Shown here: in pieces, positions 1 to 64,000 of the stretch
How positions within the stretch are numbered: the first letter of the stretch is position 1
Layout of the letters: each line of letters starts with the position of its first letter
Translations under genes and position numbers: made by a program
Notes under the pieces: generated by a model
Databases searched by the model: none
The model's input: the letters and a program-made list of their open reading frames with translations, nothing else
Told to the model about the DNA's origin: nothing
DNA from: Tubulanus polymorphus
Lineage: Eukaryota; Nemertea; Palaeonemertea; Tubulaniformes; Tubulanidae
DNA length: 64,000 bases
Assembly: GCF_964204645.1 (NCBI RefSeq)
Contig: NC_134026.1
Location: 2,046,001-2,110,000, forward strand
Reading direction: 5' to 3'

Positions 1-474
1 TGGCAAGATTTCAAAGATTATTGAAATACATGTATATAATTTATTTTCATAACCATCAATATACAGAACGTGAAATATCTAGGAGTATCAATGTAAATAA
101 TTCAGTTTTATATACGTAATATATCTAGCTTAATGACACTTAATAAGAAGTCGTTGAAAACATTTTGAGGGTTTAATCAAGTAATGAGTAATCGAAAGTA
201 CGAGTTGTATATATATAAACATACATGTTTATATGCTTATTGTTAACCACGCCCAACCTATATACAACAAGAGTTTAGCACTTACCCATAATAAAAAGTT
301 AATGAAGAAAAGGGTATATTTATAAAATGGATTGACAACCGTTTTTCGTCTACTCCTGCCTCGTATGCGGATTAAAGCTGCCATTTCGCACCAACTTTTG
401 AAAATCTGTTTAGTTCATTTTCTAGAAATAAATCAACATAGTTTACAATAGGTGTACTACATCATCTGGTTTAG

Positions 475-655
475 TTAGTGCCATACAGAGGCGTATGTAT
501 CCATGGCAACATCCTCAATATCTTTCCAATCTGAATTGTGTACATGTATCAATGTACCAGTATTCATGAAATAATCTTGTGACGCATAAGATGTCGTTTC
601 ACAGAAAATTCGTAAGATGTAAAATGGTTCATAGTCGGTGCATATAGAAACGAAT
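475..655 (-). CDS. Possible orphan terminal exon
   Basis: A CTAG acceptor on the minus strand at 656-659 is followed by an open frame of about 59 codons ending in TAA at 475. The predicted tail is acidic and aromatic (…NSDWKDIEDVAMDTY…) and reads more like protein than random AT-rich DNA. I could not find an upstream partner exon with matching phase within the next kilobase, and I recognise no family. It could be the 3' exon of an unseen gene, a pseudogene fragment, or chance. Confidence 0.18.
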
Positions 656-2459
656 CTAGTTAAACAGTAGACAACGTACATTGCACAACAACATATATTT
701 AATTAAGACGTCAACTATATAACTGACTATGTATAATTATGTTAATTTCTAAAGCGACCTACAAAGAATGTTAGATGAAAATGACTACTATTCCACGAGT
801 ATACGGATTTGATCTACCTGCAAATTGATATCACGGGATTGTACTAAACGAATTCAGATTCACTGATAGTTTCCTTTTCGGTCAAAATTCACATCACAAT
901 CGTTTCTGCAAATAGATTTCTTCACGTATATCCAACGAGCTTTTGTTTTTTGTAACCGGTTTTCCTAGTGCACCCAGAATATAAGCGCTATAGTAGCGCA
1001 TATACTAGCACAATGAGTTTAGTCATAGATATATCAGCCTCTATAACAACACCTCGACATGTGTCCCATGCAATAATAATAATAAACCCAAGCGGCAATT
1101 CAGAAAACTAACACGTCACAATTCACAAACATAATGCGTCATCATTTTACTCGGGACATCGACGATCTCTCATAACGCCGTATAGTTTTAGTCGTTTAAA
1201 AATTCGTTGCCTATATAATTGGATGATGGGGCGTTTGTTTATGTTCGTTTTTGCTAACAAGTTAAATTGTTCTCATTTTAACCCGTAAATCTCCATGATG
1301 AGATCCTCTTCTTTCAAGTGCTTTTCATCGTTCTAGTTTATCTTAAATAATGACTGAGATGTAATGGTTCGAAAAGATTGCATCGTTCGACAAAATTTAA
1401 GTTACGTGATTTTTGTTCAGTGTATTTCCAAAAACGCAACCACCTCCACATTTCTTCATTCAGTCTTCAAACATATTTACAGGTTTCTATTCATGAGCAA
1501 ATTGAAGCCTATTCTGAACCCCTAAAAAAGAAATTGCGAGGGTACATGGTAAAGACGTCTATCTATATATAAATTGACTTTTTGCAGCGTGAATCGATTT
1601 AGAGGCGTATTTGGGCTCCGCTAAACCGACGTATGAGACTGGTTGGAGGCGAGAGGACATCTATTTGTGCAATAAATATTCAAATGCGATCAATTCCGCT
1701 GTCAATATCATTGTATATTCCATAGTTAACAAATGATTTCACGCGGCTGTGGCTTGTGTGTTAATAAATGCACGTAAGTTGTTTTAAGTCCCATGCTTCA
1801 AAAATTATAAAATGTTTTTGTTTTCAATGTCCCAAAGTATAACCATCACATATTTCTATGAAAAATGGGAAACCAAGCTAACAGAAATGACCTTTTCCGG
1901 TCAACCAAATTGGACCATGTCTAAATCGAAATGATATCGTAATTCTTTTTGGTTATATACAGCTGGTTTTGGTTTCTCTGTGATGATCCTTCAGTTCGTT
2001 CCTTTTGTAATTTTGTATTCCTGGTTGATGAAATTATGGTGGAATGAATATTATCGTTATCACACTGGTTCAAATGGCTGATGGACACATGCGACTTGAT
2101 GTGGAATTCCGGTTTTTCCACTCAGTGTGAGACGTTGTTTGATCAGCAAATACAAGTTGTATTATATTGTTTTATCGACAAATACTTGTTCACTTGTATC
2201 ATCGTTCTCGCATTACATATTTTTTTGTGTATTTTTCGTGTCGGACGCGTGTTAACCAAATACAAGAATTTGGAATTTGAAATTTCATGGATGAATTCTA
2301 ACAAAAGACGTCGTGTAAGAAAAACGACTGTATTACATGTGTTCTATTTCTTCTACATTTCTCCGATGCCTTCTCTTCTTTTCTCTTCCGTCTATCGAAA
2401 AATATCGAGGTGAATTCCCAGTTTGAACCGAATGAAAATCAACTATTTTCGAATGGAGT

Positions 2460-2465
2460 TTTATT
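2460..2465 (-). terminator. poly(A) signal of the proline-rich peptide gene
   Basis: AATAAA on the minus strand, 22 nt past the TAG stop. A second AATAAA lies inside the last codons (2494-2499). Confidence 0.55.
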
Positions 2466-2486
2466 CTATGGTATGGAGAAAATGAT

Positions 2487-2764
2487 CTATGTTTTTATTT
2501 CTGGTGGCTGTATATCTGGAGGTCGTGCCTGATGAGGTGGAGGTAAGGGTGGTAGGTTTGCTGGCACCGGTAACGATGGTCTGTCTATCTCATTCAATCC
2601 GGGGGGTAGCGAGCGTTGTCCTAAAATTATATGTTAAGCATTCACGATTGATTATATAAACGAATCATCAGATAATTTCAAGACTGAAATCGATTACCTT
2701 CTGTCAACGTAACTTCAGGAACAAACAAAAGCGCCACAATGAAAATAACAATCGAAGCCTTCAT
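2487..2764 (-). CDS. Small proline-rich secreted peptide (66 aa)
   Basis: Two coding exons (minus strand: 2698-2764 and 2487-2620) join in phase 1 with GT..AG borders to give a 66-residue protein. Residues 1 to about 21 form a textbook signal peptide (MKASIVIFIVALLFVPEV…). The mature part, about 44 residues, has no cysteine and about 14 prolines, in clusters such as LPPLPPP and RPPDIQPPE. A non-coding first exon probably ends at 3082 (GAAG|GTAAGT) and splices to 2773, nine bases before the ATG. A TATA box lies about 65 nt upstream of that first donor, and an AATAAA lies just after the stop. The whole unit is compact and shows no relation to its neighbours. Proline-rich secreted peptides are known as antimicrobial peptides, matrix or mucus peptides and hormone precursors; dibasic cleavage sites are absent. 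I do not recognise the family, so the function is open. Confidence 0.65.
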
Positions 2765-3145
2765 GTTGAGAAACTAGAATAATATTTGTATAAATCATTT
2801 TCTTTTACCGTAATGGAACAAAATTTTTACAAAATATTCTGAACCTTATTCGAAAAGGGAGCAAAGATAACTGTGGCTACTGATACAATACGTCAATTAT
2901 ATTTACAATAGGAATACTGCAAATTAAGATTTAATGACTAACACACAGCAGCAATCAATATCATCACAAAACTGTTAAGATTTTCTCTTTAAATTTAAGA
3001 GGATTCTATCGTTAATGCAAGGTAAGCCTTAGAGATTTAATGTCGCGAAAGGAATGTGTATCCGTATCGTACACAACTTACCTTCAAACAGTAGCGTTTA
3101 TAAAGCACACGTAGCACAATCAATTAACCTACCGGAGAACAGCGC

Positions 3146-3153
3146 ATTTTATA
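3146..3153 (-). promoter_or_regulatory. TATA box of the proline-rich peptide gene
   Basis: TATAAAAT on the minus strand, placed so that transcription would start near 3115-3125 and give a first exon of about 40 nt ending at the donor at 3082. A second TTATAAA (3107-3113) lies inside that exon and would place the start almost on the donor, so it is less likely. A clear TATA box fits a strongly or tissue-specifically expressed secreted product. Confidence 0.5.
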
Positions 3154-3854
3154 GGGCATTTCACTTACATAATTTTGATTTATTTTCGATTTCAATTCAG
3201 TTTATGGCCACACTTTTTATTTGAACAGGAAATTTCATACAACTCTCAACATCTGTTCGTTAAACTCCAAACAATGCCTTATTCACAGTGCCGATTTTGA
3301 GAAAAATTTTAACATCATATTCGACAATTTATACAATTAATACAATAATAATCATCTATTCATCTATTTCTCTTTATTCGATTTGATTTATTAGAATAAT
3401 TATGGAGTTAGGTATATTTTTTACAATATGATAGTTTACACAGTTGTGCTAATTTTCACCGGCAATCTTCTCTATTTATGGTTTATATAAAACACGTTGC
3501 CGGACGGACGCCGCTGAGGGACTGATATAACACAGAGTAGAACCCAGTTCCTCGAGATGGGATGTCGACCCGGATAATCTAAAGTTGTGATGAAAATCAG
3601 TCGAGTCCTTTGTACCGAGGACGAGTTTCTCTCGGCCCACAGCCGCATTTTGATACTTCAGATTTGGACTTAGTGTACAATTTCGATTCATAATCACAGT
3701 TCTTACGTCCGAGAAAAATTGAAAACAATACATAATAAGCGATAAAACTAATTGATCATAATGTAAATATCAGACATTGACCTCTTTGAGGTAAAAGTCC
3801 AAGAAAGCACTGGCATTGTATGCACGAATTATAAGTTCATTGACTCTCAATGCG
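3154..3854. other. Spacer with one GC-richer open frame
   Basis: Between the peptide gene promoter and the end of the transporter CDS. It holds a minus-strand open frame at 3476-3733 that is more GC-rich than its surroundings and ends …SVRQRVLYKP. An AAG acceptor-like site at about 3707 would put it in frame (phase 2) with the donor of transporter exon 4, so it might be an alternative last exon. The polypyrimidine tract is weak and I see no family match. It may simply be 3' UTR. Confidence 0.3.
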
Positions 3855-6800
3855 TTAAGCTACTTCGGCCTCTTGAGAGACTTTTGAATATCCATTCTGT
3901 CCAAGTTTCGGAACATCGTGTTTAACTTCTTCTTTATCTTGCCTAGAAACCCATCTACGCGACCTGGAAAGAATGTATTTTCAAAAATAATAACGATTCG
4001 CAATATATTCGAATTTCTGAAATTCCAATAATGGAACAATTCGTTCAATGATATATTGCGCAATCTGATGGCTAAATTACATATCAATTCTAGAGAAAGA
4101 CTGAATAGAACCGTTTTTTAGGTGATCAAGCGAATGTCATTCTTGAGGAGACTATATTGAAGGCATTATCGGTAGCCCTCGCTTTTTCCAGCGAATTGTG
4201 TCGTCAAATTACACTAACATCTTTGAAAAATTCGCAGTTATCTTTGCGCTTTTTCTCTCCATGAAAATAATTTTTTTTTGCGAATAAATCAAATTCATGG
4301 TGTGCGTTTCATAATATACTTACAACAAAGGACTGGCTGGAATGTGCACCCGTTTTAACATCTCTAACGAATATGTCATTTCTACTATAGCCGCGTCGAC
4401 GTTTCGCTGGCGTTTTTGATGGACGAGCAACGGAATATATATAATCGTAGATAAAAATGCTAAAGCACTTCCTAACAGAAACGCTGATGGATAATAACCG
4501 GTTAAATCGTACATCATTCCTGTAATTAGAGACAATTGTGTTATTCACTTCATGGGATTCGTCTGAACATATTCCATACGATTGTGACCAATAGATTTCA
4601 TTCAATGACAATAAATGTTGAGATCTTCAGTGAATATTGAGGCAGTTGCACTTAATGTTTAGGTAATCAAAAAGCAATCATATTTTTAAAGATGCTTTTG
4701 AAACTCATATCGAGCTATGCTACTGTGGAACGATACAATTAGTACGTATATGAATCGTGAACCAGCAACTTACCGCCAATGGGTGGACCTGTTGCTTGTC
4801 CAATACCAACAGAAACTGATAAATAGCCCACTGCCGCAACTGATTTATCAGCACCAAACATACTAGCCATTACACACGTCAATAGAGCGTATTTGGTTCC
4901 ATGCGTAAATCCAAAAATCCCGACACTCGCGGATAAAGCGATGAAGTTGGATTTTAATTCACTTATCATAATTAAGGATACAGCCGATAACAGCGAACAC
5001 GCGAATACTATAGTAGTTTTGTGCAATTTTTTGAAAGCGCCTAAAACGGCCATTATTATGCGACCTGCAGTACCTAGAATACCGATTATTGAGAGAAGCC
5101 AACATACCATGCGTTGGGCATGACCGTAACTCCTAGCATAATGTGGCAAGTGAGACATCACAATACATAGCGCCATATTCCATAGGATTTCTGCTGCTAA
5201 TATTACGATAAATCGCCAGTTCTTCAGCAAAGCACAGTCACATTGTTTGAAATAATTTCGAAACGACTCGAATTGTACGATCGTATCAATCGTATCGAGT
5301 GAATCTTTGAATGACGATTCCGAGGGCATTTGACGCGGAGGCGAAAGCGCGGCGAAAACACAAATTTGAAATGCCAGTCCACTGAGTATGAGCAGGGTAC
5401 CCCTCCATGACAAATGTTCGATTAGTCTTTCGATAACTGGGGGGAATACAAGCACCCCTACACCGATACCAGTCGATGCTAAACATAAAGCTATGTCCCG
5501 ATGGTGTTTCTCGAAATAAGACGTGATGATACCAATTAGTGGCATATAGACCATTCCATATCCAAAACCTAAAATGATATTCAATTATTACATTTTTTTC
5601 TGACTCATTTGTTCCAAATTAAAACGCAGATTATAATACAACACGTGTTCCAATTAAAATGCTCTGAATTTTTTTTCTTTTGTGCGACGCATTTTCATCT
5701 TATCAAAGGGACAGCTATACAATGTTTCTTTTTATATCTTATATATATATATATATATTTATCTGGGTCTTTACGATCGTTGAATATCTCAAACAGCCTA
5801 AATATTTCAAAGTCTATATTCATACGACCTAGGCCTATATCGGTATATGGAATAAAAATACACGAGCTTGCTTTTAAAAATTCCAACAGAGGCTTTAAAT
5901 TGGTGATGATTCATTATAATTTCCATAAAATATGGTATTACCAGCAACAAATCCATATGATATATAAAGCCAATAAAGCGATGTCGCAAAAGAGCTAGCT
6001 AACAGCCCAGCCGTCGATATCAAAGCTCCCAGTAAAACCGTTTGTCGTAATCCCAGACGATTGCTCAATGCACTTACAGCCGGACCTGAAAAAAAATCAT
6101 TTCAACAAACATGAAATTGCATTGTTGAATTGAGTTGTAATAACAGCCAAACAAAAAAAAAATAAACTTGAACTTTCGTAATTTCAGGAAAAAATGTTGA
6201 TTAGGAATTCGGTAATCTAATTTCGCTTTTGTTTCGTGACTGCATGCTTTGCTCCAAAACCCTGACACAACACACATTTTCGCTTTGTGGGATAGCGGAC
6301 GAACAGATTCATCGAAACACATCAATTTAAATCTATTTTGGGCTTCTAGTTTAATGATCGATGCGTGCGAGGCTCCATCGACAAAAAACAACCCATGGAC
6401 TAAACTACAATGTTCGTTTTATGGTTCATGGTTTCGTGCACGAGTTCTAAACCTTTTCAAACTATTCCAGTGAACTATATATCAGGTACGCAGTGTCATT
6501 CCGCTAGCGTCATTCAGACTTTGGACAGCATCCAAAGGTTGCATTTGTAAATTTTACAAGTAATAACATTTTAAATGATGGACACAGAGGCAGATCCAGA
6601 GTCACGTAAGAAATTTATGGCTTTTTGCCGCGATTTCGTCGCTCAACACTATGATTGATTAGAAATTCTTTAATGGTAAAACAGCTAATTATTGCCACTA
6701 TAATTATTTTGATACTTTTCCAGTTGTTCAAGGTTAGATTTGACTTTTCGTACGAAAATGTTCAGTCTGGAATTTTTGGGGATGCAATTTTAGAGCGTGT

Positions 6801-7030
6801 CCGGGCCTCAACTGAAGTAACGACTCACCGGATATCAGAGATACACCGTTGTTAATGGAACCGACTAATGACGTATCCGCTGCTGGCTGTTTGAAATAAT
6901 CCATGAATTCAATATGTAAAACTCCATATGACAAACCCAAACCAACTGCAATAGCTTGGATAAAAAACGACCATAAAACAATTGCATAACCATATCGGGT
7001 TGAGTTCCCATTGTGACCCGCACAAACCAT
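3855..7030 (-). CDS. SLC16/monocarboxylate-transporter-like MFS carrier (481 aa)
   Basis: Coding exons (minus): 6829-7030, 5942-6085, 4774-5568, 4324-4519, 3855-3963. They close in frame to 481 residues, usual for the family. The order of hydrophobic helices and motifs fits the MCT branch of the major facilitator superfamily, which are proton- or sodium-linked carriers of monocarboxylates and related solutes in the plasma membrane. Visible signatures: GPAVSALSNRLGLRQTVLLG after helix 2; a YGFVAGFGYGMVYMP helix 4; the SYFEKHHRDIALCLASTGIG loop; LSWRGTLLI; and a second half with ATGPPIGGKL…GMMYDLTGYYP (helix 11). The long central loop between helices 6 and 7 is present. The classical DG(G/S)WGW start of helix 1 is replaced by TRYGYAIVLW, so substrate and coupling cannot be read from vertebrate MCT1-4. 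A 5' non-coding exon is implied by an acceptor just before the ATG (about 7049). Exon 4 carries GTAAGT at 4318-4323; if that intron is retained, the protein stops early at 4320. Confidence 0.9.
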
Positions 7031-8814
7031 TATTCATGTATATCAATGCCTGAAATAAATGTTACCAAATGTGACTGTCTTGTGTGCGAATGCATATTTC
7101 TTGAAATGCAGATTGTAAGAACAATCATTATGCTTGGCCTTGTAAAGGACATATGACTCGGAGTCCAGGGCTATACTGAATTTAGAAGCCATATCTGCTT
7201 TTGGGTATACTAATTCCAAACGCAATTATCAAAATATATAATTCATGTAACTTTTCTTCTAAATCAAAATGATAGATTCCGTACTATTAAATCTATGAGA
7301 ATATTTTTCATCCGAGTAAGAAAGCTATATGTCCTTGGTCGCGAATCCAGATCTCCAAATGATATCGCAATTAGATTTTATACGAAATATATCCTCAAAT
7401 AATAGATATTATGTATATAACTTACTATATGAATATTTACATTATTCCTACATATACCAGTATATTTCTCGAATCAGCTGCTACTGGCACAGATACGTGG
7501 TGTTCTATGGTGCAAAGAGCACTGTTAATAGCGCTGTTGTAAATGAACACATTTCCTAGAATATATCGTTCTGGGTCGAATGTTGACGCGATAAATTTCT
7601 AGGATTTCGTAATGGCATACTTGCATAATTACTAGAAATATCACGTTTAGATTTGGGATTTTACCTTGCAGTTATTATCTTAATTATCAAGATAATAACT
7701 CCAAGGGATTACTTAGTGAATTTCTTTGTAGAAGTGTTGCAAGCAGTTTTGTTTTGCAGTCTTATGCACCTATAAATCCTTAGTTGTTGTTTGCGCCTAA
7801 TGCATGTGATTGAAGTCTGAAAGCAGTAAACAGCTTTTCTCGTCCTTGACACAAATGAAATTGTGCAATTCTGTTTGTTATGCAGCGATGAAAGCAGTTT
7901 TGTTAAGTGCACAGATCACATTGGATCAGGACAAAGAAAAAATACAAAATATTCAGATGCGGCAGAGTGGCGGATCCAGGGTGAGGCAATCAAAAACTCT
8001 TGACCTTCAGAACAAATTTAAAACGACTTCAAAAACTTGTGAAATATCCCATGACGCAAAATCATAACGAAATATATGTATATCTAAAATATAAATTTAT
8101 TAATGCGACATGTTCGCTATACATATAAATAAACATTTATTAACATCATTGTATAATTCTATTATTGATAAATTAATATTGACGGATTTTTTGTTTATAG
8201 TTTATTTTCACCATCAGATATTTTCACGAACCACATTTATACGCCCATCTGCGAGATTATAAAACCTACCAGCAACGATTAGATAACTATCTATAATCTT
8301 CTCTAACTAGCATCTAGGATTAAGGCAAAGAAATAATTCTAAGGTAAAAAACAGAACCCTTTCAGCGCGCTATGCAGGATAATATAGCTAAACAAGATGT
8401 CTGCTAATAATGTAGAAGAAATTCTGTTCAAAAGAGGTTTCATTCATGTCAAGTGCAAGCGTCTAGCTGAAGAAAATAAAGGTATCGTACTCTTCTATTC
8501 AGGCTCAACAACGAACTTCATTTCACATGCAATGAACTGGGAACCAAAACAATTTCTTTCATATCTAACTTTTAAACATTTTTCTTTTTCCAAAATTTCA
8601 ACACACGATGAAACTTGATGATTTTTCTTTGGACTGTATACAATTCGTTTTTCGTAAGTAAAGCTACGACGGTACTCAGAGAACAGATCTACAAATATAT
8701 TTTCAACTCTGCTCCTACTTATTGTTCATAAGTGATAACAAATATCTTCGAAGATACTGACATGAACAAAGTTGTGGCAATTCGAGCAACTTTCACTTTT
8801 ACAGCTTCATTTTC
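7031..8814. other. Spacer between the transporter 5' end and the MKS1 3' end
   Basis: No supported gene. It should contain the transporter's upstream exon and promoter and the 3' UTR of MKS1. It also holds a perfect 12-bp inverted repeat (7670-7700) and AT-rich sequence around 8080-8200 with several minus-strand AATAAA motifs that could serve MKS1. A plus-strand frame starting with ATG at 8397 looks weakly protein-like but has no acceptable partner exon. Confidence 0.45.
7670..7700. repeat. Perfect 12-bp inverted repeat with 7-nt loop
   Basis: AGTTATTATCTT at 7670-7681 is matched exactly by its reverse complement at 7689-7700 around a 7-base loop. The arms are AT-rich. It may be a hairpin, a small MITE relic or chance in AT-rich DNA. 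Confidence 0.6.
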
Positions 8815-11800
8815 TCATGAAGTTAGAAGTTTACTATATCCAGATTCTAAACCCGAACTCATAAGAGTATCCTCTCTATCATCTTCATCATCGTTCTCAT
8901 TTTCGTCATCTATTTTCAGATCTTTTAAGTAACCGATGCCTTCTCTGGCTGATAGCATTCTCTGCCTGGCATCCTGGAATGCCTGTATTACACCCATGAT
9001 GTTAGCCTGTATTGCAGCACCGCTGTAATTAAATATAATAATCAATATTGATTTGATAATTGTAGTAACTCAACGACAAATATAATGTATGTCTTGAATA
9101 ACAGGTGATACACAAATAGATTTTCTCAAGTCCGAGCATATTGGAAATCCATGAAAATATATGTAAATTAATATAGTAGTAAGACTCCTCAATACAACAC
9201 GATGAATTTCACTACCCAATTATTTGGAAAAATCTTTTATTTCCTCAATTCTCAACTAAGTTTCAGGTCAACTCATTAAAAGGCTAAAGAGTAAGGCAGA
9301 GTTTACTGTATAAACTTCATACTTAGTTATCATATCAAAACAATATCCCAGTTGATCAGATATTATGAGAGACGGATGTGCATCGAGTGGTGTCTATTTC
9401 ACTCATATCTACGTTTTATGTTATCACTGTAAACTGATATTTCTGAAATACGCCCAACTCACCCTAAACGATCGATCAATGTTCCAACTTTTTTCTTCGA
9501 CACATTCGAATCCAAGAACGACCTAAAATGATGCAATGAAGGCAATAAATTCACACCCAAATACCAGCAATCGGTACCATGAGAAAGAAGAAAGTGTTCA
9601 ATTAAAATCACAGTACCTTGATTGCTGTATGATATTAAATCGAAGCGTGACCTCTCCTGTTGATTCAGTACGAAAACCATATTTACTCATATGCGTACCC
9701 TACAATTATACAAATCATTCCATCCCCGGTGATTATACAAATAAGCTTTTTCTGGATCAGTTTAAAAAGTTAGAGATAATTCTTAAGTAATGATAAGTTC
9801 TATTCTATTGAGTCACATTTCTACTTAGAACTGAGGAACTGGGTCCTGACTTAGTATCCAAAAATATGTAGTAAATGAATAAATATTACGTCAAATGTAG
9901 TAGGGGTTGAAGTGTATGTAGGATCTTCTAGTTCAGGACATCCTCCGATAAAGAATCGTCGTAGCTGAGACACGTGTGAATTTCCCAACGGGCGCCAGCA
10001 ATAAATCGTCTTCGTCGATGAACCTGAAAAAAAATTGCATATAATTTCACATTATGGGAAACGATTATCATCGATTTAATAAATCAATAAATTCTAATCA
10101 TAAGTCGTACATAATGTATCGTAGTTAAATGTCAAGTACAGTTTTTCCGATTTTCAAACTGGCACAGTTAAAAGCAGTGAAGTATCACATTTCACTCGAC
10201 ACAATCCATAAGTATTCATTGTCAACAAAACAAAAGGAACGGCAGCCAATAAAGCGCATAATAACATACAATGTATGCTACGGACTATAACCAGAACAAT
10301 TGTCTGATAGTAATATATTGTATGTGTGACTACCAGTATAGATTATTACTCAATAGTTACATTGAAATACTCAACATGGTGAAATATAATACCGGTACAT
10401 TGTAATTCGTGAAACTTTTTCTTTTTCGTGAAAATTCTTCTATTTTGAAATAGCAATCTATTATTTACATATCTTGTCCTCAATGTGTGGTAACTAGGGT
10501 AATAACTTTTTGTGTACAGATTTTCTGCAAATGAAATCAATCGAACTGAACTGAACGAACCCTTATGAGGAACAATGGTTAGTTATTGATTAGAATGTGC
10601 ACCTGCTTTTAGAGGTATATTCAGATAACCGTATCCTTCAGTTCTATATCTCGACCAGTTGTCTAACGATAGCACCTCAAAGTATAACACCGGTAATGCG
10701 GGCAAATCATCTGCAATATCATAGCAAAAACAACGTCATATACAACGTAACTTATCAGGAATAGACAACGACAGAGATGAATTACTCGACTGACCTCTAT
10801 TGTTCGGATTTATCGTGTCATTTTTGTAGAAAACTTCAAATCTAAACGGGAAACTGAAGTGAGCGATGTTATCCTAGAAATATACGAATTTACCTTTCAT
10901 CACTGGTGATATACAAATGAAATAAATAATGAAAAACACAGTCCCAGGGTTGGATGAAGGAAAATTGGAAGGCTTGAGTTCAGAGGAAAAGAAAGGACAT
11001 TTCTCAGATAAAGCACCCATGTTAAAAGTCACTAGTTGGGTCCCTCCAACTACGGTTAGATATTTTTTTCCCTTTCAATCCATCTTAAAAGATGCAATTT
11101 CCGAGAGGATGAGGATCAAATTCATAAGTTTTAACAATCTCTGTCTTGATTAAAAGGGTAACCTCGGTGGGAAGGCAGTGGTCTGGATCCCAGAGACTAT
11201 ATCCACCCCTGAACAGAACGTTCTCTAAAACTGCAAACATTGTCTTATTTCAATAGAAATCAAACAGGATCCCAAACGGCTGTTGGTGGAATTATCAGAA
11301 TAATTTCTTGCCATTTTAAATCTTGTTTCCTACACAGCAAGTCTTTAGTTCATTTCCATTGCGAGTTACAAAATAATCCGTCTGATATGTTATCACATCT
11401 TACCCTTCCTTCAATCTTACACCGACACGTGTGAGTGACACCGGACATCTGATCATGTCCCGATCCGAACCAATCTGTAAATGAATCACCAAACAAAACA
11501 CTTCATTACTGCGTTCTCTATTATTCTACCTAATTACAAAATACCGAGTTTTTATTACTTACTTCGCGGCAATTCTAGGAAATAATGTATGTACAAGTCG
11601 TCGTATTCAAAGTTTTTGGCAGTTACTGAAAAACAAAGTATCAAATTACTAGTTGATATCGTAGATGAATGAAAAATGTTCGGACGATATACGAAAAATT
11701 GATGTACTTACAAATTTCTCCATTTACAACAAGACGGAGGACATCAGCAGGTGGCTAGAAAAATAACAATATTGCCGAAATGAAGATTAAACCTGCATCA

Positions 11801-14452
11801 GAGATTACAAGTTATAGGTTCGTGTTTTGGACTCTGTGCTACTAAGCGTTGAAGTTAATGCTTTTATTTTAAAGCTTGAACTTACCATTTCAAACTCATT
11901 TCCAACACAAGATTCTAGAAACTCAGAGTGTCGAGTGTACAACTATAAACAGAATCAAAATATATACCATATACAATGTCTGGCACCGAGAAATCATTTT
12001 AAGTTAAAAAATAAACTCTTTTTTCAACTACACACCTCTTTATACATCTTCATTTCTCTATCCTGCTCTTGTCTGGAATTGATATCAGATTATTTACTAA
12101 ATAGCTTTACATTCACATGATTGCTGACTGATCTATCAATTTGTTTCATTGTCTTTCCAAAATGCTATGTAACTTTTTGCAAAAGTGTGATACTCCAATA
12201 ATTACAGTAACTGCACTTACCTAGTCATTTGTTTCGAGACATGTTCCAAAGTATATTCAAAAGCATCTGCAAACGTAATCATCAACATGTATTTCAAGTT
12301 TTTTTAAAAACAAACATGAAGCAGATTACAAGTGTTCACTTAAGATATACCTCTGCCCATTGTTGAAGTTTCAACGCGATATGGTTTTCTTCCTCTGCTG
12401 AAATCTGGACAAACGCTGACAACTCCGTTACTATCGACATTTATCGTACATAACACAAACTCATCATCATCCGTTGAAGGTCTGGAAATAAGTGACTTTA
12501 CTTTTTACATGAATCGCTCACACATTCATGTATAATTATAGTACATGTAATGATATAAGAACAACTTATTTTCTACAATGAACATCTTCACTCCTTTACA
12601 TAAAATGAGGCAAACTTTAAAACCAAACTGCAGCAATCCTCGGCAGAATATTCAACATAAAATTACTTTGATAAAAATAGCCGAATAGGTTCGTTTAAAA
12701 AGATTTTTAAAAAGTTTTCAGATTTTACTGTCAGACTAGATCCAATGACTAGGTAGAACTTTCCACAGTGCACGCGCGGCAAATTCAAAAGCCCTCTCAA
12801 CACAATTTCTATTCTCACTACTGGTTTCACTGATCTTTAGGTTCAGGGTTTGTGAGGTGCAACAAACAAAATCATATATCGATGTTCTAATGAGAAGAAA
12901 TGATTTGTTTGTATTTGAGAAGTTAACTTACTGTTCTCCCGATCCAAGATCAGCCATTATGTGCATTGTTTGTGTTGGTCGATGCATAAAATGGTTTTTA
13001 TCTTTTTTATCTTTGGATGGATTTAACTCAACGATGTTGATTCGAGGCACATTAGCAGCACTGAAACGCAAATAAAACCAAATAGACTCTCATCTGAATA
13101 TGTTAAATAAAATTATGGCATTCTTGAATTTGTAGACAAGATGCTCTCATGAAAAGTCGAGAAAACACACAATATATATCTGATGAATATATGAGAGAAT
13201 CCCACAATAAGGCTTGTATAAATATTAAAAATTTCTTGATGAATATGTTTTAGGTTTATTCTGGACTCTGTACCCCTGATGATGGCTATTAGTCTCTAGC
13301 CAAAATGTTGCCCAAATACAATTTTACTCAAAAACTTTACATCTTTGGCTAAATTATCGTAGGATTTCTATCATGAAACATGTCACTGATAGAACAAAAG
13401 ATGTTGTTTTTGAATTGCCTACCTATCACTTGTCGGTCTCATTGAAAGAACTTTACGTTGCCTCAATGAAGCCATTCTCCCAGCTAGCAACGTAGGTTTA
13501 GCATCAGGAAGTGTGGTTTCATTTGTTTCTAACTGAAATAATATAGAAGCAATTGCAATATGAACGATTGTTAATATTGAGCTGGAGAGGAGACAGACAA
13601 AGGGAGGAATTATACCGACCTGATCTTTACTGGTGAAATTATCATGATCTACATAGGAAAATAGACGTTTATTGGGCCGACCTTTATCCCTGAAACAACA
13701 ACAAACCTCAAATGAATATTTCAATGACACAAGTCAATACAATGAAACCATCTTAGGTCCTATAATAGATTTAGATATAACCAAATTAAAAATCTATGAT
13801 CTAATGAACTTATATTTTGGTCCAGAAATTTGACGTAACATGGTAAGATTGAAATGAAAATTTTAAGATCCGATTTCAGACTTAGGTCTAAACTTTAGTT
13901 TTGTACCTCAGTTTTGTAATATCCCCGTGATATTTTCGTTCCAGCACGGTTTCACAGTTTGCCTCATTACCATACAGCTCAAATTCTCTCTGTATCATTT
14001 ACAATATAGAAATAGAGATTAAAGGCATCAATCAATAAACAAAGTGTTTACAGCAAGTGAGAAAAAGTGAGGATCTCTTACCGCGGAAAAACATTTTTCC
14101 TGCCAGTCAAATAAATATAATTCATCATCTTTCCGCGATTCTCCTTCTTGTTGTCGACGTATTGAACGTAATTCAACTCCGGATGAGGATTTTTCACCGA
14201 GATTCGCCTGAGGTACGGTCGAACTTGAAGTGACTTTACGCAAATTCACCCTAAAAAATGTTCAATTTTGATTTATAAATCTTGACAACCGCCCTATTAT
14301 TGTAGAGCATTGCAGGATTTGGGTATTAGAAAAATAGCTTCCCACTCAGGATGAGTTGGAATTGATACATACCGTATTTTAATGTTTTTAACAGGATCTC
14401 TCGACCTGTAATACGCTGTACCGACATCGCTTTCTCCGAACAAATCCGCCAT
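8815..14452 (-). CDS. MKS1: MKS1, Meckel-syndrome/B9-domain transition-zone protein (586 aa)
   Basis: Nineteen coding exons (minus): 14373-14452, 14082-14250, 13907-13989, 13620-13689, 13423-13532, 12932-13060, 12351-12481, 12221-12266, 12036-12072, 11886-11942, 11712-11754, 11563-11625, 11404-11474, 10795-10873, 10603-10710, 9890-10023, 9617-9699, 9463-9522, 8815-9022. The frame closes to 586 residues (human MKS1: 559). Recognisable blocks: [10 protein letters not shown] near the N terminus, [10 protein letters not shown], then the B9 domain (about residues 305-450) with [35 protein letters not shown] and LRRFFIGG, and the helical tail [21 protein letters not shown]1 acts with B9D1, B9D2 and tectonic proteins in the MKS complex at the ciliary transition zone, gating membrane-protein entry and supporting Hedgehog signalling in vertebrates. 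The C terminus has an acidic patch ([11 protein letters not shown]) that I do not know from human MKS1. No damage is seen. Confidence 0.96.
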
Positions 14453-15675
14453 TTGTAAACAATCGTATCTCACCGCAGATATATTCCGTAATGACTGCGC
14501 CAACGGACATTTATTGTGCGGGCCGGACAAATAAAGCCGCGGGCACTAGCTGCAATCTCTTCCAGATTGAACCTTCAGAGTGAACGGAGCCCAGTTTCAC
14601 AGTCGACATAAGTCCAACAACCCCTGCCCGAGAGTTTTTAACTCCCACAAACATTAATCAAAATTGTCCTTTGGCTAAAAAGTCAAATTCATGACAGTGT
14701 ACGAGTTCATCTCCATTTCAATCAAATTACGGAATATTGACAAATTCAAGTTCTTGATTTACTCGGTATTGGTCATTAACACTGGATGCATACTATCATA
14801 AATTTTACCAAATGAAGCCATCCTTTCCTCAAAAAAGAAGAACAAATAAACGTTATTCAACATATACATCATATTCATATTTATTGAGAATATTTCATCA
14901 ATTATATACAGCACCAAATTTGAAATCATTGAAAACCAGGGCTGCCAACACCATCCGAATATGAACATATGATCATAATGATGAAGAGATGAGCAAATAG
15001 TTAGAGCGTTTAGCAGCCTTAACAACATTATAGCAATAATTTACAATCAGTTTTTTTTTCTGCGCAAACAGGAACCGAATAAAGAGATCGTACCTTCAAA
15101 ATGAAGACAGAGCTGGAACTGATCAAAACATGATATCGTTACATAATGAGGATTGATTTCAGCAATTTTGAAAGATGTTTTTTTTTGTATTCTCTGCTCT
15201 ACGACACGATTAATTACAGCGAAAAATAATGAGATGAGAAGTTTACAACATGAGCGTTACTACGGTGAAACTGAACGAGAGGTAAGAGGAACACACGTAC
15301 AGGCGAATAATTCACAACAACGCGACAAGATTTCAGACAAAAATGAACAGTCAACAGTCAGCCTTCAATATACCACCCAACAGAAAACAGAACATCAGTA
15401 TTTTGACTGGGAGAGAATCAAATTAAAACCCAAATCCTGATTCATCCATGTGGGCAGAGTATATCGGGGGTTGACTTGTACGTACATCATCAAAATATAC
15501 AATATCATTAAACTAATGTCATACACACAACGTTATATACCTATCATATATACAAACAATAATACGAACAATTCTTTTCAATTCATAAATAATAGGGCAC
15601 GGTTTCACGATAGATATTAAAGTCCGAAACATGAATCCATCGACGGCAGAAATCTGCTTTAAACGATTATATGAA
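14453..15675. other. Spacer upstream of MKS1 and downstream of NCoR
   Basis: It holds the MKS1 promoter and the NCoR 3' UTR, which are transcribed in the same direction. Open frames here (for example plus-strand 15153-15440) lack acceptable codon texture or homology. I see no clear TATA box for MKS1, as expected for a broadly expressed ciliary gene. Confidence 0.4.
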
Positions 15676-18600
15676 TCAATCTTCATCGGACAAAGCTTCG
15701 TACTGAGAGGATAAAATCGGGGTGGGTTCGGCCTCGCGACTCATCGGTGGAGCCGGTGAGACTCGAGGTTTATCGTCAGCGCTTCGAGACGCGGCCGGTG
15801 GATTCGATGTCGTACTGCTACCAGCCGCACGCATCGGATACGGATAATACGACGAGTAAGTCGGTATATACGACGTACTAGTTCTCGTAGAACTAACGCT
15901 GTCGCTTTGAGAATGATCGCTAACCGACTGATCCGGCTGTATATGACCGTGATAAGAATCCGCCGCTGAACTTTCCACTTTCGAGGTCGTCTGTTGTTGA
16001 TTGAAATCGTCGCTAGATCGAGGACTGTAAGCGTTACTGACTGAAGAAGTCGAACTCGTCGCAGCTTGTGGATGGAGTCTGGGACTATATACGCGATGCG
16101 GCGGAGACCCGAGTCCTTGATCGCGTTGTTGTTGTTGATTCGGAACGGTTCGCGGACTGAGAGAATGCACGCTATGCGTACTGCTGACTGATTCGCGACT
16201 GTGCGGTCGAGGACTGTGTCGTTGTTCTACTAAAGGTGAAGAGTAACCGGGACGCTGCAGAAGCCCGGTCGGATTGACGGAAATGGGTGGAGGCGTAAAA
16301 ACGTCACTGGACATCGGCGAAACTCTTTCTAACTGATCCGAGCTGCCGACACGACCAGGTAATCTATGATCAACTCCACCTTCTCGACCGCGAGGAAGCT
16401 GCGCTATATTATAATCAGCTCGTTTGTGTAAAACCTGTTCTAATCGCGACGATTCACTATCGGGTTCTTGTTTATTACTGTCGCTGTCGCTGCTAACAAC
16501 AGGAACGACGGCGTGACGTTTTATCTCTTCCGACCGATAACCGGGGCGTGGCCCGTGATATCCGGGCGGGGCACCGGGAGGTCTCTCCGACACTAACCGA
16601 TGTTCGCTGGAACTATCCGCTACGCCAGACGGCTTATCTCTACGGAAATCTTGTGGAGGATAATGCATGGCTGTAGCTGTACGATTTCTGTCATCTATCG
16701 GAGGATGAAGAGGTCTAGATGGAGGCCTCGATCCGCCTTGAGAAGGCGGACGATCTACTCTACTTGTATCTGGTTTTACCTCAGTACTAGCTGATACCTG
16801 GAAATACAGAACACATCAATTTGAATATTCAGCTATCCGTAATTGTCGACAGTGTTTGCGCAATTCAAAGTACCTTAAAACCAAAACTATCGGCGGCATA
16901 AAGCATTTGATTGGAAGATTCTTGAGGTCGTTGTTGCTGATTACTGCTACTGTCGGCAGCGTTTACTGGCGCATCATTCTCACGGATAACCTGACTGATC
17001 TTGTTCTTCACGTATTCCAACGGTGATATACTGATCGAAGATTTCGCTTCAGCTCGAGAACATTGATCGACACCTCCGCTACTATCAGCTTGAAAACCAG
17101 AAACTACAAAGAAATATTTCACAAAACATTTTAGACTATTTACATCCGAAACAAACTAAGGCGCATTTGTTCGGGACAAACTGATTAGGGTTTTGGTTAA
17201 CTCGATTTAGAGGCCAAGAAACCGGTTTATGCGATCGAAAACGAATGCATGATTTAGCGGAAGACAACTCTCTATGTTTGAAAATGCTGCCATCTTCGTT
17301 GAGTCTCTTAGCTCTAGCAAACCACTACTCGCATGGTTTGGTCATTTAACTGTTTAGGATTATGACAAAAAATGTGCCGGTTTTAAGCAAATCAGTTCAC
17401 AAACCAGTCTAAAGAAATGTGTTCAGTAAACTCCATCAGTTTGCTCTAAACAAATGCATCTCTTGTGAAGTACATACTGAAAACTATCACTGATCTAGAA
17501 ATGACAGGTGAAACATAGATCTAAATTCAATCAATATGAAATATACCTGAAGGCTTGGTTTTGAGCATGCTCGTTATAGCCTGATGAGATCCTGCCATAC
17601 TGGATACAGTGTTAGAACAGTTAGGTAGAGGTTGAGGAGGTGAGCGTGGACAAGACTGTGATGTTGCTGCCTTAGATTCGCAGCCATCTGAGGACGATGA
17701 ACCTAATAAGACAATTTCGTTGGATGTTCAATCCTTTTGATGGTGAAATGGTTAATGGATCATTTTTCAAAATTGAGTTTAAATGGGTTAAACGATTATT
17801 TTGATAATTCAGAGATGTAAACAAACTCATTCGCCGTTCTGAAAAGGCTTTGAATGGTAGAATTGAGGTACTGACCAGCGGGTGAAATCGGTTCGACGTT
17901 GTATCCACTGATCTGAGGTGTATTCGACCTCGAAACATGCGATTGTTCGTCATCCGGCCGATTCACACGTACGATTTCCCGGTCATCATGACTACCGACT
18001 GCTGCCGGAGACTTCACCGTATGAGCGACTTCCTTTCCCTGCGGGATGATGGGATACTATGTAAGAAATGAAAGAGGATTGCGCATTGGCTACGACGATC
18101 CACTGAGTAAACCACTGACACTAACAAACAACATTTATAACATTAACGGCTGTGGAATGAAAATGAAAATTGTCTTGAAATAGTTGAGAAATACCTGGGA
18201 TAAAATTGACTAACATCATATTAGTTTTTTCTCTATATCACATTGTTATAATTTCTTCTCTTTTTTTAACAAGCTTAAAGCTTATTGGAAGTATCCTACA
18301 TATCGTTATGATGTTTGAAGCTTTTGTAATATTATAGATGGAATTATGTAATACCTAACTTTAATTTCTTCAGAAATATAACTACACAAATGTAAATACA
18401 AAGTAATTATAAATCCATGTCTCCAATCCATTGAGGACCGCTGAAGATATCATTAGCAGGTATGAAGTTTCAGTTTCCATATTGTGGACAGACCAGAGAA
18501 GAATCTTTGATAAAGAAACCCTGCAGCCACCATACGAACCCACGAACGCTGGATTGATGAGGTTGGTTTGTGAAAAACCGCTGACTAACATGATCATACT

Positions 18601-21600
18601 ATAAGATTATGATTTTATAATCATAAGGTTTAAAATTCTGAATATACCTTTGTCAGCGTTTTCTTGAGTTTCCAACTATGATATCCAGGTGATGGCGCCC
18701 CAGCCGATAAACTACGAGGCCTCTGATCTTCCTCAGTGGTACTACCAGCGGCAGGTGGAGACTGCGTCATACTTGTTGTACGTCCTCCTACCGGTGATGA
18801 TCCTATCATTGAGGAAAATAATTACGGTATGTTTTAGGTTTGAAAAAAAAGATTTTTTGGACATAACATGGAAATCAAAAAGTGTTTACAGGGAAAGTAC
18901 AGCGTAGTATCTAAAGAAACTACTTCAGATGCGAACTAAAATTGCATACCATTATGTATGATATATCACAAACTCGATTCTATACAAACTACAGATACAT
19001 TTGTTATTTTAATCCAATTCTCCTTTAATAGCATTAGCATGGTATCAAAAGGGAGTGTTGTAGGTGCTAATGAATGAATAATCTAGATTCTATGAATTAA
19101 CGGGTGTGCTTTAAGTGCTAATATACCCCCTAAAACAGGAAGAATTATTCATAATTATTCAAAGAAGGATAATATAGGCGATAATTGCTGTTACAACAAT
19201 ATAAACCAAAAAAAAAGAATTCTGTAAAGCATGTTTTTTCATTTACCTTTGCTGGATCCTTTCGTCATAGGACCTTTCTGAAGTCCCATTGTCTTGTTCA
19301 TATAGTTCTGAATGATAATGGCATCGATGTGGTCACCGAGAGTGATGTTTTTATCGATCTCTTGTTGCGTGAGTCCGGTTTGATGACCAGTCGGTGTACG
19401 ACTGCCCGACGATGGAATCTCGCTGGCCGTAGACTCGTGTTCGACTTTAACCTCGGGAGGTTTCATGGGCTGCTCCATCTCGGATGACGTTTTTGTTTGA
19501 TTTGTCAAATCGTCGGATGATTTCGATGCGTGAACTTCGGCTTCATATCGACTCAACGCCGCTTTATGAGGCTTATACAACGCTGACATATCGGAACCCG
19601 CGCTGGTTACTGACGTCGAAGCTTCTGATTTTGGCATTTCCAGTTGTTTCTTTAGTTTACTTTGAGACGAATCATAACTATTCGAGTTATTTATCTGATG
19701 AACGATGATCAAATCGATGAGACTAGCCGCCGTAAAAGCTTTCCCTTCACCGCCATCTTTCGCGTCTTTGCTCGTGGTCGGTTTAGTGTCGTCTTTATCG
19801 ATAATGATGGGATTTTCAGCTGAATTGACCGCCTGTGAATCGCGAGACACGCTCCGCGGTCTGTTTTCTGATTTGATACTATCGCGACTGGGAGTATCTC
19901 GATGATGAATGCTACTTCTCGATTCCGGTCGACTCTCGTTGGCCGCTCCGATCAACTCCTGTTGTTGGTATTTCAAGCGTTGATCCGCGTCTGGCAACCC
20001 GGGGTGATCAAAATGAGCGCGGTGTCTTTGTTCGTCGTGACTGGGAGTTCCCGAACGTGATTTCAGTTGTCGTTGTTCCGCCTGTATACGTTCAGTAATC
20101 GCGCGTTCAAATTTGCGTCTGCGTTCTTCTTCTCTTTCACGTTGTTCGTGTTCAGTTGTTTGCGCGACGTGTTCTTGTCGTAATCTGTCTCTATTTCCCT
20201 CTCTAGCCGCTGCTACTGCCGCTTGAAATTGTTGCTGACGCTCTTTCTCTAGTAAGTAATGCTCGTTGTAAGCGCCGTGGAGCCGACTACTCGTACTATC
20301 CGCCGCCATATGAGGATGTCTTCCTTCGAGACCTCGCGGAGATACGGCTTCAGGAGGTTTCACTATCATACTGTGCTGAATGACATTTTGACGTGCCTGT
20401 TGTTGAGCTCTATTAGGTCCCGGGCTGTGCGTACTGGCGACGTGCGCCGAAGGCCACGACGCCGATAGCGAACTTACGTCTGCACCGCGCGGAGAAATGG
20501 CTTCTCGAGGTGAAGGACTCGGCGATTGACCGTGAGATATACGATCAGCGCTTGAAGATGGCGGAACCTGTCCCGGATGTGGCATATAGATCATTCCCTG
20601 CGGGGTAGCTAACGTACCGTATGGTAACCCGGCAATATTTGACGGATGAATCACGGCTTCCATCATTCCCGGGTAAACTTTAGTTACATCCCGTCGCGGA
20701 GACAGGTGCGGATCTTTTTCCTGTACAGCTGCGCGGCGCTGGAAATCTGAACCTTGCATTTGTTGCGCGGTCAAAAAGTCGCCGATTAGAGTCGCCCTCG
20801 AACTGCTGTAGGCGGAACCTTCCGGATACTGACTGGCGGCGTACGGCGGCATTCCTGAGTAATAAGCGCTAGTCGGAGACATACGTCGACTGAGATACAT
20901 CTGTTCAAGCGTGCGATCGTACATCATCGGCATTCGAACTCCGCCATCGTAAATCATACCACCTCGTCCTACAGCTTTATACATCGGCATACGAGCTGCT
21001 TCATACGTAGAGACCGGTGAACCTCTTCCTGCCGTGACTGTATCGAGCACCGGAGTACCGCGCGTTATTGATCCTTCCGATCGCGATGACTGAGGGGGAG
21101 TTGTTTGTCTCAGCATCTCGTAGCGCGGAGTACCCATCGAGATGGATCCTTCGTAACGCGATGACTGTTGAGGGGGAGGGGGTCCGGCTACGTGACCCGG
21201 ATGACCGACGGGAGTACCCTGGGTAATCGAACCAGCGGGTGGAGTTTGTGACATCAGCGGTGAAAGTTTCTCCGTTTTAATCGGCGGTCCGCTTTTAGGT
21301 GTTTTGTTATTGATGAGTGGTGGTGGAGGAGGGATAACTGCAGCTCTAGACGCAATAGTAGAACGTACGGCAGCAGCTGGATCACGACCAGTCACGTACG
21401 GAGATGAACTACGTTGACTGGCTGTTCGTAATGCTGGAGGTGTGGCCTGCGACCGGTCATCATCGGGGTACGAGCGTTCCCGTGACTGGTCCGACGAACC
21501 CGATCCGTAGTGATGAGAATGGGCGGGAGGTGGAGCCACTAGTAGTCTTCGTTGAGAATCTTCGACGCCCTGTCTCATGTACGGCTCGAACGGGCGACTG

Positions 21601-24600
21601 TCTCGTGGCTCAAAATCTCGTGGATCACCTTTATACGTGTGCGGACTACGGTCACGAGATTTACATGACAAATCCTGAACTTCAGCCGTTTGAGATTGAG
21701 GCGTTGAACTCGGTTGTTGGTCGCGATGGTCTCGGATTATCTGTGGATGGTCACGTGAGGGAATTGATTGGGGATGGTCACGTGAGGGAATTGATTGAGG
21801 ATGTTCACGGGAGGGTATTGATTGAGGATGGTCGCGTGAGGGTATTGATTGGGGATGGTCGCGTGAGGGAATTGATTGGGGATGTTCACGTGAGGGAATT
21901 GATTGAGGATGGTCACGTGAGGGTATTGATTGGGGATGTTGTTCTCGTGAGGGAATTGATTGTGGATGTTGCTCCCGAGATGCAGCTGCTTGACGCTCAC
22001 GACTTTGTAGAAGATCTCTTTGTGATATTTGAGCATGCTGCTGCTGCTGCTGCTGCTGTTGTTGAGTGACATGTAAATGATCACGTATTTGTAAAGCAGC
22101 AGCGTGTTCACGCATGTGAATAGGTAAATGATCTCTCGAAGGTACCGGGATATGTTCTCGCGATTGAACGGAAGCCGGCACTGGAATCTGTCTGAACATT
22201 AAGCTCTCATGGGCAGCTTTCTGTTTATCTGATAGGTACAGCGCGCTCGGATCTGGATGTTTAACATCTTTGCGCATGTCATGAGAGGGCATGTATTGAG
22301 TAGCTGGAGTACCGTGGCTAATTGAACCGATCGGAGCGGCTGGGGGTAGAAGTGGTTGAGATGATGACAACGGTCTCTGAACAGTCGTCGTTGCTGGTGG
22401 GTTCTGTGTACTGGTATTCGGACTCGATGCGGTTATCGTCACTGAAATAAATACAATAAACCTTGATTTCACGGAAGATGATATGAAAAATCTGCACCAA
22501 TCTAAAACAGCTCTTCACATAATCTTTTACGTATCTAACTTGCTTTTTCCCCGACTTTTCCCTGACACGCACGTTGTTTTCCCTGACTTGATTTGTTAAG
22601 AATGCAATCAATGAACACAGTAAAATATGTAAGACATAAACGGAATCTGTTTGATTTTGCGCGAAATCTAGAAATATCAACCAAATTTTTTTGACTGAAA
22701 GCTTTTTTTACAAAATTCCCTGACTTTCTTTAAGAAAAGAAATTGCCAGAATTTTCCCTGATTTCCAGGTACGCGGCCAGCCTGATGATAACAACAAAAC
22801 ACAAATCTAATCTACTGTACACATACCTTGCCGTGTGGAAATTGGCTTGGTTAGATTTCTTTCGATAGCAGAATGTATCAAATCACGGATACAAGCTGGC
22901 ATAAAGTTGAAATCTTGTCCCTCTTGCGGAGAATGTGATCCCGGTGTACCGGTGCTTGAAACGCTCTCAGTTTTAATTTTCTTCAACTTCGGATCAACAA
23001 TCGCTTGTTGATCATTCGACGTTGAACTGTTTGACTGCGTATTTTGACTAGGACTCAGGCGTTTGTCTCCTCTACAGTGACTGATTCTGGAATAGAAGCA
23101 TTTTTTATGTTTGAAATCCTTATGATTGAGAAACATCTTGGCGACGTGATTGTAATCGTGGGTTCAGCTTATATGAACGGGATGAACACTGGTTCAAAAG
23201 GTGATTTGAATGTGTAAATCAATATTCGTCATGAAAATTAACAACATTTCAATAAGTACATTAAAGTACTGAATGAGCCTAAAAATGTGTTAATGTTAAT
23301 ACTTATGTGTTAATTAATCCCTATGGGTAGAAGGACACTGTGCTCACTTGAGTAGTAGTATCCTCCACAGGTAGTGTCATATGCATATGCTACCTTCACA
23401 TAAAATTTTGTGCCCCCTTTTTCATTTCATTCATTATTGCTTGGAAATAATGGCAGTAAATTTTCAAAATATCCTCCCCGACACCGTCTTATTTGTCGTG
23501 GATTATGCCCTTTGTCATAAATATTCTACCCTCAGCAGTGGTCCCTAGATCAGCCCCTGCACAATCCGACATTTCAACAACCGCTGGTGAACATATTATA
23601 CAGAAGCCTTCAAACATATAGAACATGTCATGGGCAATAACTTTTTAGTGATTGTGGTAACGTAAATACAGTAAGGAGACATTTCAGGGGAAGTGGCATG
23701 TTTCAAATATACCTTCCAGATAAATCTTCAGTTCTTTCTTCTGGTCGTTCATCTTTTGTTTCGCCACCCTCCGTCTGCCCGCACGGACCTTCATCTGCGC
23801 TCAATGTAGCACTGCTATCGTAGTCTGTAATGCTTTTCAAACTTCCGTGAGATACGCTCAGACCTGCCGATTGTTTCAATGATGATGAATCCGGTTTTTC
23901 GGGTTCTTCAATCTTCATTTCAACTTTTTCCTTCGTAGATTCTTCCGGGAATTCAGATTTGCCGACTTAAATGGATAGGTGAAAAATATGAGTACATCAT
24001 TCTTTTTCTTGCAAAATGTGCGATCGTTGAAGAACTGTGTTATTTTCAAGGGATTACCAGATTCAGTAGGTTTAACAGGAGCTGATTGAACTCTTGGACT
24101 AGTTACACTGGCTGTATCAGAACTGTCTTCACCATCTTCAACATTACCATCATCTGAACTCATTTCTGCTTCTGATATCACTGTTATAGTGGACGCGATA
24201 CTTTCACAAATAGAAGTAGATCGATCCTTTCCCTAAAAAAAATGTACTTATCAGTGCCAAAATACAAGAAGAAAAATATGTCAAAATGCTTACTCAAAAA
24301 ACGCATATCAGACAATTTAAGAAATACCTTATTTTTCTTATATTCGTCGACTAATGCATCAAGATTAAGTTTTTTCTTGTAGTTGAAATAAAAGTTTTTA
24401 CACTGTGCTTCACTCTTAGTTGCCACCATGTTTGCGATTGCTGCCCAATCTTGACCGTGTTGCGCTAATCCTGAAAAAATCCTCGAAGGAATGAACAAAC
24501 AATCGACCAAAATGTGACGTCTATAAACAAAATTGTTTTGCAGTAGATAGATCTATATCGCTTTAGATTTCACCTTCTTTTGCGTGTTGCATTTCTTCCT

Positions 24601-27600
24601 CTGTCCATCGTGACGTTTCAGAAGTTTCTACAATTAATAAATTGCGTACTTGCATATCAAAACTAAAATTACCATTCAAAATTTAAGTAACACAAAGTTT
24701 AAAGATTTGAGATACATGAACACTCTGTAGTTATTTCTTAATTCAAAACCTTAAATCACAATTTGGTCTCTATATGGATGGTGGCCACTTTTGTTTTCCC
24801 GGACTTATCCCCGACATGTCTCCCTGACTAATCCCGGACATGTACGTTGTTTTCCCTGATTTGATCGGCTAAGAATTCATCAATTAAAACAGTCAAATAC
24901 GTAAGACAGAAACAGAAACTGTTTGATTTTATGCGAAATCTAGCAATCTCAACAAATTTCCCTGACTTTTCCCTGATTTTCAAGTAACTGGCCACCCTGT
25001 GGAACTGTGCCATCACTTAAAATTATCATTTTTCACTCTCAGTTTCAGTTACAGACAAAAGCATTAATTCACCGGCAGACTTACCGGCATCAGCAGACTC
25101 TGGCAGTAGAGGAACCAGTGGGTCATTCGTTTGTGGATTTGTACCCAAGCGACGCGCAATCCGATTGAAACAGGCTGAGCAACATTTAGTAATTTCTTCC
25201 GTTATTTCTAAGAAAATCCAGGAATAGAAAAGTGTTGAAATGTAATAGATTGGAATAACAATCTCGACAGAATAATCAATATCGCTTACGTAGTTCTTTC
25301 ATGATTGGTTCTTTGATATCGGCGGGAACTTCAGCCCATTTTGGTGGAAGAGGTCGCAATCTTTTAACTTTACGCTTCGGAGTTTTACACGTCGGCATTG
25401 GGCATCTAGGAATAACAAGTGTCAGCTTTCAAACAACGTGAAATACATGGAAAAAGTCAAATAAAATCATCCAAGATAAGTGAAAGAAGAACCTTCAAAT
25501 AATAGCATATTAAATTACATTTCAAGATTTTTAAAAAATTTGCTATAAAATCAATAATAACAAGCATCATTCTTTACATACGGTGTGTACCTTCTGCGCA
25601 CAGAACGACATCTACAACTGCTACAAACTCTCATCTCATCGATCAGATCCTGCTCATTTAAACCATAAAGATCACAATTGCTTTTGGTAAGTGGTCGACT
25701 CAATCCGTAGTGTTCTAATTGTGTCTTACACACAGCACACGTGTGCACACCTCCTGTTTCAGCTAATAAAAGGGATACATGATTTTATTTTCGTATAGAA
25801 TTTTTAGAAAAATCAATGAATAAACTGCATGATATAGTGATTCTCAAGAGTAGATGCAAATAACTCCAACGAAAACCTGTGTCATCAATTCAACTCAAAA
25901 ACACAGTTCCATTAGATGATTTGTTATGGATAGAAAACAAAATTGAAACGTAATCGGGAGCTAATGCAAATTACAGTCAATCCATCCACGGTTAAGGAGA
26001 CACAAGTGTGTATAGATTGAGCCCATTTTTAAGTAACGTTATTGCCTTAAAATTTTCTGTGTCTAATTCATACCTCGTATTTTTATTTCCATAGAAAAAT
26101 ACATGGTCTCATCAAATTTCTATTTAAAACCTTAGACGTGTAGTAATAAAAATAAATAACAGTGTAATGAGAGACCGGTGTAAAACACGTAGTAAGTACT
26201 AAGAAACAAAGTAACAGGTTTCAACTGTCTTCGACCTTTTCCAAGTAATGTTGGTGCCGGGTATTTCAGACAGATTGCAAGTGTTTTAATCTTGAATAGG
26301 AAATTTTAACGTCTGTAAACCAGGTATTAAAACGGTTATGATATCAAATGCTCTTTAAATTGAAATTTGCGAAAAAAACATTACCGGTAAGATGGAATAT
26401 GTTCACAAATAATAAATATGCTAATGATTTCAATTTTGGTTTGTTCATTGGTGAGATATAAGTTTTTTAATCGTCAATTTTCAGCAGGTACCCGTTGCTA
26501 GCAGGTGCACACTATTTGCGTCGTCACTTCAGACTAACGCTAATAGCACACTTTCACACGTGTTGTTCTACTAGTAATTTTAGATCTAATCGATGGGCTT
26601 TTTGATCGCGAATTAACTCCAATAAACTGAGCTATCCTTGGATACATTCTAAGGGAGTTACTTATAAGCCCAGCAGAGTCTGAAATAATCCGACAGAAAA
26701 ATAATCTTATCTATCTTCAGTTTATTATTAGGTGCTGGGGGATATTATTATTATTATGAAATTCATAACCACGTACTCGATGTGCCAACTGAATTATCAT
26801 TGTCATCTGAATGTTCGTCATCTGCTTTTACACCACCCTCATCAGCAGCCTCTTTCTTCAATTTATTTCCAGCTGTATCGGTAGATGATGATGATGGAGC
26901 TGCCGCAATATTAGCACTCGCAGCACTACCACTCTCCAATCCTTGTTCCCTTTAAAAAATCCGAAACCATTTAGTAAGACAATAACGGCAAAGCTTAGTA
27001 ATAAGAGATTCAGAGTTTTGTTACATATTTGTCACTTAGCACGAATAAATGAAATGATTGTTTCAATCGAGTGTCTAAATATCCTTGGTAAGCTAATATA
27101 GCTTTGTGGTAAGCTAATATCTCTAAATTTAGTAGCGAATATTACTGTCTCGAATATGTAAATATGATACATTTATCAGGTGTATATATGCAGTAATTGG
27201 AGAGTATCAAACCATAACAGCGAACGGCAACCTGATTATTCTGTTACAGGACACTCGTTGTCAAGTATGTTGAGCCTACATGTGTCAACCTGTTTATCAC
27301 GATTCTCGATATCATAATTCACATTTAATTTCACCACGACTCACTCATTAGGCAGAGGTGGGCGAAATTCAGTATTTTCTTGAGTATTCTTCTGTTCCTC
27401 CTGAGCTGCGCGGGCTTGTTGCTGTTTCTGCAGTTGTCGACGCCGTTTGACGTTCTGTTTTCGCAGCAACTGTTTGTAATTTTCACTTTTCTTCGTGAAG
27501 TAATAATGCTGAATACAATCTTGAACGCTCTGTAATAGAATTAATTGAACGTAATATTTCTAGTCGACATTCTTCTATCACATGACGCTAAACTTAATCA

Positions 27601-30600
27601 ACTCTTTATTCGTTGGACAACTGACCTTTCTTTCCAAATATGAGGCGATGACTCCGAAGTTTTTCGGATGCTGCAAAAACTTTTCCTTGAATATCTCTTT
27701 TTCGGGATTTGTCCAAATGTTAAGTAGCTGCCTTTCTTTATATTCGGCCATGGGATCTTCAATCAGTCCATTGTTGTTGATAAAACGATACTTACGTTGG
27801 CGAGCGTCTAACATCATCGGCGGAACCACTGCGTAGCTTCTCATTTTCTTGTCTTCCTCCTGAAATTCCAGACGAAAAACACGTGCAAGCGTGGACGAGT
27901 GACATTTGAAAGGCGTCTCATTCAATTTACTAATCAGTTTACTTCTTGCTCGTGAAGACCATCCATTATTTGTTCCAATTCGGCTTCACTTCGCGCATAG
28001 CCTCCGATGCTGCGAGTTCCAACCCTACAACTAGATAAATCACATCAATAGATTATATCCGTTTACTAAACAAATTAATGATGGCATAAAATGATATATT
28101 TTTGGTCACAAACTGAATTTTGATGCGAGGCCTTAAAATCGAGTAGTTACGATCAGGGAGAAAGAGTCTGTAAATCTGATCTACGTTTTGTTTCACATGA
28201 AGTGGTTTAAATTTCTTGAACTCATTCTCTAAACGATACTTCACATGATTTCATGATAAGCTGGAAGTTGTTTCATTTATACCGTTCACAATTGATCATA
28301 CAGTTTGAAATAAAAAGAATTTTGGACCAAGCGCTTCCAGTTATTTGACTCAAAGAGCGACATTTTTTTATACTAACTTCGTAAATCTCTCTCTATCTTC
28401 TCTCGATTTACGAATTTCTGGAAACAATTTTTCATAGAATTCTCTCATTTTTGCTTCTTTCGCTCTGAAATACATGTATTTATTGTAGGAATGTAGAAAA
28501 AATTTAAAACGAAATATATCTGTGCCATAAAATGAAATGAAATATCTCGATTGATTATCATTGAACTTGTTGAAAATAGAACCGATTCGTACGATGAGGG
28601 CAAAATCAATATTTGTAATTGATAAACTATCAGTAATGTCTGCTGACCTCCTTTTAGCGCTGTTTTCAATACGTTCCATTTTTTTCAACCATACTTGCAT
28701 TAGCTGATCATATCTCTCGGTTAAATACCTCTCCTGAATTAAGTAGGATAAAACAGATTTATGGTTACCGTAAATACATTATTTCCCGTTGTTCGGAAAT
28801 AATGTAATTTATTGAGTGTAATGAATGGATATGTTTAACAATACAGCATAATTAAGAATACAGAAAGCGAACTAAAAGCCTAAGACTGAAGACAGCTTGT
28901 GGCCAAACAAGGTTGAAATGAAATGGGATGAAATTGTTATCCACGTTAAGAGATATTAATCGATATGTTTTGGTTTTTTTTAGGTAGACATAAAATTTCT
29001 GGAAACTTTTATAACTGAAGATAATGATTTTTCTGATATAAATGGGATTAATCATCTGCGGTTAATGTCCTAAGAGGTTAAGAGTCAAGTGGGGACTCGT
29101 TTATAAATAGGATATGATATCATAATTCATAAAAGTACGGTATTTCCAACCTATTTAAACCGGTGATGTTTATTCAAAGTTGTATGACCTAACAATTGAT
29201 CCATTTTAAAGAAGCAGGTGTGCAAATAAATGTAGATGGACGAACTATCATAACTTGTCGGATCGATATCGGATCAATAAACCTGATTCAAAACATTTTC
29301 ACACTATAGAGTTTGATATAAATTTAGACTATGTAAGAGACCACATACCCTTATTTTCCTGGCATGGTGTCGCTTTTTGAAGTGTAGAATGAGGCGTTTT
29401 TTGAACGTAATAAACCTACAAAAAACGAACAATACCTCGCAGTTGATATTCATTCATCGTCGTAAACACTTCTGAATGAAACGAAAAAAATATACACCGG
29501 CGGTTTTTTAAACATACTTGCGTTTGTTTTCATGGTAAATTGCGGTGTCTGAAGGCTGATTGTACAATGGCTGAAATAGAAACGCAAATAAAAAGTCAGC
29601 CTAGAAACGCGGCTTTAGTAAACTGCACTAACAATACAAGTCTCATTATTTCTTTTTTCGATTACACTTCTCACAATTTCTACATGAAAAGGTAAGTCTC
29701 TTCATCCGCATTATAAGGTCTCTCCGAACTCCCCGAATATCAGTAAAAATATCCATGTAATACTTACTAGGTCGATTTTAGGACCGAGCTTCGATAAAGT
29801 ATTATGAGCTGCTTCAGCCTTTCTCTGGAAGAAATGATCGAGAAAAATAACGTATCGTACATTTTCCTTACGTATAGATTATTTCTGAACCGAAGTGGGG
29901 CGATAATTTCCGGACAATGCCCGAGCTTTTTAACCATTATTTTCACCAATCGTGAGTCGACGCTTCAATAAACCATTAATGTATTTAAAAGCGCCGAGGC
30001 TCTCGTCAGCTTGAAGTACGCGTTGCAGAATATATTCAACTGACACTCAAAACGCATGAATAATTAGCAAAAAATAAAATCGACAAGTAGACACGAAAAA
30101 CACGACAGAGCGTAAACATAAGATACGATATGAACCTTATTTTCAGCGTAGATTATTTGAGCGATGCTCTGGTTTTTCGGCTCGGGCACGAGAACCGGTT
30201 CGGATTGAGAAGTCTTCTCCTCCGGAGGTTTCGCCGATTCTTCCTCGAGTTGTTGTTGCTTTTTCTTCAGTTTGCTGATCTGCTGTTCGACTTTCGTGAT
30301 CTCGCGATCGACACGCGATATCTGCTGCAGTAGATCGTCTTTCTCCGAACGCATGCCCGCCATTTCTACTTTCGTCTCCTCCGAAGGTAAAGTCGGCGAG
30401 ATGGCTTCGACTTGCGGATGATAACCGGGTTCCTAAATCAAAATACAGCACCAAAACGATAGTTAATTCACCAATAGGACATTTGTACCGAACTAAACCA
30501 TGTATCACAAATCAAATCTGTTTTCTTAAAAACCTATGATTTGTTTCTCATTTAAAGAAGAAAACAATTTAATGAGGCCCGAGGCCTACAAGAGAGGTCT

Positions 30601-33600
30601 CAATCAATCCTTATTCGTTAAATCCAGATTGTTCTTAAGGATCCTATTCCATATACGCTTCTATTGCGTTCATTCTGTTTTTTTTTTGTTATCATTTAAT
30701 CCCCAGCCTAAACATGTACATCTCTTAACTGAATCAATCTAACGAAAGACCTGCTACTAAGCACTCAGGGTTTATCTATCAGGCTGGACACCCATTTGCT
30801 CCAGAGCAAAGAGAGGCAATGAGGATAAATGTTTTGCCTAGTTGACACTACACTGAGGTTCAAGCCCACGAACTGGCTTCCTAGAGTCGAATGCTATTAA
30901 CTACCGGGTACTAACCCACACCACCCCTTTAGTGTAGCCTGTAGCTGCCAGAGTAGGCTAATCTACTCATTAATAATGTTTACTGTAGATAATAATTCAT
31001 CTGAATCTGAATTTTACGAATACGAATTATTGAGCGAAAACCCGTATTTTGTGAAATCGAACCTTCTTAATTTCAGCGTTAGTATCGACGTGAAGCGGTT
31101 GCGTTAGTTCCGGTCGTAGACTCGTATCGATCGTCAGTCGAGATCGTTTACTACTAGCCGCGTACGGTCCGTGTTCCGGCTGCTTGCCGTGCATCATCTG
31201 ACCGGTGTCGTGTTCATAGCTGTAACGATACTGGTCTGCATGTCTACGAGGAAGAAAGATTACAAGTTATTGAGAAAACTTGATCCTTCTTGATCGAATA
31301 ATAAAAAACGACGAAACAGGTGATAATGATACAACGGAAATATCTCGATGAAATGTTAACGATATCATTACGATTATGGAGAAATGAAGAGGATGTTTCT
31401 ATGGAACGCTCAAAGGGATAATATTCCTAAGAACTTCTACAGGGTCCTTACAGATCGGCCTGGGTATGAGGAGTTTAAACTTCAAATTTCGAGGAATATC
31501 CCAATAGTAGACAGCAGAGTCCTTATAAATCAATACCGTATATCTGGGTAAACAGTTAATTCAGTGGTTTTGTAAGCAATTACACGCAGTTTCTAATTCA
31601 GTAACCGCATAATTTGGGTGAAAATTCTGGGGCCGGTTGCATAGTCGTGGCTCACACTCAACACCAGTCTAAGACCAACTTAGTTCTATAGCCAATCTAA
31701 CAACTTAAGACCAGTCTTAAGATTTAAGACAACTTTCGGACTTAAGTCACGACTGTGCAACTGGGCCCTGATCCTAACTGTAATGAAATAGATTGCCTAA
31801 TTGCCTATTTATGAAAATCGAAGGAATTTCAGGCATTTTGTTCAAATTAAAGGAGTTTCAAGCACGTATAAAAGCATTTTCTGTTTAGAAGGAGTGTTTA
31901 AGGAATCAGGTCGTCGTAGTGAGCCTGTTCTAGTAGAACGTAAATGGTTGGCGGACTCTTCTATTTACCTGTCACGATCTATAGCAGACGCATGCGTATG
32001 AAAGTCTTGTAACATGGAAGCGCGACGTCGCAGCTGCGACGGTTCCTCGCGAAATCGTTCGTGATAATCCTGCGCTCGATCGCTCTAAAAAAATAAAACA
32101 AAAATTCAACCTCGATTGGATTTCGAATCACCGCGTGCACAACTGACGGCATGTTTTTTTGAGATACAGGGTTTGAGTGCAGCGAGGTTGCTGTGGTGTA
32201 TACGTAGCTATCAGTTTTAGTAAAACCATTAATATGTGCAATACTAGGATTACAAAATAATGAGTGCCGTAGTTTTAGTCTAAATTATACTGATAAACAG
32301 AGGAACTGGTTCCTGAGTCAAATAAAACCCACAACACTGTGGAATAAACTGGGCCATGAGTCTGATCAGAACTGAAATAATATCGAATTCAATCTACGTA
32401 AAAATACACGACATGTCGAATGAGGTTCAAGTATTTCGATATAAATATTGTTTCCGGCAATATTTGAGATATTCTTTCTCAAGACAGCGAGCAACAGAGT
32501 ATCCACAACAATGTGTCAGGTTTCATTGAGTGTAGGCAGTACATCCATCATTACCACTTCATTTGCTTTTCTCCCCCCACCCTGAACGATATATCACCAG
32601 CCATTAGGTGTCAATTAATGAAGTTCGTTAAGTGTTTGTTACTTGATGAATTCATACGCGATACTAAAAATTAAAATAGAATTTAACACATATCATTTGA
32701 TATTCAGTGATGTAGGCTATATTTATGAATACAAAGCCAAATATGTAAGATGAGGGGATACTATGTACCGGTGGGGTACTGCTTATGCTGCTGAGTGGCA
32801 ATCGAGGATTCCACTTTTATGTTCAGCTCGGATAGACCGGGCTCGGTCATCCAGGTTCAATTTCCTTTACATTATTGAATTAATCTTTTCTCTTAAATGA
32901 ATGAAAACTGTGTCAATCAGTGAGTAGAAAAATGAATTCAATGTATATCTTGAGGGTCCCATGATTAATGTATGATTCCGGAGCCTAGAAATACGGTTCG
33001 AAGTTGATTGATAGTGAATTAATATTGACTGAGTGCTCGATGGTGGTATCGCAGTTCCCTATCTGAAGGACGAGACACTCTAACCCACGATTTCCAGCCA
33101 TATTCACTTCTGCCGTTATCGATCACGAAGGAGTCTAGAGTTTCATTATTTCTGCATGATGATAGTTAGAGGTATTGCGTTAGAAATCATTAAACCCGCA
33201 GTCATAAAAACCCCGATAAACTCAACAATAATTGCGGTATAGAATTGCGCAAGATATTGAATTCCAATCGGTTCTTTGTGGCGAAATTGTATATCGTACA
33301 CTGCCACCTCAATAGCCGATATAATGATGGCGACGTGAGGAAAAAATTGATTATCAGCAAAATATTCATAATGCCCAACAACTAATCTAGGTCATCTAGT
33401 ATTTACAGCATTTACTTCAATGTTCAAATCTATACTCATTATCATAAAACTTCAATTTTCAAATATTCATCATAATAAAACTTCAATTTTCAAATATTCA
33501 TTTTAATAGATTTACAATTTCCAACCACTGATTATAATAAAACTTCCATTTCGAAATCATTATAATAAACTAGGATAATGAGAACCAATGGTGATAATTT

Positions 33601-36600
33601 TTGCATGCATCGCAGCGTATCGCGCTCGGCTCTCACTCAATAATGCCGAGTGTCTCACGATAAACCACAGTGCCTGGGACCTACAAGTACAAGGTCACTT
33701 TTTACACGATTAAGTTTAAGTTAAATGTACCGATAACGATAAATCAATTTTCCGTCGTAGACACGCTCAGCTCTAAAGTTCATATTTTCAAAATATGTAT
33801 TGAAAAATCAAAAATAGGCTCTCGTTACACTCAGTCAGAATAACAATCATGTAATGACTGAAAATGATCCAAATCATTCCACGGGATCCGAATGATTCAA
33901 AAGCAATAAATAGACGGATTTAAATCTTCAGCGGTGAGTTAATAGGATAGCTCGTTAGACCGATTTAGTTCATATCAAAATGTATCTCATATGAGAAGTG
34001 ACACATTTCAGTTCTTCAATCCTCGATATCTGCATAGAGAGAACCTCTCAACTGGCTAATGACACGTCTTCCTGTCTCGGCTAAGTCAAATAATGGTATT
34101 TTAAGCATATTTTCGCACACTATGGAAATGGTATATTTTCTATAATGGTAAATAGTACCGTAGAGTGCATTAAACGCGTATATTCAGGTCGAGAGATACA
34201 GGAAAGCAAACAAACAGCGGGAAAAAATAGAGCCTGCTTGATAACAATGTCAAGGTCATTGTCCTCAATCCAGCGCAGGATACTACTCCACGGAGAGGCA
34301 AGAGAGCATGTACAGAATACAGGTCATTCACTGAGCTCTTTTCCTATTGGTTAACGGCATCGCCGATATGAAATTCTAAATGAATCAAAACACCGAAGCT
34401 TTTCGCAACCCGAAATAAAATCTGATTCAAAATACATTTCCCGATATCGATAAGGCTTAATAGCGATGATAACTTATTCACAATGTACGCAGAATCATTT
34501 AAACTAAATATAACGTGAGCATTCCGTCAGACATACAGTTGATTATGGAGGGGTTCAACTTATACATACATCACAATCTGACTATCGCGACCACTGATGA
34601 ATTTGATATTAGTTTTAATGTAGTAATACTTACCCGGTATTTCCATTCTTTTGAAGCAATTTCACCCATATTTCCCGATGCGTTCGAAGTAGTAGCAACT
34701 CCCTGAGGCTGGAAATATATCACGATATATACGAATAAAATCACTGTTGTTGTTGTTGTTGTTGTTGTCAGATTCGAACCGAGGTGATGAACGAACTCAT
34801 GCTCGATGAATGATTCAACCGTCTGTACGACTGTGTAGAGCTCATTAAAGTTTACTGTCCGGCAAATAGGACATCATTGATAGATATAAACTAGAGCGAG
34901 CGTTGATTAAACCGTTCTCTCTAGCCTGCACGTGAAATGCAGCCAACTGCAGCGTTTCAGTGCTTATATATTCACCGTGGCTCTTACGGCAACATGTGGC
35001 AGACAAATCTATATATCGGTGTCAAACAAAAAGGTCACATGAAAAACATACTCTCGTTCGTGACAACGCGGTGCATTATTTTTAGGTCTATATACTATTT
35101 GGACTATGTACTATTACGTAGCTTGATTGTTATTGGTCCGTGGTTTCGGTAATGGGAGTGATCTCATCATATTTTGTATACTTATCGACCTAGTAACTTA
35201 CATAGACATCAAAAAAAAAAAAACTGAATATTTGGAACGATCAAAAAGAAAAGTGCATTTCTTCAGGATACAAGGTTGACAATGGTTTTCAGCAGTTGGA
35301 CTGAGGCAGCACTTTTCAACAATTCTTTAAAAGTCAAAAGTTGATTATTTTTCCTTAATCTAAAGATGAGTTGTCAGCATTATTCTATATCGAAAAGATC
35401 TCAGTAGAAATTTCCTGCGATGACGTTGTCCAAAAAGTAAAGTACTTGTCAGCAATAAACAGGATTTTACCGGGGTTTCATTAAGCAGGGCCTATCCACA
35501 ATTTTCCCAAAATTAAACCTACAAACCCTGCCACTGAACTGAAGTCTTTTCAAATCAACCAGTTAATTCAATTCAATACATCATTATTGTTCTTTGCGTA
35601 ATATATGATAGTCAGACGAAGACTTTTTAAAATTAAAAATAAGAAAAACGATAATATACGAAATTTGATCACGGATCGGTTTTAGTGAAGTTAGTTGATA
35701 GAATTGAGATTTTCACTAATGCCTGTATTTCTAAAATTTAAAAACTGACCTCTGCAGAACGTTCCAAGACTTGATTAAGGGCAAAGTGCTTATTCGGAGG
35801 TCAACAAGTGACCAGACAATGACCATTAATAACAACAGACGACTTCACATGCACCAGACAGTAAATTACTGAGTGAGACCTTATTTATCGTTAGGGTGAA
35901 TGTGCATTAACCCAACGGGCATTAACCTTTATCATCTATCATCCTTCAAACGGTAGGTTTAAATAATAAATGGATGATTTCTTCATTTACCGGTAAATTA
36001 GTTACCTAGGACAATATCTTATAGAAATACTCTACGTACATGGACCCAAAAACAAAGCGCCGCCTTGTCACAAACGAGAGTGTTTTGAAATAAGTTATTC
36101 AAATGAATTTGGGTTTGTTTTTGTACGAAGTGAATAGCGTTTTCCTACACAAAAACAAACCCACATACATTCATAATTAACTTATTTCAAATACGACTTC
36201 ATGGTGTCATTTGGTTGATTTCCATTAAAACTATGCGACGTTATCTGTGTTCGTATTAAGGCCTAGTACAACTCGTTTTATTGTCAAGTAGAATTCATCC
36301 ATTTATTATTTAAAGCAAAATGTATTTCAAGCTCCGCGTAGGGCAGAATGTTTACGAGTAAAAATCGAGAATTTTGTGCAATTAATTGAAACCCTGGAAA
36401 ATTTGTATCAACAAACAATAGAAACCTGTAAGGGGTTAGACTTCAAACCAAAATAAAAGCAAGTTCTGAAAAAATCTTTTTAAAAATATACTTTAAGTCA
36501 CTTACCTGATAATGTGCAGCGTCTCGACTGTACATTCCATACTGAGGAGTGGCTAAACCCATACTATAACGCTGTGTTTCCTGATGATAGGATGGATAAC

Positions 36601-38309
36601 CAGTCGGCCTCGCAGCACTCGGGGGTGTTAGAGGTCGCGTTCTCTTGTAAGGCGATGTCGCCTCATGGCCCGCTGCACCCGGTGGCCCCCTATCGATGAA
36701 AACAGGCAAAACATAAAAATCATTAATTGTATTTTACCGAATCTCGACAATAAAATTCAACGAATCAAAACACGTTTATGTAAACAATTCAGCCAGCCTG
36801 GTTCGTGAAAATGAGCTCCATGCCAAAAAAATACCTGATCTGAAGCCAAGGTATAACGCCCGAGTTATACGCCCGAGTTGAGTCAAATCTATTGATAAAG
36901 CCATGTTTTCTAGGATGCATGACGAGTTTAACTGAGCCATTTCACAGTGAAACAGAATTCAACAATTAACACGTTTTGATCATGAATTAACACCTCTGAA
37001 GAAATGTGCTAAATATAGAGTAGGCCTAGAACCTAGGAAAGCTACATTCTAAAAGCTACTGCCTGCCTAAAACGAGGATAATTCTTGTTCGCAGATGACC
37101 AATATTGCAGTATTATAGTTCAGTACATGCACTTCAAACAAACTATCGAAGTTGTATTCTGAACTTTTTAGAACAACAGGGGTGGATCCAGTATGTCCTA
37201 CGACAATTTTGAGTTCCCCTTAAAAAACACTATGCCTATCTAAAAAGGCTACTCGAAACTTTAGACACTTCTTGAGAGCACCTTTTTAAGCCTGCCAAGT
37301 CATATAAGTTTAAATATTGGGCATACCATATCCATTACGGTGAATAATTTGAGTCCGGTCAGTTTAAAGTATCTGGTCGGCAAATTCTGAGCCTTTAGTC
37401 AGTTCCAGTTTTGAGCACCGGTAGGTGAGCGCTAAACCTAACCATTATTTCAGCTCTAAGCCTGAATAAACCCTAACTCTCTCAACCTTAAAGCAAACCT
37501 GGGCCTTAAACCTAACTGGCTAATAGCAGTATTATTATAGTTATTTTCATCAATCTATCAATCCTGAGGATGGCATAGCCTAATAACATTTACAAAATTA
37601 ATTTCCAATTCGCCATATCACTTCCAAAGTCCCAGGCCCAGGCCTTCGTGATAGATATCATTATTACGGAGCTCCGCTTCGTATTATGCAAGCATCAATA
37701 TTAACGACTGTGCTCTGGTAACGGAATCCGTAAGCGGAGTGTGATAGCTCTGGTTACGGAATACGGTTAGCGCATGCGTAATTCACTAGAATTCTGACTA
37801 TTCGGGATTCGAAATGGAATAAAAAATAGTTGAGTGCTTTACCCACTGAGCCATAGCACACGACTGAAAGTTGGGCGAGTTCATTTACATATAGCCTCAC
37901 CTTACCCTAACCCTATTCCTTCACGCATGCGCGTACGTAGATAAAGTGCAGATTCCCTGTAACCGGAGCCGCAGTTAATCGGAGAGGAGGCCTAATAAAT
38001 ATATTACAGTTATCAGGGCCGATGAGTGAAGGCACTATCCAGTTCCTGGCGCATCAATACATATTAGATTATGGCCAAATCACAGTAACTTAAACTGGGA
38101 GATGCATCTTCGTATGACTGACAAAAGGGAATTTGGGATCCGAATCGCGATCTCATCAATTTTCTGCTGGCAAATAAATTTGAAATGGCAGGCCGATCGC
38201 GAGCAAAAAGTCCATAAATTCACGCTAGAATTGTGGCTTGAATTAAGGTAGAATAATTGAAGATTAGTTCTCATATAAAATACCTTTCATTCGGTGGTCT
38301 ACTCGACAT
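15676..38309 (-). CDS. NCOR1: Nuclear receptor corepressor (NCOR1/NCOR2 co-orthologue, about 2739 aa)
   Basis: Coding exons (minus): 38284-38309, 36506-36689, 34634-34708, 31969-32084, 31063-31243, 30136-30432, 29768-29824, 29518-29570, 29349-29415, 28648-28733, 28378-28464, 27943-28024, 27626-27859, 27345-27529, 26777-26949, 25591-25762, 25290-25405, 25085-25207, 24574-24627, 24328-24470, 24058-24232, 23713-23965, 22827-23086, 19247-22441, 18648-18802, 17876-18038, 17547-17702, 16874-17103, 15676-16797. All phases agree and give 2739 residues (human NCOR1 about 2440). Evidence: the TBL1/GPS2-binding coiled coil with RVDREI…[12 protein letters not shown] (about residues 222-262), the HDAC3-activating SANT1/DAD, SANT2, four GSI[ST]xGTP repeats, CoRNR-box-like helices and the ending QYEALSDED. 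NCoR scaffolds HDAC3 and TBL1 to repress unliganded nuclear receptors and other factors. Introns 1-3 are long and repeat-rich. Two donors (after exons 5 and 6) are GTTCNN, weaker than the rest. Confidence 0.96.
16977..17020 (-). other. CoRNR-like box 3 (KISQVI) in NCoR
   Basis: The exon at 16874-17103 encodes [17 protein letters not shown]. The [IL]xx[IV]I core (ISQVI) in a predicted helix is in the place of vertebrate NCoR's LEDIIRKAL nuclear-receptor interaction motif. Role inferred from position and motif. Confidence 0.5.
19297..19345 (-). other. CoRNR-like box 2 (IDAII) in NCoR
   Basis: The end of the large exon encodes [16 protein letters not shown], which aligns with the ITLADHICQIITQDF helix of NCOR1. 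It fits the [IL]xx[IV]I corepressor motif that docks into the coactivator groove of unliganded nuclear receptors. Confidence 0.7.
19690..19727 (-). other. CoRNR-like box 1 (IDLII) in NCoR
   Basis: Encodes [16 protein letters not shown], the counterpart of TAANFIDVIITRQIAS in NCOR1. The conserved IDxII core and flanks make this the best preserved receptor-interaction motif in the gene. Confidence 0.75.
21744..21975 (-). repeat. Coding 24-bp minisatellite in NCoR (HPQSIPSR[DE] octapeptide repeats)
   Basis: About eight head-to-tail copies of a 24-bp unit, one of them 27 bp, inside the large NCoR exon. Each encodes an octapeptide of the form HPQSIPSR[DE]. Copies differ by a few substitutions that mainly swap D and E. 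The reading frame is kept, so copy-number change would alter only the linker length. The antisense strand is also open through the array, which creates a long spurious frame there. Confidence 0.9.
22039..22065 (-). repeat. CAG/polyglutamine tract in NCoR
   Basis: A CAG/CAA run encodes about nine consecutive glutamines shortly before the octapeptide array, within a Gln/His/Arg-rich linker. Such tracts are common and length-variable in NCoR-type linkers. Confidence 0.85.
22540..22787. mobile_element. Dispersed repeat copy A (MITE-like) in an NCoR intron
   Basis: About 70% similar by eye to the element at 24776-25001: both share GTTGTTTTCCCTGA[CT]TTGAT, TCTGTTTGATTTT/ACTGTTTGATTTT and GCGAAATCTAG…, then end in GGCCA[CG]CCTG. 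The repeated CCCTGAC words and the GGCCA ends suggest a non-autonomous DNA transposon family. No coding capacity. Confidence 0.7.
24328..24627 (-). other. SANT2 (Myb-like) domain of NCoR
   Basis: Two exons (24574-24627 and 24328-24470) encode [20 protein letters not shown], then [20 protein letters not shown] and [11 protein letters not shown]. The block is nearly identical to vertebrate SANT2, which binds histone tails and favours deacetylated chromatin. Confidence 0.93.
24776..25001. mobile_element. Dispersed repeat copy B (MITE-like) in an NCoR intron
   Basis: Partner of the 22540-22787 element. Starts GGTGGCCACTTTTG and ends AACTGGCCACCCTG, so the ends form short terminal inverted repeats (GGTGGCCA / TGGCCACC). 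Same orientation as copy A. Confidence 0.7.
25085..25762 (-). other. Cys-rich, probably zinc-binding, domain of NCoR between SANT1 and SANT2
   Basis: Three exons (25591-25762, 25290-25405, 25085-25207; about residues 635-770) encode [45 protein letters not shown] and [14 protein letters not shown]. The CxxC…CxxC pairs followed by CxxxxC and CxxC look like one or two treble-clef/GATA-like zinc sites. Human NCOR1 and NCOR2, as I know them, have only charged linker here. It may be an ancestral domain kept in invertebrates and lost in vertebrates. Confidence 0.65.
27345..28024 (-). other. Deacetylase-activating domain/SANT1 of NCoR
   Basis: Exons 27943-28024, 27626-27859 and 27345-27529 encode the DAD and SANT1 core: [71 protein letters not shown]. 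In vertebrates this part binds HDAC3 with inositol phosphate at the interface and switches the deacetylase on. The conservation is very high. Confidence 0.95.
31629..31768. mobile_element. 140-bp MITE with 23-bp terminal inverted repeats
   Basis: The left end GGGGCCGGTTGCATAGTCG pairs with the right end (reverse complement GGGCCCAGTTGCACAGTCG) over 23 bp with about four mismatches. Inside are further palindromic words around CTTAAGACCAGTCTTAAG. It lies in an NCoR intron and has no open frame. Confidence 0.8.
33441..33565. repeat. Degenerate 31-bp tandem repeat, four copies
   Basis: Copies of a unit containing ATAAAACTTCAATTTTCAAA recur at about 31-bp steps: two near-identical, one diverged, one intermediate. 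Intronic in NCoR. Confidence 0.75.
34745..34845 (-). mobile_element. tRNA-derived SINE-like element with (AAC)n tail
   Basis: On the minus strand a Pol III B box (GGTTCGAATCT, 34770-34780) is followed directly by eight AAC units (34745-34768), a typical SINE 3' tail. The upstream A box is weak. Intronic in NCoR. Confidence 0.5.
36084..36191. repeat. Long imperfect inverted repeat, arms about 40 bp
   Basis: The left arm (36084-36124, TTTGAAATAAGTTATTCAAA…GGGTTTGTTTTTGTA) pairs with the right arm (about 36148-36191) around a spacer of some 23 nt. RNA from this NCoR intron could fold into a strong hairpin. It is either a MITE or a hairpin relic. Confidence 0.75.
37796..37866 (-). mobile_element. 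tRNA-derived SINE head (perfect A box, B box)
   Basis: On the minus strand TGGCTCAGTGGGT (A box, 37841-37853) matches the TRGCNNAGYNGG consensus exactly and is followed 27 bp later by TTTCGAATCCC (B box, 37804-37814). The spacing is as in a tRNA gene, but no cloverleaf acceptor stem closes, so it is a SINE head or tRNA pseudogene. Confidence 0.6.
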
Positions 38310-39151
38310 TTTAATTCATTATATTTTTGGGCTTATCGTAATGTAATATTTCGGCGGCCATTTTGTTTCGAGCGTAGTCCGTGAGAATGATCGTCGTTGA
38401 GTTGAGTCCGATTCCCAGTCCGAACTGCAATACGCAGCCCTCCACTAAAACCAATCGTCCCCGATTGAAAAATAGCGCCATCTTTCGTCGCGGCCGGTGA
38501 AATTTAGTGTATAGATTTTTGTAAGTTTAAAATCCGTGAAGTTTCTCAAATCATATTCCTGTCTCTCCTACGTAATTTGTATCCAGTATTCTCGTTTCAC
38601 AAAAAGGAATAAAAGATGCCAAAAATTAGTGCTAAATCGATCTGTAGTCAGATAAAGAAATTAAAATGGAAGTGATTATTTAGACTTAGTTAGCCGGATC
38701 CGGTCACCGACTTCTGAACGCTATTTTGCCGGATCCATATATTATGTAACAATAAAATCATTTTATTGGGTTTAGGGTTGGTTTCGATAGAGTTAGTGTC
38801 ACGAGGGTGAGAAGAGGGTCCAGAGCCAGGGTTCCGTTTCACAACTAGGGATAGACTAGCTAGGGCCATAAATTGGTAGAAGATAGGATTAGGATAAGGT
38901 GAGGCTATGTCTAGTTAAAACATTCAACCAGCTGTCAGTGAGCTCGGTGGTCTAGTGGTTTGATGCTGCACTAGTAATTTACTGGCCAAGGTTCGAGTCT
39001 ACGAGTAGCCACAGTGACGTGTAATAACTAACTTGTCTTCTTTGGTGCTTACTTTTGCCTCAGCCTTACTCCTATGATGCCTAAAGACATTTGATGGTTT
39101 CATATTTCAGGATTGGATATCAATCACATAGGCCTATGGTGAAAAGCAGAT
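38310..39151. promoter_or_regulatory. Divergent promoter region of NCoR and NUP107
   Basis: The 842 bp between the NCoR ATG (minus) and the NUP107 ATG (plus) should contain both 5' UTRs and starts. The part at 38340-38520 is GC-richer with several CpGs (CGTCGCGGCCGG) and is the likely core. No TATA box is obvious. A tRNA-like SINE head lies in the NUP107-side half. Confidence 0.55.
38938..39006 (+). mobile_element. tRNA-derived SINE head in front of NUP107
   Basis: GGTGGTCTAGTGG (A box, 38948-38958 core) and AAGGTTCGAGTCT (B box, 38990-39000) stand at tRNA-like spacing. The head resembles tRNA-Asp/Glu (TCGGTGGTCTAGTGGTT). No closed acceptor stem was found, so this is not a functional tRNA gene. 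Confidence 0.6.
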
Positions 39152-42100
39152 ATGTCATTTACTGATTTGTTGGCGGGTGATTCTCCACTTCCCAGAGTGG
39201 AATCAATCAGTCGAGCTGACAGGAGAAGATCGAACATTAATGTTACAAAAAGTATCCCTTTATCTACAAATGTAAATGCGAAGACCTTGCTTTAACTTTA
39301 AAACGTTATACATATATTGTTGCGTTGTTTTGTTTCCTTGACATTGATGAAGGTGTTGCACTTTTGAATGATGCAGTGGGAACTCCGGGATTTGGAAGAA
39401 AAGTTAAAACTCCATTACGACCAAAAACAATCAGAAAGGATTGTAAGTACAGTACATTCATATCCTTTTTAGCTTAATTTACATGATCTTCAGAATAGAA
39501 ATCTTTTGAATATATCGCAATCTTCTTCGTAAAGATACTTTATCAGCATCGATGTTGGAGAACACAGTTCCACTGACTCCGGGATGGCTTGCATCGATGA
39601 CACTTGGACCTCAGGCTTTCGAAACAACTATGGTAAGTATTACTACTATATAAAAAGTATCTGTCATGAATCTGATGAAATTAACATTAACGACCAAGTT
39701 TTATATAGGCTGATCATATGGGAGCTGGGGAAGCAATTACCACAAATATATCTGTAATGGCTGAAGAGATGCCAGAAATTGCAGGTAAAATCACTATTGA
39801 TAAATTCTCATGTTATGATGTTGTTTGATTTACCAGTAAGTTAATTGTTTTTTTGTACGCAGCTTCGACTGGACTTTTTGAAGATTTCAAAAATTCGATG
39901 AAAACCCGTCGAGGCGAACAGGAATTGTTCGATCTTCTGAATGATTATGAAAATTTATGTAAAGATCAAGTTAGTTTGCTGTGTAAAGTGTCCAACTTGA
40001 CCACTCCAGGCCGTTCCAAGTATGTATCAATACAAAAAACAACTATTCATTAATATCATATACTATTTGTTGATTTGAATTATGTGTCCCAATCGGATGT
40101 GCTTGTTATCTTGTGATCAACACCAATTTCAAACACCAAGAAAAAATGTCAATAGACTGAATTCATGTATAATCATATATTGGAATATGAATTATTTCCA
40201 TCTTTAAAGTTTGCTTAATTTCACAGGACAAATAAATTAAGCAGCGTTCTACATAATTTGACTGCGGAAAGATCAACGTGGGCTTTGTTAAATGCGCTGT
40301 ATAGAGATAGATTGGATTCTGAGGTTATGGGTGAAGAGGAAGATATGCTTATTGAACACCAGGTAAATAACAGCCAATCGTATCCAGTCGGTGAGAGTAT
40401 GATATTTGACTTTCACATTTTTTGTATTCAAAAGATTGTATGTTGAAATATGTTGATTGGATTCTGGTCAAAACGAATGTGTCAGAAGAATATTCTAACT
40501 TGTTAGAGCTCGATTAAAACTCTCCTTCAACCACTTAGAAAACCAGAATCCATAGATAAGATCGAGTGATAGTTCTCTGGTACATATCTACTATCCCTCA
40601 CATGTGTTATATATCATGTATACACATTATTTTTTATAGACAATTGGATTGAGTGAAAATCATCTCATGCAAGCTTTATTTGAACGAGATGCACTCACAA
40701 GACAGGCGCAGGTATTTCACAATAGAGTTATTATACGTACCTAGATCCTGGGCCTCGCTGGGTAAATATGAGGCAATATTCTGATCATTTATTTTCACTC
40801 TATTTTTCCCTATTCAGATAGTTATTGACTGGCTTGAACAAAGCGCTGAAAGTGTCCTAGAAAACTACTATTCCCAAGTGGAATTTTCAACAGACAAATC
40901 AGCTGCCTGGTACGTCGGATACATATCATTAAAATATGAATGTAATATACAGATGTATATGTCCAAAATTTAAAAACTTATTCGATGAAAAATCAGTCAT
41001 CACGTTATTATGATATTTTCTCCAGGGAAAATACTTTATATACACTACAACAAAAGAGTCATCAGATGCCAATGGAATCTTCAATCAATCGTTTGTTGGT
41101 TACTGAAATGGTAATTACGTTTTAGTAATTTTTGAACACTTTGTCAGATGTACGAGTTTTATGTAAACTGGTTGTGATTGTATTGTAGGATCCTGATGCC
41201 CCTTTACGACAGAAAAAGCAACTCGCCGATCTCGATAAGGAGGATGAAGACAAATTATTCAAATATATGTTCGCGCTGATACGTGCTGGTCAGTTAGACG
41301 AGGTGTGTACCAGGTCCTTTTCTGAGTGAATGTATTGAGCAATTTGAAAAGTATCCAGTTCAGTATATTGGGCTGATGTCGTCATAGCAAGGGTGAAATT
41401 GATGTGAAAAAGTCTAAATGTTGAAATCTCTGCGATGAATTATGAAAATAATGTGAGCATTTTCAAAAATGTGTGAAAATTAATGAAATTTTGTTTTCAC
41501 CACTGTTGTAGGCTCAACAGTTGTGTATAAGATGTGGTCAAGCGTGGAGAGCTGCTAGTTTAGAGGGCTGGCGACTTTATCACGATCCGAATTACGAAGG
41601 ATTCGGAAATAATTCTATGATTCAACCGATTAATGGAAACATGTATCGCGATGTATGGAAATCTGTTGCGTGGACGATGGCAGAAGATGTGAGTGCGATA
41701 TTGAGAAAAATGGGCTTTCATTAAATAGTGAAACCTTGCTAATCCGATTCGGTCTAATACTAAACATGTTTATTACAATGATTACCAGAAGTACTGGCCG
41801 AGATATTCATGTAAATCCAGATTTGGATAAAATGACAACAGTTTAATACAATAATTTCCACAAGATTCATATTAACAATTTTCCACTTGTTAATAGATAG
41901 TCCATGAGCTTCAATATACAAATTGTTTTTAGAAGTCGGCTTCAAGGCCACTTTCAATCATTAAATGATAGCAATCTAACTATTATATTTCCATACAGGA
42001 GCATGTTCATCCATTAGAGCGTGCAATATATGCTTCATATTGCGGTAACTTGAAACCATTACTGTCTGCGTGTAAATCATGGCATGATTATACGTGGGCT

Positions 42101-44622
42101 TATTGTAAAGTTCTGGTGGACAATCGCGTCGAACAAGAAATACAAGTGCATAGCAATAAACAATCACAGCTCATGGCCGCAAATCAACATCTGTAAGTAG
42201 AATACATATGATATATTTCTTGTAATGATAAATGGCTTGCTTTCTTGAAATTGCGTATTTCTTGTGAATGTTTAAGGACTGACTTCAAAACAGTTTTCAA
42301 AGACATAGAAGCTTCTCCCAACGAGGTAAAAGACCAAAATCATTGCGCTAATATCATTCTCTCTAGATGATTTTCGAGATAATGAATTATTTTTTCAATT
42401 TCAGAATATAAGGAAAGAAGGATTGCAATCGTATCAGATAATTCAGAAATATATCATATTGGGTGATATTGATGGTAAGACTTACTCAAATCTGAAAAAA
42501 TCTCTTAATGCATTTATATATTATATACGGGTATATATATTTCCATTGTTTCGTTCATAGGTTTGTTAGATCATATGAACTCATGGTTGAAAATGAAAGA
42601 ACGTCCCAGTCATCATTTGATTCGATTTATGGCTCACTTGGTATTGTTTGCCAATCTCACTAATCTCTGCACGAAGGTAAATCATACAGCTAGCAAATAA
42701 TTCCAAATATCTGATTCCTTACTTTAGATGAACTCCTTATTTTCATTTCTAAGGATGAAGTTTGTACAATGGTTCTAGAAGCTTACGTTTCTGATTTAAT
42801 TGAGGAGAAACATAACCATCTTGTAGCTGCATATGTGTCTAAACTGCCTAAAGACAGGCAGGTTCAATGGTATGCACGATTTTTAGAAGGTAAGCTGAAT
42901 TTGTAACATTGAAATATACTGCATAATTGCAAAAAGTATGAGTAATTATTTTGTGATTTTGTTGAAGGTATCCATGAAAAGGATGAAAGACAGAATTGTT
43001 TGATATTAGCCGAAGAGGAAGGATTAGATGTACCAAGTATTACTAAATTAGTGGTTGAAAATATACGTGCTTACGGTGCTGCTGAGTTTAGTCTCAACAC
43101 AGGAACTGCATTAGAAGCCGTCACAACTGAGGTCAGCTGTAGGACACCTTATATGAGAAATCTTTCCTGCAGATCTACCCTATTCGATGTACAGGTATAT
43201 GGAACTTACACACGTTTTGTTCATTTCAGGAAGATAGAATTAAAATTGAAGCCATTGATTGGTTAGTTTTTGATGAGACTCAGAGAGCGGAAGCTATGAG
43301 ACAAGCGAATGCAGTGATGAGGTCTTTCATGGGTGAGTGCATGTTCGTTTTGATAAACTTTATAATGGATTGTACACCACACCAAGTCTTTTATTTGCTT
43401 GTTTGTTCTTTAGCGCTGAAGAAGCATGATGCTGCAAGAGCTGTCTTCAATAAAATTCCAACCGGATCTATTGATGCCATACATCGAAATGCGGTCTCAA
43501 TGGTTAGTTTGATTATTCACTAAATTCCGAGATTGATTCTGTTAGCAGTCTTTATGATTATTTACATATTAATTACTGTAGGGACTGACGGAACTTGAAC
43601 CTGATGATGATAATGCTATACGAGAACATCTCTGCATACAAGCGTATCTGGTGCGTATGATTATTAGTTGATATTAAGGAGTTAGTGAAATTTTGAATTT
43701 TTTGTGGCAATGAATAGTGAAACCTCATTACGAGCTTAAGGGGACCAGAAAATCTGTTCGTTGTAACCGATAGTTCCTTATATCCAGTATAAAATTATTG
43801 AAATTGTTCTATTTTGGGATAAAATTCAAGTTTTGTTATAACTGATTAATCATTAGATCCAGGGCTGTTATTAGGAGGTTTCGTTGTATCTCAGCTTGGT
43901 TTGTGATTGATTCAATCTATTGTAGGACGCTCATGATTCGTTCAACGACTGGTTTAAACACTTTCATCATTCGAGACCAGAGAAACCGGTGCGTCCTGAT
44001 AGTGAAACATTCACTGTGATCGTAGCTTACGAACACAAACATCGACAATATGAGGCCGACTTAGAACGCTGGCAACATTCGCTCATGTCGCAAACAAAGG
44101 TTCGATCAAATTTAAAACTAGCGGTGAATTCTGATGTCTTGAATCTGTCAGTTAAAAATACACACATTTTTTTACAGACAACAGTTGATCGTATGTACAA
44201 TGTATTACTGTTTGTGGATGCTGGATGGATGGTCGACGTTCACCAACAAAATGATGAAGATAATGAATCACGTCGTCAGCAGATGGTTTTACTTCGGCAA
44301 CTATGTTTACCTACGATCTGTTTCTTGTTGCATAAAGTTCTACACGCCACTGAACAGTATCAGGAATGTATTCAGTTGGCCGATGTTGTAGCTTCTGAAA
44401 GATACGCACTTTATAAGGTTTGTAACTTCAAAATGAACAATCCCCGATTCGGATAATCTAAGCACATTCTTGAAGTCATAGTACCGGTAAATGCCATTCT
44501 GCGACTCTGATTTACAGGTATTTCCTAGCGAAGAATTGCAGAAATTATTACGTATGTTACAAGAATCGTCAGTCGCTCTACTGGATAAAGGCTTAGATCC
44601 ACTAGGATACAATTTAACGTGA
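39152..44622 (+). CDS. NUP107: NUP107, Nup84/Y-complex nucleoporin (901 aa)
   Basis: Twenty-three coding exons: 39152-39251, 39353-39442, 39535-39632, 39709-39784, 39863-40019, 40227-40362, 40640-40711, 40818-40909, 41026-41110, 41189-41302, 41512-41688, 41999-42192, 42277-42325, 42405-42474, 42561-42676, 42754-42889, 42968-43131, 43230-43332, 43414-43502, 43582-43650, 43926-44099, 44178-44417, 44518-44622. The frame closes to 901 residues (human 925). Diagnostic blocks: [63 protein letters not shown]-like [27 protein letters not shown] and the ending [14 protein letters not shown]107 is a helical scaffold of the nuclear pore outer ring and also acts at kinetochores. The exon 1 donor (AAAA|GTATCC) is the least certain border; it is chosen because only it gives the right phase. 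Poly(A) signal at 44761. Confidence 0.97.
43715..43890. mobile_element. Possible MITE in NUP107 intron 20
   Basis: Begins AGTGAAACCTCATTACGAG and ends with …TTAGGAGGTTTCGTTGTAT, whose reverse complement repeats GAAACCTCC. The short imperfect terminal inverted repeats and lack of coding suggest a non-autonomous element. A related word (AGTGAAACCTTGCTAATCCG) occurs at about 41727. Confidence 0.4.
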
Positions 44623-44760
44623 AGATGATGATCCTTCAGTTGTAACAACTTGCCAGGAAAAAATCAATGTGGAATACATCGTCCTCAAAGAATTGTCATG
44701 AAAACTTGCATTTATAAAACTTGTCAAAGCCTCATTTTGTTAAAACCTTGTTTGTAACTG

Positions 44761-44766
44761 AATAAA
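44761..44766 (+). terminator. poly(A) signal of NUP107
   Basis: AATAAA 139 nt after the NUP107 stop, in a 358-bp tail-to-tail spacer with PCGF6. Cleavage would fall at about 44780-44790. Confidence 0.75.
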
Positions 44767-44807
44767 ATGCAGTACAAGAGATTTCTACACAAATATCACA
44801 TCTTGCT

Positions 44808-44813
44808 TTTATT
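44808..44813 (-). terminator. poly(A) signal of PCGF6
   Basis: AATAAA on the minus strand (TTTATT as written), 168 nt past the PCGF6 stop. Its cleavage site would be about 44785-44795, right where NUP107 transcripts should end. Confidence 0.65.
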
Positions 44814-44980
44814 TACATATTTTTTTTTTTCTACAACGAGCTCTTTATGAGTGAATTCTATATACATTGTACATGGTATAACTTTGATAAGCTTCATTTT
44901 AGCACTACGTTTACATGAGTAGCTACGAATAACAACGGTGATGTCCATCCATTTCAACGACTTCTAGCTGTTTTCGGGAT

Positions 44981-46764
44981 TCATTCTTTAGAAATTCCAT
45001 AGTCGAGTTTGATAATAGATTCCTGAAATAAACGAATTGAACTCCAGTTATAGACATAATGGCTATTTCAAGTAGAAGTTTAAGCAATCGATTTACCTGA
45101 TCATCACAATACTGATCCTGTATTTGTGCAAGTTCAAATTCTTCAGACAGATGATCATCATCGCAGTAGATGTGTACCTGTAATTTACAAAACATTGGAT
45201 TGAAAAATAGTGGAACCCTGTCGAGAAAAAATTCATCAGAATAGTCGAACTCGCCTTCATATCGCCACTTAATTGTAGTTTGTTGATGATGAATTGTTTT
45301 AGTTGTTTGATAGTAGCTCCTCCAGTCACTCTAATGTAACGCTTGAACAATGGCTGAAAATGTTGAATCGAATGTATTCGACAATTTTTTGTCCTGGATT
45401 GATTAGTAAAACAAGCTCCGTGCATTTAAGATTTGACCATCAAATTTTTCAACAATTACTTACCTCAACCATCAACTCCACTTCACCACTGAATCTGTAA
45501 TGAACGAAGAGAAACAGTATTAGGCTATATAAACTGTTGAGGAACAATTCTATTTACATTGAGGGATTTTTTGCTTACCCAGCAAATTCCAAAACAATTG
45601 AAACAAGCCTAGGACGTTTCAAGGGAATCTGCTTTCTTTCTAACTCGTCAAGTTCTTCTTGACTCAATAAAACTACAAATACATTGTGTATATTGCAATG
45701 AAATGAACATAATTCATTTTCTAAAACCTTCACAAAATACCAGGTGAAAGTTAAAAAATTTCATTTAACGATTGGGAATTCGAAAAAAAATACCTTTTTC
45801 TGGGACTGGAAGATTTCTTTCCTTGTAAAACTGATATTCCCTTCTTGTTTCCTCTAAAGTAAAGAAAAAAACACATCTAGAAAATCCGAAATATCACTAA
45901 TGGTCACTAACATCTTGCAATGACAATGACATCGTCAGGTGACGATGATCTCTAGGGTGAGATCGAAACGTCGTGTCTTTTATATATTTTAGATTTAATA
46001 AATTAATTCTGGTTTTTAAATTCTTTTAATCTGTAAATAGTGGGATTTTATCTTATTATCCGTTCACCACGTTTGAGTGTGGTCATCGTTCTATCTTACC
46101 TTTACTGAGATGAGGTAACAATTTGGCTAATATATCTTGTTTTTGTCGGTCATATCTATAAAATAAAACCGAAAAAATTAATTACAGCAATGCAAACTTA
46201 ACCGATAGCATGTTGGTAGTGGTATAGGCGTAATTGATTACTCCAAGGTTGTTTTACTTGATGAACGAGAGTGGATTCGTAGGATGAATTTCTAGCTCGC
46301 AACTCGGGCAATGTAGACTTTTATAGAAATGCTTCACGAGACAACTTCGACAGACTGAAACACGATCAAATACATTAACTACAAATATAGAATAAATTGA
46401 TTGTTTTGGATTGTAACACTGACTCATTGATAGGCTATGAATGGGGTGGGTAATTTAATACTTACAACTATGAAGACATTCAGTGATGGTAACTGCTTCG
46501 ATAAGATATCCAGCACACAACTGACACGTTATATATGGATTTAACAAGCGAAGTTGAATCTTTCTGTCAGGAGGGACAATCACTTTTAGATGATTGCTTA
46601 TATGTTCACTTCTCTAAAATTTACAAGAAAAATACCAATATCTAAAACCAATAATGCCAAATATTCTAGAATAGTGAATGTAGTTAGTAACACAATCTGA
46701 CCGTAGAAAACTCCAATAACTTCTTTTTCAGTTCTTTCGATACTTTTCTTTTCCGGTTTGGCAT
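44981..46764 (-). CDS. PCGF6: PCGF6-like Polycomb group RING finger protein (256 aa)
   Basis: Ten coding exons (minus): 46702-46764, 46466-46613, 46258-46354, 46100-46155, 45794-45853, 45579-45672, 45464-45494, 45255-45353, 45097-45177, 44981-45022; 256 residues. A basic N terminus ([16 protein letters not shown]) precedes a C3HC4 RING: CQLC…[44 protein letters not shown] segment and [14 protein letters not shown] follow, then a RAWUL ubiquitin-like domain (VSIVLEFAG…[20 protein letters not shown]) ending LDYGISKE. The VRHFYxS RING variant, the FYKERxLxVP motif and the PLxKxxxRVxGxATI start of RAWUL match PCGF6 better than PCGF1-5. PCGF6 partners RING1/RNF2 in the variant PRC1.6 complex, which monoubiquitinates H2A and silences germline genes. 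Human PCGF6 has a long acidic N-terminal extension that is missing here. One intron appears to be GC-AG (see findings). Confidence 0.9.
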
Positions 46765-47661
46765 ATTATTGTGTAAATGAGCTTCTGAAAGAAAAGATGC
46801 AGGACTCAAGCTTAGTTACGAACTGGAATCTGCCAATTCAATCTTACTGATCACCTGGGTGGGTGGCTAAAGCGCTCTATGATTATGAATAATCAAATCA
46901 AGCTGAACAGGCTTCCTGCGAATACCGGTGCGGTAGGCTGCCTACCGTCCTTGTGTGCGATCATACATTTACATTACATTGTTGATGATGTTAATGTTTT
47001 CACATCGGTACTAATCAGACTTTCACTAAGGCAGGTGCTGCTTTATTAATAATCCGATATAGGATTGCGATCAATTTTCCACAGCAGAGGTGAAGCACAG
47101 AAGACACACAGTTCACACACAGACAGCACTGTCAGCAGGCCTAATTCTTTGAACGTAAGGGGAAGGCAATGGGCAGGCGATACACTACCAGCACTCTACT
47201 TCCTCGGAAGAATATCATTCCAGATAAAGTGCTTACGTTTTTGGATTCGATTTATCCTTTTCTTCTCGAGGTAGACCTAAGCACGCGCTGCTATTCGAAA
47301 AATATTTGAAAATTTATTCCACCTTAACCTACGACCTTGTGTTAAGGGTGCAGCCATAACCGAAAATGAATCCGGATCAGGGTACGAATCCTGTATATAT
47401 TTATTTTTTGATAAAATCCCAGATCATAGAATTTCTCGTGGACAATGGATCAGATCGAAATGAAACCTTATTTATCTCAAGTAGAATATGAATATTCAAC
47501 GACCTTATCAGAAAATCATCATTTGCTGGAAATGTGTTGACCCAACGTTAATTATCGGGATTCGAACCCTCCATACAACATTGTATTGAATTGTATTGTA
47601 TTGAATTTATTTACGTACACGTGGGTCCCAATTCGGGACAAACTTTGTAAATTGTTTAATA
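46765..47661. promoter_or_regulatory. Divergent promoter region of PCGF6 and NOP56
   Basis: About 900 bp between the two start codons. An acceptor just upstream of the PCGF6 ATG (about 46786) shows that PCGF6 has a 5' non-coding exon in this interval. The NOP56 start lies at the right end. The interval also holds a minus-strand Pol III B-box match (47558-47568) in a probable tRNA-like relic and TATTGAATTG repeats at about 47580-47615. Confidence 0.45.
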
Positions 47662-50600
47662 ATGGTAAGTGATTTTAATGATTCCTAGCCTTGTTGATTT
47701 TAAGATATTTTCGCTGTATATTTGGGAGCTGTCTTTGTTTTCTATGATAAGTTTATTTTGTCGTAATCTTCGTCTTGATAATGCTGTCGTTTTCTGGAAC
47801 TTTTGAATTGAATTGATTTTATTGTAAACATTTTACGATATAGCTACACAAACAAATAAAGTGCAATTTATCATTTTAATACGTCTGATCTTCATGTCAT
47901 TTATTACGCTTCTGGTTTGCAAACTGTTTGCGAGTAAAAGGCTTTCTCGTTCTTCTAATCTAAACGATGAAAATCTTTTATTCATGTTCGAATTAATCAT
48001 TTCAGGTTCAAACGTTCCACGTATTGTATGAACATGCATCTGGGTATGCGTTGTTCAAGGTGAAGGAATTTGAAGAGATGGCCATGTTTCTACCGGAGGT
48101 GGAACAAAGCGCGACTGATATCAGCAAATTCAATTCCATTGTGAATTTGGTTTCATTCTCGCCTTTCAAGAGTGGAACGAACGCTTTGGATAACATTAAT
48201 AGCATTTCTGAAGGTAAAAACTCATTCGTGAAATTTCAGCCTCCGTTCGCTAGATTTTATTCGATTTAATTAACGACGATTTGTATTTCAGGTATACTTC
48301 ACGACGATCTGAAGTTGTTCTTGGAAACGAATCTTCCTAAAGCGAGCAAGAAATCGAAATCTCTTCTCGGAATCGGCGATGCTAAACTCGGAGCGGCCAT
48401 TTCGGAGATGTTTGACAATGTATCTGTTAAACATACAGGCGTTACCCCTGAAATTATTCGTGGTAGGTTTTATGTAAAATATGAATAGGATGTTTATTCT
48501 AACAGGTTCTCTACAACTCCTTGATTCTTTAAACTCCTTTACAGAAAATGCTTTTGAGCTTCAATGTTCTTTAATTCGAGCAAATTGCCAGAAAATCCTT
48601 GAAGTTCCTTCACTTTTGAGAAATAATGATGATATTTTGAATAATGATATTTTGATTATCTGGGGGAAAGCATTTTGGTGTTGCACAATCTAATCTTCAT
48701 CAATTTCGTCTCCTATATTTATGTGTTTCATTCGTTTTTTCAGGGGTGAGGTATCATTTTCACCACTTGGTAAAAGGTCTAACAGAAAAATCGCAGTCGA
48801 AAGCCCAACTCGGTTTGGGTCACAGTTATTCGCGCTGCAAAGTGAAATTTAACGTAAATCGAGTTGATAACATGATCATTCAGAGTATCGCGTTACTGGA
48901 CCAACTTGACAAAGATATCAACACATTCTCTATGAGAATAAGGTATGTGAGGAGGCTTCTATGTGCCATTACACTTTTATAGAATGAGAAAATATGTTTT
49001 AAGTTCACTGCTTTACCTTGTTTGGATTTATTTTTTTTTTAAATCAGATTTAGGTGGATGATTTATTAAAAAGTTGAAAATATGTAGCTTTTCTGGTTTA
49101 TATAAGATTCATGCTATGATGATAAAATAGTGAAAATCCGTGTTGGATCTTCACATTGTGGGGTCTTGTATTTATATACCCATACGGTACACTTCAAAGT
49201 GTGCTAGTTGCAATTACTTTCTCCAACATATCTATTCATTTGTTTCAAAATTTATGGAGCATGTAATCGTTAAAATGGTACATTTCAGAGAATGGTATTC
49301 GTATCACTTCCCGGAGCTGATTAAGATCGTCAAAGAAAACAACTTGTTCGCCCGATGTGTGAAGATCATCAAAAACCGTAAAGAAATGACCGACGAAAAA
49401 GTGGCTGAATTAGAAGAAGTTCTGATGGACAGCGCTCTCGCGAAAGCAGTGCTCGACGCGTCGAAATCATCCATGGGTAAGTTATCAGTATCGGACTTGA
49501 GCTGAGATGTTAAATCCCGCTGCCCTGAGATTAAACTGACGCCAAGATGATCTTTCAAAAAACTAACGCTATATTAATTGATATTTTAGGAATGGATATC
49601 TCTCCAGTGGATCTGATTAATATTCAGATGTTCTGTTCACGTGTTATCGCTTTGGCCGATTACCGCAAATCTTTGTATAATTACCTACACAGCAAAATGT
49701 CACAAGTTGCCCCGAATCTCGCTGCACTCATCGGAGAACAGGTAAATCTGTCACAACTCGATATTTAGACACAATTCTAGTATTGATATTTACTGTTGAT
49801 CTTCATTTTCCATCCAGGTCGGTGCAAGGCTTATTTCGCACGCCGGTAGTTTGACTAATTTGGCAAAATATCCAGCGTCGACGGTACAGATTCTCGGAGC
49901 TGAAAAAGCATTGTTCAGGTATTGTATTGTAAAATATTGAAAGTCTTTCTTTTCTGAGTTCGAGAATTAAGAGATACTAATTCCGTAAATTGTGTGAATC
50001 ATTATTTCAGAGCTTTAAAAACAAGAGGAAATACTCCGAAGTACGGACTGATTTACCACTCGACGTTCATCGGCCGAGCCGCTGCAGCTAATAAGGGTCG
50101 CATTTCTAGATATTTAGCCAACAAGTGTTCGATAGCTTCGAGAATCGATTGTTTCTCGGAAAATCAGTCGTCAATATACGGCGAACATTTGAGGGAACAA
50201 GTCGAGGACCGTTTGAAATTCTACGATTCCGGTGAAACGCCCAAGAAGAACATCGACGTAATGAGAGAAGCTTCATCTCTGGTAAGAAGATTTAGAATAA
50301 TCTTATGAATAAATTCATGGGCAATTCTAGGGAAATTGCGAGACAGGGGTCCAGAAGCAAAGGAAGGACAAACTTTCTATAAAGAAGCCACGCAGGAGGC
50401 TGCAAGTAGAGTTAACCTTAGGTGTTCAAAATTGGGAATCTGAAACTGCGATTTCAGAGGCTTGGTAACTCTAAGTCTCTCAGAAACCAGAAATCGTACC
50501 TTTTCAGATTCTTCTTAGACAGAAATCGCCAAAACATCTGCCTTAGTTAAGTAGGCAACCTCCATAGGGATCTTAGACTAGAAAAGTGTCCGAAACCCCG

Positions 50601-50990
50601 AAGTCCACCCCTAAAATTTGTGCTGCTTCATGTATATCTTAAGAGGATTTTTGTTTGTGCTTCTAGGCAAAGGAAGCTGCTTTGAATGAAGCAAAGAAGG
50701 ACAAGAAACAGAAGAAAAAAGACAAAAAGAAGAAGCGAAAGTCCGGCGCCGCTGAGGAGGTCAAACAAGAAGCGATGGAAACTGATGAACCGCCGAAGAA
50801 AAAGAAGAAAGCGGACGTTACTTTGAACGAGACAACCGACGACGACGCTCAGACACCGAAAAAGAAGAAAAAGAAGAGCAAAGATAAATCGATGAACGAA
50901 ACGATGGAAACGGATACATCGGTGAATGTTACAACTGATGACACTGACACACCCAGTAAGAAGAAGAAAAAGAAGAAGAAATCGTCATAA
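47662..50990 (+). CDS. NOP56: NOP56, core box C/D snoRNP protein (538 aa)
   Basis: Nine coding exons: 47662-47664 (only ATG), 48006-48213, 48292-48462, 48744-48942, 49289-49476, 49590-49741, 49818-49918, 50011-50281, 50667-50990. The frame closes to 538 residues (human 594). Order: NOP5NT domain ([20 protein letters not shown]…), coiled coil/NOSIC ([20 protein letters not shown]), the Nop RNP-binding domain ([60 protein letters not shown]) and a low-complexity lysine-rich tail. NOP56 pairs with NOP58, fibrillarin and SNU13 on box C/D snoRNAs, guiding 2'-O-methylation and early pre-rRNA processing in the nucleolus. Vertebrate NOP56 introns host snoRNAs; I could not find a canonical C…D box pair in these introns. 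The start is fixed by the ATG|GTAAGT donor and phase 0. Confidence 0.97.
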
Positions 50991-51939
50991 ACTAACAATC
51001 CTTTCGTTCGATTTATTTTACTCAATTTCTTATGAAACGGCGATGATTTTATTTCGTTTTATGCATTTTATCTTAAATCATGAATAATACTAAATGATTT
51101 TACTGGAAAATTAAGCGAAATTTATTGAAGAATATCTACTATTATATGTGTACTTAGGTACAGCATTATATGAATGAAAAATGTAGCCTACAAAAGATAA
51201 TTTGAATGATGATATCTGAGGGATGAGTGACGTCCTGCAGCAGGTTAGCTTTAATTGAAGTGTCATTGCTGGATATATTCTCTTTAAAATACATAATGAG
51301 CTATAAGATAAATTTCATTCATGGTTTTGTAAATAATATTTGGTAAACTAGTGGCGGGTTACCGTTGGTAATTACATGTAGTGTCGGAATGGATATTTCA
51401 ATTCTAATATGGATGAAATAATGATTGATATTTTACTCATGTATGTAATGATTAAACAGTTGTATTTCGTTTCGTGCTTAACGTATGCAATTTGAAATTG
51501 AATATGAAAAAAACATAGAAAATGAATTTTAGTTTGTTGAAGCCTTTTTCATGTTGTGGATCTTCTCATTAACACATCCAGGATATCTAGACCAGATTAT
51601 ATGAAGGGTGAGGGGACTCACTAAACAAAGGAAAGGAATGCATGAAGGAAAAGTGGATATCGAAAGGATAATTAGTGCTTTTTGGGTTCTTGTTGAAGGA
51701 AGTCGTGCATCTTCGAAAAAGATTTAACGTGTTCCCGGTGAAGTGTCGTCCTCTGTGAACCATCTAGAAGAGGATCGTCTTTGTTTTCCAAAAAAAACAT
51801 ATTCATGACGTCATTTCGAATGTTCGCTTTTCAGTTGCATACACGTTTACATTCGAACACGATTTATCTTTTCATTGTTTCCAAAGCAACATCTCGGGAA
51901 CATCTTTGTTGACGCTTAGGGCTGGATTAAAGATGAGGC
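50991..51939. other. NOP56 3' UTR and spacer to the CCP gene
   Basis: AT-rich, with no gene I can support. No canonical AATAAA is seen within the first 300 nt after the NOP56 stop; an ATTAAA near 51450 is a weak alternative. The promoter and first exon of the downstream CCP gene may lie in the right part. Confidence 0.4.
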
Positions 51940-54900
51940 ATGAAAGGGGTCTTGTATATTATTACTCACTTGATAGGTTTCTTAGATAAAACAACGGATT
52001 TTAGTGAATGGGCCATAGGTAGCCTCATGTTTGAAAATATCTGGGCTCACATTTATCAGATCCATACATATCAACATATTAGAAATGGACGGCCGCATTC
52101 TGTATGCAATTTGTTTCCGGCTCTTGGTAAGTTTTCAAAAATCTGTAGTGTTGTGAAATGGCTAATTTCTTGTATTTACTTCAACATCGCAGAAGATCTT
52201 TCAGGTACTGAGCAAACATATTCTTCTTAATCTTCAACATATTCTTCTTAACCTTCAATCTTCTCGTGAACAAAATTGTCATGTTGGGTCCCTCGAGACC
52301 TGTACCAATCGTACGTACCATGTTTATGTAACTGGAGAACTAAGAGAAGAAGCAAATATTTCTAGCCTATGAATGCTATGAGTTCCAAAAGATAAACAAA
52401 TGTGAAAAGATTTTTTTTCATTGATATGATCGGTCACACCACAATTAATCGTAATTTGCAAAATTTGTAAAGAGAAAAAAAAATGAAAGTGTGTTAACAT
52501 TTTCTTTTATAGATTTTAGAACTTGTTCTATATCATAGTATATTCTTGAAAATATTTTGCAATGTGAGGGCCAGCATACGTATTTAGCTGATTAAGTACA
52601 CTGATATCGGGACATATCCCATGCTCGAAAATCTTTCTGTCTACGATAAGCTTATGTCAATGAGCGCGGTGAACTACACTCACTCCCGCACCACGAAAAC
52701 ATATATCTTTTCCTACAGTAATATGATTAATTTGTAACTTTTACAGTTTCAATCTCACGTCTTGACGGCTTATAACTTAACGGGTAAGGTAAACTCCACC
52801 AGGCTCTCACGACGATTCGATACAAGTATAAAAAACACGATATAGGCCTAGAAAAGTCTTCCATTAATGTTCTTCATTAGATATATACCGGTAGTTGAAT
52901 CGTGTGGCAGCTTGTTTTATTTTTTCCAGAGCTCGGGCAATGTCCTCCATTGAATGATAAATGGCCGAATGTAGTGATTACGTATTCAAAAGTCGATGCC
53001 TCTCCGAACGGAACAGTTACTGCGCCAACGTCAAACTTTTACGATCACACGAGTACGTCTATATATCACACAACAGTAACCCCGAGAAACCGCTCAGGAA
53101 ATGGCAGTAAGAATAATGGAGGATTTTCAAAGGAGGATTTTTGGAATTCAACTGACTACCCCGTCTCTCCGAAAAACAAAACTGAACACTACCTAACTCC
53201 AGGGGAATTGCGACCAGATCCATTTGGTGAGGCTCAAGGCGCCGTTCTTTCTGCAACATTACCGTCGCGCAAAAACGAAATATCACAAAGCGTCACAACA
53301 AACATCCCGACATTTTCAAATCACGATGGAAGGGTAATAACAGTTAGTAATCCTCCTAATAAAGGAACTGAAAAGTTCGCGCTAATGAATGACGTAAATC
53401 ATCATTCAACAACAGTAAAACCTTTCAAATCAAATCAAACAAGTAACTGGAAAAATAGAACAACAATTGATAGCAAGAACGTGGAAGACGATAAAAGGGG
53501 AAGAGGTAAACAGAGAAAATGGGCTGAAAGAAACCAAACATCCAGTGAACAGATGCTGAGAAAGAAGAGATCGGTAAAAAATGAAAAGAACAGAGGACGA
53601 AATGACACTATTCAGTTGACTATACAAAAATCTGCTTCTGTTTCATCAACTAAGATGTCAAAATCCCCAGCACTTGATGATAATCGTGTAATCAAAGCGA
53701 TAATCAAATGCAACGACAAGTTTTCATTCAGTGATGGAAGCCTCGTAAAAGAAATATATTGTAATAATGGGAGCTGGAGCGAATCATTTATACCTGGTTG
53801 CGTTATCAGTAAGTTGCAACTTCAATCTGAAATCACCAATAAGTTTACATTTTGTAAAACGTCTTGTAAAACTCACCTTTTGCGTATTTTGTTGTTTTAC
53901 AGAATTAGGCAAACGATGCCCCGATCTACCAGACGATCCGAATGGATTTATCGAGGAAGAACAATTCGCAGTCGAAGGCTGGACGGCAGGGGACACAGTT
54001 TCACTGAAGTGTAACAACGACTCCGTATTTTCTACAGATCCTACCGAGACGAAGATCATAAAGTGTCTACAAAGCGGAAGATGGAACATGGCTCGGCCGA
54101 TGTGCGAAGGCGCTAGTAAAATAATTGAAGGTTGAAGATTTTATACAAACTATACGTAGACTTGATAAAAATAATTACCCATACTTATATACAATAGTAC
54201 TTAAAAGTGAATGTTTTGTGTATAATTGATTATTAATCTCTTATATTACACATCCTTCCAGCGTCAAGTATGCAGTGTCCTCCATTGAGTGGTGATTGGC
54301 CGAACGTAGATATTTCATTGATAAAAAGTAGTCCAGATGACACGCTGCCGCATAGGAATAAAGATCCGTGGATTAAAGCCGCATTAAATGATTCTGCAAA
54401 TAACGGTATTAAAAATAAATCTAAGAAAAGTGATACAATAGATAAAACGGGATATACTATAAACAAGAACACTTCGAGAATACAGCCAACCCAAATATCT
54501 ACTATTTCAGAAACCTCGATAAGTATTTCAACACCCTTAAATCCAGGAATGGTTACTGAGAATTCAAAAGTTACTAATCATCTGGGTAAAGAAAACGAAA
54601 AAGATCATAAAGGTAAACCGATACACAATTCAAAAGAATCTGTCGAAGGGTCCACCAAAGATCATCGAACAGGAGCCGAGTCTATTCTAAATTCGATTGA
54701 AAGAGGTTTGCAAGACCATCGTAGAAAGAAGAGATCGACAAATACTGCTGTAGACATGACGAATTCTACTGCAGATACGAAAAGTAAGACGACTGGAAGA
54801 AATGCCATCTTTTTAGAACCAAGAATACGCAACATCTCGGCATTAAATCGCGTTAAAGCTATATACAAATGCCACGACGAATTTTCTTTTATCGATGGTA

Positions 54901-57075
54901 GCATCTCTAAAGAGATATTCTGTAATAATGGAAGTTGGAGCGAAATATTTGTCCCCGAATGCGTCCGTAAGTTGATACTTCTTTATTTCAAGAAAAATAC
55001 AGTAATGTTTTTTGTTCACTATCGTTTCTTTGGTGCGGGTGCTACAGCTTCACAGCGGAGTTTGTTGTTTGATCGATATTAGATATCTCGAATAACGTCT
55101 ACAGGTCGAAGATGCCCAAGTCTGCCCGAAGATCCGAATGGTTTCACCATCAAAAGAGATCATATAGATAAAGGTTGGAGAGAAGGAGATACGGTAAAAG
55201 TCGCTTGTAAGTTGAATTCAGAATTTCCGAATGCGACGAATCGTACGAAAGAAATAGTCATGCGGTGTCTAAAAGGCGGAAATTGGGACAAAAAACGGCC
55301 AATTTGTAAAGGTACAAATTTCAATTCAAATTCATTGATTTTGCGTTAAGAAATGGAAAATTTTGTTTTGCGTTACCTAATTATTCTAGTTACAATGTGC
55401 CCAGAAGCTCCGCCCATAAAGAATGCCAGAAATAATGAATACAGAAAGGCGGGTGGACGCAGTTATTACAAGTGTAAACACGGCTATCGATTCAGCGATA
55501 TGAAAACTACTAAAGCTATTTCCTGCGGTCATAATGGAAAATGGGCGAAAAACATAACTGATTACTGTCGGCGTAAGTTAAGTAATTTTCATGATGCTTT
55601 GGCGAAACGATTTAATGTATATTTTAGATCTTACGATTTGTCGTTTGCTGCATGGGAATGCTATTACTTGAATATACAACTTCATTTACGTTTTGTTGAT
55701 GATGATATGTTGAGATATTCTATCCAAATTCTACAGTGTCCCGATGTCCCGCTTTCAAAAGACCAGTTAGTGCACGTTGTAGTGGAAAGGATCCGTCTCC
55801 TACACCTCCAGTAATCGAAACGTGTTCGTGTGGACCGAATAGATGGTTTGTAACAAAAGAATTACTAGTTTATCTTTATTGCGATAACTATGGACATTGG
55901 AACACTTCATTGCCGGGAGGCTGCGAAGGTAACATATTTATACAGCCGAACTTCTCTAACTTGTCATCAGATAAGGTATCACATTCTTAAGTCGTCGATA
56001 GTAGTTCCCCCTATGACCATTTAACCCAGTTTGAATGTATATAAACAAACGAATGTACGATGAAGAATCACAGAAACTTGACTTCTTCCCGCGCATTGAT
56101 TGAAATTCTAACAATTTCACCTACTCGCTTAATGAAACATCAGATTGCTATTTCCCTTACAGACATTTCATGCCCTCCTCCAAGAAATATTACCGGTACC
56201 ACATTCACGAACATTATACCAGGCAGAGATAGTTATCCGGTTAACTGGACTGCCGAATACGTATGCCCTGCAGGTCACGTGTTTCCGGGTGGAGGTGAAC
56301 GAACATGGGCTATTTGTTCACTTTATTATCCTGGCCGATGGAGCACTGGGAATTTCTACCTGAATCAATCTTGTGTTCGTAAGTATCAAAATAGATATGG
56401 TTCAATAATATGCCATTTGCTAATATAACGAACGCTTTGTCATAGCATGTCATTTTTCGATATTTTGCGCATTTCTAGAGGTTACATTTTTTTTGGTTAC
56501 ATTTTGATTAAAGCTAAAGTTTGCCCAAGCGTAGATGAAATACTTGAGCGTAAACGCAAATTATTGAACAAAACTATTCTCGACTCGCGATTACCAAAAC
56601 TGACGCCACTGGACGACACTTTTGAATTCAGAAGTCGTTTGATGGTTGAATGTGTAGATGATGGATTCTCGCTGCCAGACGACACCAGACAACGTGTTGT
56701 TCAATGTGGGTCGGATGCCAACTGGAAACCGAATGTCGCACTTTGCATCGGTAGGATATCCGTGACACCGAGTGAGCAGTTTATCATTTTCATCATTTCG
56801 TGTTGAATTATAAAATCACCATTCATCTTTCAGAAAATGCCATCGTGATAAGAAAGTATAAACATGAACCTGTAGAAGCCGAACTAGCGGCAGCCATCGG
56901 AACAGTTGCCATTATCATAATAGTCGCTATATTGATGAGTATAATCGCATTAGACGCCAGCAATTTGATGAAAAGTTATCGTTTACTGTGCTACAATCTA
57001 CGACATGCCGGAAAAAAGAATAAAACTCGTCCGATTAAACTGTCAGAGGAAATCCAATTAGAAGAAATCGCTTAA
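51940..57075 (+). CDS. Single-pass membrane protein with about eight CCP/sushi modules, two of them split by long inserts (about 1086 aa)
   Basis: Exons: 51940-52126 (uncertain first exon), 52930-53808, 53903-54115, 54262-54966, 55105-55311, 55390-55572, 55737-55928, 56163-56378, 56514-56750, 56834-57075. Every intron is phase 1, as in shuffled CCP genes. Each middle exon encodes one module (four Cys plus a Trp before Cys4). Exons 2 and 4 start with CPPLxxxWPNV, then have 256 and 198 residues of Ser/Thr/Asn-rich insert before Cys2 (IKCNDKFSF / YKCHDEFSF). Each insert carries a furin-like site (RKKR at 53559-53570, RRKKR at 54720-54734). Exons 3 and 5 are a second, ordinary module type (RCP.LP.DPNGF). 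Exons 2-3 and 4-5 thus look like a tandem duplication. The last exon has a membrane helix (AAAIGTVAIIIIVAILMSII) and a basic tail of about 45 residues. CCP proteins usually act in complement control, adhesion or synapse organisation; I know no family with this architecture. Confidence 0.85.
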
Positions 57076-57166
57076 TAGGGCGAAATGTGTTACGTAAAAC
57101 CGTCAAATGTATATATTTCGCAGACCAGTGTCCAGTAGTACTTTACAATTTGATATTCTATCACAA

Positions 57167-57172
57167 TTTATT
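57167..57172 (-). terminator. poly(A) signal of the PAN/C-type-lectin gene
   Basis: AATAAA on the minus strand (TTTATT as written), about 210 nt past the lectin stop codon and only about 90 nt from the stop of the convergent CCP gene, so the two 3' UTRs probably overlap. Confidence 0.45.
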
Positions 57173-57381
57173 CACTGTGCTCAGTTTACCGGAGTTGGAC
57201 ATTGATCAATAACTTTATCAGATTATGAATATTTGATGGTTCGATAATAATTATTCGTTTCATGTTATTGTAATTTACAAATGTAAAATGAGTCAGTTCT
57301 CTTAGTAAAGCCCAGTGCGTGTGATTCTATGATGTAATGTAGTAAAAGTAGATTGATTAGTTGCTTGTAGAGTTTTGTACG

Positions 57382-59939
57382 TTAACAGTCCACCTGGCAT
57401 ATTATACCCAATCGAATGCTGCATCCGGTCTCGAAAAAATACGCATCCGAATGAGACAAATCGTCGCAAGGAATCGCTGCACATACGTGACTTCCCGTCC
57501 TCGACCCCGGGCACCACTTCAGACCCGTAGCTACCATACCTGTCTCTACCCAGCGCCATGCACTATTATTGTAGCCGAGGCCTATCCATGTTTTACCTGA
57601 AAAACAAGAACATGTATTGTTCATGCTAAAAATAGGATACCCTTGTTTCTCCTTCGGCGGGGCATGGAATAGCATTGCGGCCATATGAAAACTTCATTAA
57701 ATCGAAATTTCTACTTTTAAAGCTGAAATTTCCATATGGCCGCAATGTTCTTCCGTAGCTGGGTCATTTTGCAAACCGAAATACAATTTGTAATCAGTTC
57801 ATTTCGATAGCTGCCGGGTCTGTAATGGTTAGCTTGATCATGATTTAAAAAAAAAGTAATGTACAATGTAGATAGGCGGCCGACCGGGTCAACTTTTAAG
57901 CTCAGCAGAAAGAGAAAAGGTATCAATTATTTGCCTTAGCGCCTTCAATGTTCTGTCTGCGAGATACGCTAGTTCGTTTGGTCATCGTTACATTTACTAT
58001 TACAGAAATCATCATGTTAGCGTCTTATCTTCCTGCAGAATTCATTCTGTGTTTAAGTGGCAATCAAATACGTATAAGGTGACCCTATATTGCTTCAATT
58101 GCTCAGTAAATTAATTGATAAGTTTAAGGTGAAATCACTATGAAATCAATGTACGGCTGAGATTTTTTACAAATTATGATTATTCGCCCAAATTCGTTCA
58201 GAGTCGGATTTGTTCCCACCAATTACATTAAACCTTTTGATATGGAATATTGTGAAATGAATGTTGTTATCCAAAATCTCAATTTTTGTTATCTTTGTTG
58301 CTTGGTTTTTATTTGATATTTTAACTATTTATCATATATATAACGATTGGCCGAGAGGAACCAACCGTTCAATCATTCTCCACACTCAGTTTACTTACCC
58401 GATCCTTCGTCTACGATTTTCTGTTTTAAAGCATTGATTTCAGCATTAGTTCTCGGTTCGGCGAGAATTCCTCCTAAGTCGTTGCAGCGACCAACTGCAT
58501 CTTTCCAAGTCAGACGATACCGACTCACGAAATAATAACATTTGTCATTGACCCCGGTGTATTTTTGATATCCTATATTTTCTGGTTTATGGTGATCAGC
58601 TGAAATAGAAAATAATTGTGAAATTTCCACAATTAATTCGACATTTCCGAAAAGAATTTCCTTTAATATGGTTCAATATAGTAATGAGTGACGACGGCAT
58701 AACTAGAATTTTCCCAATTGTGTACTTCGATTTAAACAAAAAATTCTATTAACTCGACCGCCGATTACACAACTATATCTGTACTTCGATTGCCGATTTC
58801 ATAAATCAAACCACCTGTTTCGTTCCTGGCAGGGGTGGTGGATCTGTAAGGGATATCAAATCAAAAAATCAAACGAAATCTACCAATCAAATAAATAACA
58901 GGGTCAATCCCTATTTCAAGATCAAAATTCTCAATTATCATATTCATGTGCACTCAAATCTGTGAACATACGAACTAAACATCATTCCACCCACTGTTTC
59001 ATTGAAAAGTGTAGTTTCCCTTTGCTACTATTACATAACTGTCTCAAATATTTACTACCAAATATCTGCTTTGCACAGAATAACCAAAAATTTACCTACG
59101 TATATGGCGAAACTAGAGATTGCGCATGATTGCTCGCTGGAGGAATTATTTGATCTCATCGACTATAATTTTTACATGTTCCAAATCGAATAAATCCTAA
59201 TTGTCGCCATTAGTTATCGGTATTTGATAAATCACCCGGTATGAAGTATCGGTTCGCAATGTCTCCAATAGCGATCGGTCGATGATATGGAAATTACGGT
59301 TTCAATCAATCACTTCTCAATGTATTCAATCTAATAATTTCACATCTCATTTTCACACAGTGTATTCAAATTCAAAAAATAAATGATGGAAAATCCAGCC
59401 AGAGAACAGGGTTTATCATTCCGTTTTAAATTGGGGTTAAATGTGATTGTAGAGTTTTTTCCGTTCGAAAATGCTTAGTACCAAGAAGTTTCGGACGAAG
59501 AGTTTTTGAAGGGATTTATTCAATATATCCGTGATAAAAATCACATATTAAAAGAAATAAAGAAGATGTATATGAAATATTGAATTAATTCAAATTACGC
59601 ACCTCTGACAAAGACATTCATATCTTCGCGAACAAACGCTTGATTGCTTAATTTCAATCTGGCAGAATCCAAAAGAGCACATTGTATATCAGGGTCAAAC
59701 CACTCAGTACCATAGACGAAACCAACGCAAACAGTCGGGAAATCATACAGACAGCTTCTAGCACATTCTAAACGACCGATGTTCGGTATATATCGAAGTA
59801 TATCCGCATTCGATGACCATTTGATTTTAGTCCGCTTTAAAGCCAAATTGAATACGAAATCTGACGTATATGAAATATCCAGTTCACAAAACAAAATAAG
59901 ACACCACAAAATCAACTGTGAAAAGTTGGAAAACTTCAT
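57382..59939 (-). CDS. Secreted PAN/apple + C-type-lectin-domain protein (250 aa)
   Basis: Three coding exons (minus): 59603-59939, 58399-58599, 57382-57596. Both introns are phase 1 and the frame closes to 250 residues. Residues 1 to about 25 are a signal peptide (MKFSNFSQLILWCLILFCEL). Then comes a PAN/apple-like segment (ECARSCLYDFPTVCVGFVYG … IQCALLDSA). The C-type lectin fold follows: KCYYFVSRYRLTWKDAVGRC, LGGILAEPRTNAEINALK, WIGLGYNNSAWRWVETG, then CSIRLGIICQVDC at the end. The WIGL core and the conserved Cys pairs are present. The EPN or QPD sugar-specificity triplet and the WND calcium motif are missing, so calcium-dependent sugar binding is doubtful. Such PAN-CTLD proteins are common in lophotrochozoan immune and mucus secretomes. 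An in-frame ATG 63 nt upstream exists, but the chosen start gives a proper signal peptide. Confidence 0.87.
57673..57747. repeat. Perfect 15-bp inverted repeat in a lectin-gene intron
   Basis: CATTGCGGCCATATG (57673-57687) and its exact reverse complement (57733-57747) flank a 45-nt spacer. The arms extend imperfectly outward and inward. It is intronic in the lectin gene and GC-richer than its surroundings. Confidence 0.8.
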
Positions 59940-61890
59940 GGTGTCTGTCGTTTGGCACACCTTGATGTTGAATATTAGAACTACGCGTTTAAAAAACTGC
60001 ATGGGATTACAGATCTATCCAATTAAATTAGATCTATTTTGATCGGACCATATCGCGACATATCGAACACAGCGTCAGGTAATTAACACGAATGTTAGTG
60101 AGTTCACCGCGCAAAGTCATGGTCGCTATCCGTAAGAGTAACTGTGCAAGAGCCGCCGGGTAATGTCACCGGGGAGCAAGATAGAAAAATCACTTTAGAT
60201 AGAAACTAATTTATGAACGTGCTGTGAACGGGCAAACACACTACTAATTAGCCATGAAGAAACGCATTATTGTCGGCTAGAAATATTGACTTAACCCCAC
60301 AATTTTAAGTGTAATTCGTGAGGCCACCAGCCACATGAAACCACGGAGATATGTCCATACAGGCTGATGTTATCGATAAACTCATTTCATCACGTTTACG
60401 GTTGTCATTAAGATTAGGTGCGATTCATGTGGACGCGGTAAAATATGACGTTATACTGTGAGGGAAATATAGAGTGAACTACTTCTCCAAAATCTAATAG
60501 ATTTATAGAAAAAAAAAACCGGAAAATGTCTGGCGATATACACAGAATTACCATTTAGTATTCACATCGACATGAATGACACATTGATATATTGGTATTA
60601 CGTAATTCAATTTTCTCTGATATATCGTAATCAGAAAGAACTGGTGGTTTTAAAAAATAGGCTTACGTACAATTATCTACGAAACTGGCTTCGTCAGTAT
60701 TTTTAACTCTTTTCCATAGACGCTGATAAAAAATCAGGTTATTTTTTTAAATCAACGAATCTATCATTTTTTAACGCGCAGCTATGCACTCTTCGACTAA
60801 TCAGGCAGCCGTGTGTCGTGCCGAGTTTCGCGATGTCATCAGGTTCGAATCCCTGTCGATGGAGGACGAAGCGGCGTATTTTTCTACCCCTATTATCGAA
60901 ACGACTATTAGACAATTACGTAATTCTACTTCTTTTTCTGAATGGATTGTGTAAAGGTTATCACGTTTATGTTATCTAATGGTGTAATAGATAAATAGAT
61001 TTGAAGTGCAGAATATTACCAAATCCGGCGAACATTTCGTTTCGTGGATATTTTTGAGTCGTAATCTACGAGGATGAGTGTATACTGATGTCGTTCTGAT
61101 TGACGCTACCAGTGCAGGTATACAGCCAGAGCGGTCGTTTAGTGGAGATTTATCGACTTGGGGCGGTGATTTCCGGGCTTTCAATTCGATCGTTTTGAGG
61201 AAAATGCGACAATCAAACCCAATCTCAGATTCCGGGTACACCCAATATGTACCAATTATCCTCGCAAGACAAACAGGAAGAACATCATTTCATTTAATTG
61301 CGCATCACTCTAGCTTTAGATTAATTGCAGCTCGCTTTCTATTAGTAAGTAATTGAGGAGTCGAATGTAATAGAATCTGCGCCTGTCTTCGTGAGGAATA
61401 ATTGCCTTCGTTTACCGCAGTCGATTCTTTCAAATACCGCAGAACAATCGCGAAGTTTCCTATTACCCGTTAAAGATCTGAAATTATTTGAACATCAATT
61501 CGATTTAGATAACGAGGCTAGTAGCATATTGATGGAAAATGAGAAAAAAAGGCCACATATCGGCGCGAAGGCTTACGAGCAAAAAAATAATTAGTGTAGT
61601 TTTTTTGCCAAAGAAGTACCCGAAATGAACCGCAGTGCTCGCGCGTAGAAAAAAGCGTCGAATGCATTGATGTTGCCACTTTGCTAACGCCGGATGTGGG
61701 CGACTAGATCTATTTGATGTAGTTTATCACGAAGGATACGGAATAATCACTCAGGATTCATACGCTGAGCTTTAATGAGAAATAACGTTGGATAGCGCTT
61801 CAAAAGGTCACGGAGTGATTTGTTGCTTTGCTGCAAATCATTATTTCTGTAAATTGAGTTTTACATCTAATTCATTTATCTAAGATCTCC

Positions 61891-61980
61891 TTGGAGGGGA
61901 GAGTTGTCCCTGGAGGGGAGAGTAGTTTCTGGAGGGGAGAGTGGTCTCTGGAGGGGAGAGTAGTCTCTGGAGGGGAGAGT
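61891..61980. repeat. 19-bp minisatellite, five copies
   Basis: Five head-to-tail copies of a unit close to CTGGAGGGGAGAGTAGTCT, each with one to three differences. Non-coding. Confidence 0.9.
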
Positions 61981-62395
61981 CAAAGAAACTCTCCGTGCCA
62001 CTTGCAGCATCCGTTCAAACATCCGAGGGGATTTTGTATGATTTAAACGTTTTAGAATAATCACTAAATTTTTCCCGGTTGTGTCAAAACTTACAGAATC
62101 TGTTTCGTTCTGTTTTGTTGAATTCCCATCCCTGAAGCGATGATTGATCGCTAGGAAAATCACCGAATCATAAAACTACTCATGGCGTGTCTGCAACCTG
62201 GGTTACAATCAGGTAATAAACAGACCAGACAAAAATAGCAAAAATCACGTCTCAGTCCATACGTGTGTGACGTTATCAATGATTCAAGTGGCAGAAAATG
62301 AAAAACGGTATCGAAAAGCAAAACCACAATGTAAGTGATTAGTTTGAAATGCGATAATGTTTCATTCGGAAATTAAATTGAAATCAAACTTCCAG

Positions 62396-62771
62396 AACCC
62401 TGTCCAGAATATACGTCTGCAGTGTCTGGTGGATTTTCCCCATACGTAATGAATTGTAGTTCATTAAAGTTTCGTCGTTCAATTCCTAGATGGCAATTAA
62501 AAAAAAGGAATGTTCTCCCGTCCGAGTTTTGTCGACGTGTTCATACATACAAACAATCAGCTCTCATAAAAATTCATGCCGGAACGAAAATCACGACCGG
62601 AAGCGCACAAACGATGGTTTATAGTCACTCTGACGTCACTTCCGGTATATTCTGGGAAAAACGCAGGCGTTACCTGAAAGACATTCAGTTGACAATTTGT
62701 CGCTGCACGCAACACGAAACGTCACATTCTTGCACAATTTGGAATTCGAAAGATTTATCTCTAAAAAAGTA
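62396..62771 (+). other. Probable 5' non-coding exon of the GPCR, with a long open frame
   Basis: Bounded by a good acceptor (TTCCAG, after a likely upstream exon ending at 62331 before GTAAGTG) and a strong donor (AAAAAA|GTAAGT), and joined to the acceptor at 62940. It contains a 108-codon frame from an ATG at 62449. After splicing that frame meets TGA at 62942-62944, in frame with and 9 nt ahead of the GPCR ATG. The peptide has several Cys but no family I recognise, so it is either a long upstream ORF or a real small protein on a dicistronic message. Confidence 0.4.
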
Positions 62772-62953
62772 AGTGCGCTAAGTTTCGTTGTGAATGCTAA
62801 TAATCTAATTTTTGTTACTTTCTATTTTTTTATAAATGAAATGTGCATCGTTTTTTCTTAAAAGATACCTAATTCTTTATAGAATCGCTTTGATTTCGTA
62901 TTTACATGGGTCATTTACCGGTTCATTTACCTATTTTCAGGTGAACCCAAACA

Positions 62954-64000
62954 ATGGCTACTGACGCAATACCGGGGAATTTTACGATTCCTTGCTTTTT
63001 CAAGATGATCCCTGGATACCATATCAACAACATTTTGTTCGTATTCAAAAAATCGTTGTACTTATTATTTCCATTGGGTGTAATAAGCAACATGTTGGCG
63101 TTTATCGGCAGTTTCAGCCGCGCCAAAAAGAGTCCGGCGCATTTTTTCATGGCGTCTCTGGCCGTTGCTGACTTGTTCGCTTTAACGACGAAATCGACGA
63201 TATTTCTACTGAATTTGAATAAGCACCAGGCCGACATTGCGCAATGCAAGTTAAGCGGATTTGTCGAGCATCTTTCGGCTGCACTTTCTGCATGGTATCT
63301 GGTTTTGATGACTATGGATAGGACGATAGCGGTTACGCAACCGCTGAAAGCTCACCGACTTTGCACAGTGCGTCGAGCTAAGAAGCAAATTGCGTTGAGT
63401 ACAACGATTCTGATATTTTTGGACAGCATCGCGTTTTGGGTGTACGGCGTGGAACTTACACGCGACGGACACACTAACTGTAACATGGTAAATGCATCTA
63501 TGACATTTTTGTACATTTTCGAGATTCTCTTCAGGTCTTTCGAGTCGTATGTGCCGTTCGTTATTATCACAATTCTCAATACTATAATGGCCTTGACCGT
63601 GCGTCGTTCAAGACGAATTCAAGCTAAAATGACGCAGCACCAATCCACAAACTCGGCAGGAAATCGAGTTACTATTATGGTAGTTATAGTATCGGTAGCG
63701 TTTCTTTTGTTCACCGGTCCGTATAATCTCTCATTCCTTCTAACTCTGAAATATTCAACTTGGAACGACGCAATGGATAGTTACACGAACAGCTGCGAAT
63801 CATCACAACACGCGTTACTTATTCTGTATTTCCTCTCGCATACAATTCTCGATCTGAACTTCATCATTAACGGGTTCATATACAGCCTCAGCAGTTCCCA
63901 GTTCCGCAGAGACTTGGCGAAAGTCATCTGTCCGGCGGCTGTTCGTAAAAGACTTCTTCGCGGAAGTAGTTCGTTGAAGTACCAAGGTGACACCGTTCCG
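62954..64000 (+). CDS. Rhodopsin-class peptide-type GPCR (3' end beyond the window)
   Basis: An open frame of 349 codons runs from the ATG 14 nt after a splice acceptor to the window edge, so the C terminus is missing. Helix 1 has GVISNMLAF. Helix 2 has MASLAVADLFAL. The conserved extracellular Cys pair is present (AQCKLSGF; HTNCNM). Helix 3 ends MTMDRTIAVTQPL (DRT for DRY). Helix 5 has SYVPFVIITILNTIMAL. Helix 6 has FLLFTGPYN, without the CWxP tryptophan. Helix 7 reads LDLNFIINGFIYSLSSSQFR, with NGxIY for NPxxY. These features fit the large lophotrochozoan families of FMRFamide/peptide-like class A receptors. An N-glycosylation site (NFT) lies in the short N terminus. Ligand unknown. All the visible receptor is in one exon. 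Confidence 0.9.
   Translation, partial: MATDAIPGNFTIPCFFKMIPGYHINNILFVFKKSLYLLFPLGVISNMLAFIGSFSRAKKSPAHFFMASLAVADLFALTTKSTIFLLNLNKHQADIAQCKLSGFVEHLSAALSAWYLVLMTMDRTIAVTQPLKAHRLCTVRRAKKQIALSTTILIFLDSIAFWVYGVELTRDGHTNCNMVNASMTFLYIFEILFRSFESYVPFVIITILNTIMALTVRRSRRIQAKMTQHQSTNSAGNRVTIMVVIVSVAFLLFTGPYNLSFLLTLKYSTWNDAMDSYTNSCESSQHALLILYFLSHTILDLNFIINGFIYSLSSSQFRRDLAKVICPAAVRKRLLRGSSSLKYQGDTVP

Follow-up and report, generated by a model that had tools for sequence, protein, structure and literature searches.

Two CCP modules split by long coding inserts with conserved furin-type sites in a predicted receptor gene of Tubulanus polymorphus

Our analysis of a 64,000-nucleotide stretch of the Tubulanus polymorphus genome (NC_134026.1, positions 2,046,001 to 2,110,000; hereafter the window) gave a ten-exon gene model on the + strand at 51.9-57.1 kb, in which the introns are phase 1 throughout and exon 1 is tentative. 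The predicted product is a type I membrane protein whose eight CCP/Sushi-type exons precede a transmembrane segment and a short tail. Exons 2 to 9 encode one CCP-type module each; in all eight, the dipeptide CP lies 2-4 residues after the exon start, and the exon (phase 1-1) ends at the last Cys or just past it. The candidate exon 1 (51940-52126) lies downstream of a NOP58-like gene, whose end is at about 50990, and has a start Met, a weak signal peptide (MKGVLYIITHLIGFL...) and a phase-1 donor, TTG|GTAAGT. No other upstream ATG frame combines a hydrophobic N-terminus with a passable phase-1 donor, and the exon and its signal peptide are uncertain.

Exon 2 (52930-53808) and exon 4 (54262-54966) encode the two unusual modules, which we call split modules A and B and which were assigned from the exon model, the Cys spacing and the profile scores of their C-terminal halves. 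The remaining modules were scored with the Pfam Sushi profile (cut-off 20.7 bits), which was passed by exon 3 (CCP 2, intact; 53903-54115; 23.7 bits), exon 6 (CCP 5; 55390-55572; 26.9 bits) and exon 8 (CCP 7; 56163-56378; 21.3 bits), and narrowly missed by exon 5 (CCP 4, intact; 55105-55311; 19.1 bits) and exon 9 (CCP 8; 56514-56750; 20.0 bits). Exon 5 is a paralogue of exon 3 (42% identity). We also built a Sushi HMM from 45 modules of this genome, with 600 shuffles as a control (best shuffle, 9.0 bits). Exon 7 (55737-55928), placed by the exon model, encodes a degenerate CCP-like module with six Cys, which had no Pfam hit and scored 7.8 bits with the own-genome HMM, under the best shuffle. 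Exon 10 (56834-57075) encodes the transmembrane segment, a tail of about 40 residues and the stop codon, and is supported by the exon model and by related tails elsewhere in the genome (see below); the gene model includes no kinase.

A first-pass annotation of this DNA had placed Cys1 and Cys2 of the two split modules 256 and 198 positions apart, and its coordinates match the boundaries of exons 2-3 and 4-5 exactly. The distances were reproduced, corresponding to 255 and 197 residues between the two Cys. In 45 intact CCPs of this genome, which were picked by a regular expression allowing a gap of 22-50, the Cys1-Cys2 gap is 22-40 residues, and a scan for gaps of 80-400 across all loci examined returned exons 2 and 4 only. 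Both modules thus exceed the usual compact CCP size of about 60 residues, in which the gap is a few tens. Otherwise their spacing is ordinary, with 16 residues between Cys2 and Cys3 and 12 between Cys3 and Cys4 (13-18 and 11-19 in intact modules). Each has four Cys, the NGSWSE motif and a Trp between Cys3 and Cys4. Note that the closing motif FCNNGSWSE, previously given for both, is right for exon 4, whereas exon 2 has YCNNGSWSE. We class exons 2 and 4 as CCP-derived split modules, in which the unusual Cys1-Cys2 gap is what is new.

The bodies of the inserts span 52974-53661 (insert A, rich in Ser, Thr, Asn and Lys and predicted to be disordered) and 54309-54834 (insert B), and neither contains Cys. 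Both are open throughout: insert A has no in-frame stop against 11.5 expected from its own dinucleotides, and none of 20000 Markov resamples was stop-free; insert B has none against 11.9 expected on the same basis, and 1 of 20000 resamples was stop-free (P = 5e-5). In the other two forward frames there are 11-22 stops. Read in the true frame, the inserts had codon scores similar to those of the accepted exons and far above those of intron controls, and this coding-like codon use was limited to the correct frame. The inserts are real coding sequence, and the stop-free frame together with the codon use rules out a retained intron comprising either insert as a whole. The earlier description of the inserts as having many sequons holds at a borderline level for insert A (9 against 5.2 expected, P = 0.046), but insert B shows no enrichment (4 against 3.8, P = 0.56). 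AF2 modelling of module B gave pLDDT values below 50 for most of the insert. The best reading is that the inserts are disordered, glycosylatable segments of about 175-235 residues that lie between Cys1 and Cys2, close to the hypervariable loop.

The C-terminal halves of modules A and B scored 15.4 and 17.5 bits with the own-genome Sushi HMM, and module B with the insert left out matched complement factor H (E = 9e-6) through its C half; judged by these scores, both are genuine CCP halves. Neither split exon reached the Pfam PF00084 cut-off, with or without the insert, and the N-terminal block (CPPLxxxWPNV) raises the CCP profile score by no more than about 1 bit. We assigned this block to the CCP because CP stands at the start of every CCP-type exon, each split exon has four Cys and the block itself is conserved. 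Since the CP start, the Cys end and the 1-1 phase recur in all eight exons, exons 2 and 4 each appear to be one four-Cys module, and we saw no sign that CPPL and the later Cys belong to separate modules, a possibility that the first-pass annotation had raised against its own proposal. The AF2 model of module B, computed from an alignment that included intact CCPs from the same gene, could be superposed on complete CCPs, with matches of 58-61 residues that bridge the insert and Z scores of up to 5.7, and the matched chains listed were CCP proteins. A control for module A with an alignment of the two split exons only gave a pLDDT of 34 and no CCP match; because this control without intact CCPs was unusable, the support from AF2 is conditional on the alignment.

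Each insert contains a single R-X-[KR]-R site, RKKR|S, at 53559-53573 in insert A and 54723-54737 in insert B, and the motif scan found none in exons 3 and 5-10. The claim that RKKR|S lies toward the C-terminal end was borne out in both inserts: the site is 46 residues before Cys2 in A and 45 in B, a near-constant distance although the N-terminal side differs in length by 57 residues. In composition shuffles, a furin site in both inserts with Cys2 distances agreeing within 2 residues appeared in 85 of 400,000, and RKKRS in both inserts in 0 of 400,000. We consider the site probably functional, mainly because it is present at a matching distance in both copies and this is rare in shuffles. Each insert has such a site, and insert B, most of which was modelled at pLDDT below 50, fits an exposed convertase substrate. 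The 15 bases encoding RKKRS are identical in the two copies (AGAAAGAAGAGATCG). As a separate observation, the identity of all five codons is mildly unexpected when compared with 17 of 26 identical-residue codons in the C half, and synonymous sites outside the motif look strongly diverged. A genome-wide search with a degenerate RKKRS pattern was uninformative (1564 and 1511 matches on the two strands).

The exon pairs 2-3 and 4-5 share their order and motifs, in agreement with the earlier proposal of a tandem duplication. At the nucleotide level, exons 2 and 4 have only three conserved blocks, namely the CPPLxxxWPNV start (32/38 nt), RKKRS (15/15 nt) and the Cys2-Cys4 half (83/110 nt), and the remainder of the insert is unalignable. 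For the N and C halves together, dN was 0.16 and dS 1.29; the C half alone gave dN 0.17 and dS 2.9, and the N block alone dS 0.36, all dS values being rough at 12-66 codons per block. The intact partners, exons 3 and 5, gave dN 0.47 and dS 1.47, and protein identity is 73% for the split-module halves against 42% for these neighbouring CCPs. The retention of three blocks while the insert otherwise diverged, together with a dS of about 1.3 against a dN of 0.16, points to selection acting on the furin site as well as on the two halves of the module.

With a probability of about 0.62, we interpret the product as a type I protein of the cell surface, a receptor or adhesion molecule, in which two CCPs carry disordered, furin-cleavable inserts, giving a cut, probably disulfide-tied ectodomain. 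The standard disulfides of a CCP are Cys1-Cys3 and Cys2-Cys4. Each split module would fold in the ER as one CCP with these bonds, and furin would then cut both inserts at RKKR|S in the Golgi. From the standard disulfide pattern and cleavage at both sites, three chains tied by two Cys1-Cys3 bonds would follow, and each upstream chain would end, at its C-terminus, in a long flexible tail made up of most of the insert. The complete scheme, in which furin cuts inside two CCPs to leave three disulfide-tied chains with exposed tails, as the design of a regulated or mechanically sensitive receptor, has in our estimate an even chance of being correct. A flexible, variable and glycosylatable tail would be compatible with ligand shielding or altered avidity.

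Three other readings of the inserts were weighed. They may be disordered, glycosylated spacers in a CCP loop, in which RKKR is rarely or never cut and the receptor stays a single chain. The inserts are rich in Lys and Arg (36 of 233 residues in A, 30 of 175 in B), so that basic motifs are not very rare, and some R-X-[KR]-R appears in about 11% of insert A shuffles (43,649 of 400,000). However, an uncut spacer is unlikely, given that both copies have RKKRS at a matching distance from Cys2 within sequence that is otherwise unalignable, and that the motif scan returned no such site in exons 3 and 5-10. It is improbable that CPPLxxxWPNV and the Cys2-Cys4 half are different units, with Cys1 pairing elsewhere and cleavage freeing an N-terminal chain. 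The negligible contribution of the N block to the profile match and the failure of the AF2 control to fold are in line with such a separation, but it is at odds with the same CP start and Cys4 end in every CCP-type exon, and a module without Cys1 would be left with three Cys.

Very improbable is the case in which the inserts are wholly or partly spliced out and the main transcript encodes ordinary CCPs. Insert B does contain a single in-frame pair of donor and acceptor (AAG|GTAAAC ... CATCTTTTTAG; a 204-base intron at 54613-54816), the use of which would delete RKKRS, and the real donors of this gene also match the consensus weakly, so that partial splicing of insert B is possible. Against splicing as a general explanation are the stop-free frames, a codon use that is coding-like in no frame but the correct one and the lack of an in-frame donor/acceptor pair in insert A at the same threshold; moreover, with insert B shortened by 68 residues the gap would be about 129.

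The insulin receptor has a comparable arrangement: a relatively disordered insert with a furin site lies in an extracellular beta-sandwich loop of FnIII-2, and the cut chains are disulfide-joined (PMC10573852). The receptor in the window likewise has a furin-site insert in an extracellular beta module, here known from sequence, but the host is a CCP instead of FnIII and there are two inserts instead of one. The insulin receptor insert contains Cys as well as a defined C-terminal segment (alphaCT), whereas the inserts described here are devoid of Cys and the tie would be the module's own Cys1-Cys3 bond. The comparison is an analogy only, as the insulin-receptor-like L1-CR-L2-FnIII arrangement and tyrosine kinase are absent from this CCP array. 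In the Notch heterodimerization domain, the S1 furin site is part of a loop of low conservation that can be cut or removed with the fold intact (PMC2726630); the Notch halves are held non-covalently, the loop is 47 residues (Notch1) and the fold is different, whereas a covalent tie is predicted for the CCPs described here. Among CCPs, D3 of Heligmosomoides TGM1 has a 23-residue insertion (PMC10516467) and factor H CCP13 a 3-residue insertion in the hypervariable loop (PMC2806952). These are about ten to sixty times shorter than the inserts in the window, and we found no mention of a protease site in either.

A limited search of the open-access literature returned no precedent for a furin-cut or large-insert CCP. 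The first-pass statement that no such family has been described therefore stands for the CCP within that search, but not for the cut-and-tied design, which is not new as such because the insulin receptor already has a furin-cut disordered insert and linked chains. CCP modules are usually treated as rigid 60-residue beads. If our reading is right, a CCP tolerating a 200-residue insert and a chain break would mean that two disulfides can hold the fold, and the cut-and-tied receptor design would extend beyond FnIII and similar folds. The two copies are old, and the selection indicated for their cut site offers a direct mutational test.

Protein searches with exon 4 and with the C half, and a search for CPPLxxxWPNV with one mismatch, revealed no third split module in this genome, although weak matches can be missed; the sole further match was weak (contig C5, E = 0.06). 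A partial Sushi match in a long frame at C2:2166034 was considered as a third copy and reads as an ordinary CCP. Relatives of the transmembrane segment and tail occur at C9:12076318, C9:12078364 and C1:28872331, in receptors of the CCP or lectin/CCP type. This segment, with its juxtamembrane tail, recurs in related form in four receptors on three contigs (L036:6315-6581 and 8340-8780, - strand; L046:2265-2765, + strand; window 56834-57075, + strand), and no Pfam family was assigned to it in the three of the four that were scanned. The receptor gene at C1:28863-28873 kb has, as in the window, a CCP array and the related transmembrane segment and tail; its CCPs number some twenty, and all those read there are compact, without a long insert, and the tail is longer. 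Overall, among the related receptors that we examined, the CCPs are ordinary except in one case, where the insert is of another kind.

That case is a CCP at C9:12081194-12081667 (L037:1194-1667, - strand), near a related transmembrane receptor; its mucin-like insert, rich in Thr and Pro, lies between Cys2 and Cys3, a loop different from that of the inserts in the window. This Thr-rich Cys2-Cys3 insert suggests that insertion into a CCP loop happened at least once more among the related receptors. A short way downstream of the receptor gene (window 57302-60014, - strand) are exons of likely C-type lectin and PAN/apple-like type, and about 53 kb past the window there is a gene (L011) that combines CCP, kringle-like and lectin exons. 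The proximity of these lectin, PAN/apple-like and CCP/kringle-like exons suggests a cluster of recognition genes.
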